IMG/VR virus record: IMGVR_UViG_3300032116_000410
Span: 1 to 44,218 of that record
Reading direction: 5' to 3' (one strand)
DNA: 44,218 nt
Source: a virus
In this document: positions 1 through 44,218 of the stretch, piece after piece
How the letters are laid out: every line of letters begins with the position of its first letter
Numbering within the stretch: position 1 is the stretch's first letter
Program-made: the position numbers and the translations under genes
The notes under the pieces: model-generated
What the model saw: the letters and a program-made list of their open reading frames with translations, nothing else
Databases searched by the model: none
Told to the model about the DNA's origin: nothing

Positions 1-3000
1 AATATATTACCTGCAGAAATATTACCGGTATAATTTGGTAATAAAACAATTACATTAGAATAAACTCTCGCATTCGTATAATATAAATTGTTTAATTCCG
101 CGACATTAGCAGTTGTTAGATCAGCAACATTTGCCTTAGCATTTAACAACCCTATTACGTTCGCATAAACTCTGTCATTAGAGTAATATAAGTTATTGCC
201 TTCAGTAACATTTGATGTTGTTAAGTCTGTTACATTAGCTTTTTCGTTTAATAAACCAATTACGTTTGCATGGACTCTAGCATTGGTGTAATATAAATTA
301 GTTGTTTCCGCAACATTGGCAGTATTCAATCCAATCACATCTGTTGCATATGGTACACTTGCTGCGGAAGATATTATGCCATTTGCTGCAATATTAATAC
401 CAGGGCCAGCTAATGTCGGCAATAAAGCAATTACATTAGAATAAACTCTTGCATTGGTGTAATATAAATTAGTTGTTTCCGCAACATTGGCAGTATTCAA
501 TCCAATTATGTCGGCTGCATATGGTGCACTTGTTGAAGTGGAAATAATACCATTTGCAGCAATATTAATACCAGGGCCAGCTAATGTCGGCAATAAAGCA
601 ATTACATTAGAAGATACTCTTGCATTAGTATAGAATAAATTTGTACCTTCTACAACATTAGATGAATATAATCCTGTCCAAGTTGTTGCAGAAATAATAT
701 TTGTAGTAATTAAATTGGCGCCAATTAACGACCCGCCTGTGCCATATCCAATTGTTATGTTACCTGAACGAATATTTCCAGTATATGTTGGCAACATTTC
801 GGTAACATTAGAATAAACTCTATCATTGGTATAATATAAATTAATTAATTCTGTAACATTAGTTGTTGTTAAATCTGTATTACTTGAGAAGTTTCCTCTA
901 AGTGTAATTGTAGCCCCATTAGGATTTGTAATTACTAAATTGTTATCTTCATCTACACTAATTTCTGTGTCGCCAATGTATAAAGTTTTACCCGAAGTTC
1001 TTAATTCGGTACTCCAAACAACCTTAGCATAGACGTTACCAAAGTAATTAGTTGCATTACCTAAATTAATTAGACCATTTCCTTGCGGCATGACGTTCGC
1101 AGTTAAATGGATGTTGCCCGTAATACCCCCGGCACCAACAACCCCTTGTATTCTACCAACTGCAAGAGTATTAGTACTAATTAAATTAGCACCAGTAATA
1201 AATCCACCACCGCTATTGGCCGATATTGCATTCGCGGTTAATGTGCCGCGAACAGTTAAATTCGTTGTAACTATTATGTTGCCGGCAGTTATATTTCCAG
1301 TAGTAACAATAGAGTTACTACCAAAGATATTCATGAAATGCGTTACGTTTGAATTAGTATATGTCGTGCCTTGCGGATTTACTGCAATATATGCCAATAT
1401 GTTAGAAAGAACTCTCGCATTGGAATACCACAAATTGCCCGATGCAGGATTCTCTATTACATTTCCAGTATATAGATTATTCCAAATGTTGGCTGTAACT
1501 CTATTAAGAGAAATATCATTATTCGAGAATAATTCAAATCCTCTAATTATTAAATTGTTTGTTGTTAAAGTGTTTGTAACAGAAATATTGCCGGTATTAC
1601 CATCTATAACTATATTGCTAGTTGCGCCACCAACAATTACTCTATTACTAATAACAACATTGCCGCTTAAAAGATTAATATTGCCGGCAGCTGTTATGTT
1701 AAGATTAGATGTGGATGTAATTGCGCCAGTGCCAGTACCAAGTTGTATAAAATTATTAGCAATAACATTACCGGCGGTAATATTGCCGGTTGTGTTAATT
1801 ATGTTACTACCAAAATTAATTAATGCGGCCGCAACATTTGAAGATGTTTGATTTACTGCTAAATATTCTAAAACATTTGAAAGAACTCTTGCATTAGTAT
1901 AGTATATGTTACTACCAACTTCTAACACATTAGCAGTTGTTAACCCAACTACATTTGCTGCATACAATCCTGTCCAAGTTGTTGCTAAAATAATATTTGT
2001 GGATATTAAATTAGCACCAACAATAAATCCGCCGCCATTTCCAATAATCGTATTTGCAAAAACATTACCGGCGGTAATATTGCCGGTTGTGTTAATTATG
2101 TTACTACCAAAATTAACCAATGCGGCTGCAACATTTGAAGATGTTTGATTTACTGCTAAATATTCTAAAACATTTGAAAGAACTCGTGTGTTAGTATAAT
2201 ATAAATTGCCAGATGTTTCGAGTACGTTAGCAGTATATAAATTTGTCCAAATATTAGAAGTGACTGTATTTACGATTATATTGCCTGCAGCAATATTGCC
2301 TGTTGTGTTAATTATGTTGCTGCCAAAATTAACTAAAGCTGCCGCAACATTTGAAGATATTTCATTTACTGCAAAATAATCTAAAACATTTGCAATAACT
2401 CTTGCATTGGTGTAAAATATGTTGTTACCAACTTCTAATACATTAGCAGTTGTTAGATCCGATACATTGGCCTTGGCATTTAATAAACTAATTACATTTG
2501 AATAAACTCTTGCATTGGTGTAAAATATGTTGTTACCAACTTCTAATACATTAGCAGTTGTTAGATCCGATACGTTAGCTTTGTCCCCAATTAGACCAAT
2601 TACATTAGAATATACTCGGGCATTTGTATAATAGAGATTTGTTAGCTCTGAAACATTAGCAGTTGTTAGATCAGCAACATTTGCTTTTGCATTTAACAAA
2701 CTAATTACATTAGAATATACTCGGGCATTTGTATAATAGAGATTTGTTAGCTCTGAAACATTAGCAGTTGTTAGATCCGATACGTTAGCTTTGTCCCCAA
2801 TTAGACCAATTACGTTTGAATAAACTCGGGCATTTGTATAATAGAGATTTGTTAGCTCTGCAACATTAGCAGTAGTTAATTTTGGTGTTACATACGCATC
2901 AACTCTTGCGTTTGTATAATATAGTTGGTTGCCCTCAGTCAAATCACTGGTTGTAAAGTTGCCTATAGAACTTACAAATCCAGTAACATTGCCTTCGAAT

Positions 3001-4391
3001 GTTTCGGCAACAACGGTTGCTAAACGGAAACTATCATTAGCAGTATCAATAGTTGCAGGGCCCTGTTCACCTACAATGTTAGCAAAGAACTTAAATTTCT
3101 TATCACTAGCGTCTCTAAATAACCCAGCGTGTCTTTCTGTGCCCGAATCATTATAATGACCAAGGAATCCAAGATCAATACTATCCGAAGGATTATTGTA
3201 TCCTAGTTGTATTAATGGATCATTAATAACTAAAGTATTTGCGTAGAACCCAACTAAATTACCTACGACATTTAAATTGCCAGTAATAGTTAATTCATTA
3301 AATGTTACATTAGCGTGTGTATCTACATTTTGACCAATTGAAATTTGACCGGTTGTGTTATCATAGCTAACACCGGTACCAGATGACAGTGTTGATCTTA
3401 CTCTTGCATTCGTATAATATAAATTTGCACCTTCAACAACATTTGATGTTGTTAAATCGCCAATATTTGCTCTATCATTTAGTAATCCAATCACATTTGC
3501 ATAAACTCTTGCATTTGTGTAATATAAGTTGTTTATTTCTGCAACATTTGCAGTTGTTAATCCTACAACATTTGAGGCATATAGACCTGTCCACGTTGTT
3601 GCTGAAATGATATTAGTACTAATTAAATTAGCACCAGTAATAAATCCCCCAGATGTTCCACCAATTGTGGCATTTGCCGCAGTTAAATTACCGGTATAAT
3701 TTGGTAATAAGGAAATAACATTGGCGTAAACTCTAGCATTCGTGTAATATAAATTGTTTAGTTCTGAAACATTAGCAGTTGTTAAATCAACAACATTTGC
3801 TTTATCGTTTAATATACCAATTACGTTAGCATAAACTCTTGCATTAGTATAGTATAAATTTGCACCTTCAATTAAATTAGCAGTTGTAAAATTACTAATT
3901 GATAAAACGGTATTAGCTACATTTGCATTTTCGGCAAATACTGCAGAACTACCACTTATGCCCAAGTTATCAATGAATGCTTTTGTTACTCTATTATCGA
4001 TTGCTGCATTTGCACGAGTATTACTATAGTATAAATTTGTACCTTCAATTACATTACTTGTTGTTAAATCAACAACATTTGCCTTTAAATCTAATAGGGG
4101 TATTACATTTGCATAAACTCTTGTATTTGTATAGTATAAATTTGTACCTTCAACAACATTACTTGTTGTTAAATCAACAACATTTGCCTTTAAATCTAAT
4201 AGGGGTATTACATTTGCATAAACTCTTGTATTTGTATAGTATAAATTACTGCCTTCTGCCACATTTGATGTTGTTAAACCTAAAATACCAACACTAGCAT
4301 ATTCTAAGTTGCCGGTTGCGCCAACACGTAGTACATCAAACGTGTTAGATCCTTTTGTTTTTATATACGCAACATTTAACTGTGTAGCCAT
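1..4391 (-). CDS. Giant repeat-built fibre-like virion protein (3' end outside window)
   Basis: The frame stays open from an ATG at 4391 to the left edge, giving about 1,463 residues without a stop, so the C-terminus is missing. It starts MATQLNVAYIKTKGSN. Most of it is the repeat LTTxNVxExxNLYYTNARV followed by YANVIGLLNAKANV, broken by non-repeat cassettes. One cassette (IQLGYNNPSDSIDLGF, with HAGLFRDASDKKFKFF) also occurs in the fibre genes at 4448-10189 and 10521-15131. A stretch near 1060-2400 repeats SNVAAALVNFGSNIINTTGNI several times. Such repeats are typical of long fibre or baseplate-attached proteins of T4-like aquatic phages, so a virion surface role is inferred. It follows the next fibre gene after 56 bases; the upstream spacer has only AATAAATA, a weak late-promoter variant. 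Open frames on the plus strand here are shadows of the repeats. Confidence 0.85.
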   Translation of the reverse strand, partial: MATQLNVAYIKTKGSNTFDVLRVGATGNLEYASVGILGLTTSNVAEGSNLYYTNTRVYANVIPLLDLKANVVDLTTSNVVEGTNLYYTNTRVYANVIPLLDLKANVVDLTTSNVIEGTNLYYSNTRANAAIDNRVTKAFIDNLGISGSSAVFAENANVANTVLSISNFTTANLIEGANLYYTNARVYANVIGILNDKANVVDLTTANVSELNNLYYTNARVYANVISLLPNYTGNLTAANATIGGTSGGFITGANLISTNIISATTWTGLYASNVVGLTTANVAEINNLYYTNARVYANVIGLLNDRANIGDLTTSNVVEGANLYYTNARVRSTLSSGTGVSYDNTTGQISIGQNVDTHANVTFNELTITGNLNVVGNLVGFYANTLVINDPLIQLGYNNPSDSIDLGFLGHYNDSGTERHAGLFRDASDKKFKFFANIVGEQGPATIDTANDSFRLATVVAETFEGNVTGFVSSIGNFTTSDLTEGNQLYYTNARVDAYVTPKLTTANVAELTNLYYTNARVYSNVIGLIGDKANVSDLTTANVSELTNLYYTNARVYSNVISLLNAKANVADLTTANVSELTNLYYTNARVYSNVIGLIGDKANVSDLTTANVLEVGNNIFYTNARVYSNVISLLNAKANVSDLTTANVLEVGNNIFYTNARVIANVLDYFAVNEISSNVAAALVNFGSNIINTTGNIAAGNIIVNTVTSNIWTNLYTANVLETSGNLYYTNTRVLSNVLEYLAVNQTSSNVAAALVNFGSNIINTTGNITAGNVFANTIIGNGGGFIVGANLISTNIILATTWTGLYAANVVGLTTANVLEVGSNIYYTNARVLSNVLEYLAVNQTSSNVAAALINFGSNIINTTGNITAGNVIANNFIQLGTGTGAITSTSNLNITAAGNINLLSGNVVISNRVIVGGATSNIVIDGNTGNISVTNTLTTNNLIIRGFELFSNNDISLNRVTANIWNNLYTGNVIENPASGNLWYSNARVLSNILAYIAVNPQGTTYTNSNVTHFMNIFGSNSIVTTGNITAGNIIVTTNLTVRGTLTANAISANSGGGFITGANLISTNTLAVGRIQGVVGAGGITGNIHLTANVMPQGNGLINLGNATNYFGNVYAKVVWSTELRTSGKTLYIGDTEISVDEDNNLVITNPNGATITLRGNFSSNTDLTTTNVTELINLYYTNDRVYSNVTEMLPTYTGNIRSGNITIGYGTGGSLIGANLITTNIISATTWTGLYSSNVVEGTNLFYTNARVSSNVIALLPTLAGPGINIAANGIISTSTSAPYAADIIGLNTANVAETTNLYYTNARVYSNVIALLPTLAGPGINIAANGIISSAASVPYATDVIGLNTANVAETTNLYYTNARVHANVIGLLNEKANVTDLTTSNVTEGNNLYYSNDRVYANVIGLLNAKANVADLTTANVAELNNLYYTNARVYSNVIVLLPNYTGNISAGNI

Positions 4392-4447
4392 TTAATACTG
4401 CCCTGTTTTTCTATTATTTATTGTTCTACGTTTTGGTGTACTAATTG

Positions 4448-7400
4448 TCATTGTGAAAGGGTCGCTGAAAAATATCTTACCACGACATTTGACTGATTTG
4501 CCGGCACTGTTAATAATGATAATGTTGTACCTGAAGCAGTATAATCTAATGAAGGTATTTGCGTTAAACCGTCAATTATAACAAATATACTAGATTCATT
4601 AGGTACGCTTGTAGATAATGTATATACTGTTGTTGCTCCATCCGAAACAAATTGTTGATAAGAAGAAACAATGCTTACGTTAACACTTGGCAACAATGCA
4701 ACAACATTTGCATGAACTCTAGTATTAGTATAATATAGATTATTGCCCTCAACAACATTACTTGTTGTTAAGTCGGTTACATCGGCCTTAGCGTTCAATA
4801 AACTAATTACATTAGAATATACACGGGCATTTGTGTAATATAAATTTGCACCTTCTATTAAATTGGAGGTTGTAAAATTACTAATTGATAAAACGGTATT
4901 AGCTACATTTGCATTTTCCGCAAATACTGCAGAACTACTACTTACACCTAAGTTATCAATGAATGATTTGGTTACTCTATCATCAATTGCTGCATTTGCC
5001 CGAATAACTGTATAATATAAATTTGCACCTTCAATTACATTACTTGTAAATAAATTATTCCACGTATTAGAATATATTGTTGTAGCCGTTACTGTGCCCA
5101 AAACATCTAACGATTTGTTGAATTCAAATTTGTCGCCAGTATTGTGATATTTTAAATTAGCTTGGGCCCCATCAATATTAAATCCTGCACCATCTGCTGC
5201 TGTAGAATTTATTGCGCCATTTGCAAGTATTATATTTTTATCTTCAATTGCCAGGGTTGCAGTATTTAAGGTAACTACGTCGCCTTCAACATATAGGTTA
5301 CCTTTGATAGTTGCGTCATTAACAACTAAATTTGAATCTGCCAATCCTGCAAGGACTCTTGCATTCGTATAGTATAAATTTGTATTCTCAATTATGTTAG
5401 CAGTTGTTAAATCAGTTACATTAGCCTTGGCATTTAATAAACTAATTACATTTGAATAAACTCTTGCATTTGTATAATATAAATTAGTTCCTTCAATTAT
5501 ATTGCTTGTATTTAGATCAGCAACATTAGCCTTTGCGTTTAATAGAGATATTACGTTTGAGTATACTCTTGCATTGGTGTAGTATAAATTAGTTCCTTCA
5601 ATTATATTGCTTGTATTTAGATCAGCAACATTGGCCTTGGCATTTAATAAACTAATTACATTTGAATAAACTCTTGCATTGGTGTAGTATAAATTGTTTA
5701 ATTCAGTTACATTTGCAGTTGTTAATCCTGCAACATTTGCAGCATACAAACCTATCCAAGTTATTGCTGAAATAATATTTGTAGATATTAAATTGGCACC
5801 AGTAATAAATCCACCAGATGTTCCACCAATTGTGGCATTGCCTGCAGTAATGTTACCGGTATAATTTGGTAATAAGGAAATAACATTAGCATATACACGA
5901 GCATTTGTATAATATAAATTAGTTCCTTCAATTATATTGCTTGTATTTAGATCAGCAACATTAGCCTTTGCGTTTAATAGAGATATTACGTTTGAGTATA
6001 CTCTTGCATTTGTATAATATAAGTTACCTGCTAATTCTCTAACATTTGCTGTTGTTAAATCTGCCGGGTTAACCTTATCGTTTAATAATCCAATTACGTT
6101 TGCGTAAACACGCGCATTTGTGTAATATAAATTAATGTCCTCGACAACATTACTTGTTGTTAGATCTGATATATTAGCTTTTAATGCCGCATTTGCAAGA
6201 GTCTGATAATTATCTAGTAATGGACTAACATTAGCATATACACGAGCATTTGTGTAATATAAACTACTACCTTCAACAACGTTACTTGTTGTTAAATCAA
6301 CTACATTGGCCTTGGCATTTAAAAGATCAATAACATTTGAGTAAACTCTTGCATTTGTATAATAAAGATTTGTTAATTCAACAACATTAGCAGTTGTTAA
6401 GTCAACAACATTTGCTTTTAAATTTAAATTCGCAACAGTTGCGTAGCTATTAAGTACACTTATTACATTTGAATATACTCTAGCATTAGTGTAATATAAA
6501 TTAGCGCCTTCTGCTAAATTAGAAGTAGTGAAGTTTCTAATGGAACTTACAAATCCAGCCACATTTCCTACAACGTTACCTTCGAATGTTGTAGCAACCA
6601 CATTTGCTAGACGGAATGTTGGGTGTGCGGTGTCAAGAGTTGTGTCACCAGGTTCTACCGAATAATTATCAAAGAACTTAAATTTCTTATCAGTTGCGTC
6701 TCTAAATAACCCAGCGTGTCTTTCAGTGCCCGAATCATTATAATGACTAATGAATCCAAGATCAATTGAATCTGAAGGATTACCAAACCCCAATTGAATT
6801 AATGGATCAGTTATAATTAAATTATTGGCATAAAAACCTACAGTGTTTCCTAAAACATTCAAATTGCCAGTAATATTTACCGTGCCGAATGTTACATTTG
6901 CGGTAGTATTTACATTTTGACCGATTGCAATAACACCGGTATTTTTGTCATATGTTACGCCGGTACCTGCAGAAATTGCTGCTCTAGCTCTTGCATTTGA
7001 AAAATACAAACTGCTAGCTGATTCAACTATATTTGCTGTTGTTAAGTTCGAAACAGTTGATTCAACATTAGCAGTTATTACATTTGTTGCTTTGATAGTT
7101 CCTGTAACTGGGTCGTAAATAATAGAATCATCGCCTGCACTTATTACTGCTCTAGCTCTTGCATTTGAAAAATATACGTTACCGGTAGTAGTATCGCCGT
7201 TTTCTATTACATTACTTGTGTATATTTCACCAATTGCTGCTGTAGATAATATTGCAGAAATTTGGCCGTTTGCTTCAATAGAAATATTCAGGCCTGCTAA
7301 TGACGGCAACAATCCTATTATATTAGAAGATACTCTTGTATTAGTATAATATAAATTATTACCCTCGACAACATTACTTGTCGTCAAGTCAACTACGTTA

Positions 7401-10189
7401 GCTTTGGCGTTTAATAATCCAATAACATTTGAGTAAACTCTTGCATTAGTATAATAAAGATTTGTTAATTCAATAACATTAGCAGTTGTTAAGTCAACAA
7501 CATTTGCCTTTAAATCTAATAAAGGTATTACATTTGCATAAACTCTAGCATTAGTGTAATATAAATTATCACCTTCAATAACGTTGCTGGTGTTTAAATC
7601 CGCAACATTTGCTTTTAATGCTAAATTAGATTGTACTTGAGAATTAACTCTTGCATTGGTATAATATAAATTATTACCTTCAACAACATTTGATGTTGTC
7701 AAATCTAATACATTTGCCTTAACATTTAATAAACCAATAATATTGGCGTATACACGAGCATTCGTGTAGTATAAATTATTTAATTCCGCAACATTTGATG
7801 TTGTTAGGTCAATAACATTAGCTTTGGCGTTTAATAATCCAATTACGTTTGCGTAAACTCTTGCATTAGTATAGTAAAGATTACTACCTTCTGAAATATT
7901 AGATGTGGAATAGTTAGGAACAGTTGTTAATAATGCGGCGGACAATTTTCCATCAAACGATGTAATTGGAATATTTGTAGAATTTGCAGTAAATATTACA
8001 TTACCGCTAGCATCAACCATTCTAAATGTGTTTGCAACGGCGCTCATAGAGCCAGAATTTACAAATCTAACAGATGTGCCTTGCAGCCATAAATCGCGCC
8101 ATGCATAAGTTTCTGAACCAATATCGTATGGACCCGATGAGATTGGCAGAATATTGCCGTCGACATGTTCTAAATAATTTTGAACACGAGCATTTGTATA
8201 ATATGAATTATTACCCTCGACAACATTACTTGTCGTCAAGTCAACTACGTTAGCTTTGGCGTTTAATAATCCAATAACATTTGAGTAAACTCTTGCATTA
8301 GTATAATATAAACTACTACCTTCAACAACATTACTTGTCGTCAAGTCAACTACGTTAGCTTTGGCGTTTAATAATCCAATAACATTTGCATAAACACGCG
8401 CATTTGTGTAATATAAATTAATGTCCTCGACAACATTACTTGTCGTCAGGTCAACTACATTTGCTTTGTCGTTTAATAATCCAATTACGTTTGCGTAAAC
8501 ACGCACATTTGTGTAATATAAATTAATGTCCTCGACAACATTACTTGTCGTCAAGTCAACTACGTTAGCTTTGGCGTTTAATAATCCAATAACATTTGCA
8601 TATACACGGGAATTGGTGTAATAAAGATTTGTTAACTCTGCAATATTAGATGTTGTTAAGTCAACAACATTTGCCTTTAAATCTAATAAAGGTATTACGT
8701 TTGCATAAACACGAGCGTTAGTATAATATAAGTTGTTTAATTCTGTAACATTAGCAGTTGTCAATCCAATAACATTTGATGCGTAGATACCTTCCCATCC
8801 ATAAGCAGTTATTGTACCTAAAACATCTAAAGATTTGTTGAATTCAAATTTATCGCCGTTTAAACGGTATTTTAAATTAGCTTGCGCCCCAGCAATATTA
8901 AAACCAGCACCATCGGCAGCGGCCGCATTTACTGCGCCATTTGCAAGAACTATGTTTTTATCTTCGATTGCAAGTGTTGCAGTATTTAAAGTAACTACAT
9001 CTCCCTCTACATATAAATTACCTCGTACAGTAGCATCATTAACAACTAAATTTGAATTTACTAATCCGGCAAGGACTCTTGCATTTGAGTAATATAAATT
9101 ACTACCAAGCTCTCTAACATTAGCAGTTGTTAATTTTGGGGTTACATATGCGTCAACTCTTGCATTGGTATAATATAAATTTGATGTTCCTTCGTTTAAA
9201 TTATCTGTTGTATGAGTATCAAAGCTTATAACATATAATGCTGCTTGTGCAAAGTCAGCGTGGAATGCGTTTGCAGCATAAACGTTTAAGTTATCAATAA
9301 ATTCTGTAGTTACACGCGCATCAATTGCCGCATTAGCGCGAGTATTACTATAATATAAATTATTACCTTCAACAACATTTGATGTTGTCAAATCAACAAC
9401 ATTGGCTTTGGCGTTTAATAATCCTATAACATTAGCGTAAACGCGAGTATTAGTATAATATAAATTATTACCTTCAACAACATTTGATGTTGTCAAATCA
9501 ACAACATCTGCCTTAGCGTTCAATAAACTAATTATATTTGCATATACGCGAGCATTTGTGTAATATAAATTAGTATCTTCTGCTAAATTAGCAGTTGTGA
9601 AATTGTTAATTGATAAAACGGTATTAGCTACATTTGCATTTTCCGCAAATACTGCAGAACTACTACTTACACCTAAGTTATCAATGAATGATTTGGTTAC
9701 TCTATCATCAATTGCTGCATTAGCTCTTGTTACAGTATAATATAAATTACTTGTAGATTCTACTACATTAGCGGTTGTTAATGTTGGGCTTATATATGCA
9801 TCGACACGAGCATTAGTATAATATAAATTAGTTAATTCCGCAACATTTGCAGTTGTTAGATCAACCACATTTGCTTTACCGTTTAATAATCCAATTACGT
9901 TTGCGTAAACTCTTGCATTAGTATAGTAAAGATTAACATCTTCTGCTAAATTAGCAGTTGTAAAATTGTTAATTGATAAAACAGTATTTGCTACATTTGC
10001 TAATGTTGCCTCTGTTGAAAGCAATATCCATCGTCTGGTGCCGTCAACATTCCCGGATAAAACATACCCATTAGCCGCAGGTAACCCTAAATCTGGTTCT
10101 GCTTCAGATAATTTTAAAAAATCATAACGACTAGCGCCTACATTAGCGCTAGGTATCTTTTTTACTCTACCCGATATTAGTTTAGTCAT
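4448..10189 (-). CDS. Giant fibre-like virion protein, 1,913 aa
   Basis: The N-terminus (MTKLISGRVKKIPSANVGASRYDF, then LSEAEPDLG) matches my memory of the start of long structural proteins in T4-like cyanophages. The body holds about 35 copies, counted by eye, of the LYYTNARV-type repeat at ~35-residue spacing. Embedded cassettes include two copies of NTATLAIEDKNIVLANGA, one of the ITDPLIQLGFGNPSDSIDLGF type and two of VTKSFIDNLGVSSSSAVF. The C-terminal ~75 residues (FVSDGATTVYTLSTSVPN through VVVRYFSATLSQ) are a small beta domain common at fibre ends. The start overlaps the end of the 111-aa gene by 8 bases, suggesting translational coupling. A virion surface or adsorption role is inferred; the receptor is unknown. 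Confidence 0.87.
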   Translation of the reverse strand: MTKLISGRVKKIPSANVGASRYDFLKLSEAEPDLGLPAANGYVLSGNVDGTRRWILLSTEATLANVANTVLSINNFTTANLAEDVNLYYTNARVYANVIGLLNGKANVVDLTTANVAELTNLYYTNARVDAYISPTLTTANVVESTSNLYYTVTRANAAIDDRVTKSFIDNLGVSSSSAVFAENANVANTVLSINNFTTANLAEDTNLYYTNARVYANIISLLNAKADVVDLTTSNVVEGNNLYYTNTRVYANVIGLLNAKANVVDLTTSNVVEGNNLYYSNTRANAAIDARVTTEFIDNLNVYAANAFHADFAQAALYVISFDTHTTDNLNEGTSNLYYTNARVDAYVTPKLTTANVRELGSNLYYSNARVLAGLVNSNLVVNDATVRGNLYVEGDVVTLNTATLAIEDKNIVLANGAVNAAAADGAGFNIAGAQANLKYRLNGDKFEFNKSLDVLGTITAYGWEGIYASNVIGLTTANVTELNNLYYTNARVYANVIPLLDLKANVVDLTTSNIAELTNLYYTNSRVYANVIGLLNAKANVVDLTTSNVVEDINLYYTNVRVYANVIGLLNDKANVVDLTTSNVVEDINLYYTNARVYANVIGLLNAKANVVDLTTSNVVEGSSLYYTNARVYSNVIGLLNAKANVVDLTTSNVVEGNNSYYTNARVQNYLEHVDGNILPISSGPYDIGSETYAWRDLWLQGTSVRFVNSGSMSAVANTFRMVDASGNVIFTANSTNIPITSFDGKLSAALLTTVPNYSTSNISEGSNLYYTNARVYANVIGLLNAKANVIDLTTSNVAELNNLYYTNARVYANIIGLLNVKANVLDLTTSNVVEGNNLYYTNARVNSQVQSNLALKANVADLNTSNVIEGDNLYYTNARVYANVIPLLDLKANVVDLTTANVIELTNLYYTNARVYSNVIGLLNAKANVVDLTTSNVVEGNNLYYTNTRVSSNIIGLLPSLAGLNISIEANGQISAILSTAAIGEIYTSNVIENGDTTTGNVYFSNARARAVISAGDDSIIYDPVTGTIKATNVITANVESTVSNLTTANIVESASSLYFSNARARAAISAGTGVTYDKNTGVIAIGQNVNTTANVTFGTVNITGNLNVLGNTVGFYANNLIITDPLIQLGFGNPSDSIDLGFISHYNDSGTERHAGLFRDATDKKFKFFDNYSVEPGDTTLDTAHPTFRLANVVATTFEGNVVGNVAGFVSSIRNFTTSNLAEGANLYYTNARVYSNVISVLNSYATVANLNLKANVVDLTTANVVELTNLYYTNARVYSNVIDLLNAKANVVDLTTSNVVEGSSLYYTNARVYANVSPLLDNYQTLANAALKANISDLTTSNVVEDINLYYTNARVYANVIGLLNDKVNPADLTTANVRELAGNLYYTNARVYSNVISLLNAKANVADLNTSNIIEGTNLYYTNARVYANVISLLPNYTGNITAGNATIGGTSGGFITGANLISTNIISAITWIGLYAANVAGLTTANVTELNNLYYTNARVYSNVISLLNAKANVADLNTSNIIEGTNLYYTNARVYSNVISLLNAKANVADLNTSNIIEGTNLYYTNARVYSNVISLLNAKANVTDLTTANIIENTNLYYTNARVLAGLADSNLVVNDATIKGNLYVEGDVVTLNTATLAIEDKNIILANGAINSTAADGAGFNIDGAQANLKYHNTGDKFEFNKSLDVLGTVTATTIYSNTWNNLFTSNVIEGANLYYTVIRANAAIDDRVTKSFIDNLGVSSSSAVFAENANVANTVLSISNFTTSNLIEGANLYYTNARVYSNVISLLNAKADVTDLTTSNVVEGNNLYYTNTRVHANVVALLPSVNVSIVSSYQQFVSDGATTVYTLSTSVPNESSIFVIIDGLTQIPSLDYTASGTTLSLLTVPANQSNVVVRYFSATLSQ

Positions 10190-10517
10190 TTGCAGTTTCT
10201 AATAAGCTCATAACCAATCGTAATGCGGTGTTTGCGCCCGCTTTTGCCACAAGTTTTTGTCCTGTTTCTAACACTAATTTGCCGCCAAGAATAGAAGCGG
10301 AATCGTTTACTGGAATTTCAAAATTATTACATAACTCAACATACTGATTTCCAGCAGTACTATGATATATTGTGGTATTAGCAGTTGATCCTGATATGTT
10401 CGTTACCTGCAACGATAATATAATAGTTGTTCTTAGAGCGGGAGCAGTATAAATCACATTAGCGGATGTTATAAGATTTGATGTTACTGTTTTAAATACG
10501 TTTAGTGCTGTTGCCAT
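10182..10517 (-). CDS. Small virion structural protein between fibre genes
   Basis: This 111-residue protein (MATALNVFKTVTSN...) reads as an all-beta domain: alternating hydrophobics, IYTAPALRTTIILSLQVTNI, and a C-terminal GGKLVLETGQKLVAKAG segment. I recall similar small proteins beside fibre genes in T4-like marine phages, where they are annotated as structural. It sits between two giant fibre genes, 3 bases after the upstream gene and overlapping the downstream start by 8 bases, so the three are probably translated together. A trimeric connector, cap or chaperone-like fibre partner is an inference; no catalytic motif is visible. Confidence 0.75.
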   Translation of the reverse strand: MATALNVFKTVTSNLITSANVIYTAPALRTTIILSLQVTNISGSTANTTIYHSTAGNQYVELCNNFEIPVNDSASILGGKLVLETGQKLVAKAGANTALRLVMSLLETAND

Positions 10518-10520
10518 TTA

Positions 10521-13500
10521 TTATCCCTCGAGTGCTAGCATATATGGAGTCATAACTGCGAACAATGCTTTGTTGAATGTTCTACCTGTAATTGTGCCGT
10601 CAACTCTATTTATAACCAAACCTTTTCCGATTCTAAAGTCGCCTAATTGGTCGGTACTTGTGAAATAAACTTGGCCGCCGCGCAATTCAATTACCTCATT
10701 TGCCTGTATAGGTACACCACCTAAAGACGGTAATGCAGTTGCAATAGTAGTGCCCGATCCCACATATTCAAACGTATGACCGCTGGATGAAATATAACTT
10801 GCTTGATGGAAAGAAGCTCTTGAATTTGCCAATATATTATCATCAACCAACGTCAATAATGTTATTGTACTTGTATTTGCAACTAATTCTGTTGAAGCTA
10901 ATACTGTATAGAATGTGGCTGATCCATTGCTAATATTTGCCCAATTTTGATTTACAAATTCTAATACTTCAGCTTTAATAAAATCTTTATTAGCTATAAC
11001 TAATTTTGTAGCATTTATAACATTCGGCTCGGTACTAGGAGTAAATGTGATTGGCTGTTTTTCATACGCAACATTGGGTCCAAAGGTAACAATATTTGCA
11101 ATTAATCTAACATCATCTAATAATAAGTTTGCTTCTGTACTTGTTGCATATGCCGCAGCAGTTGTATTTTGTATTACTCCGGTTTGATATACATTAGCAA
11201 TAACATTTCCTCTTATAATGTTATCAACTAAATTACCTATAAAGTAATATGCTGCACCTGTTTGTACTACCTGATTGTTAATTTGTGTAATATTTGCATC
11301 ATATTGATAATAATAAGTGCCAGAGGTAACAGATTGTCTATTGCCTCCATGTCTCAAATCAAATGTAACACTTTCTAAAATATATCCAACATCGCGAGAG
11401 CATTTTGCCTGCGCATTTGCAGAATCAAGGAATGTTGTGTTTGCCCAGAATCCAGGATATGTAGAATCAATATATCCTATAACTTCTGCAGCAATAAAAG
11501 TTTTATTGTCTATAATATTGTTTGCTGCATTTGATACATTCACATTAGTATTTGCAGGATATTGATTAGGTATAATTGTATCTGTTACACCTACAGTTCC
11601 ATTTTGTATTATATTAGTAATTGTATTAAAATTATTTAATACAATGGTTGATTCCACAGCCGTTCCGCCTGTTCCGTTTGTAGGTCCAACATTAGACTGA
11701 TATACTTGACTAACGGTATTTCCTTGAGCAAACGCAATAGCAATTTGTGCCGCAACATTAATTGCATTAATTGTTTCAACAGATTGATTTGGAATTGCAG
11801 AAGTAGGTTGAGCCCAATATTGTAACCCGGCAAACGTAGATTGGGTATTGCTATTGTATGCCAAATCTATTGCTAATGAATCTACAATTAATCCTGTATC
11901 TCTTGCACATTTAGCTTGATCATAATTTGCAAACAACACAGAATCGCCATAATTTGGTCTAATACTTAAGTTACTTAATGTTATTTGATTAGTTGCTTCA
12001 GTTGTACCTGTTTGTACTTTTCCGTAATATAAAGGTTCACTTACACCATCTGCCCATAAACCATATGTTCCAAATGATGCGTTAGAGTTTGTAATAGAAC
12101 AGAATCCACCTGTTTCGCACTTAATAGCAATATGGCAGCAAATTGTAAATACAGATACCAATTGTGAGTATCCTCTATTTAACATATGGATACCAATACC
12201 GCCTTCATTGGTTTGTGTATATGCATCACACACCATAGAGCGTAATCCGGAAACATATCTTCCATCAATTCTCATACCTGTTCCGGTAGTTGTAATTGAT
12301 GAACTATTCTGAATATACGGACTAGTTACAATAGTTCCTGCGGATCCGTCGGGATTATATGAGAATACTGCTGATGGCGATACGTGATCTCTGAATGTAA
12401 TACCTGTTACATAACAGGCATTGTTAACATAGAACATATCAACACTTGGTTGACTTGGTCTAATAGTTGTTGTTCTTAAGTTATCACCTATTAATGCGAC
12501 ACGGGTTGGTATCGTTACAGGTTGATTATATAATCTGTAATCGCCACTCTTCAAGAATACAGTTGTCCATTGTGTTGCTGCAGCTAAAGCAACGTGTATG
12601 TTTGCGAATGCGTTACCCATTGTAGTACCGTCATTTGCATCATTACCATTTTGAGCAACATACAATACATTAGAATTAAATCTTGATACAAGTGCTCTTA
12701 ATTCTGCAACTGAAGGCTGAACAAGTGCATTAACTCTTGCGTTAGTATAATATAAGTTATCTACTTCTGCAATATTAGCAGTTGTTAAATCAACTACGTT
12801 GGCTTTGGTGTTTAATAACCCAATAACATTGGCGTAAACACGTGTGTTAGTATAATATAAGTTATTTAATTCTGCGACATTAGCAGTTGTTAAATCAGAT
12901 ATATTTGATTTTAAGTTTAATAGAGGTATTACGTTAGCATAAACTCGAGTATTAGTATAATATAAGTTATTTAATTCTGCGACATTAGCAGTTGTTAAAT
13001 CTACAACATTTGCCTTTAAATCTAATAAACCAATTACATTTGCATAAACTCGAGTATTAGTATAGTATAAATTATTACCTTCTGCTAAGTTGCTAGTAGA
13101 AAAATTACTAATAGAACTTACAAAACCATTTACATTGCCAACCACATTACCAATGAATGTAGATGCAACAACATTTGATAAACGGAATGAAGTATTTGCA
13201 GTATCTATTACTGATCCAGGTTCTACCGAATAATTATCAAAGAATTTAAAATTATTTTCTGAAGCGTCTCTAAATAGACCCGCATGTCTTTCAGTTCCAG
13301 CATCGTTATAATGTCCGATAAAACCAAGATCAATTCCGTCTGAAGGATTACCAAACCCCAATTGAATTAATGGGTCATTTACAACTAAATTATTAGCGTA
13401 AAATCCTACAACATTTCCGAAAACATTTAAGTTCCCAGTAATGGTCATTTCATTAAATGTTACATTTGCATGAGCATCAACATTCTGACCAATTGAAATT

Positions 13501-15131
13501 TGACCTGTCGTAGTGTTATACGAAACACCTGTTCCGCCAGAAAGAGTAGATCTTACTCTTGCATTTGTGTAATATAAATTATTACCTTCAACAACATTAG
13601 ATGTTGTTAAATCTACAACATTGGCCTTGGCATCTAATAAACCAATTACGTTTGAATATACTCTAGCGTTAGTGTAATAAAGGTTTGTTAATTCAATAAC
13701 ATTAGCAGTTGTTAAATCTGTTATGTTTGCTTTATACGCAAGTAACGGAGCAACATTAGAATAAACTCTAGCATTGGTATAGAATAATGCATTATCGGAT
13801 TCTATTACATTTGCACTGTATAAATTATTCCAAATATTTGCAGCAATACTATTTGTAAATATATTACTTGATGCGAATTCTATAGTAGATGTAACATTTG
13901 ATGTAATATTTGAAGCAAGAATTGTATCGGTTACACCTAAGCCTTGGATTACTAATGAGTTTGCATATAAAGCGTTTGCCGCAGTTAAATTGTAAACAGT
14001 TACATTAGATAAATTTAAATCTTGACCGGTTACTGCACCAATTGTTCTTGCATTTGTAAAGTAAAGATTTGCGCCTTCTCTTAAATTACTTGTTGTAAAA
14101 TTATCAATTGATAATACAACATTGGCAATGTTTGCAGATTGTGCAACATCTGATGTTTGCGCATTAGTTGAATCGATACCCAAATTATCAATGAACGTTT
14201 TCGTTACACGATCATCAATTGCCGCATTTGCTCTCGTTACAGTATAATATAAATTACTTACAGATTCTAAAACATTAGCAGTTGTTAAATCAACAACGTT
14301 TGCTTTATCATTTAGTAATCCTATCACATTTGCATAAACACGAGCATTTGTATAATATAAATTGCCAGCAGTTTCAATTACGTTTGCTGTATAAAGACCA
14401 AACCAAGAATTTGCACTAATGTTTTCAGAAATAACATTTACAGCAGTTGCTGTATTAGTAGAAACATTACTTGATACTAAAGATCCTAAATCTAATCCAG
14501 GAATAACTAATGCACTTGCAACTATTGTTCCAGTAACAATTACATTACCGGCATTAATATTGCCAGTAACTGTTGCATTTGCTAAATAAGAAGCACCTTT
14601 TAAACCAATGTATCTGTAACCTACAACAAATAACTTTTTAGTAGGATTTGATACTAAATATGCGGGAATTGATCCGCCAATAAAATTTAATACGCCAGAT
14701 TGGTAATCAAAGAACCATTCGCCTACGCCCCCGATACCTGCATCCGATAATTGTGTGCCGGTAGATGTTGGGTCGGATGCACCTGCAGTATCTGCATATA
14801 CTTTTACAAAATAGTCTGCACCAAATTCAGGTGTGATCCAATCTGTTAAGTTTGTTTTCCAACTAGGATATACGCCACTTACAAGAGTAGATGTTGCATC
14901 AGCCGTACATTCAATTCTGCTTGTAGTTAAGTATGCTTGAATAATTCCCGGTACAGCTGCAGGAGTGGTTGGGATATCTCCAGCTTGTGTCCAAACTTTA
15001 TCGCCACGATTTAATGCTGGGCTAGCAGTGGCCTCATTTGCAAGACCCTTATTACCAGGCAAGTCAGTCTTGGCAACACCAAAGAGTTTCTTATATAGTA
15101 GGTCAACCTTTTGTGAATCTGAAATTGCCAT
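10521..15131 (-). CDS. Fibre-like protein with beta-helix region, 1,536 aa
   Basis: The N-terminus (MAISDSQKVDLLYKKLFG..., then ECTADATS, EWFFDYQSGVLNF) matches a widespread N-terminal domain of long fibre proteins in T4-like aquatic phages. Residues ~200-800 carry LYYTNARV repeats and the IQLGFGNPSDGIDLGF cassette. From ~830 on there are no such repeats. LYVAQNGNDANDGTTMGNAF, then GDYRLYNQPVTIP, GDNLRTTTIRP and GITFRDH, is typical of right-handed pectate-lyase-like beta helices. Two blocks (KCARDTGLIVDSLAIDL and KCSRDVGYILESVTFDL) look duplicated. The C-terminus (GDFRIGKGLVINRVDGTITG) is a common end in this family. It could bind or cut polysaccharide, but catalytic residues cannot be assigned by eye. 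It starts directly after the stop of the upstream fibre gene. Confidence 0.87.
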   Translation of the reverse strand: MAISDSQKVDLLYKKLFGVAKTDLPGNKGLANEATASPALNRGDKVWTQAGDIPTTPAAVPGIIQAYLTTSRIECTADATSTLVSGVYPSWKTNLTDWITPEFGADYFVKVYADTAGASDPTSTGTQLSDAGIGGVGEWFFDYQSGVLNFIGGSIPAYLVSNPTKKLFVVGYRYIGLKGASYLANATVTGNINAGNVIVTGTIVASALVIPGLDLGSLVSSNVSTNTATAVNVISENISANSWFGLYTANVIETAGNLYYTNARVYANVIGLLNDKANVVDLTTANVLESVSNLYYTVTRANAAIDDRVTKTFIDNLGIDSTNAQTSDVAQSANIANVVLSIDNFTTSNLREGANLYFTNARTIGAVTGQDLNLSNVTVYNLTAANALYANSLVIQGLGVTDTILASNITSNVTSTIEFASSNIFTNSIAANIWNNLYSANVIESDNALFYTNARVYSNVAPLLAYKANITDLTTANVIELTNLYYTNARVYSNVIGLLDAKANVVDLTTSNVVEGNNLYYTNARVRSTLSGGTGVSYNTTTGQISIGQNVDAHANVTFNEMTITGNLNVFGNVVGFYANNLVVNDPLIQLGFGNPSDGIDLGFIGHYNDAGTERHAGLFRDASENNFKFFDNYSVEPGSVIDTANTSFRLSNVVASTFIGNVVGNVNGFVSSISNFSTSNLAEGNNLYYTNTRVYANVIGLLDLKANVVDLTTANVAELNNLYYTNTRVYANVIPLLNLKSNISDLTTANVAELNNLYYTNTRVYANVIGLLNTKANVVDLTTANIAEVDNLYYTNARVNALVQPSVAELRALVSRFNSNVLYVAQNGNDANDGTTMGNAFANIHVALAAATQWTTVFLKSGDYRLYNQPVTIPTRVALIGDNLRTTTIRPSQPSVDMFYVNNACYVTGITFRDHVSPSAVFSYNPDGSAGTIVTSPYIQNSSSITTTGTGMRIDGRYVSGLRSMVCDAYTQTNEGGIGIHMLNRGYSQLVSVFTICCHIAIKCETGGFCSITNSNASFGTYGLWADGVSEPLYYGKVQTGTTEATNQITLSNLSIRPNYGDSVLFANYDQAKCARDTGLIVDSLAIDLAYNSNTQSTFAGLQYWAQPTSAIPNQSVETINAINVAAQIAIAFAQGNTVSQVYQSNVGPTNGTGGTAVESTIVLNNFNTITNIIQNGTVGVTDTIIPNQYPANTNVNVSNAANNIIDNKTFIAAEVIGYIDSTYPGFWANTTFLDSANAQAKCSRDVGYILESVTFDLRHGGNRQSVTSGTYYYQYDANITQINNQVVQTGAAYYFIGNLVDNIIRGNVIANVYQTGVIQNTTAAAYATSTEANLLLDDVRLIANIVTFGPNVAYEKQPITFTPSTEPNVINATKLVIANKDFIKAEVLEFVNQNWANISNGSATFYTVLASTELVANTSTITLLTLVDDNILANSRASFHQASYISSSGHTFEYVGSGTTIATALPSLGGVPIQANEVIELRGGQVYFTSTDQLGDFRIGKGLVINRVDGTITGRTFNKALFAVMTPYMLALEG

Positions 15132-18100
15132 TTAATTACTTGCTCCGAGTATTGCTAAAGCAGTTATAGTTTGTCCTGCATTGAGTCTTATCCTAATATA
15201 TATCTCACCTGACGCGCCCGAATCTGAGCTGTTTGCTGAACCAAAAGTACATGTCTTACTTTGGGTCCCGGCTGTATTTAATGTTACGGTTCCACCTAAT
15301 GCGCATCCATATGACGGCACACCCGATCCTGGATAAGCAACACTCATATCTACCCAACCATTTGTCGCTGCGGCTGTTGTATCTATTGCACTGCCCGGTA
15401 ATGCTACCCATAGACCTGCTAATTGACCTGTGAATTTAATATTAAATTTACCAACAGATGCTCGACTAAACTTAAACGTATAATATTGAGCACCGCCTCT
15501 ACCAGAACTTAAATTAGGACCAACTGGTAAATATCCTACAGAATAATTTGTTTGATCGTGTTTTAATGTAGCACCTACAATAGTTGCATCATATGATAAT
15601 AAGGTACTTGTATTACTATTAAACAATAATGCGCTTGCAGATTGCACTGGCGTATCAGTTGATCCTGGGTTAATAATTCTTGCACCGTATCCTGCGCCCG
15701 AACCAACATTACCCTGAACCCAAATATTACTTTCTTCCATTGTTGATTCGGAAGAAATTGTGGCTGTTTTATAAAGAACAGTTGCACCTAATGAGAATGA
15801 ACCTGTTCCTGAAATATAACTATTTTGTCCTGTTAAACTAGGACCAACTGTGGTTGTGCCAAATCCGGATGCAATATTTACTGTTGTAGAAATTTGAGCA
15901 TTGCCACTTGAAACATATAAGTTTCTTGTTAACGGTAAAGGTACACCTGTTACACCGGCACTTTCATAATTTAAACTACTAGGTGTTCCAAATCCTGTGG
16001 CTGACGATCCTGTAATAAATGTGTTACTTGTTGGGAACATATCACCACTAAGGTTTTTAACATTAGCAGTCATTGTAAATACTGTAGCACTAGTATAATG
16101 TGGTATCGTACTTGAATTAGAATATACGTTTGAAGTTGGATATATTACAGGAACAGAAAATACAACTGCGCCTGGGCTACTTGAATCATAGTACCAATAT
16201 GCTATATTACTAGAACCGCCTTGACTGTGATTAATATAAACTTCATTCCAACCTGCAGATACTGTGCCTGATGCGTTAGTATCAAAGCTTTCCCAGAAAC
16301 CACCAGCAGCACCCGTTTTTGTGGCATAATCTACATTATCGCTTATAACTAAATCACCGTATGTTCCATTATCCGAACCAGTTACAAGTGTTCTTGCACC
16401 AGTTGCACTTCCGTTTTTATATAATGTGACTGTTCCTGTATTCCCAGGACCCATATCATTCATTGTGGTAGTAGTATAAGAACTTGCCCTACGTACTAAA
16501 GAAACAATATTTGCGCCACCTACATTTCTACTACTTGGTGTGTTGTCTGTTTGTGCAAAATTTGCCATTCTAAAAGTAGAAACAGAATTAATAGCAATAT
16601 AACCATTTCCTGGGAATGCTATTGGCGCAGCTGGAACTAATTTGCCCAAAATTTCATTCAATTGAGCTATTCCGTTTGTTACTGTTGTATCTACTGTCAT
16701 AGTAATCGCATTACTTATTAAATTGCCCTGTGTTGCTGTTCCAAGTGTTAATCCAACATTCGAACGAGCAGTTAATGTTCCGCTAACAACTAAATTGCCG
16801 GTAGTTACATTAGCAGTTGTTAATGCATCTATTACACGAGTATTTGTAAAATAAAGATTTGAACCTTCTCTTAAATTACTTGTTGTAAATGTGTCAATTG
16901 TTAATACTACATTAGCAATGTTGGATGTCTGTGACACATTTGATGTAACTGCAGAATATGCCTCATTTGCGATGCCTGCAACAAATGATGTTCCATTCCA
17001 AATTAATGTTCCGTTTGCCGTAATGCCAGTTACATCTACGTCAGCAAGAACATTGATGCTCATCTGCGATACATTAGATAGCACTCGAGCATTTGTAAAA
17101 TATAAATTGGTTCCCTCTGCAACATTAGCAGTTGTTAAGTCAACAACATTTGCCTTTAAATCTAATAATGGGATTACATTCGAATAAACTCTATCATTCG
17201 TGTAGTATAAATTTGTTAACTCTGCAATATTAGATGTTGTTAAGTCAACAACATTTGCCTTTAAATCTAATAAAGGTATTACATTTGCATAAACTCTAGC
17301 ATTCGTGTAGTATAAATTTCCTTCAGTTTCTAATACATTTGCGGTATAAATTCCTAGCCACGTATTTGAAGAAATTATATCACTAACAATGTTGACATTG
17401 CCAGAAGCACTTTTAACCGAAAGTCCGCCGCCTGCAGTTTCAGATAATAACGTATTACCCAATCGAATTGTTGCACCAGACAACCACAAGTCTCTAAATC
17501 TGTATGCGTCTGAACCTAAATCATAAACACTACTAATTAAAGGAATAATATTCGTATCTAAATATTGCAATCTTTCCGTTACATTTGCATAAACTCTAGC
17601 ATTCGTGTAGTATAAATTTGTTAATTCTGCAACATTGGCAGTTGTTAAGTCAACAACATTTGCCTTTAAATCCAATAATGGGGTTACATTAGAATAAACT
17701 CTAGCATTCGTGTAGTATAAATTTGTTAATTCTGCAACATTGGCAGTTGTTAAACCAATAACATTTGCTGCATATAAATTTGCCCAACCATTGGCTGTTA
17801 ACGTGCCTTGAACATCTAACGACTTATTGAATTCAAATTTATCGCCTGTACTACGATATTTTAAATTAGCTTGGGCGCCATCAATATTAAAACCAGAGCC
17901 GTCCGCTGCTGAAGAATTTATGGCACCGTTTGCCAATACAATATTTTTATCTTCAACGGTTAATGTGGCAGTATTAAAAGTAACTACATTACCTTCAACA
18001 GTTAAATCGCCTTGAATTATTACATTATTAGTTACAATATCTTGACCAACTAATGCTGAAATAACTCTAGCATTTGTATAGTATAAATTATTTAACTCTG

Positions 18101-19541
18101 CAACATTAGCAGTTGTTAAGTCAACAACATTTGCCTTTAAATCTAATAAAGGTATTACGTTTGCATAAACTCTAGCATTAGTATAATAAAGATTTGAACC
18201 TTCTCTTAAATTACTTGTTGAAAACGTATCAATAGTTAATACAACATTAGCAATATTAGAAGTTTGTGATACATTAGATACGACCGCAGAATATGCTTCG
18301 TTTGCAATACCTGCAACAAATGATGTACCATTCCAAATTAATGTGCCGTTTGAAGTAATACCTGTAGTATCAACATCTGCGAGTACATTAATACTCATCT
18401 GTGATACATTGGATAACACCCTATTATTTGTGTAATAAAGATTCTCTGAACCTTCATTTATTATATTTGTGTTACCTGAGAATGCTACTGCAACAATATT
18501 TTCTGTTATTGCTTGAATATTTGCAGCAATGCCGCCATTTGCTTTATAATATGTTATTGTATTATCAATTGCGGTAATTGCTGCTCTTGCTCTTGCATTG
18601 GTAAAATATAACTTGCTGCCTTCTGAAATATCATCAGACGTGCCAGAGAATGTGGTTGTTAGTCCAGGATTTGAACCAACTAAAATCCATCCATTACTTG
18701 AATACATCAAGAATGCTGAATCACCAGATCTCTTTAATTCAATAGCAAGATTATTTTGAATATTACTTGCTAATACAAATTGTCCACCTAGGGTAGTTAC
18801 TAGGTTAATAATCTTTAATTGGCCATCAGCGCCTTGTGGTAAATCTAAATAGAATTTACCGCCAGGATCAATATCTACATTTGCAACAGTAAATACAACA
18901 TTTGCACCTGCAGTTCCAGGAGTACCATTATATACAACATTTGCAGTATAACGAGTACCTAATGTATTAGTTCCATCTATAGATGATGACAATGCTAAAA
19001 CATTACCGGTATTTGATGGATCACTTACATTAAATATGTATTGCGAACCTTTTACAAACTGTAACCCTGTTGGGAATGGTCTTAATCCGGTAGGGCCAAC
19101 CCAATCTTCAGGAGGATACGTGAAAACTGTACTATCTGCTTGAGATAAGTGAATCTTATCATTTTTATATCTAACGTATAATGTCTGTGTAGTAGGAGTA
19201 CCATTAGCAAATGTAAATCCTCTACCCGTGGCAGAAACATCTTCCGTATATAAGAATATTGTAGAAGGTAATATTGATCCATTCGAAATAGCATTTGCAT
19301 CCGCAGAACGGCCACCATATAAATCTGTTCTAGTTGTGGTAATACTTACCGTACCAGCAGCATTTAATGTTTGAACTGTCCCGCCGAGAAGAATGTTGCC
19401 GGCTAATGTAGGATCGGTGATTGACGAAAATAATGTACTTGCTTTTACATTATAGCTATCATTATCCTGTATAAGATAAAATAAATCATCCTTATTAACT
19501 ACATTAGCACTGGCTAATTCCGATATCTTTAAATCTGCCAT
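15132..19541 (-). CDS. Giant fibre-like virion protein, 1,469 aa
   Basis: It is the first gene of the fibre operon in reading order. The N-terminus (MADLKISELASANVVNKDDL, then FYLIQDNDSYNV) resembles the attachment domain of many phage tail fibres. Residues ~300-930 hold LYYTNARV repeats plus a duplicated block (SINVLADVDTTGITSNGTLI twice, once with VTGITAN) and one NTATLTVEDKNIVLANGA cassette. The last ~500 residues lack repeats, are rich in Ser, Gly, Thr and Asn, and end IYIRIRLNAGQTITALAILGASN, as in a beta-sandwich tip. By analogy with other fibres the tip may contact the receptor. No strong ribosome site is seen before the ATG at 19541. The next fibre gene starts right after its stop. 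Confidence 0.86.
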   Translation of the reverse strand: MADLKISELASANVVNKDDLFYLIQDNDSYNVKASTLFSSITDPTLAGNILLGGTVQTLNAAGTVSITTTRTDLYGGRSADANAISNGSILPSTIFLYTEDVSATGRGFTFANGTPTTQTLYVRYKNDKIHLSQADSTVFTYPPEDWVGPTGLRPFPTGLQFVKGSQYIFNVSDPSNTGNVLALSSSIDGTNTLGTRYTANVVYNGTPGTAGANVVFTVANVDIDPGGKFYLDLPQGADGQLKIINLVTTLGGQFVLASNIQNNLAIELKRSGDSAFLMYSSNGWILVGSNPGLTTTFSGTSDDISEGSKLYFTNARARAAITAIDNTITYYKANGGIAANIQAITENIVAVAFSGNTNIINEGSENLYYTNNRVLSNVSQMSINVLADVDTTGITSNGTLIWNGTSFVAGIANEAYSAVVSNVSQTSNIANVVLTIDTFSTSNLREGSNLYYTNARVYANVIPLLDLKANVVDLTTANVAELNNLYYTNARVISALVGQDIVTNNVIIQGDLTVEGNVVTFNTATLTVEDKNIVLANGAINSSAADGSGFNIDGAQANLKYRSTGDKFEFNKSLDVQGTLTANGWANLYAANVIGLTTANVAELTNLYYTNARVYSNVTPLLDLKANVVDLTTANVAELTNLYYTNARVYANVTERLQYLDTNIIPLISSVYDLGSDAYRFRDLWLSGATIRLGNTLLSETAGGGLSVKSASGNVNIVSDIISSNTWLGIYTANVLETEGNLYYTNARVYANVIPLLDLKANVVDLTTSNIAELTNLYYTNDRVYSNVIPLLDLKANVVDLTTANVAEGTNLYFTNARVLSNVSQMSINVLADVDVTGITANGTLIWNGTSFVAGIANEAYSAVTSNVSQTSNIANVVLTIDTFTTSNLREGSNLYFTNTRVIDALTTANVTTGNLVVSGTLTARSNVGLTLGTATQGNLISNAITMTVDTTVTNGIAQLNEILGKLVPAAPIAFPGNGYIAINSVSTFRMANFAQTDNTPSSRNVGGANIVSLVRRASSYTTTTMNDMGPGNTGTVTLYKNGSATGARTLVTGSDNGTYGDLVISDNVDYATKTGAAGGFWESFDTNASGTVSAGWNEVYINHSQGGSSNIAYWYYDSSSPGAVVFSVPVIYPTSNVYSNSSTIPHYTSATVFTMTANVKNLSGDMFPTSNTFITGSSATGFGTPSSLNYESAGVTGVPLPLTRNLYVSSGNAQISTTVNIASGFGTTTVGPSLTGQNSYISGTGSFSLGATVLYKTATISSESTMEESNIWVQGNVGSGAGYGARIINPGSTDTPVQSASALLFNSNTSTLLSYDATIVGATLKHDQTNYSVGYLPVGPNLSSGRGGAQYYTFKFSRASVGKFNIKFTGQLAGLWVALPGSAIDTTAAATNGWVDMSVAYPGSGVPSYGCALGGTVTLNTAGTQSKTCTFGSANSSDSGASGEIYIRIRLNAGQTITALAILGASN

Positions 19542-19591
19542 TAAAACACCAAAAGGTTATTAATTGAATTACATCATAACCAAATTGTGTT

Positions 19592-20125
19592 TTAAGATTC
19601 TTTCAATATAGAACCGTCGTTGGCATCGCCAAATAATGTACCTGTGGCATTAGCATTAAAGTTCTTTGACATTGCTACTAGCAATTCTGCTTTCTTTCTT
19701 GTTGCACCTTGTGTTGTCGTATATGTTGTATACGATAACCAACCTGGTCCTACTATACCGTTAGCTTTATTGCCCGGAACATTTGCTTCAATACGATCAA
19801 CACCGTATACGTTGGCTTTATTAAGGTTATTGGCACGGTGCCCAATTGCAGCGTTACCAGTAGGAATCCATTTTGGATCTTCTTGAATAGCAATATTAGC
19901 AGTTGCAACATTGGCACCGCGGTATGCTGTATCAAGAACAATTGTAGTGCTGTTAGTAATAGTTTGAATTGCATAATCTTCATTGGCAATCACCAATGAA
20001 TACCCTGCATAAAAGCCATTAGCCGCAGTAACTACTGGTGCGCTTGTAACAACTGTTGTGCTACCTAAATTAGCGCGAGCTGTTGCGCTAACTTCAATTC
20101 TATCTCTGTTTCCCCATGCTGACAT
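19592..20125 (-). CDS. Small virion structural protein, 177 aa
   Basis: The protein starts MSAWGNRDRIEVSATARANL and contains VVTSAPVVTAANGFYAGYSL, GVDRIEANVPGNKANGIVGP GW and RKKAELLVAMSKNFNANATG (segments given separately). I recall a family with this order (N-terminal GN-D, central VYGVD, C-terminal GW and ETLVAM-like segment) annotated as a structural protein in T4-like aquatic phages. A GGGAG ribosome site lies upstream of ATG 20125, and a TATAAATA late promoter 21 bases upstream fits a virion protein. It lies between the fibre operon and the head-associated block. Its exact place in the particle is unknown. Confidence 0.7.
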   Translation of the reverse strand: MSAWGNRDRIEVSATARANLGSTTVVTSAPVVTAANGFYAGYSLVIANEDYAIQTITNSTTIVLDTAYRGANVATANIAIQEDPKWIPTGNAAIGHRANNLNKANVYGVDRIEANVPGNKANGIVGPGWLSYTTYTTTQGATRKKAELLVAMSKNFNANATGTLFGDANDGSILKES

Positions 20126-20145
20126 TTTAGTCTCCCTGTTTTTAT

Positions 20146-20153
20146 TATTTATA
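20146..20153 (-). promoter_or_regulatory. T4-type late promoter
   Basis: The minus strand reads TATAAATA, the T4 late consensus, 21 bases upstream of the ATG at 20125. It probably drives the 177-aa structural gene and perhaps the fibre operon beyond it. Confidence 0.7.
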
Positions 20154-20155
20154 AT

Positions 20156-20173
20156 TAAGCACTGGTGTGCTTA
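20156..20173 (-). terminator. Hairpin after the 345-aa gene
   Basis: TAAGCAC-ACCA-GTGCTTA forms a perfect 7-bp stem directly after the upstream gene and just before the late promoter. The following T-run is weak (ATTAT), so termination may be partial. Confidence 0.5.
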
Positions 20174-20180
20174 TTACTCT

Positions 20181-21218
20181 TTATTTTTTTACGGCTACGC
20201 TTGGCATGGATTCCACGCGGCGCGCCGTTCCATGGTGAATATATTTTTTACGTCCACCTTCTTGATCAGTCACAACATACTCAGCATAAGGTTGTCCGTT
20301 TTTAGTACTAAATTTATCATTCGATACTGTGTTGCCCGCCTTGCGGTGTGCAGCAATTTTATCTTCAAGTTCCATTCTAGTGAATGCTTCAATAATAACT
20401 TCTTCATAATTCTCTGCAAATGCTTGTTCTGCAATTGCAACGATTTCTTTTTGCATTGATTCTTCATCTGTTCTAACAATAGATTGAACAGCTCTTAGGA
20501 AGTCACCGAATGTTGGATTATCAGTAATCTCAATTGTAAAGTCGTTATGCTTGACAATAGTCTCTGTAACACCTTCTTCAAAAGAGGCGTTGATTGTGCC
20601 GCGAGGACCACGATCATCTTTGATTCCTGCGGCTATTAGAGCATCTGCTCTGTCACCGTAAGATTTAATATCGGGTGCAACTTTTCTAATTGCTTTTTTA
20701 ACTGTAGGAGAAGCACTGCTCCTTGCAATCTGATTCATTGTTACTTTACCAGCATGACCTACTTCATCGGGCATGCCTTCTTCAATTTCTTCTTCCTCTT
20801 TAACTGTTTTTGCTTTTTTGCCAGCACGAAGCTTTGCAAAATCTTTTCCATCAATCTTTTCATCATCAACCACATCTAATACTTGTTGATTAGGATGCAA
20901 TTGTTTTTCTTCAATTGTATCGCCTTCGGGTGTAGCATGTTCGTGCCTCACGCTGCTTTTAACTTTAACTGCCTCTGTTTGAATTTTGCGAACTTGGCCG
21001 TCAGCAAATTTAACATTGTACCAGTCAATAGTGCCATCTTCATTTGGTTTAGCATGTTGCTCTGAAATGCACTCGCCTTCGCCATATAAATTATGTTCAA
21101 CGTGTGTAGCACAAAAATGTGCACCGTCAACTTTACCTGCGTCTTCAGCTTTGCCTTCAACTTTAGCTTCTGTGATTTGTCTGATTGATTCAAACAAACT
21201 ATTTGTGATTCTTGTCAT
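20181..21218 (-). CDS. Unknown protein with N-terminal head-targeting-like peptide, 345 aa
   Basis: It starts MTRITNSLFESIRQITEAKV and so carries two (L/I)xE sites, LFE at 8-10 and ITE at 15-17, the T4 prohead-protease pattern. Residues ~30-90 (HFCATHVEHNLYGEGECISE, then DWYNVKFADG) resemble a short domain I recall from other phage head-block proteins. A Lys/Glu-rich linker follows at ~130-150, then a helical C-terminal half. An AGGAAT ribosome site precedes ATG 21218. An inner-head, core or cargo role is inferred from the leader and the neighbours. No enzyme motif is visible. Confidence 0.75.
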   Translation of the reverse strand: MTRITNSLFESIRQITEAKVEGKAEDAGKVDGAHFCATHVEHNLYGEGECISEQHAKPNEDGTIDWYNVKFADGQVRKIQTEAVKVKSSVRHEHATPEGDTIEEKQLHPNQQVLDVVDDEKIDGKDFAKLRAGKKAKTVKEEEEIEEGMPDEVGHAGKVTMNQIARSSASPTVKKAIRKVAPDIKSYGDRADALIAAGIKDDRGPRGTINASFEEGVTETIVKHNDFTIEITDNPTFGDFLRAVQSIVRTDEESMQKEIVAIAEQAFAENYEEVIIEAFTRMELEDKIAAHRKAGNTVSNDKFSTKNGQPYAEYVVTDQEGGRKKYIHHGTARRVESMPSVAVKK

Positions 21219-21274
21219 TTTTGATTCCTTTAAAATGAATTCTATTTATTATTTATTAAGTAAACCAAACCAGT

Positions 21275-21739
21275 TTACTTACGTTTTGTCGATAATCTAG
21301 ATCTTTCCAAAGCTCTTATCTTTGGCATTAACTTTACTGCAAGATTGCCTTGAATTGCCATCATATTTTTAATCTGTTGTTCCACATGATCTTTTTGTTG
21401 TGCAGATAATTGTTTCTTGCCTCTGCCACGTAAGATTCTTTTTTGTAGAAGTCTTCTTGCGGCCGCAGTTGCTCTTTTATGTAGTACATCTATTGTAGAT
21501 GTTCTTCTTAATCTCATTTTGCGAGCAGTACCGATAGCAGTTTTTCTAGATTTTAATTTTTGTGATTTCTTTAAACGACTTGTCGCTGAAATCTTTTCAT
21601 CTAATACTTGAATATCTTCTAACACGAATTCTTCAGGAGAGTATAAGTCTTCAATGTCTTCCCATGTTAAATGGTTAGCCATTTCATCGAGATCGTTCTC
21701 GCTGATTTCTTCGTTTAAAAATTCTAAAAAATTAATCAT
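21275..21739 (-). CDS. Very basic head-block protein, 154 aa
   Basis: I place the start at the ATG at 21739 because its ATGA overlaps the stop of the ferritin-like gene; an in-frame extension to 21763 would run into that gene. The N-terminus MINFLEFLNEEISEND has LNE at 8-10. Residues ~10-45 are acidic, and the remaining ~110 are extremely rich in Lys and Arg and helical (SRLKKSQKLKSRKTAIGTAR, then a long helix ending LMPKIRALERSRL). I recall relatives in T4-like cyanophage genomes as conserved unknowns. The acidic part followed by a basic part suggests an N-terminal propeptide and DNA binding inside the head; this is inference. Confidence 0.72.
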   Translation of the reverse strand: MINFLEFLNEEISENDLDEMANHLTWEDIEDLYSPEEFVLEDIQVLDEKISATSRLKKSQKLKSRKTAIGTARKMRLRRTSTIDVLHKRATAAARRLLQKRILRGRGKKQLSAQQKDHVEQQIKNMMAIQGNLAVKLMPKIRALERSRLSTKRK

Positions 21740-22173
21740 TTTAGTGTAGACTTTAACATCCAAGCATGTTTCTGATGTGCTGCAATTCTATCTTGTAAGT
21801 AATTAGATAATCCTAATTCACCAGCAGCTTCCGATAATTTATATGCACGCATCAACGATACTAATACAGTATTGTTAGAGCTCTCCAAACTTGTAAATAT
21901 ACCCATAGATGAAACCACATTTGTTTCTTCTGTAACACTTGCGTATGTAATTAAACTAGCTAATGATGTCGGGGCATATGCGCCAATTTTTCTAAGCCAC
22001 TCAGCAGTAGAATCAATTGACTCATATATTTCACTATAGATTGATTCTAAAAAAGTATGGTCTGCATAAAAACTTCTTGTTTCCACATTCCAATGTCCCG
22101 ATTGTGCTTTAAAGTATGTGAGAAACGTATCCCCCAATACTTTATTCATCGCATCAACTAATTCCTCATTCAT
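21736..22173 (-). CDS. Dps-like mini-ferritin
   Basis: The 145-residue length is near that of small Dps proteins. The ferroxidase-type pattern is visible: H27 in GHWNV, H39, E43, D54 and E58 (ESIDSTAEWLRKIG). These match the Dps arrangement of two His in the first helix region and Asp/Glu from a neighbouring subunit. Dps proteins form 12-mers, oxidise and store iron, and often protect DNA. There is no (L/I)xE leader, unlike its neighbours. It begins 1 base before the stop region of the upstream transferase-like gene and overlaps the next gene by ATGA, so it is made in the same late block. Packaging in the head or protection of phage DNA late in infection are both possible. Confidence 0.78.
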   Translation of the reverse strand: MNEELVDAMNKVLGDTFLTYFKAQSGHWNVETRSFYADHTFLESIYSEIYESIDSTAEWLRKIGAYAPTSLASLITYASVTEETNVVSSMGIFTSLESSNNTVLVSLMRAYKLSEAAGELGLSNYLQDRIAAHQKHAWMLKSTLK

Positions 22174-22174
22174 T

Positions 22175-24064
22175 TTATACGTCCTGCGCGTTAGCTTTAA
22201 CCATAGATTTATAAGATGAACTATGAGTAGCTAATTGCGCTTTATCTCTATGTACATCTTGCATTGCTGCACCTTTTTGTGCTTCAATTTTTTGTGTTTC
22301 TGGATTGGCCAAGAAAGATTTAAATGAAGCTAGACCAAGTGGTTTGCCTTCGTATCCTTGATCTGCAATTGGTATATCAATACCATGGAATACTTCTTTA
22401 TTAGGTGAAGCATTTACATCTCTGTGTACTGTAGGAGGATCAGGTGTGTATGTCTCTTGTACATTCATTGATTTTCTGAATGACGATAAAGCCTTCTTTG
22501 TAGATGGCAATTGATCTTCGTTGTCGTCAGCAACATTGTTATTGTTTGAGTCTTCCATTTTTTTATCCGTTATGATTCGTTTATTACGTTCTTTAACAAA
22601 CATAGGTTTGCCATCCGGGCCTATTCTTGCCACCATCTTAAAGTCTGATGCATTAATTCCTTCAGCCACATCGCTTGCACCAAATGTAGGAATAGTCGTT
22701 CCAATTTCATTTGCAAATGTGCCATCCTTGTGCATGGATAATTTGCTCATTTCCTGTTGATGTGTTTTAATGTATTCTAATTTATTATCAGGATATCCTA
22801 GCATATTCAATGTATCGTGTGCAATTGCAACGTACATATTAAAATCATGTGCCATTTTGTTGGTTGCAAAATTATTAGCTTTTGCTTGTTTTTCTACTCC
22901 AAGATATGCGTCAGTTGCTTTAACTGCCTGTAAAACATACTTTGGATTTAATTTAGTATTAGCAATTACTTCTTCTAACTGTATAGATGCACTTGGACAC
23001 ATATGCAGGTTAGTTGTTTTGTAACCATCAAATTCAATTTCTAAATTATGACTTGTTAGTTCTGCTAGTTGTGCTTTGGACATTAACAATGCAGGAAGTT
23101 TTCTAAGTCTATTTGTTTCTTCAACAGAAATTGAAGGGGAAAAATCTTTAAAGTTTAGTATTTTATCGCTATCTTTAATATCGTTTATCCAATGTTTTGT
23201 CGTATTACCTGATTCTAATTGTATTGTAACGTATGATGAACCTTTGTATACGATTTTTCCCACTTCGCCGCTTTTTGATTCTACAATATCACCAAGATTA
23301 AAAATCTCTTGTGCATGATATGCTTCTCTAATTGGTACACATTTACCCTGTGCTTTGCTCCAGACAGATCCTTTTTGGCATACTGCTTCCATCCCAGGAG
23401 TCATCTTGTGCATGTATTCTGTGCCTTCAGGTGTTCCCCAATCAAAACGAAATGGATTCTCAAAATCCTCTTTAACCGCTTTAATATGATTGGCAATTTC
23501 CTCTGCATGAGGATGTAATGCTTTAGGTAGACCTGATTTGAATTTCTTCATTTCGCCTGCTCTGGCATGAGCACGCATCTTAGTTCCAGACATTCCCTCT
23601 ACGCCTTCTGCGTCGGGATCTCTTTGTCCTGCTGAAACTACTTTAATTGATTTAAAATTGTAGTGGCCGTGTGCACCAGCAACATTGTTATACTTATGTA
23701 ATAATTTATGATATTCATCCACACGGTCAGACCCAGCAACCATAACCAAATGCTTATAACCTTGGCCGTGTATTTTTGCTGCAGCATGCAGAAAAGTTGG
23801 AGATTGTTTAGAAGCACCTACTACCTCAGTACCTTTTGGTGCTACGTGTTTTAAGTATCCAACTTTTGCCTTTACTGGCAATGGATCTTTGGATGTGCCT
23901 TCGGAATGGGATGCTACAATAAGAGCATCAGCATTGTGTTCTTTAGCAACTTCATGAACTTTATTAATAACCTGCTCATGACCTTTTGAAACTGGTTGAA
24001 ACCGGCCGTAGGTAAAAACTTTTGTTTTTTCCTGCGATTCTGTGATGAATTGTTTAAAGTCCAT
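22175..24064 (-). CDS. Nucleotidyltransferase-like (HIGH superfamily) multidomain protein with head-targeting-like leader
   Basis: The 629-residue protein starts MDFKQFITESQEK, with ITE at 7-9. Residues ~15-200 are a cytidylyl/adenylyltransferase domain: GRFQPVSKGH at 20-29 (the HxGH-type motif), VAGSDRVDEY near 109-118 and SGTKMRA at 159-165 (the STxxR-type motif). NMN adenylyltransferase or a related activity is likely, but the substrate cannot be told. A short SH3/KOW-like segment (FNLGDIVESKSGEVGKIVYK) lies near 260-280. The remaining ~330 residues are helical and unknown, with NPFRFDWGTPEG near 203. I recall cyanophage proteins with the same domain and an MKTF-type start. A TATAAATA late promoter lies 32 bases upstream. 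Confidence 0.8.
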   Translation of the reverse strand: MDFKQFITESQEKTKVFTYGRFQPVSKGHEQVINKVHEVAKEHNADALIVASHSEGTSKDPLPVKAKVGYLKHVAPKGTEVVGASKQSPTFLHAAAKIHGQGYKHLVMVAGSDRVDEYHKLLHKYNNVAGAHGHYNFKSIKVVSAGQRDPDAEGVEGMSGTKMRAHARAGEMKKFKSGLPKALHPHAEEIANHIKAVKEDFENPFRFDWGTPEGTEYMHKMTPGMEAVCQKGSVWSKAQGKCVPIREAYHAQEIFNLGDIVESKSGEVGKIVYKGSSYVTIQLESGNTTKHWINDIKDSDKILNFKDFSPSISVEETNRLRKLPALLMSKAQLAELTSHNLEIEFDGYKTTNLHMCPSASIQLEEVIANTKLNPKYVLQAVKATDAYLGVEKQAKANNFATNKMAHDFNMYVAIAHDTLNMLGYPDNKLEYIKTHQQEMSKLSMHKDGTFANEIGTTIPTFGASDVAEGINASDFKMVARIGPDGKPMFVKERNKRIITDKKMEDSNNNNVADDNEDQLPSTKKALSSFRKSMNVQETYTPDPPTVHRDVNASPNKEVFHGIDIPIADQGYEGKPLGLASFKSFLANPETQKIEAQKGAAMQDVHRDKAQLATHSSSYKSMVKANAQDV

Positions 24065-24095
24065 TGTTTTCCATTAGAATATAGTTGATACTTAT

Positions 24096-24103
24096 TATTT
24101 ATA
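24096..24103 (-). promoter_or_regulatory. T4-type late promoter
   Basis: TATAAATA on the minus strand lies 32 bases before ATG 24064 of the transferase-like gene; it is positioned to start the late head-block transcript. Confidence 0.75.
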
Positions 24104-24120
24104 AAATAAGGATGTTTGGT

Positions 24121-24861
24121 TTATAAGCCATATCTGGTCTTAGTAGTATTAAAAGTTGTGTTTATTTCAGTAAATGTTAATGCTCTATTATAAATTAATA
24201 CCTGTGAAATTGCACCGTTAAAGTTTCTTGTACCACCGCCTCCCGTGTCTTGTGATATAAAGAAATTTAAATTTGTAACCGTAGAATGTGAAAGAAATTG
24301 ACCGGATGATGTTAATCCGCTAGATTTTCCTAAATATGCAGTTGCCTGTGTTGATGTGACACGAATTGCCATCATGGCCCATGCGTTATTAGGTACGGAT
24401 AATCCGGTATCCCAATTATATGTCCCTTCATCATTATTCCAATGATATCCTATTGAGTTATTTCCCCCAGGAGCAAAATTCATGCCGGTAGCAGAATTTG
24501 TGGCAGACCCCATACCATCTCTACTCATTAAAATACTAGTATAATCAGCTTGTGTTTGACTGGAATTTATCCAAACAATAAAAGTTGCTGCGGATAAAGA
24601 TGATATAGTACCAGACGTTGAAACATACCTATTATTAACTAAATTAAATGTAAAATATCCTGGATCTGATGTATAACTAGGACTATTTACCAATGTTCCA
24701 TTATTTGATTGTCCGCTTAAATCATTCCAAGCTGTTCCGCTGCCAGAATAACTTGCAGCATCTAAATATAGTATCAAGCCGTCGGTAATAACACTATAAC
24801 CAACAGGGTAAGATCCTAAGACAAGGCCGTTGCCCATTTGTATTCCGTTTCCTATTTGCAT
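24121..24861 (-). CDS. LamG/concanavalin-like domain protein, 246 aa
   Basis: After a short Gly-rich start (MQIGNGIQMGNGLVLGSYP), residues ~25-240 form a LamG-3 type jelly roll: GLILYLDAASYSGSGTAWND LSGQSNNGTL (two segments), ATFIVWINSS, WAMMAIRVTS and FNGAISQVLIYNRALTFTEI. This is the usual pattern of LamG domains that bind glycans or decorate phage particles. No (L/I)xE leader is present. An AGGA-type ribosome site precedes ATG 24861. It probably decorates the capsid or tail, since it lies among late genes; the ligand is unknown. Confidence 0.82.
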   Translation of the reverse strand: MQIGNGIQMGNGLVLGSYPVGYSVITDGLILYLDAASYSGSGTAWNDLSGQSNNGTLVNSPSYTSDPGYFTFNLVNNRYVSTSGTISSLSAATFIVWINSSQTQADYTSILMSRDGMGSATNSATGMNFAPGGNNSIGYHWNNDEGTYNWDTGLSVPNNAWAMMAIRVTSTQATAYLGKSSGLTSSGQFLSHSTVTNLNFFISQDTGGGGTRNFNGAISQVLIYNRALTFTEINTTFNTTKTRYGL

Positions 24862-24869
24862 TATAAATC

Positions 24870-24959
24870 CTACGAGTAATTATTTGGTATTGGTGGTACA
24901 GGATAAGGGTGTTTTGGTTTGGGTGGTTTTTTTTTCGGCTTGTGTTTAAACCAACTCAT
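24870..24959 (-). CDS. 29-aa Lys/Pro-rich peptide
   Basis: The frame starts at ATG 24959 (MSWFKHKPKKKPPKPKHPYP, then VPPIPNNYS). A complete AGGAGGT Shine-Dalgarno at 24963-24969 (AAGGAGGTAAGATG) makes translation likely despite the size. The sequence is strongly basic and proline-rich, with no helix or membrane segment. I vaguely recall similar tiny MxWFK...KPKP peptides in T4-like phages. Its function is unknown. It lies 8 bases upstream of the LamG gene and may be coupled to it. Confidence 0.65.
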   Translation of the reverse strand: MSWFKHKPKKKPPKPKHPYPVPPIPNNYS

Positions 24960-25052
24960 CTTACCTCCTTTTTATCTAAAGTTAATCAAAATATATAGAC
25001 AGCCTATTGACATGATGTTATTATATGCTATGAGGCTCAGTGATAAGAAACA

Positions 25053-25625
25053 TTAACAGTTCCACTTTCTAAGGGCTTTGTTAATTCTTGAATCAGGGTC
25101 TCTAGCAGTCTTAGCGGATGTTAATCGCTTCTTCATTCCACCCATACGAGCACAAAAAGATTTTCTTCTATTAGCTGCTTTACTTCCGGGCTTTAATTTA
25201 GATGGTTTAGTAGTTACGGCCATTTGTAACTTTGAACCGGGATTTTCTCTACGATATGAAGCAATGCCAGCTTTGTTTAATCCGCCTTCAGGATTCTTTC
25301 CCTCTTTGCGTTGCCAAGCTGCAACTTCTAATAGCTCTTCATCCGTAACCGATTCGAGTTCTTCCCAAATTATTTCGGAATCAACATTATTTTCTTTCGC
25401 AATGTCTTCGATGACATCTTCAATTAGGTCAAAAATGTCTTCTACCGATTCGGCTGATTGTTTAAGTGCTTGTGCAGTAGGTGCACCTTTACTTCCAGGT
25501 TTACGCATACGTTCACCTGACCCAGCTTTGATTCGTTTACGTTTTGCGTGGATGTTATCCCATAATCCTCGTTTGCCTTCTTCAACAGATTGAAGTTCTT
25601 CCCTTACTTGTTTAAATGTTTTCAT
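25053..25625 (-). CDS. Basic conserved phage protein (DUF6321-like), 190 aa
   Basis: The N-terminus MKTFKQVREELQ closely resembles the T4 internal-protein targeting peptide (MKTYQEFIAE), with VRE rather than (L/I)xE. Residues ~20-55 (NIHAKRKRIKAGSGERMRKP, then GSKGAPTA) and the C-terminal ~90 residues (WQRKEGKNPEGGLNKAG, RRKSFCARMGGMKKRL, DSRINKALRKWNC) are motifs I recall as conserved in many phages; the C-terminal one corresponds, from memory, to DUF6321. The middle (~55-105) is acidic and helical. Basic flanks suggest nucleic-acid binding. The start overlaps the stop of the next gene upstream (ATGA). Function unknown. Confidence 0.78.
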   Translation of the reverse strand: MKTFKQVREELQSVEEGKRGLWDNIHAKRKRIKAGSGERMRKPGSKGAPTAQALKQSAESVEDIFDLIEDVIEDIAKENNVDSEIIWEELESVTDEELLEVAAWQRKEGKNPEGGLNKAGIASYRRENPGSKLQMAVTTKPSKLKPGSKAANRRKSFCARMGGMKKRLTSAKTARDPDSRINKALRKWNC

Positions 25626-26818
25626 GCTGATCTTTCGAAATTTGCTGCACTAAACTCTGCTCTATCCACAATCTTAGATGGTCTATTGTTTATAACTGCA
25701 ACGTGGCCTTCGGGTTTAACTGGTTTGCCTTTGATACTATGATGGAATGCGTATTCTGCTCCACCTAATGTGTGTGCCAAAACATTCTTTGCGTTTTGTA
25801 GGTGCTTATGAATATCAAAAGTAGTTTTAAATTCTTCTTTATGCGATTCAATGTGTCCGACTGCTTTAATTAATGTTGCACTTTTCGCAGCTTTTGCTTT
25901 GTCTGTTTTAACTTTGTCTACTTCTTTTTGTAACTTATTTGATACATGAGCTATATATCCTGCAACCGAGGGAGTAGATTTATTTCTAACAGTTTGATTA
26001 ATATAAGTCTTTAAATGTTCTTTGTGGTTCTCATTTTCACCTTCAATATGCGAATAATCTTTTAATTTAGTATGAGCTTCAACTGCTTTTTTCATATGAC
26101 CTTCAAACGCCTTTTGTGCATCAGGTGCATAATGTGCTGAAGATGGCCTAAAAGATGTATCAATCATATGAACATCGGAATGTTTGTTGAAATTTGATAT
26201 ATCTGCATTATATTGTGCCTTCATATCTTCTAGCTTGTTACCTTGATATGCAGTATGGACAGCTACACCAATCTTTGCTGCTTTTGCTTTTGCAGCTTCA
26301 GGTGTACCATTCTTAGCAGAATATGTAATTGTGTTTGGCTTAAAATGAACTGAACCTGCAGAAGATTCTACATCTCCGGTAGGATTTGATTTGCTCTTGA
26401 CACCTGAGTGCATAATGTCACCCTGGTATACTCCACGATTTGGAGTTACTTTTTGTAAATGATGTAGAGCAGCAGTTAACTTTGCAACCAGGCCGGGCGC
26501 GTGACCATGATTCTGTTGTATGTCAGATTCAGTATAGTTTAATTTTGGATTCTTATTGAATACAGATTTAGACGCAACGAAGAATCGGCCTGATTCCGGA
26601 TGGTGTCCAAATATAACTGAAGGCGACCCATCATACTTTGTCGATATAGATACAGATGATTTTTTGCCTTGTAGAGCACGATGTGTTTCTTGAAGGGTAT
26701 TAAATGCGTGTTTAAATCCTTCTTCGCCAGCATTGATCGGATGATCTTCAGCGTGCTCTAAATGGGTTAACTTGTCTTCATTTGCAGATTCATTTAGATA
26801 AGCGGAGAATGAAAACAT
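25622..26818 (-). CDS. KxDG nucleotidyltransferase-like protein (DUF6267-like), 398 aa
   Basis: The protein starts MFSFSAYLNESANED, with LNE at 8-10. Around residues 56-90 it reads VSISTKYDGSPSVIFG (K61-x-D63-G64), then RFFVASKSVFNKNPKLNY and, further on, GVYQGDIMHSG. K-x-D-G followed by these segments resembles the nucleotidyltransferase core of ATP-dependent ligases. From memory it matches a phage family of unknown function, DUF6267, with KWDGAP at this place. Classical motif V (ExxxxK) is not obvious, so ligase activity is not established. The C-terminal third is Lys/Ala/His-rich and helical. ATGA overlap at both ends puts it in a coupled late operon. Confidence 0.75.
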   Translation of the reverse strand: MFSFSAYLNESANEDKLTHLEHAEDHPINAGEEGFKHAFNTLQETHRALQGKKSSVSISTKYDGSPSVIFGHHPESGRFFVASKSVFNKNPKLNYTESDIQQNHGHAPGLVAKLTAALHHLQKVTPNRGVYQGDIMHSGVKSKSNPTGDVESSAGSVHFKPNTITYSAKNGTPEAAKAKAAKIGVAVHTAYQGNKLEDMKAQYNADISNFNKHSDVHMIDTSFRPSSAHYAPDAQKAFEGHMKKAVEAHTKLKDYSHIEGENENHKEHLKTYINQTVRNKSTPSVAGYIAHVSNKLQKEVDKVKTDKAKAAKSATLIKAVGHIESHKEEFKTTFDIHKHLQNAKNVLAHTLGGAEYAFHHSIKGKPVKPEGHVAVINNRPSKIVDRAEFSAANFERSA

Positions 26819-27966
26819 TATGCTGCCTTTCCGGCGCTTTTTAATGTGCTCAATGGATCGCTTTGTGAATCAAATTTGTGAGTCTGTGAAGCAAATTTCT
26901 TCTCAACACCTGTTTTTGGATCAGTGTGATAGAAATGGACACCCGTGCCGCTAGCTCTAACTGTAATATTTTTATGGTCGTTTAGAATATGCTCATAATC
27001 ATGACCCGGGTGCGATTCATGATGCTGAGTACCTTTTGCAGTTTTATACGTAGTATGTTTACGAAAAGTTCCTACTCCCGCTTGTTCTGCAGGAGTAGTG
27101 TGTGCGTGTAATACATCTCGAATATGATTAACTACGTGCTCATGGTCACCTGAATCTAATTTGTGTTGTAGTTCAACTGAATGATGATAAGCTACTGCTC
27201 TTAATAATTTTAAATTTTCTGTTTTAATCTGTTTGTGTTTTTCCGGATTTTTCTCGGCCCATTCTTTTCTAGCTGCAGGCAAATCCGCATGGTGATCTTC
27301 TTTTTTAATATCTGTTAATTCTGGGTGCATCGCTTTGATTTTCTTTTGATGCGCTTTAAATAACGTGTCGGCCATTGAACCACTAGATTGTTTACCTAGA
27401 CTAGAAGAAGGCACATTTTTACTTGAATTTTCACTAACTTTTAAGCTTCTACCGTGATATACTACTTTACCCGTTTTTGGATGTTTGGTAGTTATATAAA
27501 TGTCTGACGAATCTTCTTTTTGTGTTGCCTTAACCCCTGTTACTTTTTGGGTATCACCTTTCTTGGATGTATGTGATACACTAGTAATTATATGGCCAGG
27601 ATGTGTTTTTGCGATACTAGCGCGAATATCTGCTGCCGCGCTATCAGCTCCTGCTTTGATCTTTGCATAATCTTTTGGATGGATTTGCGCCTTTAATCTA
27701 TCGTGTGCTTGTTCAGGTGTTTCTTTTCTTTTAGTTTTTTCGTCAACCAAATGAAAATCTGGCATATGTTTGTCGTTATTTAATGCCTTGCCGGTAAGGA
27801 GTTCGTGTAAAACACCTCTGGTATTATTTGTAACCTGGCCTTCGACTTTGGGATTATCTTTTTTGACTGCTTCGTTGAGCTCTTCGATGTCAAAATCTTC
27901 AGAAGTTTCGTATAGGTCTAATACGATATCGTTAAGAGATTCTCTAAGGTTCTTAAATTGTTTCAT
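26818..27966 (-). CDS. Unknown late protein with head-targeting-like leader, 382 aa
   Basis: It starts MKQFKNLRESLNDIVLD, with LRE at 7-9. A Lys/His-rich body follows. Around residues 170-205, DSSDIYITTKHP, HGRSLKVSEN and SSSLGKQSSGSM resemble the D...(S)LK core of PD-(D/E)xK nuclease folds seen in phage proteins, with a candidate Glu in GVLHELLTGKALN near 55. This is only a weak inference. The C-terminal part has many His (THHESHPGHDYEHIL type). A TATAAATA promoter lies 33 bases upstream, and the stop touches the next gene's start. Confidence 0.7.
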   Translation of the reverse strand: MKQFKNLRESLNDIVLDLYETSEDFDIEELNEAVKKDNPKVEGQVTNNTRGVLHELLTGKALNNDKHMPDFHLVDEKTKRKETPEQAHDRLKAQIHPKDYAKIKAGADSAAADIRASIAKTHPGHIITSVSHTSKKGDTQKVTGVKATQKEDSSDIYITTKHPKTGKVVYHGRSLKVSENSSKNVPSSSLGKQSSGSMADTLFKAHQKKIKAMHPELTDIKKEDHHADLPAARKEWAEKNPEKHKQIKTENLKLLRAVAYHHSVELQHKLDSGDHEHVVNHIRDVLHAHTTPAEQAGVGTFRKHTTYKTAKGTQHHESHPGHDYEHILNDHKNITVRASGTGVHFYHTDPKTGVEKKFASQTHKFDSQSDPLSTLKSAGKAA

Positions 27967-27986
27967 TTTTCGTCCATTTAAATGAA

Positions 27987-28042
27987 TTATACTAATATTA
28001 TTTATAATAACAGAATTTACGAAACACGTGGAAAACCGGCGA
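27987..28042. repeat. 56-bp direct repeat, copy 1 (late promoter and terminator arm)
   Basis: This 56-bp segment is identical to 28486-28541. Each copy holds a TATAAATA late promoter and the 3' arm of a GC-rich terminator, so the duplicated unit is an intergenic control module. Confidence 0.9.
27999..28006 (-). promoter_or_regulatory. T4-type late promoter
   Basis: TATAAATA on the minus strand, 33 bases before ATG 27966, inside the 56-bp repeat. Confidence 0.75.
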
Positions 28043-28055
28043 TATTCGCCGGTTT
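28033..28055 (-). terminator. Rho-independent terminator
   Basis: On the minus strand AACCGGCGA pairs with TCGCCGGTT around a short loop and is followed by TTTTCC. It lies 12 bases after the stop of the 132-aa gene. Confidence 0.75.
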
Positions 28056-28066
28056 ATCTTATTATA

Positions 28067-28465
28067 TTACTTAGAAGTATGTAGTTTTTTAACGTGCTCT
28101 ATTGCGGAAGGTAAATCTTTAAGGTGTTTTTCGTGAACATGCTCATCGCCCTCATCATCGAGGGTGGCATTTTTATAATGAACAGTCCTAACAGTCGCTG
28201 TATTATCTTTATGATGACTAACAGTCGCCGAATAATTCATATTTTCGTGTTCATGGGAGTAGTGATCTTTTACTGGAGACTTATGTTTTAACTTTTGGGC
28301 ATCCAGTTGTTCTTTATCGTTGCCCACGGCATGGAAAAAATGGGGTTGTTCTCCGTGTAGGTTCTTTCCGCTAACAGTATTTAATTTTTTAACAATTTCA
28401 TCATGATTTTCGTTAAGATTTTTTCCTAACAACATACTTGCAATTGATTCGTGTAATTTTTGCAT
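28067..28465 (-). CDS. Unknown late protein, paralogue of the 28574 gene, 132 aa
   Basis: It starts MQKLHESIASMLLGKNLNEN, with LHE at 4-6. It aligns along its length with the 143-aa protein upstream: same leader, SPVKDHYSHEHE versus SPVKDHYYHQGQ, VSHHKDNTATV versus VSHHADNTATV, and KHLKDLPSAIEHVKKL versus KHFKDLPSAIAHVKTL. The His-rich centre could bind metal, but this is unproven. It has its own late promoter and terminator. The short leader ending in LHE suggests transport into the prohead and cleavage there. Function unknown. Confidence 0.72.
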   Translation of the reverse strand: MQKLHESIASMLLGKNLNENHDEIVKKLNTVSGKNLHGEQPHFFHAVGNDKEQLDAQKLKHKSPVKDHYSHEHENMNYSATVSHHKDNTATVRTVHYKNATLDDEGDEHVHEKHLKDLPSAIEHVKKLHTSK

Positions 28466-28485
28466 TTTTATTTCCTAGAATATAG

Positions 28486-28541
28486 TTATACTAATATTAT
28501 TTATAATAACAGAATTTACGAAACACGTGGAAAACCGGCGA
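28486..28541. repeat. 56-bp direct repeat, copy 2
   Basis: Identical to 27987-28042 at a distance of 499 bp. The paralogous genes and this spacer were probably duplicated together, and the spacer has stayed identical while the proteins diverged. Confidence 0.9.
28498..28505 (-). promoter_or_regulatory. T4-type late promoter
   Basis: TATAAATA on the minus strand, 33 bases before ATG 28465. Confidence 0.75.
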
Positions 28542-28557
28542 ATTGCTCCGCCGGTTT
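28532..28557 (-). terminator. Rho-independent terminator
   Basis: On the minus strand AACCGGCG pairs with CGCCGGTT, followed by TTCC; the loop differs from that of the other copy. It ends the 143-aa gene. Confidence 0.75.
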
Positions 28558-28573
28558 GTTGTTTTATTAGATG

Positions 28574-29005
28574 TTATTCTGGCGTTTTTAGAGTTTTAAC
28601 GTGCGCTATTGCAGACGGTAAATCTTTAAAATGCTTTTCCCGGTGTTTATCGGAAACATTATAGTCTTGTTGTCTATCAGACCATTTTTGACGATATGAA
28701 GAATGTTGAACAGTTGCTGTATTATCAGCATGGTGACTTACTGTAATATGATGTTCATGTTGATCTTCTGCGCCACCTGAGGCAAATTGACCTTGGTGAT
28801 AATAATGATCTTTTACTGGAGATGAATGAGCAGGAGAACCGCTAGGCGATTCTTTATTTTCCCCAGATCCATGTGTAAATGCAGGAGTTTCACCGCCAAT
28901 ATCTGGACCTGCCGCAGAATTTAAATGCTTAATAACTTCATTATGATTCTCATTAATAATTTTATTTAACAACATACCTGCGATTGACTCGTGCAAAGTT
29001 CTCAT
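28574..29005 (-). CDS. Unknown late protein, paralogue of the 28067 gene, 143 aa
   Basis: It starts MRTLHESIAGMLLNKIINEN, with LHE at 4-6. Compared with its paralogue it has an extra Gly/Ser-rich stretch (SGENKESPSGSPAHSSP) and more charged residues near the end. The central His-rich motif HEHHITVSHHADNTATV is kept. A GGAG ribosome site lies before ATG 29005 and a TATAAATA promoter 28 bases upstream. Late expression and the leader point to a head-packaged protein; no known domain is recognised. Confidence 0.72.
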   Translation of the reverse strand: MRTLHESIAGMLLNKIINENHNEVIKHLNSAAGPDIGGETPAFTHGSGENKESPSGSPAHSSPVKDHYYHQGQFASGGAEDQHEHHITVSHHADNTATVQHSSYRQKWSDRQQDYNVSDKHREKHFKDLPSAIAHVKTLKTPE

Positions 29006-29032
29006 TTATTACTCCAACTATATTTGATTAAT

Positions 29033-29040
29033 TATTTATA
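29033..29040 (-). promoter_or_regulatory. T4-type late promoter
   Basis: TATAAATA on the minus strand, 28 bases before ATG 29005. It is the rightmost late promoter of the head block. Confidence 0.72.
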
Positions 29041-29051
29041 ATAAACTAAAT

Positions 29052-29615
29052 TTAGATATTACTATACCATGCTTTAATTACCGGATGTAGTATTTCATCG
29101 GTGTAGTCCATTTTCATGGTGTTAACAATTGCCAGGATGATCTGGATATTGCCTTTAACATAACCCTTTTTAGAGTTAATACGATCCACACTGGGACGAA
29201 AAGGATTGCGATTTCCCTTAGTCCCCAATTCCATCTGGAATGGAATTTTCGTAATAGCACATTTACCTTCACAGGCATTGAACTTACTCTGAATATATTG
29301 CGGAGTAAGATTAAACGCCATCTTACGACCTTTCTTTTCATGAGCAGCAACACGATTCTTTAGAGCAACAAATTCAGTAATACCAAATTTGTCAGGGGCA
29401 GCCTTTTTAGCTCTATTCGCCGCGCGAGTTTTCACGCGAATCGCTTCTTTTTGCTCAGGTGTAAGATCTTTCTTTTTCTTTTGGTAATCCCATTTACCAA
29501 AAGCCGTTGCCATGGCATCCTCTTCGGGTGTCAACGGTCTTGCATCTAGTCGCCTAATCTGATGCAGGCGTTTAGCTTCTTTACGAACTTTCGGATCTTC
29601 AAAATTATACGTCAT
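29052..29615 (-). CDS. HNH-like endonuclease, 187 aa
   Basis: The N-terminal ~100 residues are basic and helical ([20 protein letters not shown]). Residues 115-170 look like a divergent HNH/zinc-binding nuclease: C115 and C119 in [24 protein letters not shown] at 141-152 (the DRI...GY core typical of phage HNH proteins), N156 and N165. The usual catalytic His is not clear; D144 fills its region. It could be a homing-type nuclease or a host-DNA-degrading enzyme. Its start overlaps the end of the upstream gene by 11 bases, which argues for a resident operon gene rather than a free-standing insertion. Confidence 0.65.
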
Positions 29616-29853
29616 AATTAACCTTATGGATCATTTTATCGCCCATGTGACTATTAACGCTTTCTTTTAAGAGACCGTTATAATCAGCTTGAGTAATTTG
29701 TCTAGTAGATACAATAGTTTCTCCTAGACATTTTTGATCTAATTCAGCAGCTTCTTCCATTACAACTGTGTCCTCAGCGTGTTCTGCTGATTCGCATTCA
29801 ATGGTATAGTAGTGTCTGAATGTAGTGATAGTTTCAACAAGATATAATGCCAT
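29605..29853 (-). CDS. Conserved small phage protein, 82 aa
   Basis: The N-terminus ([20 protein letters not shown], then [15 protein letters not shown]) and the centre ([14 protein letters not shown]) match a small conserved family I recall from T4-like aquatic phages. The start resembles the beta-strand/helix of DpnD/PcfM-like domains. No catalytic residue is visible. Function unknown. It overlaps the HNH-like gene downstream by 11 bases. Confidence 0.7.
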
Positions 29854-29865
29854 AATATAAACCTA

Positions 29866-29892
29866 ATAAAATTCCGCGTACGCCTTGCGGAA
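29866..29892 (-). terminator. Terminator after winged-helix gene
   Basis: On the minus strand TTCCGC pairs with GCGGAA around a 9-base loop and is followed by TTTTATT. It lies between the winged-helix gene and the 82-aa gene. Confidence 0.6.
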
Positions 29893-29939
29893 ACACTTTA
29901 TCTAAAATAGACTGGTCGGAGTGCTCGTTCTAATTTAAA

Positions 29940-30182
29940 TTAGAATGCGTCGCTACCGTGCAATGCATAAGCAGAAGCTACCATTGCGCGTGAAGGAGTG
30001 CCAAGACGGTAAGCAATTTTACCATTCTTTGTGCTGTTAGTGTAAACAGCGTAACCGTCTGCACGGAGTTCGCTGATACGAGGACGGATGCTGTCCTCTT
30101 TGCTGTTGGTCAAGCCTGCGATTTGTGCAGGTGTGAATTGACGACCAGATTTAAGAATATTCAAAACACGCTCTTTAAGCAT
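29940..30182 (-). CDS. Small winged-helix DNA-binding protein, 80 aa
   Basis: I choose the ATG at 30182 (MLKERVLNILKSGRQFT), because GGAG sits 6 bases upstream; the in-frame ATG 12 bases earlier would use that GGAG as its own second codon region. Residues 1-50 read as a winged helix-turn-helix: ILKSGRQFTPAQIAGLTN, then DSIRPRISELRADGYAVY and a beta wing ending IAYRLG. This is a typical DNA-binding regulator shape. The promoter upstream contains a 7-bp inverted repeat between -35 and -10, so autoregulation is possible. Targets are unknown. Confidence 0.75.
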   Translation of the reverse strand: MLKERVLNILKSGRQFTPAQIAGLTNSKEDSIRPRISELRADGYAVYTNSTKNGKIAYRLGTPSRAMVASAYALHGSDAF

Positions 30183-30259
30183 ATTAATCTCCATTATACA
30201 AAATAACCGCTTTAGAAAATACTCGATAATGGCGGTTGATTCATTACCGAATATACATT

Positions 30260-30288
30260 ATTATAACAGATTTATTACAATCTGTCAA
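30260..30288 (-). promoter_or_regulatory. Sigma70-type early promoter with inverted repeat
   Basis: TTGACA at 30283-30288 and TATAAT at 30260-30265, 17 bp apart, with TG extension. The spacer carries ACAGATT...AATCTGT (30266-30285), a candidate operator. The ~70-base leader to ATG 30182 contains AACCGC...GCGGTT with a long loop and ATTTT, a possible attenuator or the terminator of the omega gene. Confidence 0.82.
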
Positions 30289-30293
30289 CCTTA

Positions 30294-30506
30294 TTAACGA
30301 GGTTTTTTGACCTTTTTAAGGTATTCAATACCAATTTTGCCCTGTTCAATTTCATTCAAAGCGGTAACAATTGGTTTATTATTTGTTTCAATCAATGGCT
30401 TGTATCCACGTTTCAATTCCCTTGCTCGTATAGATGCAATGAGAACCAAATCATAACGATTGCCAATCATTTCGACTGCTGCTTGAGATGTGTATCTAGA
30501 TGTCAT
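30294..30506 (-). CDS. rpoZ: RNA polymerase omega subunit
   Basis: The 70-residue protein has the omega core: QAAVEMIGNRYDLVLIASIR at 8-27, ARELKRG, then NKPIVTALNEIEQGKIGIEY at 43-62. Bacterial omega reads almost the same (EKIGNRFDLVLVAARRAR ... ALREI). The C-terminal part, KPxVTALxEIxxGxxGxExLxKV, fits betaproteobacterial omega as I remember it. Omega binds beta-prime and helps assemble RNA polymerase. Cellular omega is 70-110 residues, so this is a complete short form. A phage copy could replace host omega to alter polymerase or recruit phage factors. AAGG precedes ATG 30506, and the tRNA upstream is 15 bases away. Confidence 0.88.
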   Translation of the reverse strand: MTSRYTSQAAVEMIGNRYDLVLIASIRARELKRGYKPLIETNNKPIVTALNEIEQGKIGIEYLKKVKKPR

Positions 30507-30521
30507 ATTAACCTTTATTAA

Positions 30522-30598
<77 letters not shown>

Positions 30599-30604
30599 AA
30601 CTTT

Positions 30605-30733
30605 TTAAATTACTTCGTATTCGTCTTTGCCCACACCGCATTCTGGGCATAAAAAATCTGCAGGAAGTTCTTCCCATTTACCTTCTGTTTGATCATCGTG
30701 GATATGACCACAAACTACGCATACGTGTTCCAT
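30605..30733 (-). CDS. Rubredoxin, 42 aa
   Basis: The frame from ATG 30733 to TAA 30605 encodes MEHVCVVCGHIHDDQTEG and ends LCPECGVGKDEYEVI. The iron ligands are C5, C8, C29 and C32 (CxxCG...CPxCGVGKDEYE), which is the rubredoxin signature; it is shorter than the usual ~52 residues because the loop between the two pairs is reduced. Rubredoxin carries one electron. The ATG shares its A with the TAA stop of the rubrerythrin gene (TAATG), so the pair is translationally coupled. In most bacteria this domain is the C-terminus of rubrerythrin itself, so this is a split version. Confidence 0.88.
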   Translation of the reverse strand: MEHVCVVCGHIHDDQTEGKWEELPADFLCPECGVGKDEYEVI

Positions 30734-31182
30734 TATAGGTTCTCCAATACTTGTTTATACGCATTAGCATGACGCTCTTCAACTTTCTTAAGAGCAGCAA
30801 AACGCTTTTCTGCTTTCTTAAGAACTTCTAAAAATTGTTCTGCGTGTTCTTTTGATTCTTGAATTTGATTGCTGGCCTCAAGCATTGCTTTTGTATTGCC
30901 CTCATGCTCAGCAGCTCGTTTGAATTCAGGATACATTTCAGTATACTCATAAGTTTCACCGTCAATTGCTTTCTGTAAACATTCTTTGGTAGATGGTTTA
31001 CCGATTAGCAATTCTAAATGACCCCATGCGTGTTTAATTTCTTGATCTGCAGTATGTTCAAAGTGTTTGGCAACATCTTCAAACCCTTCTTCACGAGCAA
31101 TCTTAGCGAAATATCGATACTTGATATGAGCCATGGATTCGCCAGCCAATGCGCTCTCAAGATTTTTTAATGTAATAGACAT
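30733..31182 (-). CDS. Rubrerythrin-like diiron protein
   Basis: I start at ATG 31182, with AGGA upstream; the longer frame would run into the tRNA-Leu gene. The 149 residues form a four-helix ferritin-like domain: AGESMAHIKYRYFAKIAREE (E15), TADQEIKHA (E48, H51), GETYEYTEMYPEF (E76, E79, E82) and ESKEHAEQF (E109, H113). These are the expected diiron ligands. Rubrerythrins reduce hydrogen peroxide using electrons from rubredoxin. The usual C-terminal rubredoxin domain is absent and is encoded by the next gene. In an early phage operon it may blunt oxidative stress in the infected cell. Confidence 0.87.
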   Translation of the reverse strand: MSITLKNLESALAGESMAHIKYRYFAKIAREEGFEDVAKHFEHTADQEIKHAWGHLELLIGKPSTKECLQKAIDGETYEYTEMYPEFKRAAEHEGNTKAMLEASNQIQESKEHAEQFLEVLKKAEKRFAALKKVEERHANAYKQVLENL

Positions 31183-31201
31183 AATTTTCCTAATATAAAA
31201 A

Positions 31202-31286
31202 TGGTACCTGAGACCGGAATCGAACCGGTACACCTTGCGGCGAGAGATTTTAAGTCTCTTGTGTCTACCTATTTCACCACTCAGGC
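31202..31286 (-). tRNA. tRNA-Leu(TAA)
   Basis: Class II cloverleaf with encoded CCA; loop CTTAAAA gives TAA; a proper variable arm (CGCCGCAAGGTGT) is present. It lies between the MazG-like and rubrerythrin genes. Confidence 0.95.
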
Positions 31287-31293
31287 GTTTGTT

Positions 31294-31590
31294 TTATCCT
31301 ATGTAATCCACATCGATCTCTGACCAAGTACGTAACTTATTGAATTTTCTTTGTTTAAACTGAACCACATTACTATAAGAAATAACTTTATGTGTGGCCA
31401 GTAAGTCAATCATTGCTAGTACATCACCCAATTCTTCTTCAAGATGGAGTGTATTTGTTTTACTTGGGGTATCTGGATGTGTATCAAACAATCCGAATCG
31501 AAATACTTTCGATGTTGCTTGAATTACTTCTGCGCATTCTTCTTGCAAAATTTGAAGAATTGCCGCTTGATCTTTGTTAAGTTCGTTCAT
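31294..31590 (-). CDS. MazG-like nucleotide pyrophosphohydrolase
   Basis: The 98-residue protein carries the MazG/all-alpha NTP pyrophosphatase pattern: LQEECAEVIQATSKVFRFG (EExxE at 17-21) and HLEEELGDVLAMIDLL (E53xxD56). Such enzymes hydrolyse dNTPs or, in hosts, modulate ppGpp. Related short forms are common in T4-like phages. The AAGGTG ribosome site and a perfect early promoter lie just upstream (leader of ~13 bases), so it is expressed early. The substrate is unknown. Confidence 0.85.
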   Translation of the reverse strand: MNELNKDQAAILQILQEECAEVIQATSKVFRFGLFDTHPDTPSKTNTLHLEEELGDVLAMIDLLATHKVISYSNVVQFKQRKFNKLRTWSEIDVDYIG

Positions 31591-31609
31591 ATTGTCACCT
31601 TAAAAATAT

Positions 31610-31638
31610 ATTATAACATACTATTGATCAGAAGTCAA
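31610..31638 (-). promoter_or_regulatory. Sigma70-type early promoter
   Basis: TTGACT (31633-31638) and TATAAT (31610-31615), 17 bp apart, with TG extension. It probably drives the MazG-like gene, tRNA-Leu, rubrerythrin, rubredoxin and perhaps omega. Confidence 0.85.
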
Positions 31639-32066
31639 GCATATTCGTAATTTACGGTATCCAAATTCTTTCTAAATTCGGTTGCACCGTTTTTAATATG
31701 AAAACGTCTTGCCATTTCGGTTGGTGGACTTAAAGTAACAAAACGCTTTATATGGGGTTTGTTTAAAACAATATCGTTTCTTGCTTTAAATATAAGTTCA
31801 CGTCCAGCACCTGGAGTATAACTCCAAATGGTGTAGAATATAACAGTAGATGGGGATGCAGAAGTTCTAAATAATTCAGAACAAGATGTTGGAATGTCAT
31901 CCATGTAAGCAACACAAACTACTGCTTGCGGCTTTTCATCTTTCATTAAAATTAAAACTTCTCTATTTTCGCTGATTCTAAAGTCTACAGGAATTTCAGG
32001 GCGAACGGGGTCGTCCTTAATTAAGTTTAATATTGGATCAGACAAATTAGATGGTTTGTATATCAT
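31635..32066 (-). CDS. GNAT-like acetyltransferase family protein, 143 aa
   Basis: I prefer ATG 32066 (MIYKPSNLSDPILN) to the upstream in-frame TTG at 32078; neither has a good Shine-Dalgarno. The sequence (DDPVRPEIPVDFRISENREV, AVVCVAYMDDIPTSCSEL, FYTIWSYTPGAGRELIFKAR, RFVTLSPPTEMARRFHIKNG) matches a conserved T4-like phage family. Its order of strands, the PGAGRELI segment (a likely acetyl-CoA loop) and the FHIKNGA end suggest a GNAT fold. The substrate is unknown. A TATAAATA sequence lies 36 bases upstream of the ATG. Confidence 0.75.
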   Translation of the reverse strand: MIYKPSNLSDPILNLIKDDPVRPEIPVDFRISENREVLILMKDEKPQAVVCVAYMDDIPTSCSELFRTSASPSTVIFYTIWSYTPGAGRELIFKARNDIVLNKPHIKRFVTLSPPTEMARRFHIKNGATEFRKNLDTVNYEYA

Positions 32067-32101
32067 GATTAGGTACAAATTGACAGTAGGCTTTATGTTA
32101 T

Positions 32102-32109
32102 TATTTATA
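32102..32109 (-). promoter_or_regulatory. Possible T4-type late promoter
   Basis: TATAAATA on the minus strand, 36 bases before ATG 32066. It would give the acetyltransferase-like gene late expression in addition to read-through. Confidence 0.6.
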
Positions 32110-32148
32110 CCTAAACTATCAAAATTTTTCTTATGTATAAAAATATTT

Positions 32149-32781
32149 TTACTTAAATTTGGGGCCTAGTACCCACCATACTACAGATTTGCGAATACCT
32201 TTTTTAATGGGTGTTACTCTGTGTTTTACAAATGACGGGAATGCTATAATTCTGCCTCGTTTTTGTTCTGCCGCAATATATGGGCCACCTGTATCAAATT
32301 CAAGGTCACCCCCTTTAAACGCGTTTGTATCAGACAACACCAATGTAAAACTTAATTTTCTTGGTAGTATAAATGGTTTATCTTTATTAAGGACATCTTC
32401 ACCATACATTATATCTGTATGGAAGTTGTAATGATCATTCTTTTTGTTATATTCAGTGTATTGCAGATGGGAATATCCAGTTAAATCAAAATTATAGAAA
32501 TAATTATTGATATGTACCGAAATGGTATTTATTTTTTCAAATAGCCATTGATTTGTTTCGTTTATGTGGACAAATTTAACATCTGATTTTCTAAGATCAT
32601 CGAAGGAGTCTTCTCCCTTTTTACCAAAAACTGCTCCGGGGGTTAGTTTTCCAGTTTCTTCTGATGAAAAATATTCTTCTAATTTATCAAGTTCTTCATC
32701 CGTGAAAAAGCCATCCCAAAATACATATGGATAAAGTACACAATTGGTTACTTCTGGATTATTTGAAATAAAACTACGCAT
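32149..32781 (-). CDS. 2OG-Fe(II) oxygenase (PKHD-type)
   Basis: The 210-residue protein has the iron and 2-oxoglutarate ligands of the family: HTD at 121-123, H187 in FPSFVKHRVTPI and R197 in KKGIRKSVVWW. The core SFTLVLSD, FKGGDLEF and RGRIIAFPSF follow in order. Related prolyl or aspartyl hydroxylases are common in aquatic T4-like phages, with unknown targets. It has its own early promoter and an AGGAAT ribosome site close to the start. A second oxygenase and two halogenase-like genes follow within 4 kb, so a shared oxidative pathway is possible. Confidence 0.85.
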   Translation of the reverse strand: MRSFISNNPEVTNCVLYPYVFWDGFFTDEELDKLEEYFSSEETGKLTPGAVFGKKGEDSFDDLRKSDVKFVHINETNQWLFEKINTISVHINNYFYNFDLTGYSHLQYTEYNKKNDHYNFHTDIMYGEDVLNKDKPFILPRKLSFTLVLSDTNAFKGGDLEFDTGGPYIAAEQKRGRIIAFPSFVKHRVTPIKKGIRKSVVWWVLGPKFK

Positions 32782-32802
32782 AAGATTCCTTTAATATATA
32801 CT

Positions 32803-32831
32803 ATTATATTATATTACAACTTATCTGTCAA
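32803..32831 (-). promoter_or_regulatory. Sigma70-type early promoter
   Basis: TTGACA (32826-32831) and TATAAT (32803-32808), 17 bp apart; no TG extension. The leader to ATG 32781 is ~15 bases. It diverges from the plus-strand J-domain gene. Confidence 0.82.
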
Positions 32832-32841
32832 TTACTTTTGG

Positions 32842-32847
32842 TAGAAT
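32842..32847 (+). promoter_or_regulatory. Possible extended -10 promoter for J-domain gene
   Basis: TGG-TAGAAT on the plus strand, 19 bases before ATG 32866, with no clear -35. The adjoining GAATAAATA also resembles a degenerate late promoter. Confidence 0.4.
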
Positions 32848-32865
32848 AAATAAAATTTATCTAAA

Positions 32866-33441
32866 ATGAACCCCTATGAAGAATTAGACGTTTCAAGAAA
32901 TGCTACTACCGAAGAAATACGGCAAAGGTATAGGATACTTGCACAACTTCATCATCCAGATAAAGGCGGAGATGAGGAAATTTTTAAACGTATAAAACTT
33001 GCATATGAAATACTAAGTGATACTATTCGTAGAAAAGAATATGATAAAACTGGTAAAACTCATCCAACTCGAGATATACGGAATGAATCTTTAGAAATTA
33101 TTGGTCAACTGTTATTCAGAATTGTACCAAATTGCAATCCTGAAATAGATAATTTAATTGGTATAATGACCGAAGATATATTCAAAACAAAAGAAGAGTT
33201 AACTGTAAATATTGCTATTTGCGAGACTCATATATTAAAAATTAATAAAGTAATAAATCGATTAAAAATTAAAACTGATGATGAAAATTTAATTTTAAAA
33301 TTTTTAGAAAAACAATTAGATACTCGTTTACAAGAAAATTTAGAGTTTAAAAGAAAAATAGATGTATGTGAGGTTGTATTGTCTATTCTTAAAGACTATG
33401 AATATGGATTAGCTAGTTTAATGCCGCCTCTAGATAACTAA
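32866..33441 (+). CDS. J-domain protein (DnaJ-like)
   Basis: Residues 1-65 are a J domain: NPYEELDVSRNATTEEIRQR, HHPDKGG with the HPD triad at 30-32, and AYEILSDTIRRKEYDKTG. HPD stimulates the ATPase of Hsp70. The Gly/Phe and zinc regions of full DnaJ are absent; instead ~120 residues form a Lys/Glu/Ile-rich coiled coil. It could recruit host DnaK to a phage client. It is the only plus-strand gene in the window. Its end overlaps the convergent oxygenase gene by 12 bases. Confidence 0.85.
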   Translation: MNPYEELDVSRNATTEEIRQRYRILAQLHHPDKGGDEEIFKRIKLAYEILSDTIRRKEYDKTGKTHPTRDIRNESLEIIGQLLFRIVPNCNPEIDNLIGIMTEDIFKTKEELTVNIAICETHILKINKVINRLKIKTDDENLILKFLEKQLDTRLQENLEFKRKIDVCEVVLSILKDYEYGLASLMPPLDN

Positions 33442-34053
33442 ATCACTTATTTTATTTTTATCAGATTGCCCCAAAGTGCCTTTTAAGAAAACATTGAACG
33501 CCAAACAATATCTATCATCACTACTATTACATTGTGAAACTTCGTGATCTAAATTAGATGGGAATAAAAATATATCATTGTTTTGTGGAATGAAGGAAGA
33601 GCTTTCGCAGTTAAATATATTCCATTCGTTATATTCAGGCGAAATAATTTTTGGTATCACATTTGTATATGTTTTATAAACTGAAAAAATGCCAGAATCA
33701 TTATCAGTCTGAATATAAACTGTTCCACTAAAAATACTGTTAGTATGATGATGTCGATGCGCCGAATCACCTCTAATATGTTTCATTACCCAAGAATTTG
33801 TTATATAAAAAGATGTGTTATTTGCAATATTAAGAACATTTCTAGTATAGATGCCAACATGATTTTCTATTTCTTTTTTTAATGATTCAAATATATCATT
33901 ATCTAAAACTTTAGTATCAACAGAAATGTACCCATTATTACTATCAATTCTTTTATAATTTAATTTTTTTATATTTTGCTTATCAAGCGAAGAAACATTA
34001 ACCTTAGAAGAATAAAAAGGAATTGGAAAAAGTTGTAAAAGATTGTGTTGCAT
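33430..34053 (-). CDS. 2OG-Fe(II) oxygenase (TIGR02466/Oxy_5-like), 207 aa
   Basis: I start at ATG 34053, one base after the stop of the upstream halogenase-like gene; a longer frame would overlap it. The start LLQLFPIPFYSSKV is the usual opening of this family. The ligand region reads TNSWVMKHIRGDSAHRHHHT NSIFSGTVYI (two segments; H101 and H103), then IFLFPSNLDHEVSQC (H170) and R181. The second ligand is His (HxH) rather than the Asp of classical HxD, as is usual in this subgroup. It is the third gene of a coupled set with two halogenase-like enzymes, which suggests a shared substrate. Confidence 0.8.
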   Translation of the reverse strand: MQHNLLQLFPIPFYSSKVNVSSLDKQNIKKLNYKRIDSNNGYISVDTKVLDNDIFESLKKEIENHVGIYTRNVLNIANNTSFYITNSWVMKHIRGDSAHRHHHTNSIFSGTVYIQTDNDSGIFSVYKTYTNVIPKIISPEYNEWNIFNCESSSFIPQNNDIFLFPSNLDHEVSQCNSSDDRYCLAFNVFLKGTLGQSDKNKISDLVI

Positions 34054-34054
34054 A

Positions 34055-35221
34055 CTATAGATATTTTTTAAGATTGTCTTTAAGGCCAAGGCCTTCAATG
34101 TTTTGATGAAAAGAAGATGCTGTCCATGTTGAATATGAGTCTATAAACGGCGCGTAAAACAGATTCCGATGTTCTTCCTGATAAGATAAATCTATAATAT
34201 TTTTAAATTTATCAGTAGTCATTGCCTTTTCTATGCAATCAGTTCCTCGTTTTTCTGCGAAATCCCAAAAATTAGAATTAAATTTTGATCCTGCCGAATA
34301 ATGCAGCATGATCATTGTTTCTGTTTCGATAATAAAATTTAAATATTCTTTATTTGCATCTTCAGGTGAAACTATGCCGTTCCAAACATCAAATGCTTTC
34401 CGTTGAATATTTTCTATAATACCAATAGAGGTTGCCTCTAATGGTTCAAGGAAGAATGAAGCGTTTCCATTATAAACTACTCTCTTTGAATAATTATTTT
34501 TATGGTAATAATTGTTAAAAGAGAATGATGACGTAGTATCACTAGGTATCAGATTGTTGGTTTGTATTATCTTTAATGCGTCTTCCTTGATTTCATCTAA
34601 AGAACTTATACTATTGTTGTACATATACCCAATAGAACATCTATTCATAAGAGGAATGCCAAAATACCATCCGTGTTTTTCCGCATTGCTAAGAGTATAC
34701 TGAAATTTTGGAGAATCCCAAAAACACTGCGTTACATATACTGAATTTACAGGTATATATTCTGCAGTATAATAATTACTATAATCTGCAGGTTTGCCAG
34801 AACAATCCATAATAAAATCTGCATCTATAGAATCATACGAATCTACGTGTTTATCTATAATCGTAACTCTGCGGTTATTCTCAAGATGGTTGAAAATATA
34901 TTGTTGTAATTTAACTGCGTTAAAGTGATAACCTACCTGCCCTGGATAAAAATGGTGGAAAAATGAACTATGTTTGTTCCCCCAATTTTCTTTATATATT
35001 CCAGTTTTTAAAGTACCGTCTACATTTAATAAATCAAATGTATTAAAATTTGCGTTATTATATAGCTGCGCTGGAAATCCCGGTAAGGATCCTTCTCCTA
35101 CGGCTTGTGGTTTTACACCGGAGTCATAATAAAAATCTATTACCCAGTCAGTGTGTCTAATAAAATGTAATGCAGACAAAACACCGGCAGTCCCTTTTCC
35201 TATAATTGCTAATTTTTTCAT
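34055..35221 (-). CDS. Flavin-dependent halogenase-like protein, copy 2
   Basis: The 388-residue protein has the FAD-binding GxGxxG (GKGTAG at 8-13), VGEGSLP at 41-47, LKTGIYKENW with K72 where the catalytic Lys of tryptophan halogenases lies, GWYFGIPL at 184-191 (the WxWxIP motif with Phe for the second Trp) and FLEPLEATS at 257-265. This is the Trp_halogenase family. A cyanophage member (VirX1) was shown by others to halogenate many small molecules. Here the substrate is unknown; these enzymes need a flavin reductase, not seen nearby. The start overlaps the stop of the first copy by ATGA. Confidence 0.87.
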   Translation of the reverse strand: MKKLAIIGKGTAGVLSALHFIRHTDWVIDFYYDSGVKPQAVGEGSLPGFPAQLYNNANFNTFDLLNVDGTLKTGIYKENWGNKHSSFFHHFYPGQVGYHFNAVKLQQYIFNHLENNRRVTIIDKHVDSYDSIDADFIMDCSGKPADYSNYYTAEYIPVNSVYVTQCFWDSPKFQYTLSNAEKHGWYFGIPLMNRCSIGYMYNNSISSLDEIKEDALKIIQTNNLIPSDTTSSFSFNNYYHKNNYSKRVVYNGNASFFLEPLEATSIGIIENIQRKAFDVWNGIVSPEDANKEYLNFIIETETMIMLHYSAGSKFNSNFWDFAEKRGTDCIEKAMTTDKFKNIIDLSYQEEHRNLFYAPFIDSYSTWTASSFHQNIEGLGLKDNLKKYL

Positions 35222-36396
35222 ACATTAAATTCTTTGCATAGTTTATCAAAAATACCTAAATTATAAATGTGATCTTTCATAGAAGGCTTGATTGGCCACA
35301 CTGAAAACGTAGTATTTTTTAGAGTTCTAATATCTAATGAGTCTGACATTTTAACCATTTTTAATGTATCTATAAAGTGCTCTTTATAATCGGATGTATG
35401 AATTGATTTAATTTTGTTTTCGCCTCGCTTAATAGCAAAATCCCAAAACGGCGTATCGAATTTAGAACCCGCATAATAGTGCAGCATTAAAAATGTTTCT
35501 ATTTTTTCAAAATGCAACGTATAATCGTTATTTACCTTTTCAACATCTTTATCATCTACCCAAATATCATACGCAAATCGTTGAACCATATCCATAGAAG
35601 ATATAGATGTTGCTTCTAAAGGTTCTAAAAAGAATGAGGCGTTGCCTCCGTACCCAACTCGTTTATCAAAATTCTTTTTTCTGTAATAATTTTTAAATTG
35701 TAGATGGCTTGTTCTGTCAGGAACAAGATTTAATCCTTCAAGTATAACCGGAACATCTTTTTTAACTTCATCTAATGATGATACGTTTGTATTATACAAA
35801 TAACCAATAGCGCATCTATTAGTTAATGGTATTCCAAATACCCAGCCGTGAGGCATTGCTATTGCTTCCGTGTGGGTGAATCTTGCGTTTTCCCAGTTAC
35901 ATTGTGTAACATATGCAGCATTAACGGGAATGTAATCAGATATTGTATAATCGGTATAATCTTTTGGGGCTCCGGAGCAATCAAAAATATGATCGCTATC
36001 AATGGCATCATGGGCAACATTTTTATGAATAATCTTAACTCTGGGCTGTTCTCCCATATAACTAATAATAAAATTTTGAAGATCTACTGCATTAAAATGA
36101 ATTGCGTGTCCCGATACGCTTCCAAATACATGCATGAAATCTTTGCCAAATTTTCCCCAATTAGTTTTATTGACACCCATTTTAACAGTGCCATTTAATT
36201 TAAGTAAATCGGTGTATTTAAAATCAATGTTTTGGTCTAATAGTGTGGGTAATGCAAGATCGGACCCTTCCCCCACAGCTTGAGGATTAATATTAGGATC
36301 AAACACCCAATCAATTTCCCAATCAGTCCATCTTAAAAAATGAGTAACTGCTACACACCCTGCGGTACCTCTGCCAATAATTGTTATTTTTTTCAT
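35218..36396 (-). CDS. Flavin-dependent halogenase-like protein, copy 1
   Basis: The 392 residues match the downstream copy along their length. GRGTAG at 8-13, VGEGSDLALP at 41-50, VKMGVNKTNW with K72, GWVFGIPL at 184-191 and FLEPLEATS at 257-265 are all present. As in the other copy, the second Trp of WxWxIP is Phe. The two differ mainly after ~residue 330, where substrate contacts would lie, so they may act on different positions or compounds. It starts 3 bases after the stop of the RNase H-like gene. Tandem copies in one operon suggest duplication followed by divergence. Confidence 0.87.
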   Translation of the reverse strand: MKKITIIGRGTAGCVAVTHFLRWTDWEIDWVFDPNINPQAVGEGSDLALPTLLDQNIDFKYTDLLKLNGTVKMGVNKTNWGKFGKDFMHVFGSVSGHAIHFNAVDLQNFIISYMGEQPRVKIIHKNVAHDAIDSDHIFDCSGAPKDYTDYTISDYIPVNAAYVTQCNWENARFTHTEAIAMPHGWVFGIPLTNRCAIGYLYNTNVSSLDEVKKDVPVILEGLNLVPDRTSHLQFKNYYRKKNFDKRVGYGGNASFFLEPLEATSISSMDMVQRFAYDIWVDDKDVEKVNNDYTLHFEKIETFLMLHYYAGSKFDTPFWDFAIKRGENKIKSIHTSDYKEHFIDTLKMVKMSDSLDIRTLKNTTFSVWPIKPSMKDHIYNLGIFDKLCKEFNV

Positions 36397-36398
36397 AG

Positions 36399-36881
36399 TT
36401 ATGCTGCCTCTTGGTATGCTAAAATTTCTTTTAATCTATCTGCACAATATGTTGCTGCAAATGCCTGGGGCTTAACCATAGGTACAACATTGCAAGTACC
36501 TTTGATATAACCAACTGCTTGTTGTATTACAAACGAGCTATTATGTTTAACATCCGGATTAATATCCAAATGGATTTCAACATCTTTATCTTCAATACAA
36601 TCTACAATTTTGTGATACAATTCTGCAACCTTATAAACTTCATTCATTAGACGCATAGAAGGTTTGCTATTCTTTGCGTCATAATCCAATTCAGTTTGTA
36701 CTTCCCCAAAAATTTTGCAACCATGACATCCATCAATATGTACTACAATAGCAAGAGTATAATCAGCATACCATTTTTCATTACGACGATATCTTTCAGA
36801 ATCTGCTCCAATATAAATTTTAGTTTCAGGAGACTGTGATACGATAAATGATTTTACTTCTTCGATATTAATTTTTTGCAT
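36399..36881 (-). CDS. RNase H-like protein (YkuK/DUF458-type)
   Basis: The 160-residue protein reads IYIGADSERYRRNEKWYADY, TLAIVVHIDGCHGC, EIHLDINPDVKHNSSFVIQQ and VGYIKGTC, which fits the RNase H-like DUF458 family (Bacillus YkuK). Candidate metal ligands are D27 in GADSE and the Asp residues of HLDINPD. The family is predicted to be nucleolytic, and the phage role is unknown. It is followed closely by the halogenase pair, and tRNA-Gly with an early promoter lies just upstream. Confidence 0.75.
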   Translation of the reverse strand: MQKINIEEVKSFIVSQSPETKIYIGADSERYRRNEKWYADYTLAIVVHIDGCHGCKIFGEVQTELDYDAKNSKPSMRLMNEVYKVAELYHKIVDCIEDKDVEIHLDINPDVKHNSSFVIQQAVGYIKGTCNVVPMVKPQAFAATYCADRLKEILAYQEAA

Positions 36882-36893
36882 AATACACCTTAA

Positions 36894-36967
36894 TGGAGCG
36901 GGCGAAGGGAATCGAACCCTCGACTTTAGCTTGGAAGGCTAAGGTAATACCATTTTACGACACCCGC
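36894..36967 (-). tRNA. tRNA-Gly(TCC)
   Basis: Cloverleaf with encoded CCA; loop CTTCCAA gives TCC. First gene after the early promoter at 36987-37015. Confidence 0.94.
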
Positions 36968-36986
36968 GTTAACTATCTATACTCTT

Positions 36987-37015
36987 ATTATAACAGTTTT
37001 ATATATTATTGTCAA
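36987..37015 (-). promoter_or_regulatory. Sigma70-type early promoter
   Basis: TTGACA (37010-37015) and TATAAT (36987-36992), 17 bp apart, with TG extension. It drives tRNA-Gly and probably the RNase H-like and halogenase genes. Confidence 0.85.
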
Positions 37016-37034
37016 TAAAATATTCTATTATTTT

Positions 37035-37108
37035 TGGCATCCCCCAAGAGACTCGAACTCTTACTAACGGTTTTGGAGACCGACGTGCTGCCATTACACT
37101 AGGGAGAA
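37035..37108 (-). tRNA. tRNA-Trp(CCA)
   Basis: Loop CTCCAAA gives CCA; encoded 3' CCA. The first acceptor pair is mismatched (T-T) as I align it. Confidence 0.9.
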
Positions 37109-37114
37109 ACAAAC

Positions 37115-37189
37115 TGGTGCCGACTATCGGATTCGAACTGATGACCTATCGCTTACAAGGCGATTGCACTACCACTGTGCTAAGTCGGC
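37115..37189 (-). tRNA. tRNA-Thr(TGT)
   Basis: Complete cloverleaf, acceptor GCCGACT/AGTCGGC, encoded CCA; loop CTTGTAA gives TGT. Confidence 0.95.
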
Positions 37190-37194
37190 TAATA

Positions 37195-37272
37195 TGGACC
37201 GCCCTGAGGAATTCGAATCCCCAACCTCTTGGTTCGTAGCCAAGTGCTCTAATCCAATTGAGCTAAAGGCGG
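37195..37272 (-). tRNA. tRNA-Arg(ACG)
   Basis: Complete cloverleaf with encoded CCA; stem CTTGG/CCAAG and loop CTACGAA give ACG. Confidence 0.94.
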
Positions 37273-37278
37273 ATAATC

Positions 37279-37353
37279 TGGTGGTGATAGTAAGAGTCGA
37301 ACTTACACTTGACAGCGTATGAAGCTGGTGCACTACCATTATGCTACATCACC
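37279..37353 (-). tRNA. tRNA-Met(CAT), elongator-like
   Basis: Cloverleaf with encoded CCA; loop TTCATAC gives CAT. It lacks the Ile2-like features of the other CAT tRNA and the GGG/CCC stem of initiator tRNAs. Confidence 0.88.
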
Positions 37354-37469
37354 ATATAGAGGCACTCTCGAATGCAAGCCTAGGAGGAGTCAAGCTCTGA
37401 AACTTTTGCATCTGCAGATACTATGTTTCTTCTCCTGCTTTGTCTTATATCAAGAATGCTTTTATATGG
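37352..37469 (-). ncRNA. Spacer hairpin A between tRNA-Ser(GCT) and tRNA-Met
   Basis: On the minus strand the spacer starts at the CCA of tRNA-Ser (CCATATAAAAGCATTC) and ends at the first GG of tRNA-Met (GAGAGTGCCTCTATATGG). The ends pair over about 20 positions with two mismatches. The inside has GAAAC...GTTTC and GGAG...CTCC pairs. Compare elements B, C and D, which keep the stem by compensating changes. Confidence 0.6.
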
Positions 37470-37555
37470 TGGAAAGTGTGGGAGTCGAACCCACTCACCG
37501 GTTTAATCCAGTGACAGATTAGCAATCTGCTGCATTACCATCCTGCCCACTTTCC
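37467..37555 (-). tRNA. tRNA-Ser(GCT)
   Basis: Class II tRNA with long variable arm and encoded CCA; loop TTGCTAA gives GCT. Confidence 0.94.
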
Positions 37556-37559
37556 GATC

Positions 37560-37647
37560 TGGAGGAAACGGTGAGATTCGAACTCACGGACCCTTTCGGA
37601 TCGCTAGTTTTCAAGACTAGAGCCATAGACCACTCGACCACGTTTCC
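37560..37647 (-). tRNA. tRNA-Ser(TGA)
   Basis: Class II tRNA with long variable arm (GATCCGAAAGGGTCC) and encoded CCA; loop CTTGAAA gives TGA. Confidence 0.95.
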
Positions 37648-37655
37648 GAAATTAT

Positions 37656-37735
37656 TGGTGGGTGGGAGTGAGAGTCGAACTCACATTACGCGGCATATAC
37701 ATCCCCGTTTCTAACCAATTGAAATATCCCAACCC
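37656..37735 (-). tRNA. Irregular tRNA-like gene, anticodon unresolved (GTA or TAT)
   Basis: T arm (GTGAG-TTCGACT-CTCAC), D arm (TTTC...GAAA) and encoded CCA are present. The acceptor GGGTTGGGA/TCCCACCC needs a bulged T, and the anticodon stem around GGGGATGTATATGCC has two mismatches in any register. With a normal variable loop the anticodon is TAT but position 33 is G; another register gives GTA. A decayed or unusual tRNA. Confidence 0.6.
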
Positions 37736-37737
37736 AT

Positions 37738-37812
37738 TGGGCAGACGTATGAGAATTGAACTCATGATATCGGAATCACAACCCGAGGTTTTGCCACTAA
37801 ACTAACATCTGC
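37738..37812 (-). tRNA. tRNA-His(GTG)
   Basis: Cloverleaf with encoded CCA and the C73 typical of tRNA-His; loop TTGTGAT gives GTG. No G is encoded at -1 (T instead). Confidence 0.93.
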
Positions 37813-37818
37813 ATATTA

Positions 37819-37910
37819 CCATATAGAAACACTCTTGTTTGGATTCGAACCTTGTTCTAGTATTGTCTATCTGCGCTTCCCACAGTGCTGACAAGAGTGC
37901 TTTTATATGG
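37819..37910 (-). ncRNA. Spacer hairpin B between tRNA-Lys and tRNA-His
   Basis: Starts with the CCA of tRNA-Lys: CCATATAAAAGCACTCTTGT pairs with ACAAGAGTGTTTCTATATGG over 20 positions with one mismatch and one wobble. The inside carries a T-arm-like GGTTCGAATCC. No tRNA could be folded from it. Confidence 0.65.
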
Positions 37911-37983
37911 TACGAGTAGGGGGATTCGAACCCACGACCAATAGATTAAAAGTCTACTGCTCTACCAACTGAGCTATACTCGC
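37908..37983 (-). tRNA. tRNA-Lys(TTT)
   Basis: Complete cloverleaf with encoded CCA; loop CTTTTAA gives TTT. Its 5' half is overlapped by the end of the 46-aa frame. Confidence 0.95.
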
Positions 37984-38094
37984 ATTATGTTGCCTTCGCA
38001 AAGCTTTATTACTTTTACGATGGACTCCCGCTTTGCGTTGTAATGCCAAAGCAACGAAGCGATTACGTTGCTTGACGATCATCTTAAGTTTCAT
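37954..38094 (-). CDS. Tiny basic protein, 46 aa, ending inside tRNA-Lys
   Basis: ATG 38094 follows an AGGAG Shine-Dalgarno at 7-base spacing. The protein is MKLKMIVKQRNRFVALALQR, then KAGVHRKSNKALRRQHN and a tail read from the tRNA gene (ASIAQLVEQ), stopping at TAG in its anticodon arm. I recall a group of tiny basic phage proteins with RNxFVxxALxRKAGxHxKSxKAxRR, but the memory is not firm. RNA binding is plausible. The shared sequence means tRNA processing would destroy the message. Confidence 0.62.
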   Translation of the reverse strand: MKLKMIVKQRNRFVALALQRKAGVHRKSNKALRRQHNASIAQLVEQ

Positions 38095-38110
38095 TACTTT
38101 CTCCTAAAAA

Positions 38111-38184
38111 TGGAACAGGGCCCTGGGCTCGAACCAGGAACGACAGAGTCAAAGTCTGTTGAGTTACCATTACTCCAACCCCGC
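38111..38184 (-). tRNA. tRNA-Gln(TTG)
   Basis: Cloverleaf with encoded CCA and several G-T pairs in the acceptor; loop CTTTGAC gives TTG. Confidence 0.93.
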
Positions 38185-38191
38185 CTGTGTT

Positions 38192-38266
38192 TGGTCCGGC
38201 GCAGAGGAATCGAACCTCTATTGACTGCTTAGAAGGCAGCTGTATTATCCGTTATACTAGCGCCAG
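38192..38266 (-). tRNA. tRNA-Arg(TCT)
   Basis: Cloverleaf with encoded CCA; loop CTTCTAA gives TCT, reading AGA, a frequent codon in AT-rich phage genes. Confidence 0.94.
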
Positions 38267-38273
38267 CTAATTT

Positions 38274-38537
38274 TTATTCTTGTACTGCTAGAATATCTTC
38301 TTGAGAAATAATTCCCATATACTTGTCACCGTCTTTTACGACTTTAGCTTTTGTCCACATTGGATATACTACATCTCCAACTTTAACCTCATATACATCT
38401 GGACCAATTGCAAGAACAGTACCTGCTCTTGTGTTTTCATCCATACGGGCTTCACCAACATAAATACCGCTTTCGGTTTCTTTTGGCTTTTCATTTTCAA
38501 TTACTAATACTTTATCATGCAAAGGTTTATAGTTCAT
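38274..38537 (-). CDS. groES: GroES-like co-chaperonin
   Basis: The 87-residue protein follows GroES: MNYKPLHDKVLVIENE at the start, a mobile-loop region at ~18-37 with SGIYV in place of GGIVL, TRAGTVLAIGP, VKVGDVVYPMWTKAKVV and the end YMGIISQEDILAVQE. GroES caps GroEL; in T4 gp31 does this for capsid folding. Being about 10 residues shorter than E. coli GroES, it has a reduced roof region (no NGxxxP loop). It lies between tRNA-Arg and tRNA-Val and is probably expressed with them. It likely adapts the host chaperonin to phage proteins. Confidence 0.9.
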   Translation of the reverse strand: MNYKPLHDKVLVIENEKPKETESGIYVGEARMDENTRAGTVLAIGPDVYEVKVGDVVYPMWTKAKVVKDGDKYMGIISQEDILAVQE

Positions 38538-38555
38538 ATAAGCTTTCTAAAAAAT

Positions 38556-38631
38556 TGGTGCATCGTGAGAGACTCGAACTCCCGACAGCCTGCGTGTAAG
38601 GCAGGAACTCTACCAACTGAGTTAACGATGC
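38556..38631 (-). tRNA. tRNA-Val(TAC)
   Basis: Complete cloverleaf, acceptor GCATCGT/ACGATGC, encoded CCA; loop CTTACAC gives TAC. Confidence 0.95.
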
Positions 38632-38634
38632 GGT

Positions 38635-38719
38635 TGGTGGAGGTGATTGGGATCGAACCAATTGTGACATAAGTCGGAAGATTTACAGTCTCCTGCCATA
38701 CCATTACGGCGGCACCTCC
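38635..38719 (-). tRNA. tRNA-Tyr(GTA)
   Basis: Bacterial class II Tyr with variable arm, acceptor GGAGGTG/CACCTCC, encoded CCA; loop CTGTAAA gives GTA. This makes a second Tyr tRNA at 37656 less needed. Confidence 0.94.
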
Positions 38720-38721
38720 AA

Positions 38722-38797
38722 TGGCTCCCCGAGGTGGGTTCGAACCACCGACCTGCGGATTAACAGTCCGTCGCTCTACCGACTGAGCTATCAGGGA
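38722..38797 (-). tRNA. tRNA-Asn(GTT)
   Basis: Complete cloverleaf, T1 as in bacterial Asn, G73, encoded CCA; loop CTGTTAA gives GTT. Confidence 0.95.
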
Positions 38798-38804
38798 ATA
38801 AAAA

Positions 38805-38993
38805 TTACGCTTTCGCTTCTTTGCGAGCGTTCTTTTCTGCAGTAATTTCGTTGCGTCTAGCTTTTACAGCTTTTGCAAGTTCACCTAATGCCTTGCGGGC
38901 GCGAGTCCCGGCAGCACTATTACCTTTTTCGAATTTCTCGTTTTCAGCAAGATATGCTTCGAGATTTGTTTTGATGTCATTTGTTGAGTTCAT
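38805..38993 (-). CDS. Histone H1-like basic protein, 62 aa
   Basis: After an acidic start, residues ~20-62 (FEKGNSAAGTRARKALGELA, KAVKARRNEITAEKNARKEA) match small phage proteins annotated as histone H1/Hc1-like. The GTRARKAL helix is their hallmark. It is helical and basic, so it may compact nucleoid DNA or bind nucleic acid. An AGGA ribosome site precedes ATG 38993. It is embedded in the tRNA island between Pro and Asn and shares its transcript. Confidence 0.78.
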   Translation of the reverse strand: MNSTNDIKTNLEAYLAENEKFEKGNSAAGTRARKALGELAKAVKARRNEITAEKNARKEAKA

Positions 38994-39016
38994 AATTTTT
39001 CCTATGTTAAAAATAA

Positions 39017-39093
39017 TGGTCGGTGTGAAAGGATTCGAACCTCCGACCGCCTGGTCCCAAACCAGGAGCGCTACCAGACTGCGCTACACACCG
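39017..39093 (-). tRNA. tRNA-Pro(TGG)
   Basis: Complete cloverleaf, encoded CCA; loop TTTGGGA gives TGG. Confidence 0.95.
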
Positions 39094-39103
39094 ATTATTT
39101 ATA

Positions 39104-39179
39104 TGGTGGAGGAGACAGGGTTCGAACCTGCGACCTATTGCTTGCAAAGCAACCGCTCTCCCAACTGAGCTACACCCCC
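39104..39179 (-). tRNA. tRNA-Ala(TGC)
   Basis: Cloverleaf with encoded CCA; loop TTTGCAA gives TGC. The acceptor has one T-T mismatch and one G-T. Confidence 0.94.
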
Positions 39180-39273
39180 ATATTGAAACACTCTTATTCT
39201 CCATACCTTCTTGGGGATCAATCAAGGTCTTACTTCTCAGAACCTGCGTCCAGTTTAGAATGTTTCAATATGG
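39178..39273 (-). ncRNA. Spacer hairpin C between tRNA-Leu(TAG) and tRNA-Ala
   Basis: Starts with the CCA of tRNA-Leu: CCATATTGAAACATTCT pairs with AGAGTGTTTCAATATGG over 17 positions with one wobble. Compared with B, pair 7 changes A-T to T-A and pair 11 G-T to A-T, so pairing is kept while sequence changes. An inner ACCTTG...CAAGAAGGT pair is visible. Confidence 0.65.
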
Positions 39274-39347
39274 TGCCTAAGGAGAGACTCGAACTCTCAA
39301 AATTTGGCTTCTAAGACCAACACGTATACCAATTCCGTCACCTAGGC
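39271..39347 (-). tRNA. tRNA-Leu(TAG) with very short variable arm
   Basis: The D arm (GTGACGGAATTGGTATAC) is Leu-like and loop CTTAGAA gives TAG; encoded CCA. The variable region is only about five bases (ATTTT) where bacterial Leu tRNAs have a long arm. Confidence 0.88.
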
Positions 39348-39628
39348 AAATGCTCTGCGTCCTCCGGCGGTAATTATAGTACAGAAAAATATGACGCTAT
39401 CATATCTCTCACGCGTACCTTCCACCCGCTTCCCGACAAGGACCGCTCTCGTGCTGCCAACGGCCTTTAGGTTTAAAGACTACCACCCGTAAGTTACGAA
39501 CTTACTTCACTTTCTGCGGGTCACAGTAGCCAGACGTTACTCCGGCGGGTTCTAAAATGGTTGGTCCCACTTTGGGTTGCCATTTAACTTAGACTTTCTT
39601 TATGCATTTATAGACTAAGACCATAACT
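39348..39628 (-). ncRNA. Structured spacer between tRNA-Asp and tRNA-Leu(TAG), unknown RNA
   Basis: No convincing gene. GC content is higher than in the surroundings, and several hairpins are visible: AAATGG...CCATTT with an inner CCC/GGG, GTAAGTT-CGT-AACTTAC (39489-39505), and ATATGA-TAGCG-TCATAT followed by TTTTT (39384-39405, a possible terminator). CCGCCGGAG occurs twice (39362-39370 and 39540-39548). T4 also makes two small stable RNAs from its tRNA cluster; a similar role is only a guess. A 20-aa frame inside is not supported. Confidence 0.45.
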
Positions 39629-39704
39629 TGGCGGTCTGTAGGGAATTCGAATCCCTCCTACAAGCGTGACAGGCTCGCGTGCTTACCGCTAACACTAACA
39701 GACC
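39629..39704 (-). tRNA. tRNA-Asp(GTC)
   Basis: Cloverleaf with G73 and encoded CCA; stem CGAGC/GCTTG and loop CTGTCAC give GTC. Confidence 0.93.
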
Positions 39705-39920
39705 AAAATATAGATAAGCTACTCGTTTCCAGGCGAGCCCTTAATTGAGCGGTTACTCTGTCCATCTCATTTATTCAAAGTCTGTGTGCAGTGAGAGACT
39801 GCCTATCAGAGCCTGCGAGGGTATTTTTAATCCTCACGCTAACGGTTTTCTGCCACCGGATCTCTGTCGCTAATCAAACGCTATTTTAACGAAAATAGTA
39901 ACGGGATTCTTTTAATATGT
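39705..39920 (-). ncRNA. Structured leader between early promoter and tRNA-Asp, unknown RNA
   Basis: About 215 transcribed bases without a likely frame. Hairpins in reading order: CTATTTT-CGTT-AAAATAG (39881-39898), CGGT...ACCG, GAGG...CCTC, GCAGT-CTCTC-ACTGC (39788-39802) and CTCG...CGAG. The row of short stems suggests a folded RNA. It does not match tmRNA or RNase P landmarks I know. Confidence 0.45.
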
Positions 39921-39924
39921 CTTT

Positions 39925-39953
39925 ATTATAACACCTTAACACACTTGTGTCAA
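39925..39953 (-). promoter_or_regulatory. Sigma70-type early promoter, perfect consensus
   Basis: TTGACA (39948-39953) and TATAAT (39925-39930), 17 bp apart, with TG extension. It lies next to the 3' end of tRNA-Cys and drives the structured RNA and tRNA-Asp onward. Confidence 0.88.
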
Positions 39954-39963
39954 GCATTATTTT

Positions 39964-40041
39964 TGGAACCTGGAGTCAGATTTGAACTGACGACTTTACG
40001 GATTTGCAATCCGTTGCATTTGACCACTCTGCCACCCAGGC
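39964..40041 (-). tRNA. tRNA-Cys(GCA)
   Basis: Cloverleaf with encoded CCA; stem ACGGA/TCCGT and loop TTGCAAA give GCA. Confidence 0.94.
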
Positions 40042-40044
40042 GTA

Positions 40045-40082
40045 CCATTGTTTTATACACTTGGTAATGTATAAAATAATGG
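40045..40082 (-). other. Spacer hairpin D between tRNA-Glu and tRNA-Cys
   Basis: CCATTATTTTATACA, starting with the CCA of tRNA-Glu, pairs with TGTATAAAACAATGG over 15 positions with one wobble around an 8-base loop. It is a short version of elements A-C. Confidence 0.6.
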
Positions 40083-40155
40083 CGTCCCGTACCAGATTCG
40101 AACTGGTGTACTTACCGTGAAAGGGTAATGTCCTAGGCCTCTAGACGAACGGGAC
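40080..40155 (-). tRNA. tRNA-Glu(TTC)
   Basis: Complete cloverleaf, acceptor GTCCCGT/ACGGGAC, encoded CCA; loop CTTTCAC gives TTC. Confidence 0.94.
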
Positions 40156-40158
40156 AAT

Positions 40159-40232
40159 TGGTATCCGGTAGAGGTAACGCTCCTCTGTCTTTCGATTATC
40201 AGTCGAATGCTCTGCTATTGAGCTAACCGGAC
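40159..40232 (-). tRNA. tRNA-Ile(GAT) with abnormal T loop
   Basis: Acceptor GTCCGGT/ACCGGAT, D arm and loop CTGATAA (GAT) are normal; CCA is encoded. The T stem AGAGG/CCTCT closes AGCGTTA instead of the universal TTCRANN. Confidence 0.85.
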
Positions 40233-40352
40233 ACAATGGTATGCTAATTTGTAAAAGAACATAGCTTAAATACCGATCTATTTAAACTTTATTATAACAT
40301 CTTTTAATAACCTTGTCAAGCATATGGTTATTAAAGCATGCCACAAAAGGAA
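40233..40352 (-). other. Spacer with leader of tRNA-Ile, no gene
   Basis: It holds the early promoter and its ~50-base leader to tRNA-Ile. I see no coding frame. Confidence 0.6.
40291..40319 (-). promoter_or_regulatory. Sigma70-type early promoter, perfect consensus
   Basis: TTGACA (40314-40319) and TATAAT (40291-40296), 17 bp apart, with TG extension. First promoter of the tRNA island, upstream of tRNA-Ile, Glu and Cys. Confidence 0.88.
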
Positions 40353-40382
40353 AACCCTCGGACTGTTGGAGTGCCGAGGGTT
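40353..40382 (-). terminator. Rho-independent terminator
   Basis: On the minus strand AACCCTCGG pairs with CCGAGGGTT around a 12-base loop, followed by TTTTCC. It ends the transcript of the 137-aa gene and the late small RNA. Confidence 0.8.
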
Positions 40383-40526
40383 CTAAGATAAACTTGTACG
40401 AAAAATTTAAATTTTAACCCTGGAGCACACTCCATGAATTTTTGTCTGCAACGCGCTCTGACGTTCTAATATAAGAAGTCGGTTCTTGATGCTGACAGAA
40501 AAGGTTAAAATTATTTCCCATAAAAA
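40383..40526 (-). ncRNA. Candidate late small RNA or 35-aa frame
   Basis: A TATAAATA late promoter at 40527-40534 and the terminator at 40353-40382 frame about 145 bases with hairpins (TGGAG-TGTG-CTCCA at 40421-40434, AACG...CGTT). A 35-aa frame (40414-40521, MGNNFNLFCQHQEPTSYIRT...) starts only 6 bases after TATAAATA, too near for a ribosome site. An untranslated late RNA is as likely. Confidence 0.4.
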
Positions 40527-40534
40527 TATTTATA
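40527..40534 (-). promoter_or_regulatory. T4-type late promoter
   Basis: TATAAATA on the minus strand, with no normal gene downstream before the terminator. Confidence 0.55.
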
Positions 40535-40569
40535 CATCTCGGCACCAAACTAGTGGTGCTTTGTTAAAA

Positions 40570-40983
40570 TTAAATTGGCGCGTCTTCCAACTCTGCCAAC
40601 TGCTTCAATTCTTCAAGTTCTAAATCATCTTCAACAACTTTTGACTTGATTACTTTAGGTGCTGCTACTTTCTTAGGAGCAACTGCCTTTGCCTTTACTG
40701 GTGCTGCTTTAGCTTTTGCCTTAGTTGGCTTGCTAACAACTGTACCTTGTTTCTTACCCATTGTATCATTGATAAGACCTGCCCATTGCTTGAACACACC
40801 GCCTACATCGATAAGATGCTGGCATGCTTCTGCCTTGGTCATTGCCTTGGGCAACTCCATCAACTCAAGAGGCGAGTGACCACCTTTAGACAAGAGTTTG
40901 ACGCGTGATGCCAGGTCATTAGCAAAACGAACTTTTGTGACGCCATACTGTGTTGAAACGCCGGCTACTGTGAATGTACTCAT
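40570..40983 (-). CDS. Unknown protein with Lys/Ala-rich tail, 137 aa
   Basis: Residues 1-75 (MSTFTVAGVSTQYGVTKVRF, ANDLASRVKLLSKGGHSPLE, MTKAEACQHLI) form a small compact domain that I recall from other aquatic T4-like phages as a conserved unknown. Residues ~80-115 are a Lys/Ala/Pro-rich stretch like histone H1 tails (KPTKAKAKAAPVKAKAVAPK), followed by an acidic end. Nucleic-acid binding is plausible. An AGGAT ribosome site and an early promoter with ~40-base leader precede it. Confidence 0.72.
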   Translation of the reverse strand: MSTFTVAGVSTQYGVTKVRFANDLASRVKLLSKGGHSPLELMELPKAMTKAEACQHLIDVGGVFKQWAGLINDTMGKKQGTVVSKPTKAKAKAAPVKAKAVAPKKVAAPKVIKSKVVEDDLELEELKQLAELEDAPI

Positions 40984-41031
40984 AATATAGATCCTTCAAA
41001 AAATGTAAAAATTAACAACTTCACAATTCAT

Positions 41032-41060
41032 ATTATATAGCCTTTCGGCTACCTTGTCAA
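41032..41060 (-). promoter_or_regulatory. Sigma70-type early promoter with hairpin spacer
   Basis: TTGACA (41055-41060) and TATAAT (41032-41037), 17 bp apart. The spacer holds TAGCC-GAAA-GGCTA (41038-41051), which could be an operator. Confidence 0.85.
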
Positions 41061-41440
41061 GCATTTTGGATAAATTCTTTAACTTTATTTGCATGCTTGC
41101 AAGTCCTGCGGAATTGAAATCCTACACAACTGCAGGAAACAATACCATTATCCGAAACGACATTATAAATATGCCCTTTCGATTTAGATTTAATTCTAAA
41201 TATCCGAGTTTCTACTCGATTATCTGGAAAATCAAATCCAACGATAAATCGCTTATTAATATGAGATGTAGGATATTCAGGATTACCTGTATATACAGAG
41301 ACATAATCATTATCTAACCATTTAGGATTATTAACGACTTTACCTTTGAATATATTATCCTGATATTCTTCACCTAATATATTCGATTTCCATCGAGTTT
41401 GAATCTCGACTTCTGCACCGATTGAAAAGTTCTTTATCAT
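41057..41440 (-). CDS. SWIM zinc-finger protein, 127 aa
   Basis: Residues 103-116 read CSCVGFQFRRTCKH, giving C103-x-C105...C114-x-H116, the SWIM zinc-binding pattern. The first 80 residues are beta-rich with no recognised domain. SWIM domains mediate DNA or protein binding. ATG 41440 lies 7 bases after the -10 hexamer, so the mRNA would begin at or near the start codon (leaderless); no other ATG is available in the first part. The end overlaps the -35 of the next promoter. Confidence 0.78.
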   Translation of the reverse strand: MIKNFSIGAEVEIQTRWKSNILGEEYQDNIFKGKVVNNPKWLDNDYVSVYTGNPEYPTSHINKRFIVGFDFPDNRVETRIFRIKSKSKGHIYNVVSDNGIVSCSCVGFQFRRTCKHANKVKEFIQNA

Positions 41441-41446
41441 GTGCTT

Positions 41447-41475
41447 ATTATAACAGAAAAAAGTACCCGAGTCAA
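41447..41475 (-). promoter_or_regulatory. Sigma70-type early promoter inside a terminator
   Basis: TTGACT (41470-41475) and TATAAT (41447-41452), 17 bp apart, with TG extension. The -35 lies in the loop and stem of the terminator at 41457-41487. Confidence 0.82.
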
Positions 41476-41487
41476 ATGCTCGGGTAC
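41457..41487 (-). terminator. Rho-independent terminator overlapping a promoter
   Basis: GTACCCGAG pairs perfectly with CTCGGGTAC around a 7-base loop, then TTTTTT. It ends the 51-aa gene. Confidence 0.85.
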
Positions 41488-41491
41488 TAAG

Positions 41492-41509
41492 TGTTGTTCT
41501 AGAACAACA
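41492..41509. other. 18-bp perfect palindrome
   Basis: TGTTGTTCTAGAACAACA, between the 51-aa gene and its terminator. It may be an RNA hairpin or a protein-binding site. Confidence 0.55.
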
Positions 41510-41527
41510 GGTTAAATTGCTTGATTT

Positions 41528-41683
41528 TTAAGCACTTTCTTTTTCAATTAATCCTTCTGATTCGAAAAAGTCAATTGCGTCATCTACGCCTTTGTTGTGC
41601 CCCCATTTGTAGCATGCAAAGCATGCAGCTAACATTAGTCCTAATTGTATTAGATCATATAGAGTGAATGTAATATTTTCCAT
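41528..41683 (-). CDS. Small predicted membrane-associated protein, 51 aa
   Basis: ATG 41683 follows AAGGAG at good spacing. Residues ~8-26 (LYDLIQLGLMLAACFACYKW) are hydrophobic enough for one membrane segment; a charged tail follows (GHNKGVDDAIDFFESEGLIE). I recall small phage proteins with this layout and the same YxxGxxxGxxDxxxFLExxGLI pattern. Function unknown. Confidence 0.7.
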   Translation of the reverse strand: MENITFTLYDLIQLGLMLAACFACYKWGHNKGVDDAIDFFESEGLIEKESA

Positions 41684-41699
41684 GTATCGCTCCTTTTAA

Positions 41700-42203
41700 T
41701 TATTCTTTTATCGACTCCTCTGCGAACCAATCTGCGTGTTTTTGTCTTAGATTTTTGAACTGGTCATGTTCCACAAGGAATTTTGCAACAAGACTGTTTT
41801 CTAAACCATAGGCCTCTATTTCCCAAGGTTGATCCCAGTAGGATGTATCATCATCATATTTTTCACCAAACCATAATGTTATATACTTATCTTTTTTAAA
41901 CTTATCTTTAGCTTCGCCTTTGGCATGCTGTTTCACATGAACCATCTCATGTGCCAGGACCTTGAACATATTAATCTTTTTTCGTGTCCTTAATATCTCA
42001 ATATTAAATTCTCGTGGATTGTTGTCGCCTGTAATTTCGTAATCACAAAAACCTCCGGCGTCTAGCTTTTCACGTACAATAATTTTAATAGATAAGTTTT
42101 TTGTCAATTGCGGGGACATTAAATTTTTGGCAAATGAATCAGCTGCTAACTTTAGCAAATACACCAGCGTTCTATCTTTTGCATTTCTAACGGAAACATT
42201 CAT
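41700..42203 (-). CDS. Zincin-like metalloprotease family protein, 167 aa
   Basis: HEMVH at 85-89 is the HExxH zinc and catalytic motif. WDQPWEIEAYGLE at 123-135 supplies a Glu third ligand (E128 or E130), as in SprT-like or other gluzincin/zincin families. The part before (EFNIEILRTRKKINMFKVLA) is a beta strand and helix typical of minimal zincins. The substrate is unknown. It starts 20 bases after the cupin gene's stop. Confidence 0.78.
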   Translation of the reverse strand: MNVSVRNAKDRTLVYLLKLAADSFAKNLMSPQLTKNLSIKIIVREKLDAGGFCDYEITGDNNPREFNIEILRTRKKINMFKVLAHEMVHVKQHAKGEAKDKFKKDKYITLWFGEKYDDDTSYWDQPWEIEAYGLENSLVAKFLVEHDQFKNLRQKHADWFAEESIKE

Positions 42204-42223
42204 TTTTTGTCCTCCACTTTTAT

Positions 42224-42694
42224 TTATGCCGCTAGTTTCATCTTATCTTTAATATATTCTACTCTATCTATCCAACCTTGTTTAGTTAGAAATCCCCATT
42301 CTCGTGTTCTCCAACCATGAATAAACAATGTCCAAGTTGGAGCAGACATTTCTAATCGGTGAAATGAGGTGGCTCTTCGCCATATAATTGAACCAGGCCC
42401 TCGCCATGTGCTTTGTTCTCCGACTTTAATACCGTGTCTGTCGAAGACCGGAGTCCATTCTGTATAACCTCCTGCAAGAATAACGGTGAGGTAGTTCCAG
42501 GGGTGGTCGTGAACGTCTCTGTCTTCGTCGGAGAGGAGGAGCTTGTGGATAAAGATGTTTGGGTAGGGTCTGACGGTATCGAATGCATTTATTTTTTCCT
42601 TAAAACATAGATAGTATCTGTGCATGTAATCTCTGCCAAATCTATCTTGGATAATACGTTTTCTATTTAGTTTTTCAAGCAATCGTAAAAGCAT
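42224..42694 (-). CDS. Cupin-fold protein, 156 aa
   Basis: The centre FIHKLLLSDEDRDVHDHPWN (H62, H64) and YLTVILAGGYTEWTP are cupin motif 1; RGPGSIIWRRATSFHRLEM with H112 and WTLFIHGWRTREWGFL are motif 2. The HDHPW...GGYxE pattern is known from phage cupins. Metal binding is likely; the reaction is unknown. Confidence 0.8.
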   Translation of the reverse strand: MLLRLLEKLNRKRIIQDRFGRDYMHRYYLCFKEKINAFDTVRPYPNIFIHKLLLSDEDRDVHDHPWNYLTVILAGGYTEWTPVFDRHGIKVGEQSTWRGPGSIIWRRATSFHRLEMSAPTWTLFIHGWRTREWGFLTKQGWIDRVEYIKDKMKLAA

Positions 42695-42709
42695 GATATA
42701 AATTTGGTG

Positions 42710-42916
42710 TTATACTTTATCAATTTCGTTTGCTTCTTTAATCAATGTATTAACATCTTCAAGTGTATTACATGTGATTTTTACTTGTGTCCAGTCATCA
42801 TTGGTATCACGCCCGCTAACTTCAACCATATAACCATTATCATATAGATTGATAGTTAATGAATCATTAATTTTAACTAATTTGTCGCTGATTTTTTTAA
42901 TTTGTTTCTTAGCCAT
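42710..42916 (-). CDS. Small conserved phage protein, 68 aa
   Basis: SLTINLYDNGYMVEVSGRDT, then NDDWTQVKITC and a helical end match a small conserved T4-like phage family I recall. Beta-strand core followed by a helix; no catalytic motif. Function unknown. Confidence 0.72.
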   Translation of the reverse strand: MAKKQIKKISDKLVKINDSLTINLYDNGYMVEVSGRDTNDDWTQVKITCNTLEDVNTLIKEANEIDKV

Positions 42917-42925
42917 TTTATTTCC

Positions 42926-43723
42926 TTAAGTCCATAGTGACTGTCTAATTTTAATGAGGCGAATCATCATTGCTTCATCCTCTGCCATGTGTTCTGCTTC
43001 AATTTTATGTGATAAATCCAAAGCAGCCATACATTCTTTTCGTTCTTCTTCTGTTTCATTCTCGTGACCCCATAGATCACTTCCAGCTTTTTGTCTGCGC
43101 TTTTCGCAATATGCAGACCATCCACTAGCTTCCATTGGATCGGGGCGATTGCGATATGTTTGTGTCCACCACAAATAAAGTTCTTTAATTTCTTTTGCAG
43201 AAGTTGCTTGACTTGTAAGTTCATTTTCATGCATAAGAGTTGCTGCCCAATCAAGATGATCTAGACCTGCTTGAGGACAACGCCATGTTCTCCAACGGAA
43301 CCAACCTTTAGCATAGAATGGAGGATTGTATTTTTTATATGCATCGTCATCCCATGCAATATGTAACCATGCTGTTTCCACTTCAACAAAGTCAACAAGC
43401 TCGTTAAACAAACAAGGTAAAATGCGATATCCTACATCCTGCCACTGACCAGGTTTAATGTCACGTGGATGAGCGGTAAGTGCATGAGTACGAGTAACCC
43501 AACGATTATTGATATAATATTTTACATCATATAGTTTATCAATTGGCAAACGAACAAATGTTTGAATTGCGTCAAAGGCTTCTTCCACAATCCAATAACG
43601 AATCGGATGGGATTCTTTTGCCTCTGTTTCCCATTTATGCCAGCCGGAGCTAGTTGCAGAAGTTGGTTTAGTTGTACCTCGAATCCAATTTGCAACTTTA
43701 CTGTTTGACCAATATTCTCTCAT
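42926..43723 (-). CDS. Conserved T4-like phage protein of unknown function, 265 aa
   Basis: It has a distinctive, Trp-rich sequence: MREYWSNSKVANWIRGTTKP, RYWIVEEAFDAIQTF, RWVTRTHALTAHPRD, GYRILPCLFNELVDF and WFRWRTWRCPQAGLDHLDW. I recall the same segments in many T4-like aquatic phages beside helicase genes, without known function. It starts 1 base after the helicase stop and is read with it. Confidence 0.8.
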   Translation of the reverse strand: MREYWSNSKVANWIRGTTKPTSATSSGWHKWETEAKESHPIRYWIVEEAFDAIQTFVRLPIDKLYDVKYYINNRWVTRTHALTAHPRDIKPGQWQDVGYRILPCLFNELVDFVEVETAWLHIAWDDDAYKKYNPPFYAKGWFRWRTWRCPQAGLDHLDWAATLMHENELTSQATSAKEIKELYLWWTQTYRNRPDPMEASGWSAYCEKRRQKAGSDLWGHENETEEERKECMAALDLSHKIEAEHMAEDEAMMIRLIKIRQSLWT

Positions 43724-43724
43724 T

Positions 43725-44218
43725 TTAAACCTTAATTGACGAGAAGTCTCGTTTGCCTCTACTTATAATATCATTCATATTATATGTGCTTTTAGCTTGT
43801 GTGTCAACCCTATCAATGTCCAAATTAGCATCTGTCAAACCCTTTTGAGCAGATTGTTCTAAATCATATAATTTCATCTTTGCTCTATCAACACCAATCA
43901 TAAATCGCTTATTTGCGGTTGGATCATTATATCGATTCTTTAACTGTTTAACCATAAGCTGATTTAATTGCTCTAGTTCTTCAGTTGAAATCAAAGCAAA
44001 CATAAAGTCAACTGTTGCCGGCAAACCAAAAGATTCAGAAGTATCTGTTAGTTCAACATCGGTGTTACCATATCCACTTCTAGTTGTCTGCGTAGCTGAT
44101 AGAATAGGCACATTCTCTTCAACCGCCAAGCCTCGAAGTTCTTCAGCAATAGACTTAATCAAAGTATAAGAATTAATATTTGAACCCGCTTTGAATCTAG
44201 AACTTGCGCAAATATTTA
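43725..44218 (-). CDS. 41: Replicative DNA helicase, gp41/DnaB-like (C-terminal part)
   Basis: The frame is open to the right edge, so the N-terminus is missing; ~164 residues are present. NICASSRFKAGSNINSYTLI, KSIAEELRGLAVEENVPILS, ATQTTRSGYGNTDVELTD and ESFGLPATVDFMFALISTEE follow T4 gp41 closely (AIAEELRGLAVE, AESAGLPATADFM). The ATQ segment is helicase motif H3-like, and KRFMIGVDRAKMK the last core strand. The enzyme is the hexameric 5'-3' replication fork helicase. The GTG or TTG-like start proposed inside the frame is not real. Confidence 0.92.
   Translation of the reverse strand, partial: NICASSRFKAGSNINSYTLIKSIAEELRGLAVEENVPILSATQTTRSGYGNTDVELTDTSESFGLPATVDFMFALISTEELEQLNQLMVKQLKNRYNDPTANKRFMIGVDRAKMKLYDLEQSAQKGLTDANLDIDRVDTQAKSTYNMNDIISRGKRDFSSIKV

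Follow-up and report, generated by a model that had tools for sequence, protein, structure and literature searches.

The leader block of a T4-like phage, at 20181–29005 of the 44-kb IMG/VR fragment analysed here (the window), encodes a set of proteins whose short N-terminal leaders are probably capsid-targeting sequences of the T4 internal-protein type. The first-pass annotation had proposed such leaders across the set. The proposal holds strongly for a cytidylyltransferase-like protein, a DUF6267 protein and the basic protein 21275 (genes are named by their left coordinate), and it holds at the family level for 25053 and 26818. For 20181, which carries LFD in one relative, and for the LHES paralogues 28067 and 28574, it is weak or ambiguous. 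The block is read on the minus strand in the order 28574, 28067, 26818, 25622, 25053, 24121, 22175, 21736, 21275, 20181, with 24 tRNA genes to its right. Two of its genes have no leader, one encoding a Dps/ferritin-like protein (21736–22173), which occupies the same place in relatives, and one a LamG-like protein (24121–24861). Elsewhere in the window, positions 1–20125 hold very long repetitive tail-fibre-like genes made of NLYYTNARVYANV-type repeats, and a pair of adjoining proteins at 34055–36396 look by eye like flavin-dependent halogenases. The features of the block are as follows; a stroke is set after the Glu of each leader.

21189–21218, minus strand: weak, possible leader MTRITNSLFE/S of the 345-aa protein encoded by gene 20181–21218
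21275–21739, minus strand: basic 154-aa protein, from the open reading frame list; relatives in viral contigs
21710–21739, minus strand: leader MINFLEFLNE/E of the basic 154-aa protein (start ATG 21739)
22175–24064, minus strand: cytidylyltransferase/NMNAT-like protein, 629 aa (PF01467, PHROG 3041, PHROG 395)
24038–24064, minus strand: leader MDFKQFITE/S of the cytidylyltransferase/NMNAT-like protein; predicted cut before Ser10
24096–24103, minus strand: TATAAATA late-promoter-type box before the cytidylyltransferase gene 22175
25053–25625, minus strand: basic DUF6321 protein, 190 aa (PF19846, E=5.8e-19)
25599–25625, minus strand: leader MKTFKQVRE/E of the DUF6321 protein, degenerate by comparison with relatives
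25622–26818, minus strand: DUF6267 protein, 398 aa, ligase-like by motif (Pfam PF19782, E=3.7e-95)
26789–26818, minus strand: leader MFSFSAYLNE/S of the DUF6267 protein; predicted cut before Ser11
26818–27966, minus strand: 382-aa protein, from the open reading frame list
27940–27966, minus strand: degenerate leader MKQFKNLRE/S of the 382-aa protein
27999–28006, minus strand: TATAAATA box before gene 26818–27966
28448–28465, minus strand: weak, possible short leader MQKLHE/S of gene 28067–28465
28498–28505, minus strand: TATAAATA box before gene 28067–28465
28988–29005, minus strand: weak, possible short leader MRTLHE/S of the paralogue, gene 28574–29005
29033–29040, minus strand: TATAAATA box before gene 28574–29005

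All eight leaders described earlier, (L/I)xE on seven genes and VRE on an eighth, were found in the sequence. Taken as a loose pattern ([LI]xE with the Glu at residue 4–13), the motif occurs near the N-terminus of 7/10 block genes versus 3/34 genes elsewhere in the window (Fisher p=3e-4). The same pattern is matched by 7–11% of internal windows, a chance rate against which the block count gives a binomial p=4e-6, or 3.5e-5 when the two paralogues are merged. In T4 IPIII, targeting depends on residues 4 and 7 and processing on residues 8 and 10; the two functions can be separated, and targeting tolerates Asp at position 10 (PMC9026906). A strict pattern built on these T4-mapped positions (aromatic at 4 and 7, hydrophobic at 8, Glu at 10) is passed by three window genes only, 21275, 22175 and 25622, and the eight leaders are therefore unequal. 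MINFLEFLNE, MDFKQFITE and MFSFSAYLNE place F, F/Y, L/I and E at the T4-mapped positions 4, 7, 8 and 10, MDFKQFITE being one residue shorter so that its residues are shifted by one.

Run on T4 itself, the strict pattern gives 11 matches among 258 ORFs, including IPII, IPIII, Alt and gp24. A position weight matrix trained on the DUF6267 leaders was over-fitted and ranked T4 IPII and IPIII low, and the T4-position pattern was used instead. UvsX N-termini and some short ORFs also fit and were set aside as false positives. Two further ORFs of T4 GT7 (KJ477686) fit the pattern and may be undescribed internal proteins: gene 61.1 (18952–19116, minus strand, MKTFKEFIKE/D) and a small ORF (114222–114452, plus strand, MLLEFKQFLYE/A).

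Conservation of the leader among relatives is borne out for the DUF6267 and cytidylyltransferase proteins, but the Glu is not invariant in the 26818 family and only partly so in that of 21275. Among 18 DUF6267 sequences (34–80% identity to the window protein) the leader residue E10 is one of 26 invariant columns. Leader residues F3 and E9 are invariant in 8 cytidylyltransferase sequences (26–84% identity), and the leader is missing from some other relatives of this protein. In five close relatives of 21275, F4 and F7 are invariant, with the Glu mostly kept and lost in some family members; the start of the window gene is ATG 21739, ATGA-coupled to the upstream stop, and initiation at a TTG at 21763 would yield a longer protein. 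The window's DUF6321 protein has a degenerate leader, whose counterparts are canonical in some relatives (MKTYKQFVTE, MKNFKEFIDE, MIRYKDFISE) and lost in others. Similarly, the degenerate leader of 26818 has a canonical counterpart, MKSFKSFLTE, in L156 (62% identity) and is lost in L003 and L036; Pfam and PHROG searches with this 382-aa protein gave no family above the cut-off. In 20181 the aromatic pair is absent, and LFE is found in most relatives with LFD in L034. In 28067 and 28574, L4 and E6 are invariant in 7 sequences and lie in a conserved LHESIA segment. A second site in 28067, LNE, ends at residue 19, and [LI]NE is found near residue 19 in most of these sequences. The structural model of 28067 is mediocre, with low pLDDT for residues 1–18 and the rest too poor to interpret.

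The leader is a detachable, disordered module, since some homologues start where the leader would end and unrelated families carry it. By body clustering it is found on more than 10 unrelated protein families. The Glu is at residue 10 in 53/66 distinct leaders, although residues 8–12 were permitted; the residues fixed by the search pattern carry no evidential weight in this count. An AlphaFold2 model of the DUF6267 protein (mean pLDDT 88.6) has residues 1–15 below pLDDT 50, i.e. disordered. DUF6267 homologues of S-PM2, P-HM2, P-RSM6, S-CRM01 and S-SZBM1 are leaderless and start at the body (MAKNTHLEHLEDD and similar), and in Melnitz and HTVC008M the leader is placed ahead of that same body start. 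The same cluster of HTVC008M also encodes a kinase of the zeta-toxin type and a phosphatase of the NT5C type. Among leader-bearing proteins of relatives (L025:5886-6551, L035:11095-11868, L013:8202-8837, L036:11157-11570), some resemble by eye HAD phosphatases (DMDETLF, DIDDTLL) or zinc peptidases (AHEMVHY); Pfam gave no match above the cut-off for those tested.

Neither an S77 (gp21-type) protease nor a capsid gene is present in the window's record, which is a 44-kb fragment. Five near-complete relatives encode the S77 protease. The capsid proteins of G001, G002, S-CREM2 and S-SZBM1 contain LFE/A or LTE/A aligned with FLTE/A of T4 gp23, and the specificity of the protease is therefore expected to be the same as in T4.

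Late promoters had been noted ahead of several leader genes, and the boxes before 22175, 26818, 28067 and 28574 confirm this. On the minus strand, 6/9 TATAAATA boxes begin 28–40 nt ahead of a start codon, where 0.4 would be expected to fall within 60 nt. Their total over the whole window is at chance level, with no enrichment, and the box is thus informative by position only. In the relative G001, boxes stand at nearly equal distances before the 22175 homologue and the gene in the 26818 position, and one also precedes the scaffold gene.

The published virion data of three related cyanophages, S-CREM2 (PMC10665884, Table 3), S-SZBM1 (PMC9146016) and S-SCSM1 (annotation of MK867354), associate the leader with the particle. 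In S-CREM2 the strict leader is found on 5/219 annotated proteins:

gp6, SAM hydrolase: MKDFDSFLEE
gp13: MKDLHSFLTE
gp14, kinase: MKRFDAFLTE
gp136: MQTFSMFFSE
gp154, cytidylyltransferase: MKNFSSFLTE

The virion contains all five of these proteins, and 0/167 undetected proteins carry the leader (p=6.5e-4). In S-SZBM1 the cytidylyltransferase (MRFRQFIIE/A) is in the virion and two small proteins with a leader, of 105 and 165 aa, are undetected; in S-SCSM1 the NMNAT (MKSFLQFLKE/A) is in the virion and a small leader protein of 106 aa lacks the virion flag. Leader-bearing homologues of the cytidylyltransferase are thus detected in 3/3 published cyanophage proteomes. Pooled over the three phages, leader proteins are detected in 7/10 cases with 1.9 expected (p=5e-4), and in S-SZBM1 and S-SCSM1 alone in 2/5 (p=0.16); these virion p-values are partly post hoc because the strict pattern was tightened after S-CREM2 had been seen. 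None of the leaderless DUF6267 homologues of the three phages is reported in virions. S-SZBM1_139 and SSCSM1_90 are virion proteins of the same cluster without such a leader. The serine/threonine kinase of S-CRM01 starts MISFDQFLSE, and a kinase of this phage is reported in virions according to the citation in PMC10665884. The virion-associated NMNAT/cytidylyltransferases and kinases of S-CREM2, S-SZBM1, S-SCSM1 and S-CRM01 share neighbourhood and leader with the window's block, and their cytidylyltransferase is homologous to that of the window; the published reports leave the leader unmentioned and the route into the virion open.

The S-CREM2 virion also contains gp12, a Cas9-annotated protein in which FASFMAE/A ends at residue 25, with a matching site in four related phages. 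A cassette of a Cas9-annotated protein, a small protein, a kinase and another small protein is seen at L074:7704-13331 of S-CREM2 (also in L091, L092, L093 and L094). All four cassette proteins are in the S-CREM2 virion, and the Cas9-annotated one has RWSxW conserved at its start and a site resembling the leader around residue 25.

Two of the strongly tagged proteins resemble enzymes. The 22175 protein matches PHROG 3041 (E=7e-62) and PHROG 395 (E=3e-50), and PF01467 just over the cut-off. The DUF6267 protein had been described as a KxDG ligase-like cargo, and its motifs make this plausible. K61, D63 and G64 (KxDG) are invariant in the 18 sequences, as is PEG369-371, and the C-terminal PEGxV...K...R together with KxDG resembles motifs I, IV and V of covalent nucleotidyltransferases (DNA/RNA ligases). 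Searches of the PDB by sequence and by predicted fold gave nothing significant, the fold search having no match at E<=0.001, and ligases appear only among weak fold matches (E 0.8–2.5). By motif only, it is plausibly a ligase-like enzyme, and the motifs suggest a covalent nucleotidyltransferase, e.g. an RNA ligase. Its best viral fold matches include a 591-aa S-PM2 protein named cytidyltransferase-like, and a single PHROG profile spans both the DUF6267 and cytidylyltransferase domains; the two proteins are therefore probably linked in function.

In the proposed mechanism the tagged proteins (the cytidylyltransferase-like protein, the DUF6267 protein and basic 21275, and in relatives also the DUF6321 and 26818 families) would be made late. 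The aromatics near positions 4 and 7 would bind the prohead core, and the protein would become enclosed within the prohead. There a gp21-type S77 protease would cleave behind the Glu, around position 10, to free the mature protein before DNA packaging, and the freed protein would enter the next host together with the DNA. Binding to the core, the cut itself, ejection and any activity inside the host are inferred steps. The earlier suggestion that the phage injects enzymes fits the published virion proteomes of relatives, with cleavage and injection as putative steps; tagged enzymes in related cyanophage particles suggest that host cells receive enzymes from the very start of infection.

Other explanations of the leaders were weighed. 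It is hardly credible that they are ordinary N-termini, for while [LI]xE alone is common, its enrichment in the block and its invariance across relatives go against chance. An unrelated N-terminal helix, serving for example to bind a membrane or a partner in the infected cell, with virion detection due to contamination by abundant proteins, is very unlikely. The S-CREM2 authors did state that co-purification cannot be excluded (PMC10665884), and the UvsX N-termini show that the pattern can be matched by other proteins. However, the leader is associated with detection in virions, the leaderless DUF6267 homologues are undetected in all three phages, and the T4-mapped positions and spacing are matched exactly. 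Alternatively, the leader could dock proteins to the prohead core and stay uncut, the Glu being part of the docking surface. This would agree with the separable targeting and processing of T4 and with the 21275 family, where F4 and F7 outlast the Glu in some members; the invariant Glu of the DUF6267 and cytidylyltransferase leaders and the matching cut site of the capsid protein make it unlikely.

A further possibility, which we regard as evenly balanced, is that the block is cargo only in part, the sites of 20181, 28067 and 28574 being chance or different [LI]xE sites of proteins that stay outside the capsid. The aromatic pair is missing from all three, conservation in the paralogues extends over the longer unit LHESIA, and the LFD of one 20181 relative points the same way. 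On the other hand, these genes adjoin leader genes and two of them have the same promoter boxes, and the low-confidence residues 1–18 of 28067, followed by the second [LI]NE near residue 19, recall the 19-residue propeptide of IPI. A partial cargo is compatible with capsid targeting of the other block genes.

As in T4 IPI, IPII, IPIII and Alt (MKTYQEFIAE), the capsid-targeting leader proposed here has 10 residues, with aromatics at 4 and 7, L/I at 8 and Glu at 10. It is likewise common to otherwise unrelated proteins and accompanied by late promoters and, in relatives, by a gp21-type protease. The cargo has no detectable homologues among the internal proteins of T4, and in contrast to the small restriction inhibitors of T4 it includes enzymes (the cytidylyltransferase/NMNAT-like and DUF6267 proteins, and in cyanophages a kinase and a SAM hydrolase), their cleavage and injection being presumed here. 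The ejection proteins of the giant phages SPN3US and phiKZ offer a parallel, in that a prohead protease trims these head proteins after a Glu and they are delivered into the host; their propeptides are longer and the protease belongs to a different subgroup, a distinction drawn from published descriptions, not from sequence. According to a review of cyanomyoviruses, alt, gp67, gp68 and gp24 are absent from them (PMC2984593). Literature searches, which for the most part covered journals outside subscription, turned up no earlier description of T4-type capsid targeting in the related cyanophages. The tag itself is that of T4 and already well known; what is new is the group of viruses and a cargo made up of enzymes.

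Cyanophage virion studies have repeatedly reported enzymes that have no evident structural role and for which contamination could not be excluded. The leader would be their address label. It makes packaging testable by residue and provides a sequence rule to predict injected proteins in abundant aquatic phages. In T4 the three internal proteins are injected and inhibit type IV restriction (PMC12373910), and the tagged set of aquatic phages is by this precedent a candidate set of early counter-defence or host-takeover proteins. For Kyanoviridae and related aquatic T4-like phages as a whole, there is about an equal chance for and against a modular T4-type leader that delivers a variable complement of enzymes (cytidylyltransferase/NMNAT, ligase-like DUF6267, kinase, SAM hydrolase, Cas9-annotated protein) at genome entry, as a first-wave kit for host takeover, anti-defence or nucleic-acid repair. 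As a guess, the kit delivered at entry might be one for nucleic-acid repair or NAD-related functions.

Follow-up and report, generated by a model that had tools for sequence, protein, structure and literature searches.

The window, by which we mean the whole 44,218-b stretch of viral DNA analysed here, makes up one entire virus record and is a fragment of a T4-like phage; its gp41 helicase fragment shows up to 84% identity to the counterparts in cyanophage relatives. It contains 24 tRNA genes and four very long fibre-like genes. At 36894-40232, 22 tRNA genes lie clustered and interspersed with small genes, among them a Cpn10/GroES-like gene (38274-38537). Two further genes on the minus strand are of separate note: a cysteine dioxygenase-like cupin protein (phrog_4786) at 42224-42694, which is unusual cargo for a phage, and a rubrerythrin-like protein at 30733-31233, an oxidative-stress gene that sits alongside oxygen-using enzymes in the same phage. 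The genes that form the subject of this analysis are as follows:

32149-32781, minus strand: OX2, the second of two Fe(II)/2OG oxygenases, with an ordinary HxD motif (FHTD; phrog_61, 1.2e-29)
32866-33441, plus strand: DnaJ-domain protein (PF00226, 1.9e-18)
33430-34053, minus strand: OX1, Fe(II)/2OG-type oxygenase, 207 aa (PF13759, 62.9 bits; phrog_81)
34055-35221, minus strand: H2, the second compact flavin-dependent halogenase (FDH), 388 aa (PF04820; phrog_2928, 6e-65)
35218-36396, minus strand: H1, compact FDH-like protein, 392 aa (PF04820; phrog_2928, 2e-71)
36399-36881, minus strand: RNase H-like protein (PF04308, 8e-17; phrog_11311, 2.9e-51)

Read along the minus strand, the RNase H-like gene, H1, H2 and OX1 form a tight run in that order. 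The RNase H-like gene stops 2 b ahead of H1 and is possibly the first gene of the H1/H2/OX1 transcription unit. H1 and H2 overlap by an ATGA at 35218-35221, and the ATG of OX1 at 34053 lies one base past the H2 stop (TAG-T-ATG), the listed TTG start of OX1 at 34098 being an upstream extension within H2. The gene coordinates, the ATGA overlap and the one-base gap to the oxygenase given by a first-pass annotation were thus all correct. That annotation also placed a second oxygenase 0.7 kb further on, and this distance holds (648 b between OX1 and OX2). The DnaJ gene lies between them on the opposite strand, converging on OX1 and overlapping its end, which puts OX2 outside the transcription unit of OX1. 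Gaps of -30 to +10 b separate 13 of the 35 same-strand neighbours in the window, so the close packing of H1, H2 and OX1 is not special in this genome. G+C reaches its minimum for the window in the interval 32001-36000 (30.5%, compared with 32-42% in the rest), which is compatible with a recent arrival of the halogenase cassette.

Both H1 and H2 score far above the Pfam cut-off of 21 bits for PF04820 (Trp_halogenase), at 122 and 101 bits respectively, while a search of NCBIfam returned no family name for either. The flavin-binding GxGxxG motif is present as GRGTAG in one copy and GKGTAG in the other, and both carry GxGTAG, VGEG, K72, GWxFGIP and E258. By alignment the H1 catalytic residues K72 and E258 correspond to K79 and E346 of PrnA, and both are found in H2 too. 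An AlphaFold model of H1, built on a 69-sequence alignment, reached a pLDDT of 91.7, with low confidence in the loop that bears E258 (block mean 55). Its closest match is AbeH (Z 38.6, rmsd 3.1, 359 of 392 residues aligned), with SttH (Z 38.2), PrnA (34.3), MibH (31.7) and VirX1 (30.6) also recovered, and values of about 28-38 for many other solved FDHs. Sequence, and for H1 the predicted fold, thus make a good case for placing both proteins in the FDH superfamily. The earlier description of two halogenase-like enzymes with catalytic landmarks in place stands: the copies are intact, FDH-type, tandem and phage-borne, and the structural model named there as a check shows the FDH fold with conserved flavin-binding motifs.

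H1 and H2 are 47.5% identical, and as the first-pass annotation observed they diverge most near their C-termini, where identity over residues 321-392 drops to 23-28% as against 35-62% elsewhere. Recent tandem duplication as the origin of the pair was rejected. In a smaller, careful tree, which followed a quick 97-row tree and whose bootstrap is not fully settled, H2 groups at 99/99 with the FDH of locus L049 and not with H1, and a tree forcing H1 and H2 as sisters was rejected by the AU test (p 0.025). The arrangement itself is seen again in other phages, with adjacent compact FDH pairs at six loci; the L121 pair are sisters, whereas the L061 pair, like H1 and H2, come from separate parts of the tree. 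Judged from these phylogenies, compact tandems arose independently, in part. More broadly, FDH genes cluster: a second FDH gene was found in the flanks of 14 of 68 non-redundant loci, and 7 of the 9 records of at least 90 kb hold a single FDH gene.

Alignment of H1 and H2 with their relatives places them in a clade of compact FDHs, which the first-pass annotation had missed. Its members are 370-418 aa long (~390), compared with about 500-550 for solved FDHs, and E43, K72, W185, F187 and E258 are invariant in all 69 aligned members. In H1 the residues W185 and F187 belong to a WxFxIP motif. Both copies thus lack the WxWxIP with both Trp found in the free-Trp halogenases PrnA, RebH and PyrH. That the second Trp is replaced by Phe had been recorded as an exception; the substitution is real in both copies, but its presence in 69/69 members makes it a mark of the clade and not an oddity. 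The WxWxIP motif is thought to stop FDHs from working as monooxygenases, and its clade-wide fixed alteration is consistent with these proteins being flavin monooxygenases of FDH fold that no longer halogenate and instead, for example, hydroxylate or oxidise their substrate. Against this, the Lys and Glu tied to halogenation are invariant in 69/69 members, and we consider loss of halogenation improbable.

The absence of the substrate insert and the short C-terminus, both clade-wide, had escaped earlier notice. Long FDHs carry a large insert of 60-90 residues after the HxF motif; this is absent from all 69 compact members, in which only 10-11 residues separate HxF from the next motif (HFNA). In RebH we take E461, F465 and N470 to be the residues that clamp Trp, with W466 as an aromatic contributor. 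A profile alignment shows the W466 equivalent kept in 67 of 69 compact members, whereas Ser predominates at the N470 position and both E461 and F465 align with variable positions. The compact clade accordingly has no such insert and conserves few of the Trp-clamping residues of free-Trp halogenases. Compared with PrnA, RebH, PyrH, AbeH and SttH, H1 and H2 therefore share the fold (Z 33-39 for most), the flavin motif, the Lys and the Glu, but are only about 20% identical to them, do not have the insert that covers Trp and for the most part do not conserve the clamping residues. From these comparisons of sequence and fold, by which alone the openness of the pocket was judged, we infer that the compact FDH pocket is wide open and that its substrate is something other than free Trp, probably bulky; with the parts that cover and clamp Trp absent, a bulky substrate is more likely than free Trp.

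A phage-encoded precedent is VirX1 from cyanophage Syn10 (PDB 6QGM), which is reported in a review to have a large open active site and to accept many small aromatics (PMC8407142). It shares its phage origin and fold with H1 and H2 (Z 30.6), but at 531 residues it groups with the long enzymes by size, whereas H1 and H2 are of about 390 residues, are missing both the insert and the extended C-terminus, carry the Phe of WxFxIP and occur in tandem. An open site that nevertheless takes small aromatics means that openness is no proof of a large substrate. The breadth of VirX1 also lends some weight to the idea that H1 and H2 halogenate a small host metabolite such as free Trp, indole, a phenol or a signal, as has been suggested for other cyanophage halogenases of the same superfamily, and the aromatic-sandwich positions HxF and W466 are indeed retained. 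Since few of the residues that clamp the amino-acid part of Trp are conserved and there is no covering insert, we regard a small metabolite as unlikely.

Other members of the superfamily act on larger substrates. MibH, whose fold H1 shares (Z 31.7), is a peptide halogenase and so exemplifies the substrate class proposed for H1 and H2, yet it is a long FDH of a natural-product cluster, and none of the genes beside H1 and H2 was recognised as encoding a precursor peptide. ChlH chlorinates Trp residues both in peptides and in a protein (PMC12518702), and SrpI binds its peptide leader at loop 104-110 (PMC10858898), which is the region shortened in the compact clade.

To gauge the distribution of the clade we ran a pattern scan of 2.9 million viral contigs, which yielded 258 viral stretches encoding compact-FDH relatives, the best 80 of which were examined; among 84,980 bacterial and archaeal species, represented by one genome each, only 3 loci were recovered. 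The scan is selective and both counts are lower bounds, but the contrast between them is strong. A cellular reservoir was rejected on closer inspection, on the strength of two of these 3 loci: one encodes an ordinary long FDH of 530 aa, and the other (L125:5001-6005), on a contig from a ‘Chloroflexi’ genome bin, lies near a phage head-protease gene, and that contig is probably viral. The compact class thus looks widespread and almost confined to viruses. Among isolates, S-RIM4 carries one clear compact-clade member at 47-48% identity. As a hint of a photosynthetic host we sought psbA, which was found in none of 12 records, all of them fragments.

Tail genes featured among the neighbours of compact FDHs, where tail assembly chaperones made up 11 of 110 adjoining proteins, and the FDH genes of S-RIM4 and S-ShM2 also precede fibre genes. 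The chaperones all trace to a single clade comprising some nine loci, however, and as a general rule the association was rejected, being only suggestive.

The first-pass annotation had envisaged a small tailoring pathway for a host metabolite or macromolecule. In such a pathway H1 and H2 would halogenate one substrate that OX1, and perhaps OX2, would then hydroxylate or desaturate. OX1 exceeds the PF13759 cut-off (62.9 against 27 bits), and its model (pLDDT 86) confirms a double-stranded beta-helix fold, matching 2RG4/3BVC best (Z 20.2), followed by OGFOD1, P4H, PHD2 and AlkB (Z 15-17.5); its nearest solved structures are thus two uncharacterised marine proteins, with protein prolyl hydroxylases next. 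The HxD/E...H triad of classical 2OG oxygenases is not found in OX1. In place of the classical HxD...H...R its metal motif reads HxH...H...R, and HxH...H occurs in 14 of 14 aligned rows including OX1 itself, with HxH also in 2RG4/3BVC. R181, the Arg for the 2OG carboxylate, is conserved in 90% or more of the aligned sequences. A three-His iron site is possible in this family, which is common in marine phages.

A pathway linking OX1 to the halogenases would fit the nearly gapless adjacency of the genes and the recurrence of the halogenase-halogenase-2OG order in two related loci (L083 and L086). Nevertheless, at most positions relative to the halogenase about 6-10% of genes encode 2OG oxygenases, and the 110 proteins adjacent to FDHs include 7 with PF13759 and 4 with PF13640, compared with 4 and 5 among 110 distal proteins. 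In the nearest cousin record, L049 (45 kb), the H2 orthologue and the neighbouring DnaJ gene are kept and the other FDH is a long one, yet a match to OX1 was not found. Published cyanophage genomes are likewise plentiful in 2OG oxygenases. As 2OG genes are not enriched beside FDHs in either the offset scan or the adjacent-versus-distal comparison, a conserved halogenase-oxygenase operon was rejected, and with tight packing general in the genome and OX2 lying past an opposite-strand gene, the coupled pathway is distinctly unlikely. On the reading we favour, OX1 stands apart from H1 and H2 as a neighbour that can be exchanged and not as their obligate partner.

We are left with a reading, to which we give about an even chance on the sequence and model evidence, that H1 and H2 are working compact viral FDHs with an open pocket, for which a bulky substrate is likelier than free Trp. 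In such a scheme a host flavin reductase would supply FADH2 to both enzymes (none was noticed in the window), hypohalous acid would form at the flavin and pass through a tunnel to K72/E258, and this site would halogenate an electron-rich aromatic group held in the wide-open pocket, for example an aromatic side chain exposed on a protein or peptide. Given that H1 and H2 differ most in their C-terminal, substrate-side parts and did not arise by recent duplication, the two would probably either serve distinct sites or substrates or associate as a heteromer. A bolder version of this reading, tentative and in our view rather doubtful, is that virus-specific compact FDHs halogenate aromatic side chains of virion or host proteins, with the tandems as two-site or heteromeric versions; no gene could be recognised as that of a peptide or protein partner.

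Both the superfamily and phage FDHs are already known. Mentions of cyanophage ‘prnA’ go back to at least 2010, with its role only guessed at, and the T4-GC 212 ‘prnA’ genes of S-SSM5, S-SSM7, S-ShM2 and S-RIM4 measure 1104-1593 nt, with two copies in some T4-like cyanophages (PMC3037559). These phages are T4-like, as is the one described here, and the S-RIM4 copy is a true compact member. Our literature search found no paper that separates out the compact clade and none that describes an ATGA-coupled FDH pair, and both the compact viral clade and its recurrent tandem appear undescribed in the literature found. A compact, nearly virus-only clade with an invariant signature and a probably open substrate side narrows the question of what phage halogenases do. 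Such enzymes are small and expressible, which also makes them candidate biocatalysts for bulky substrates, and if compact FDHs do halogenate proteins, they would represent virus-encoded protein halogenation.
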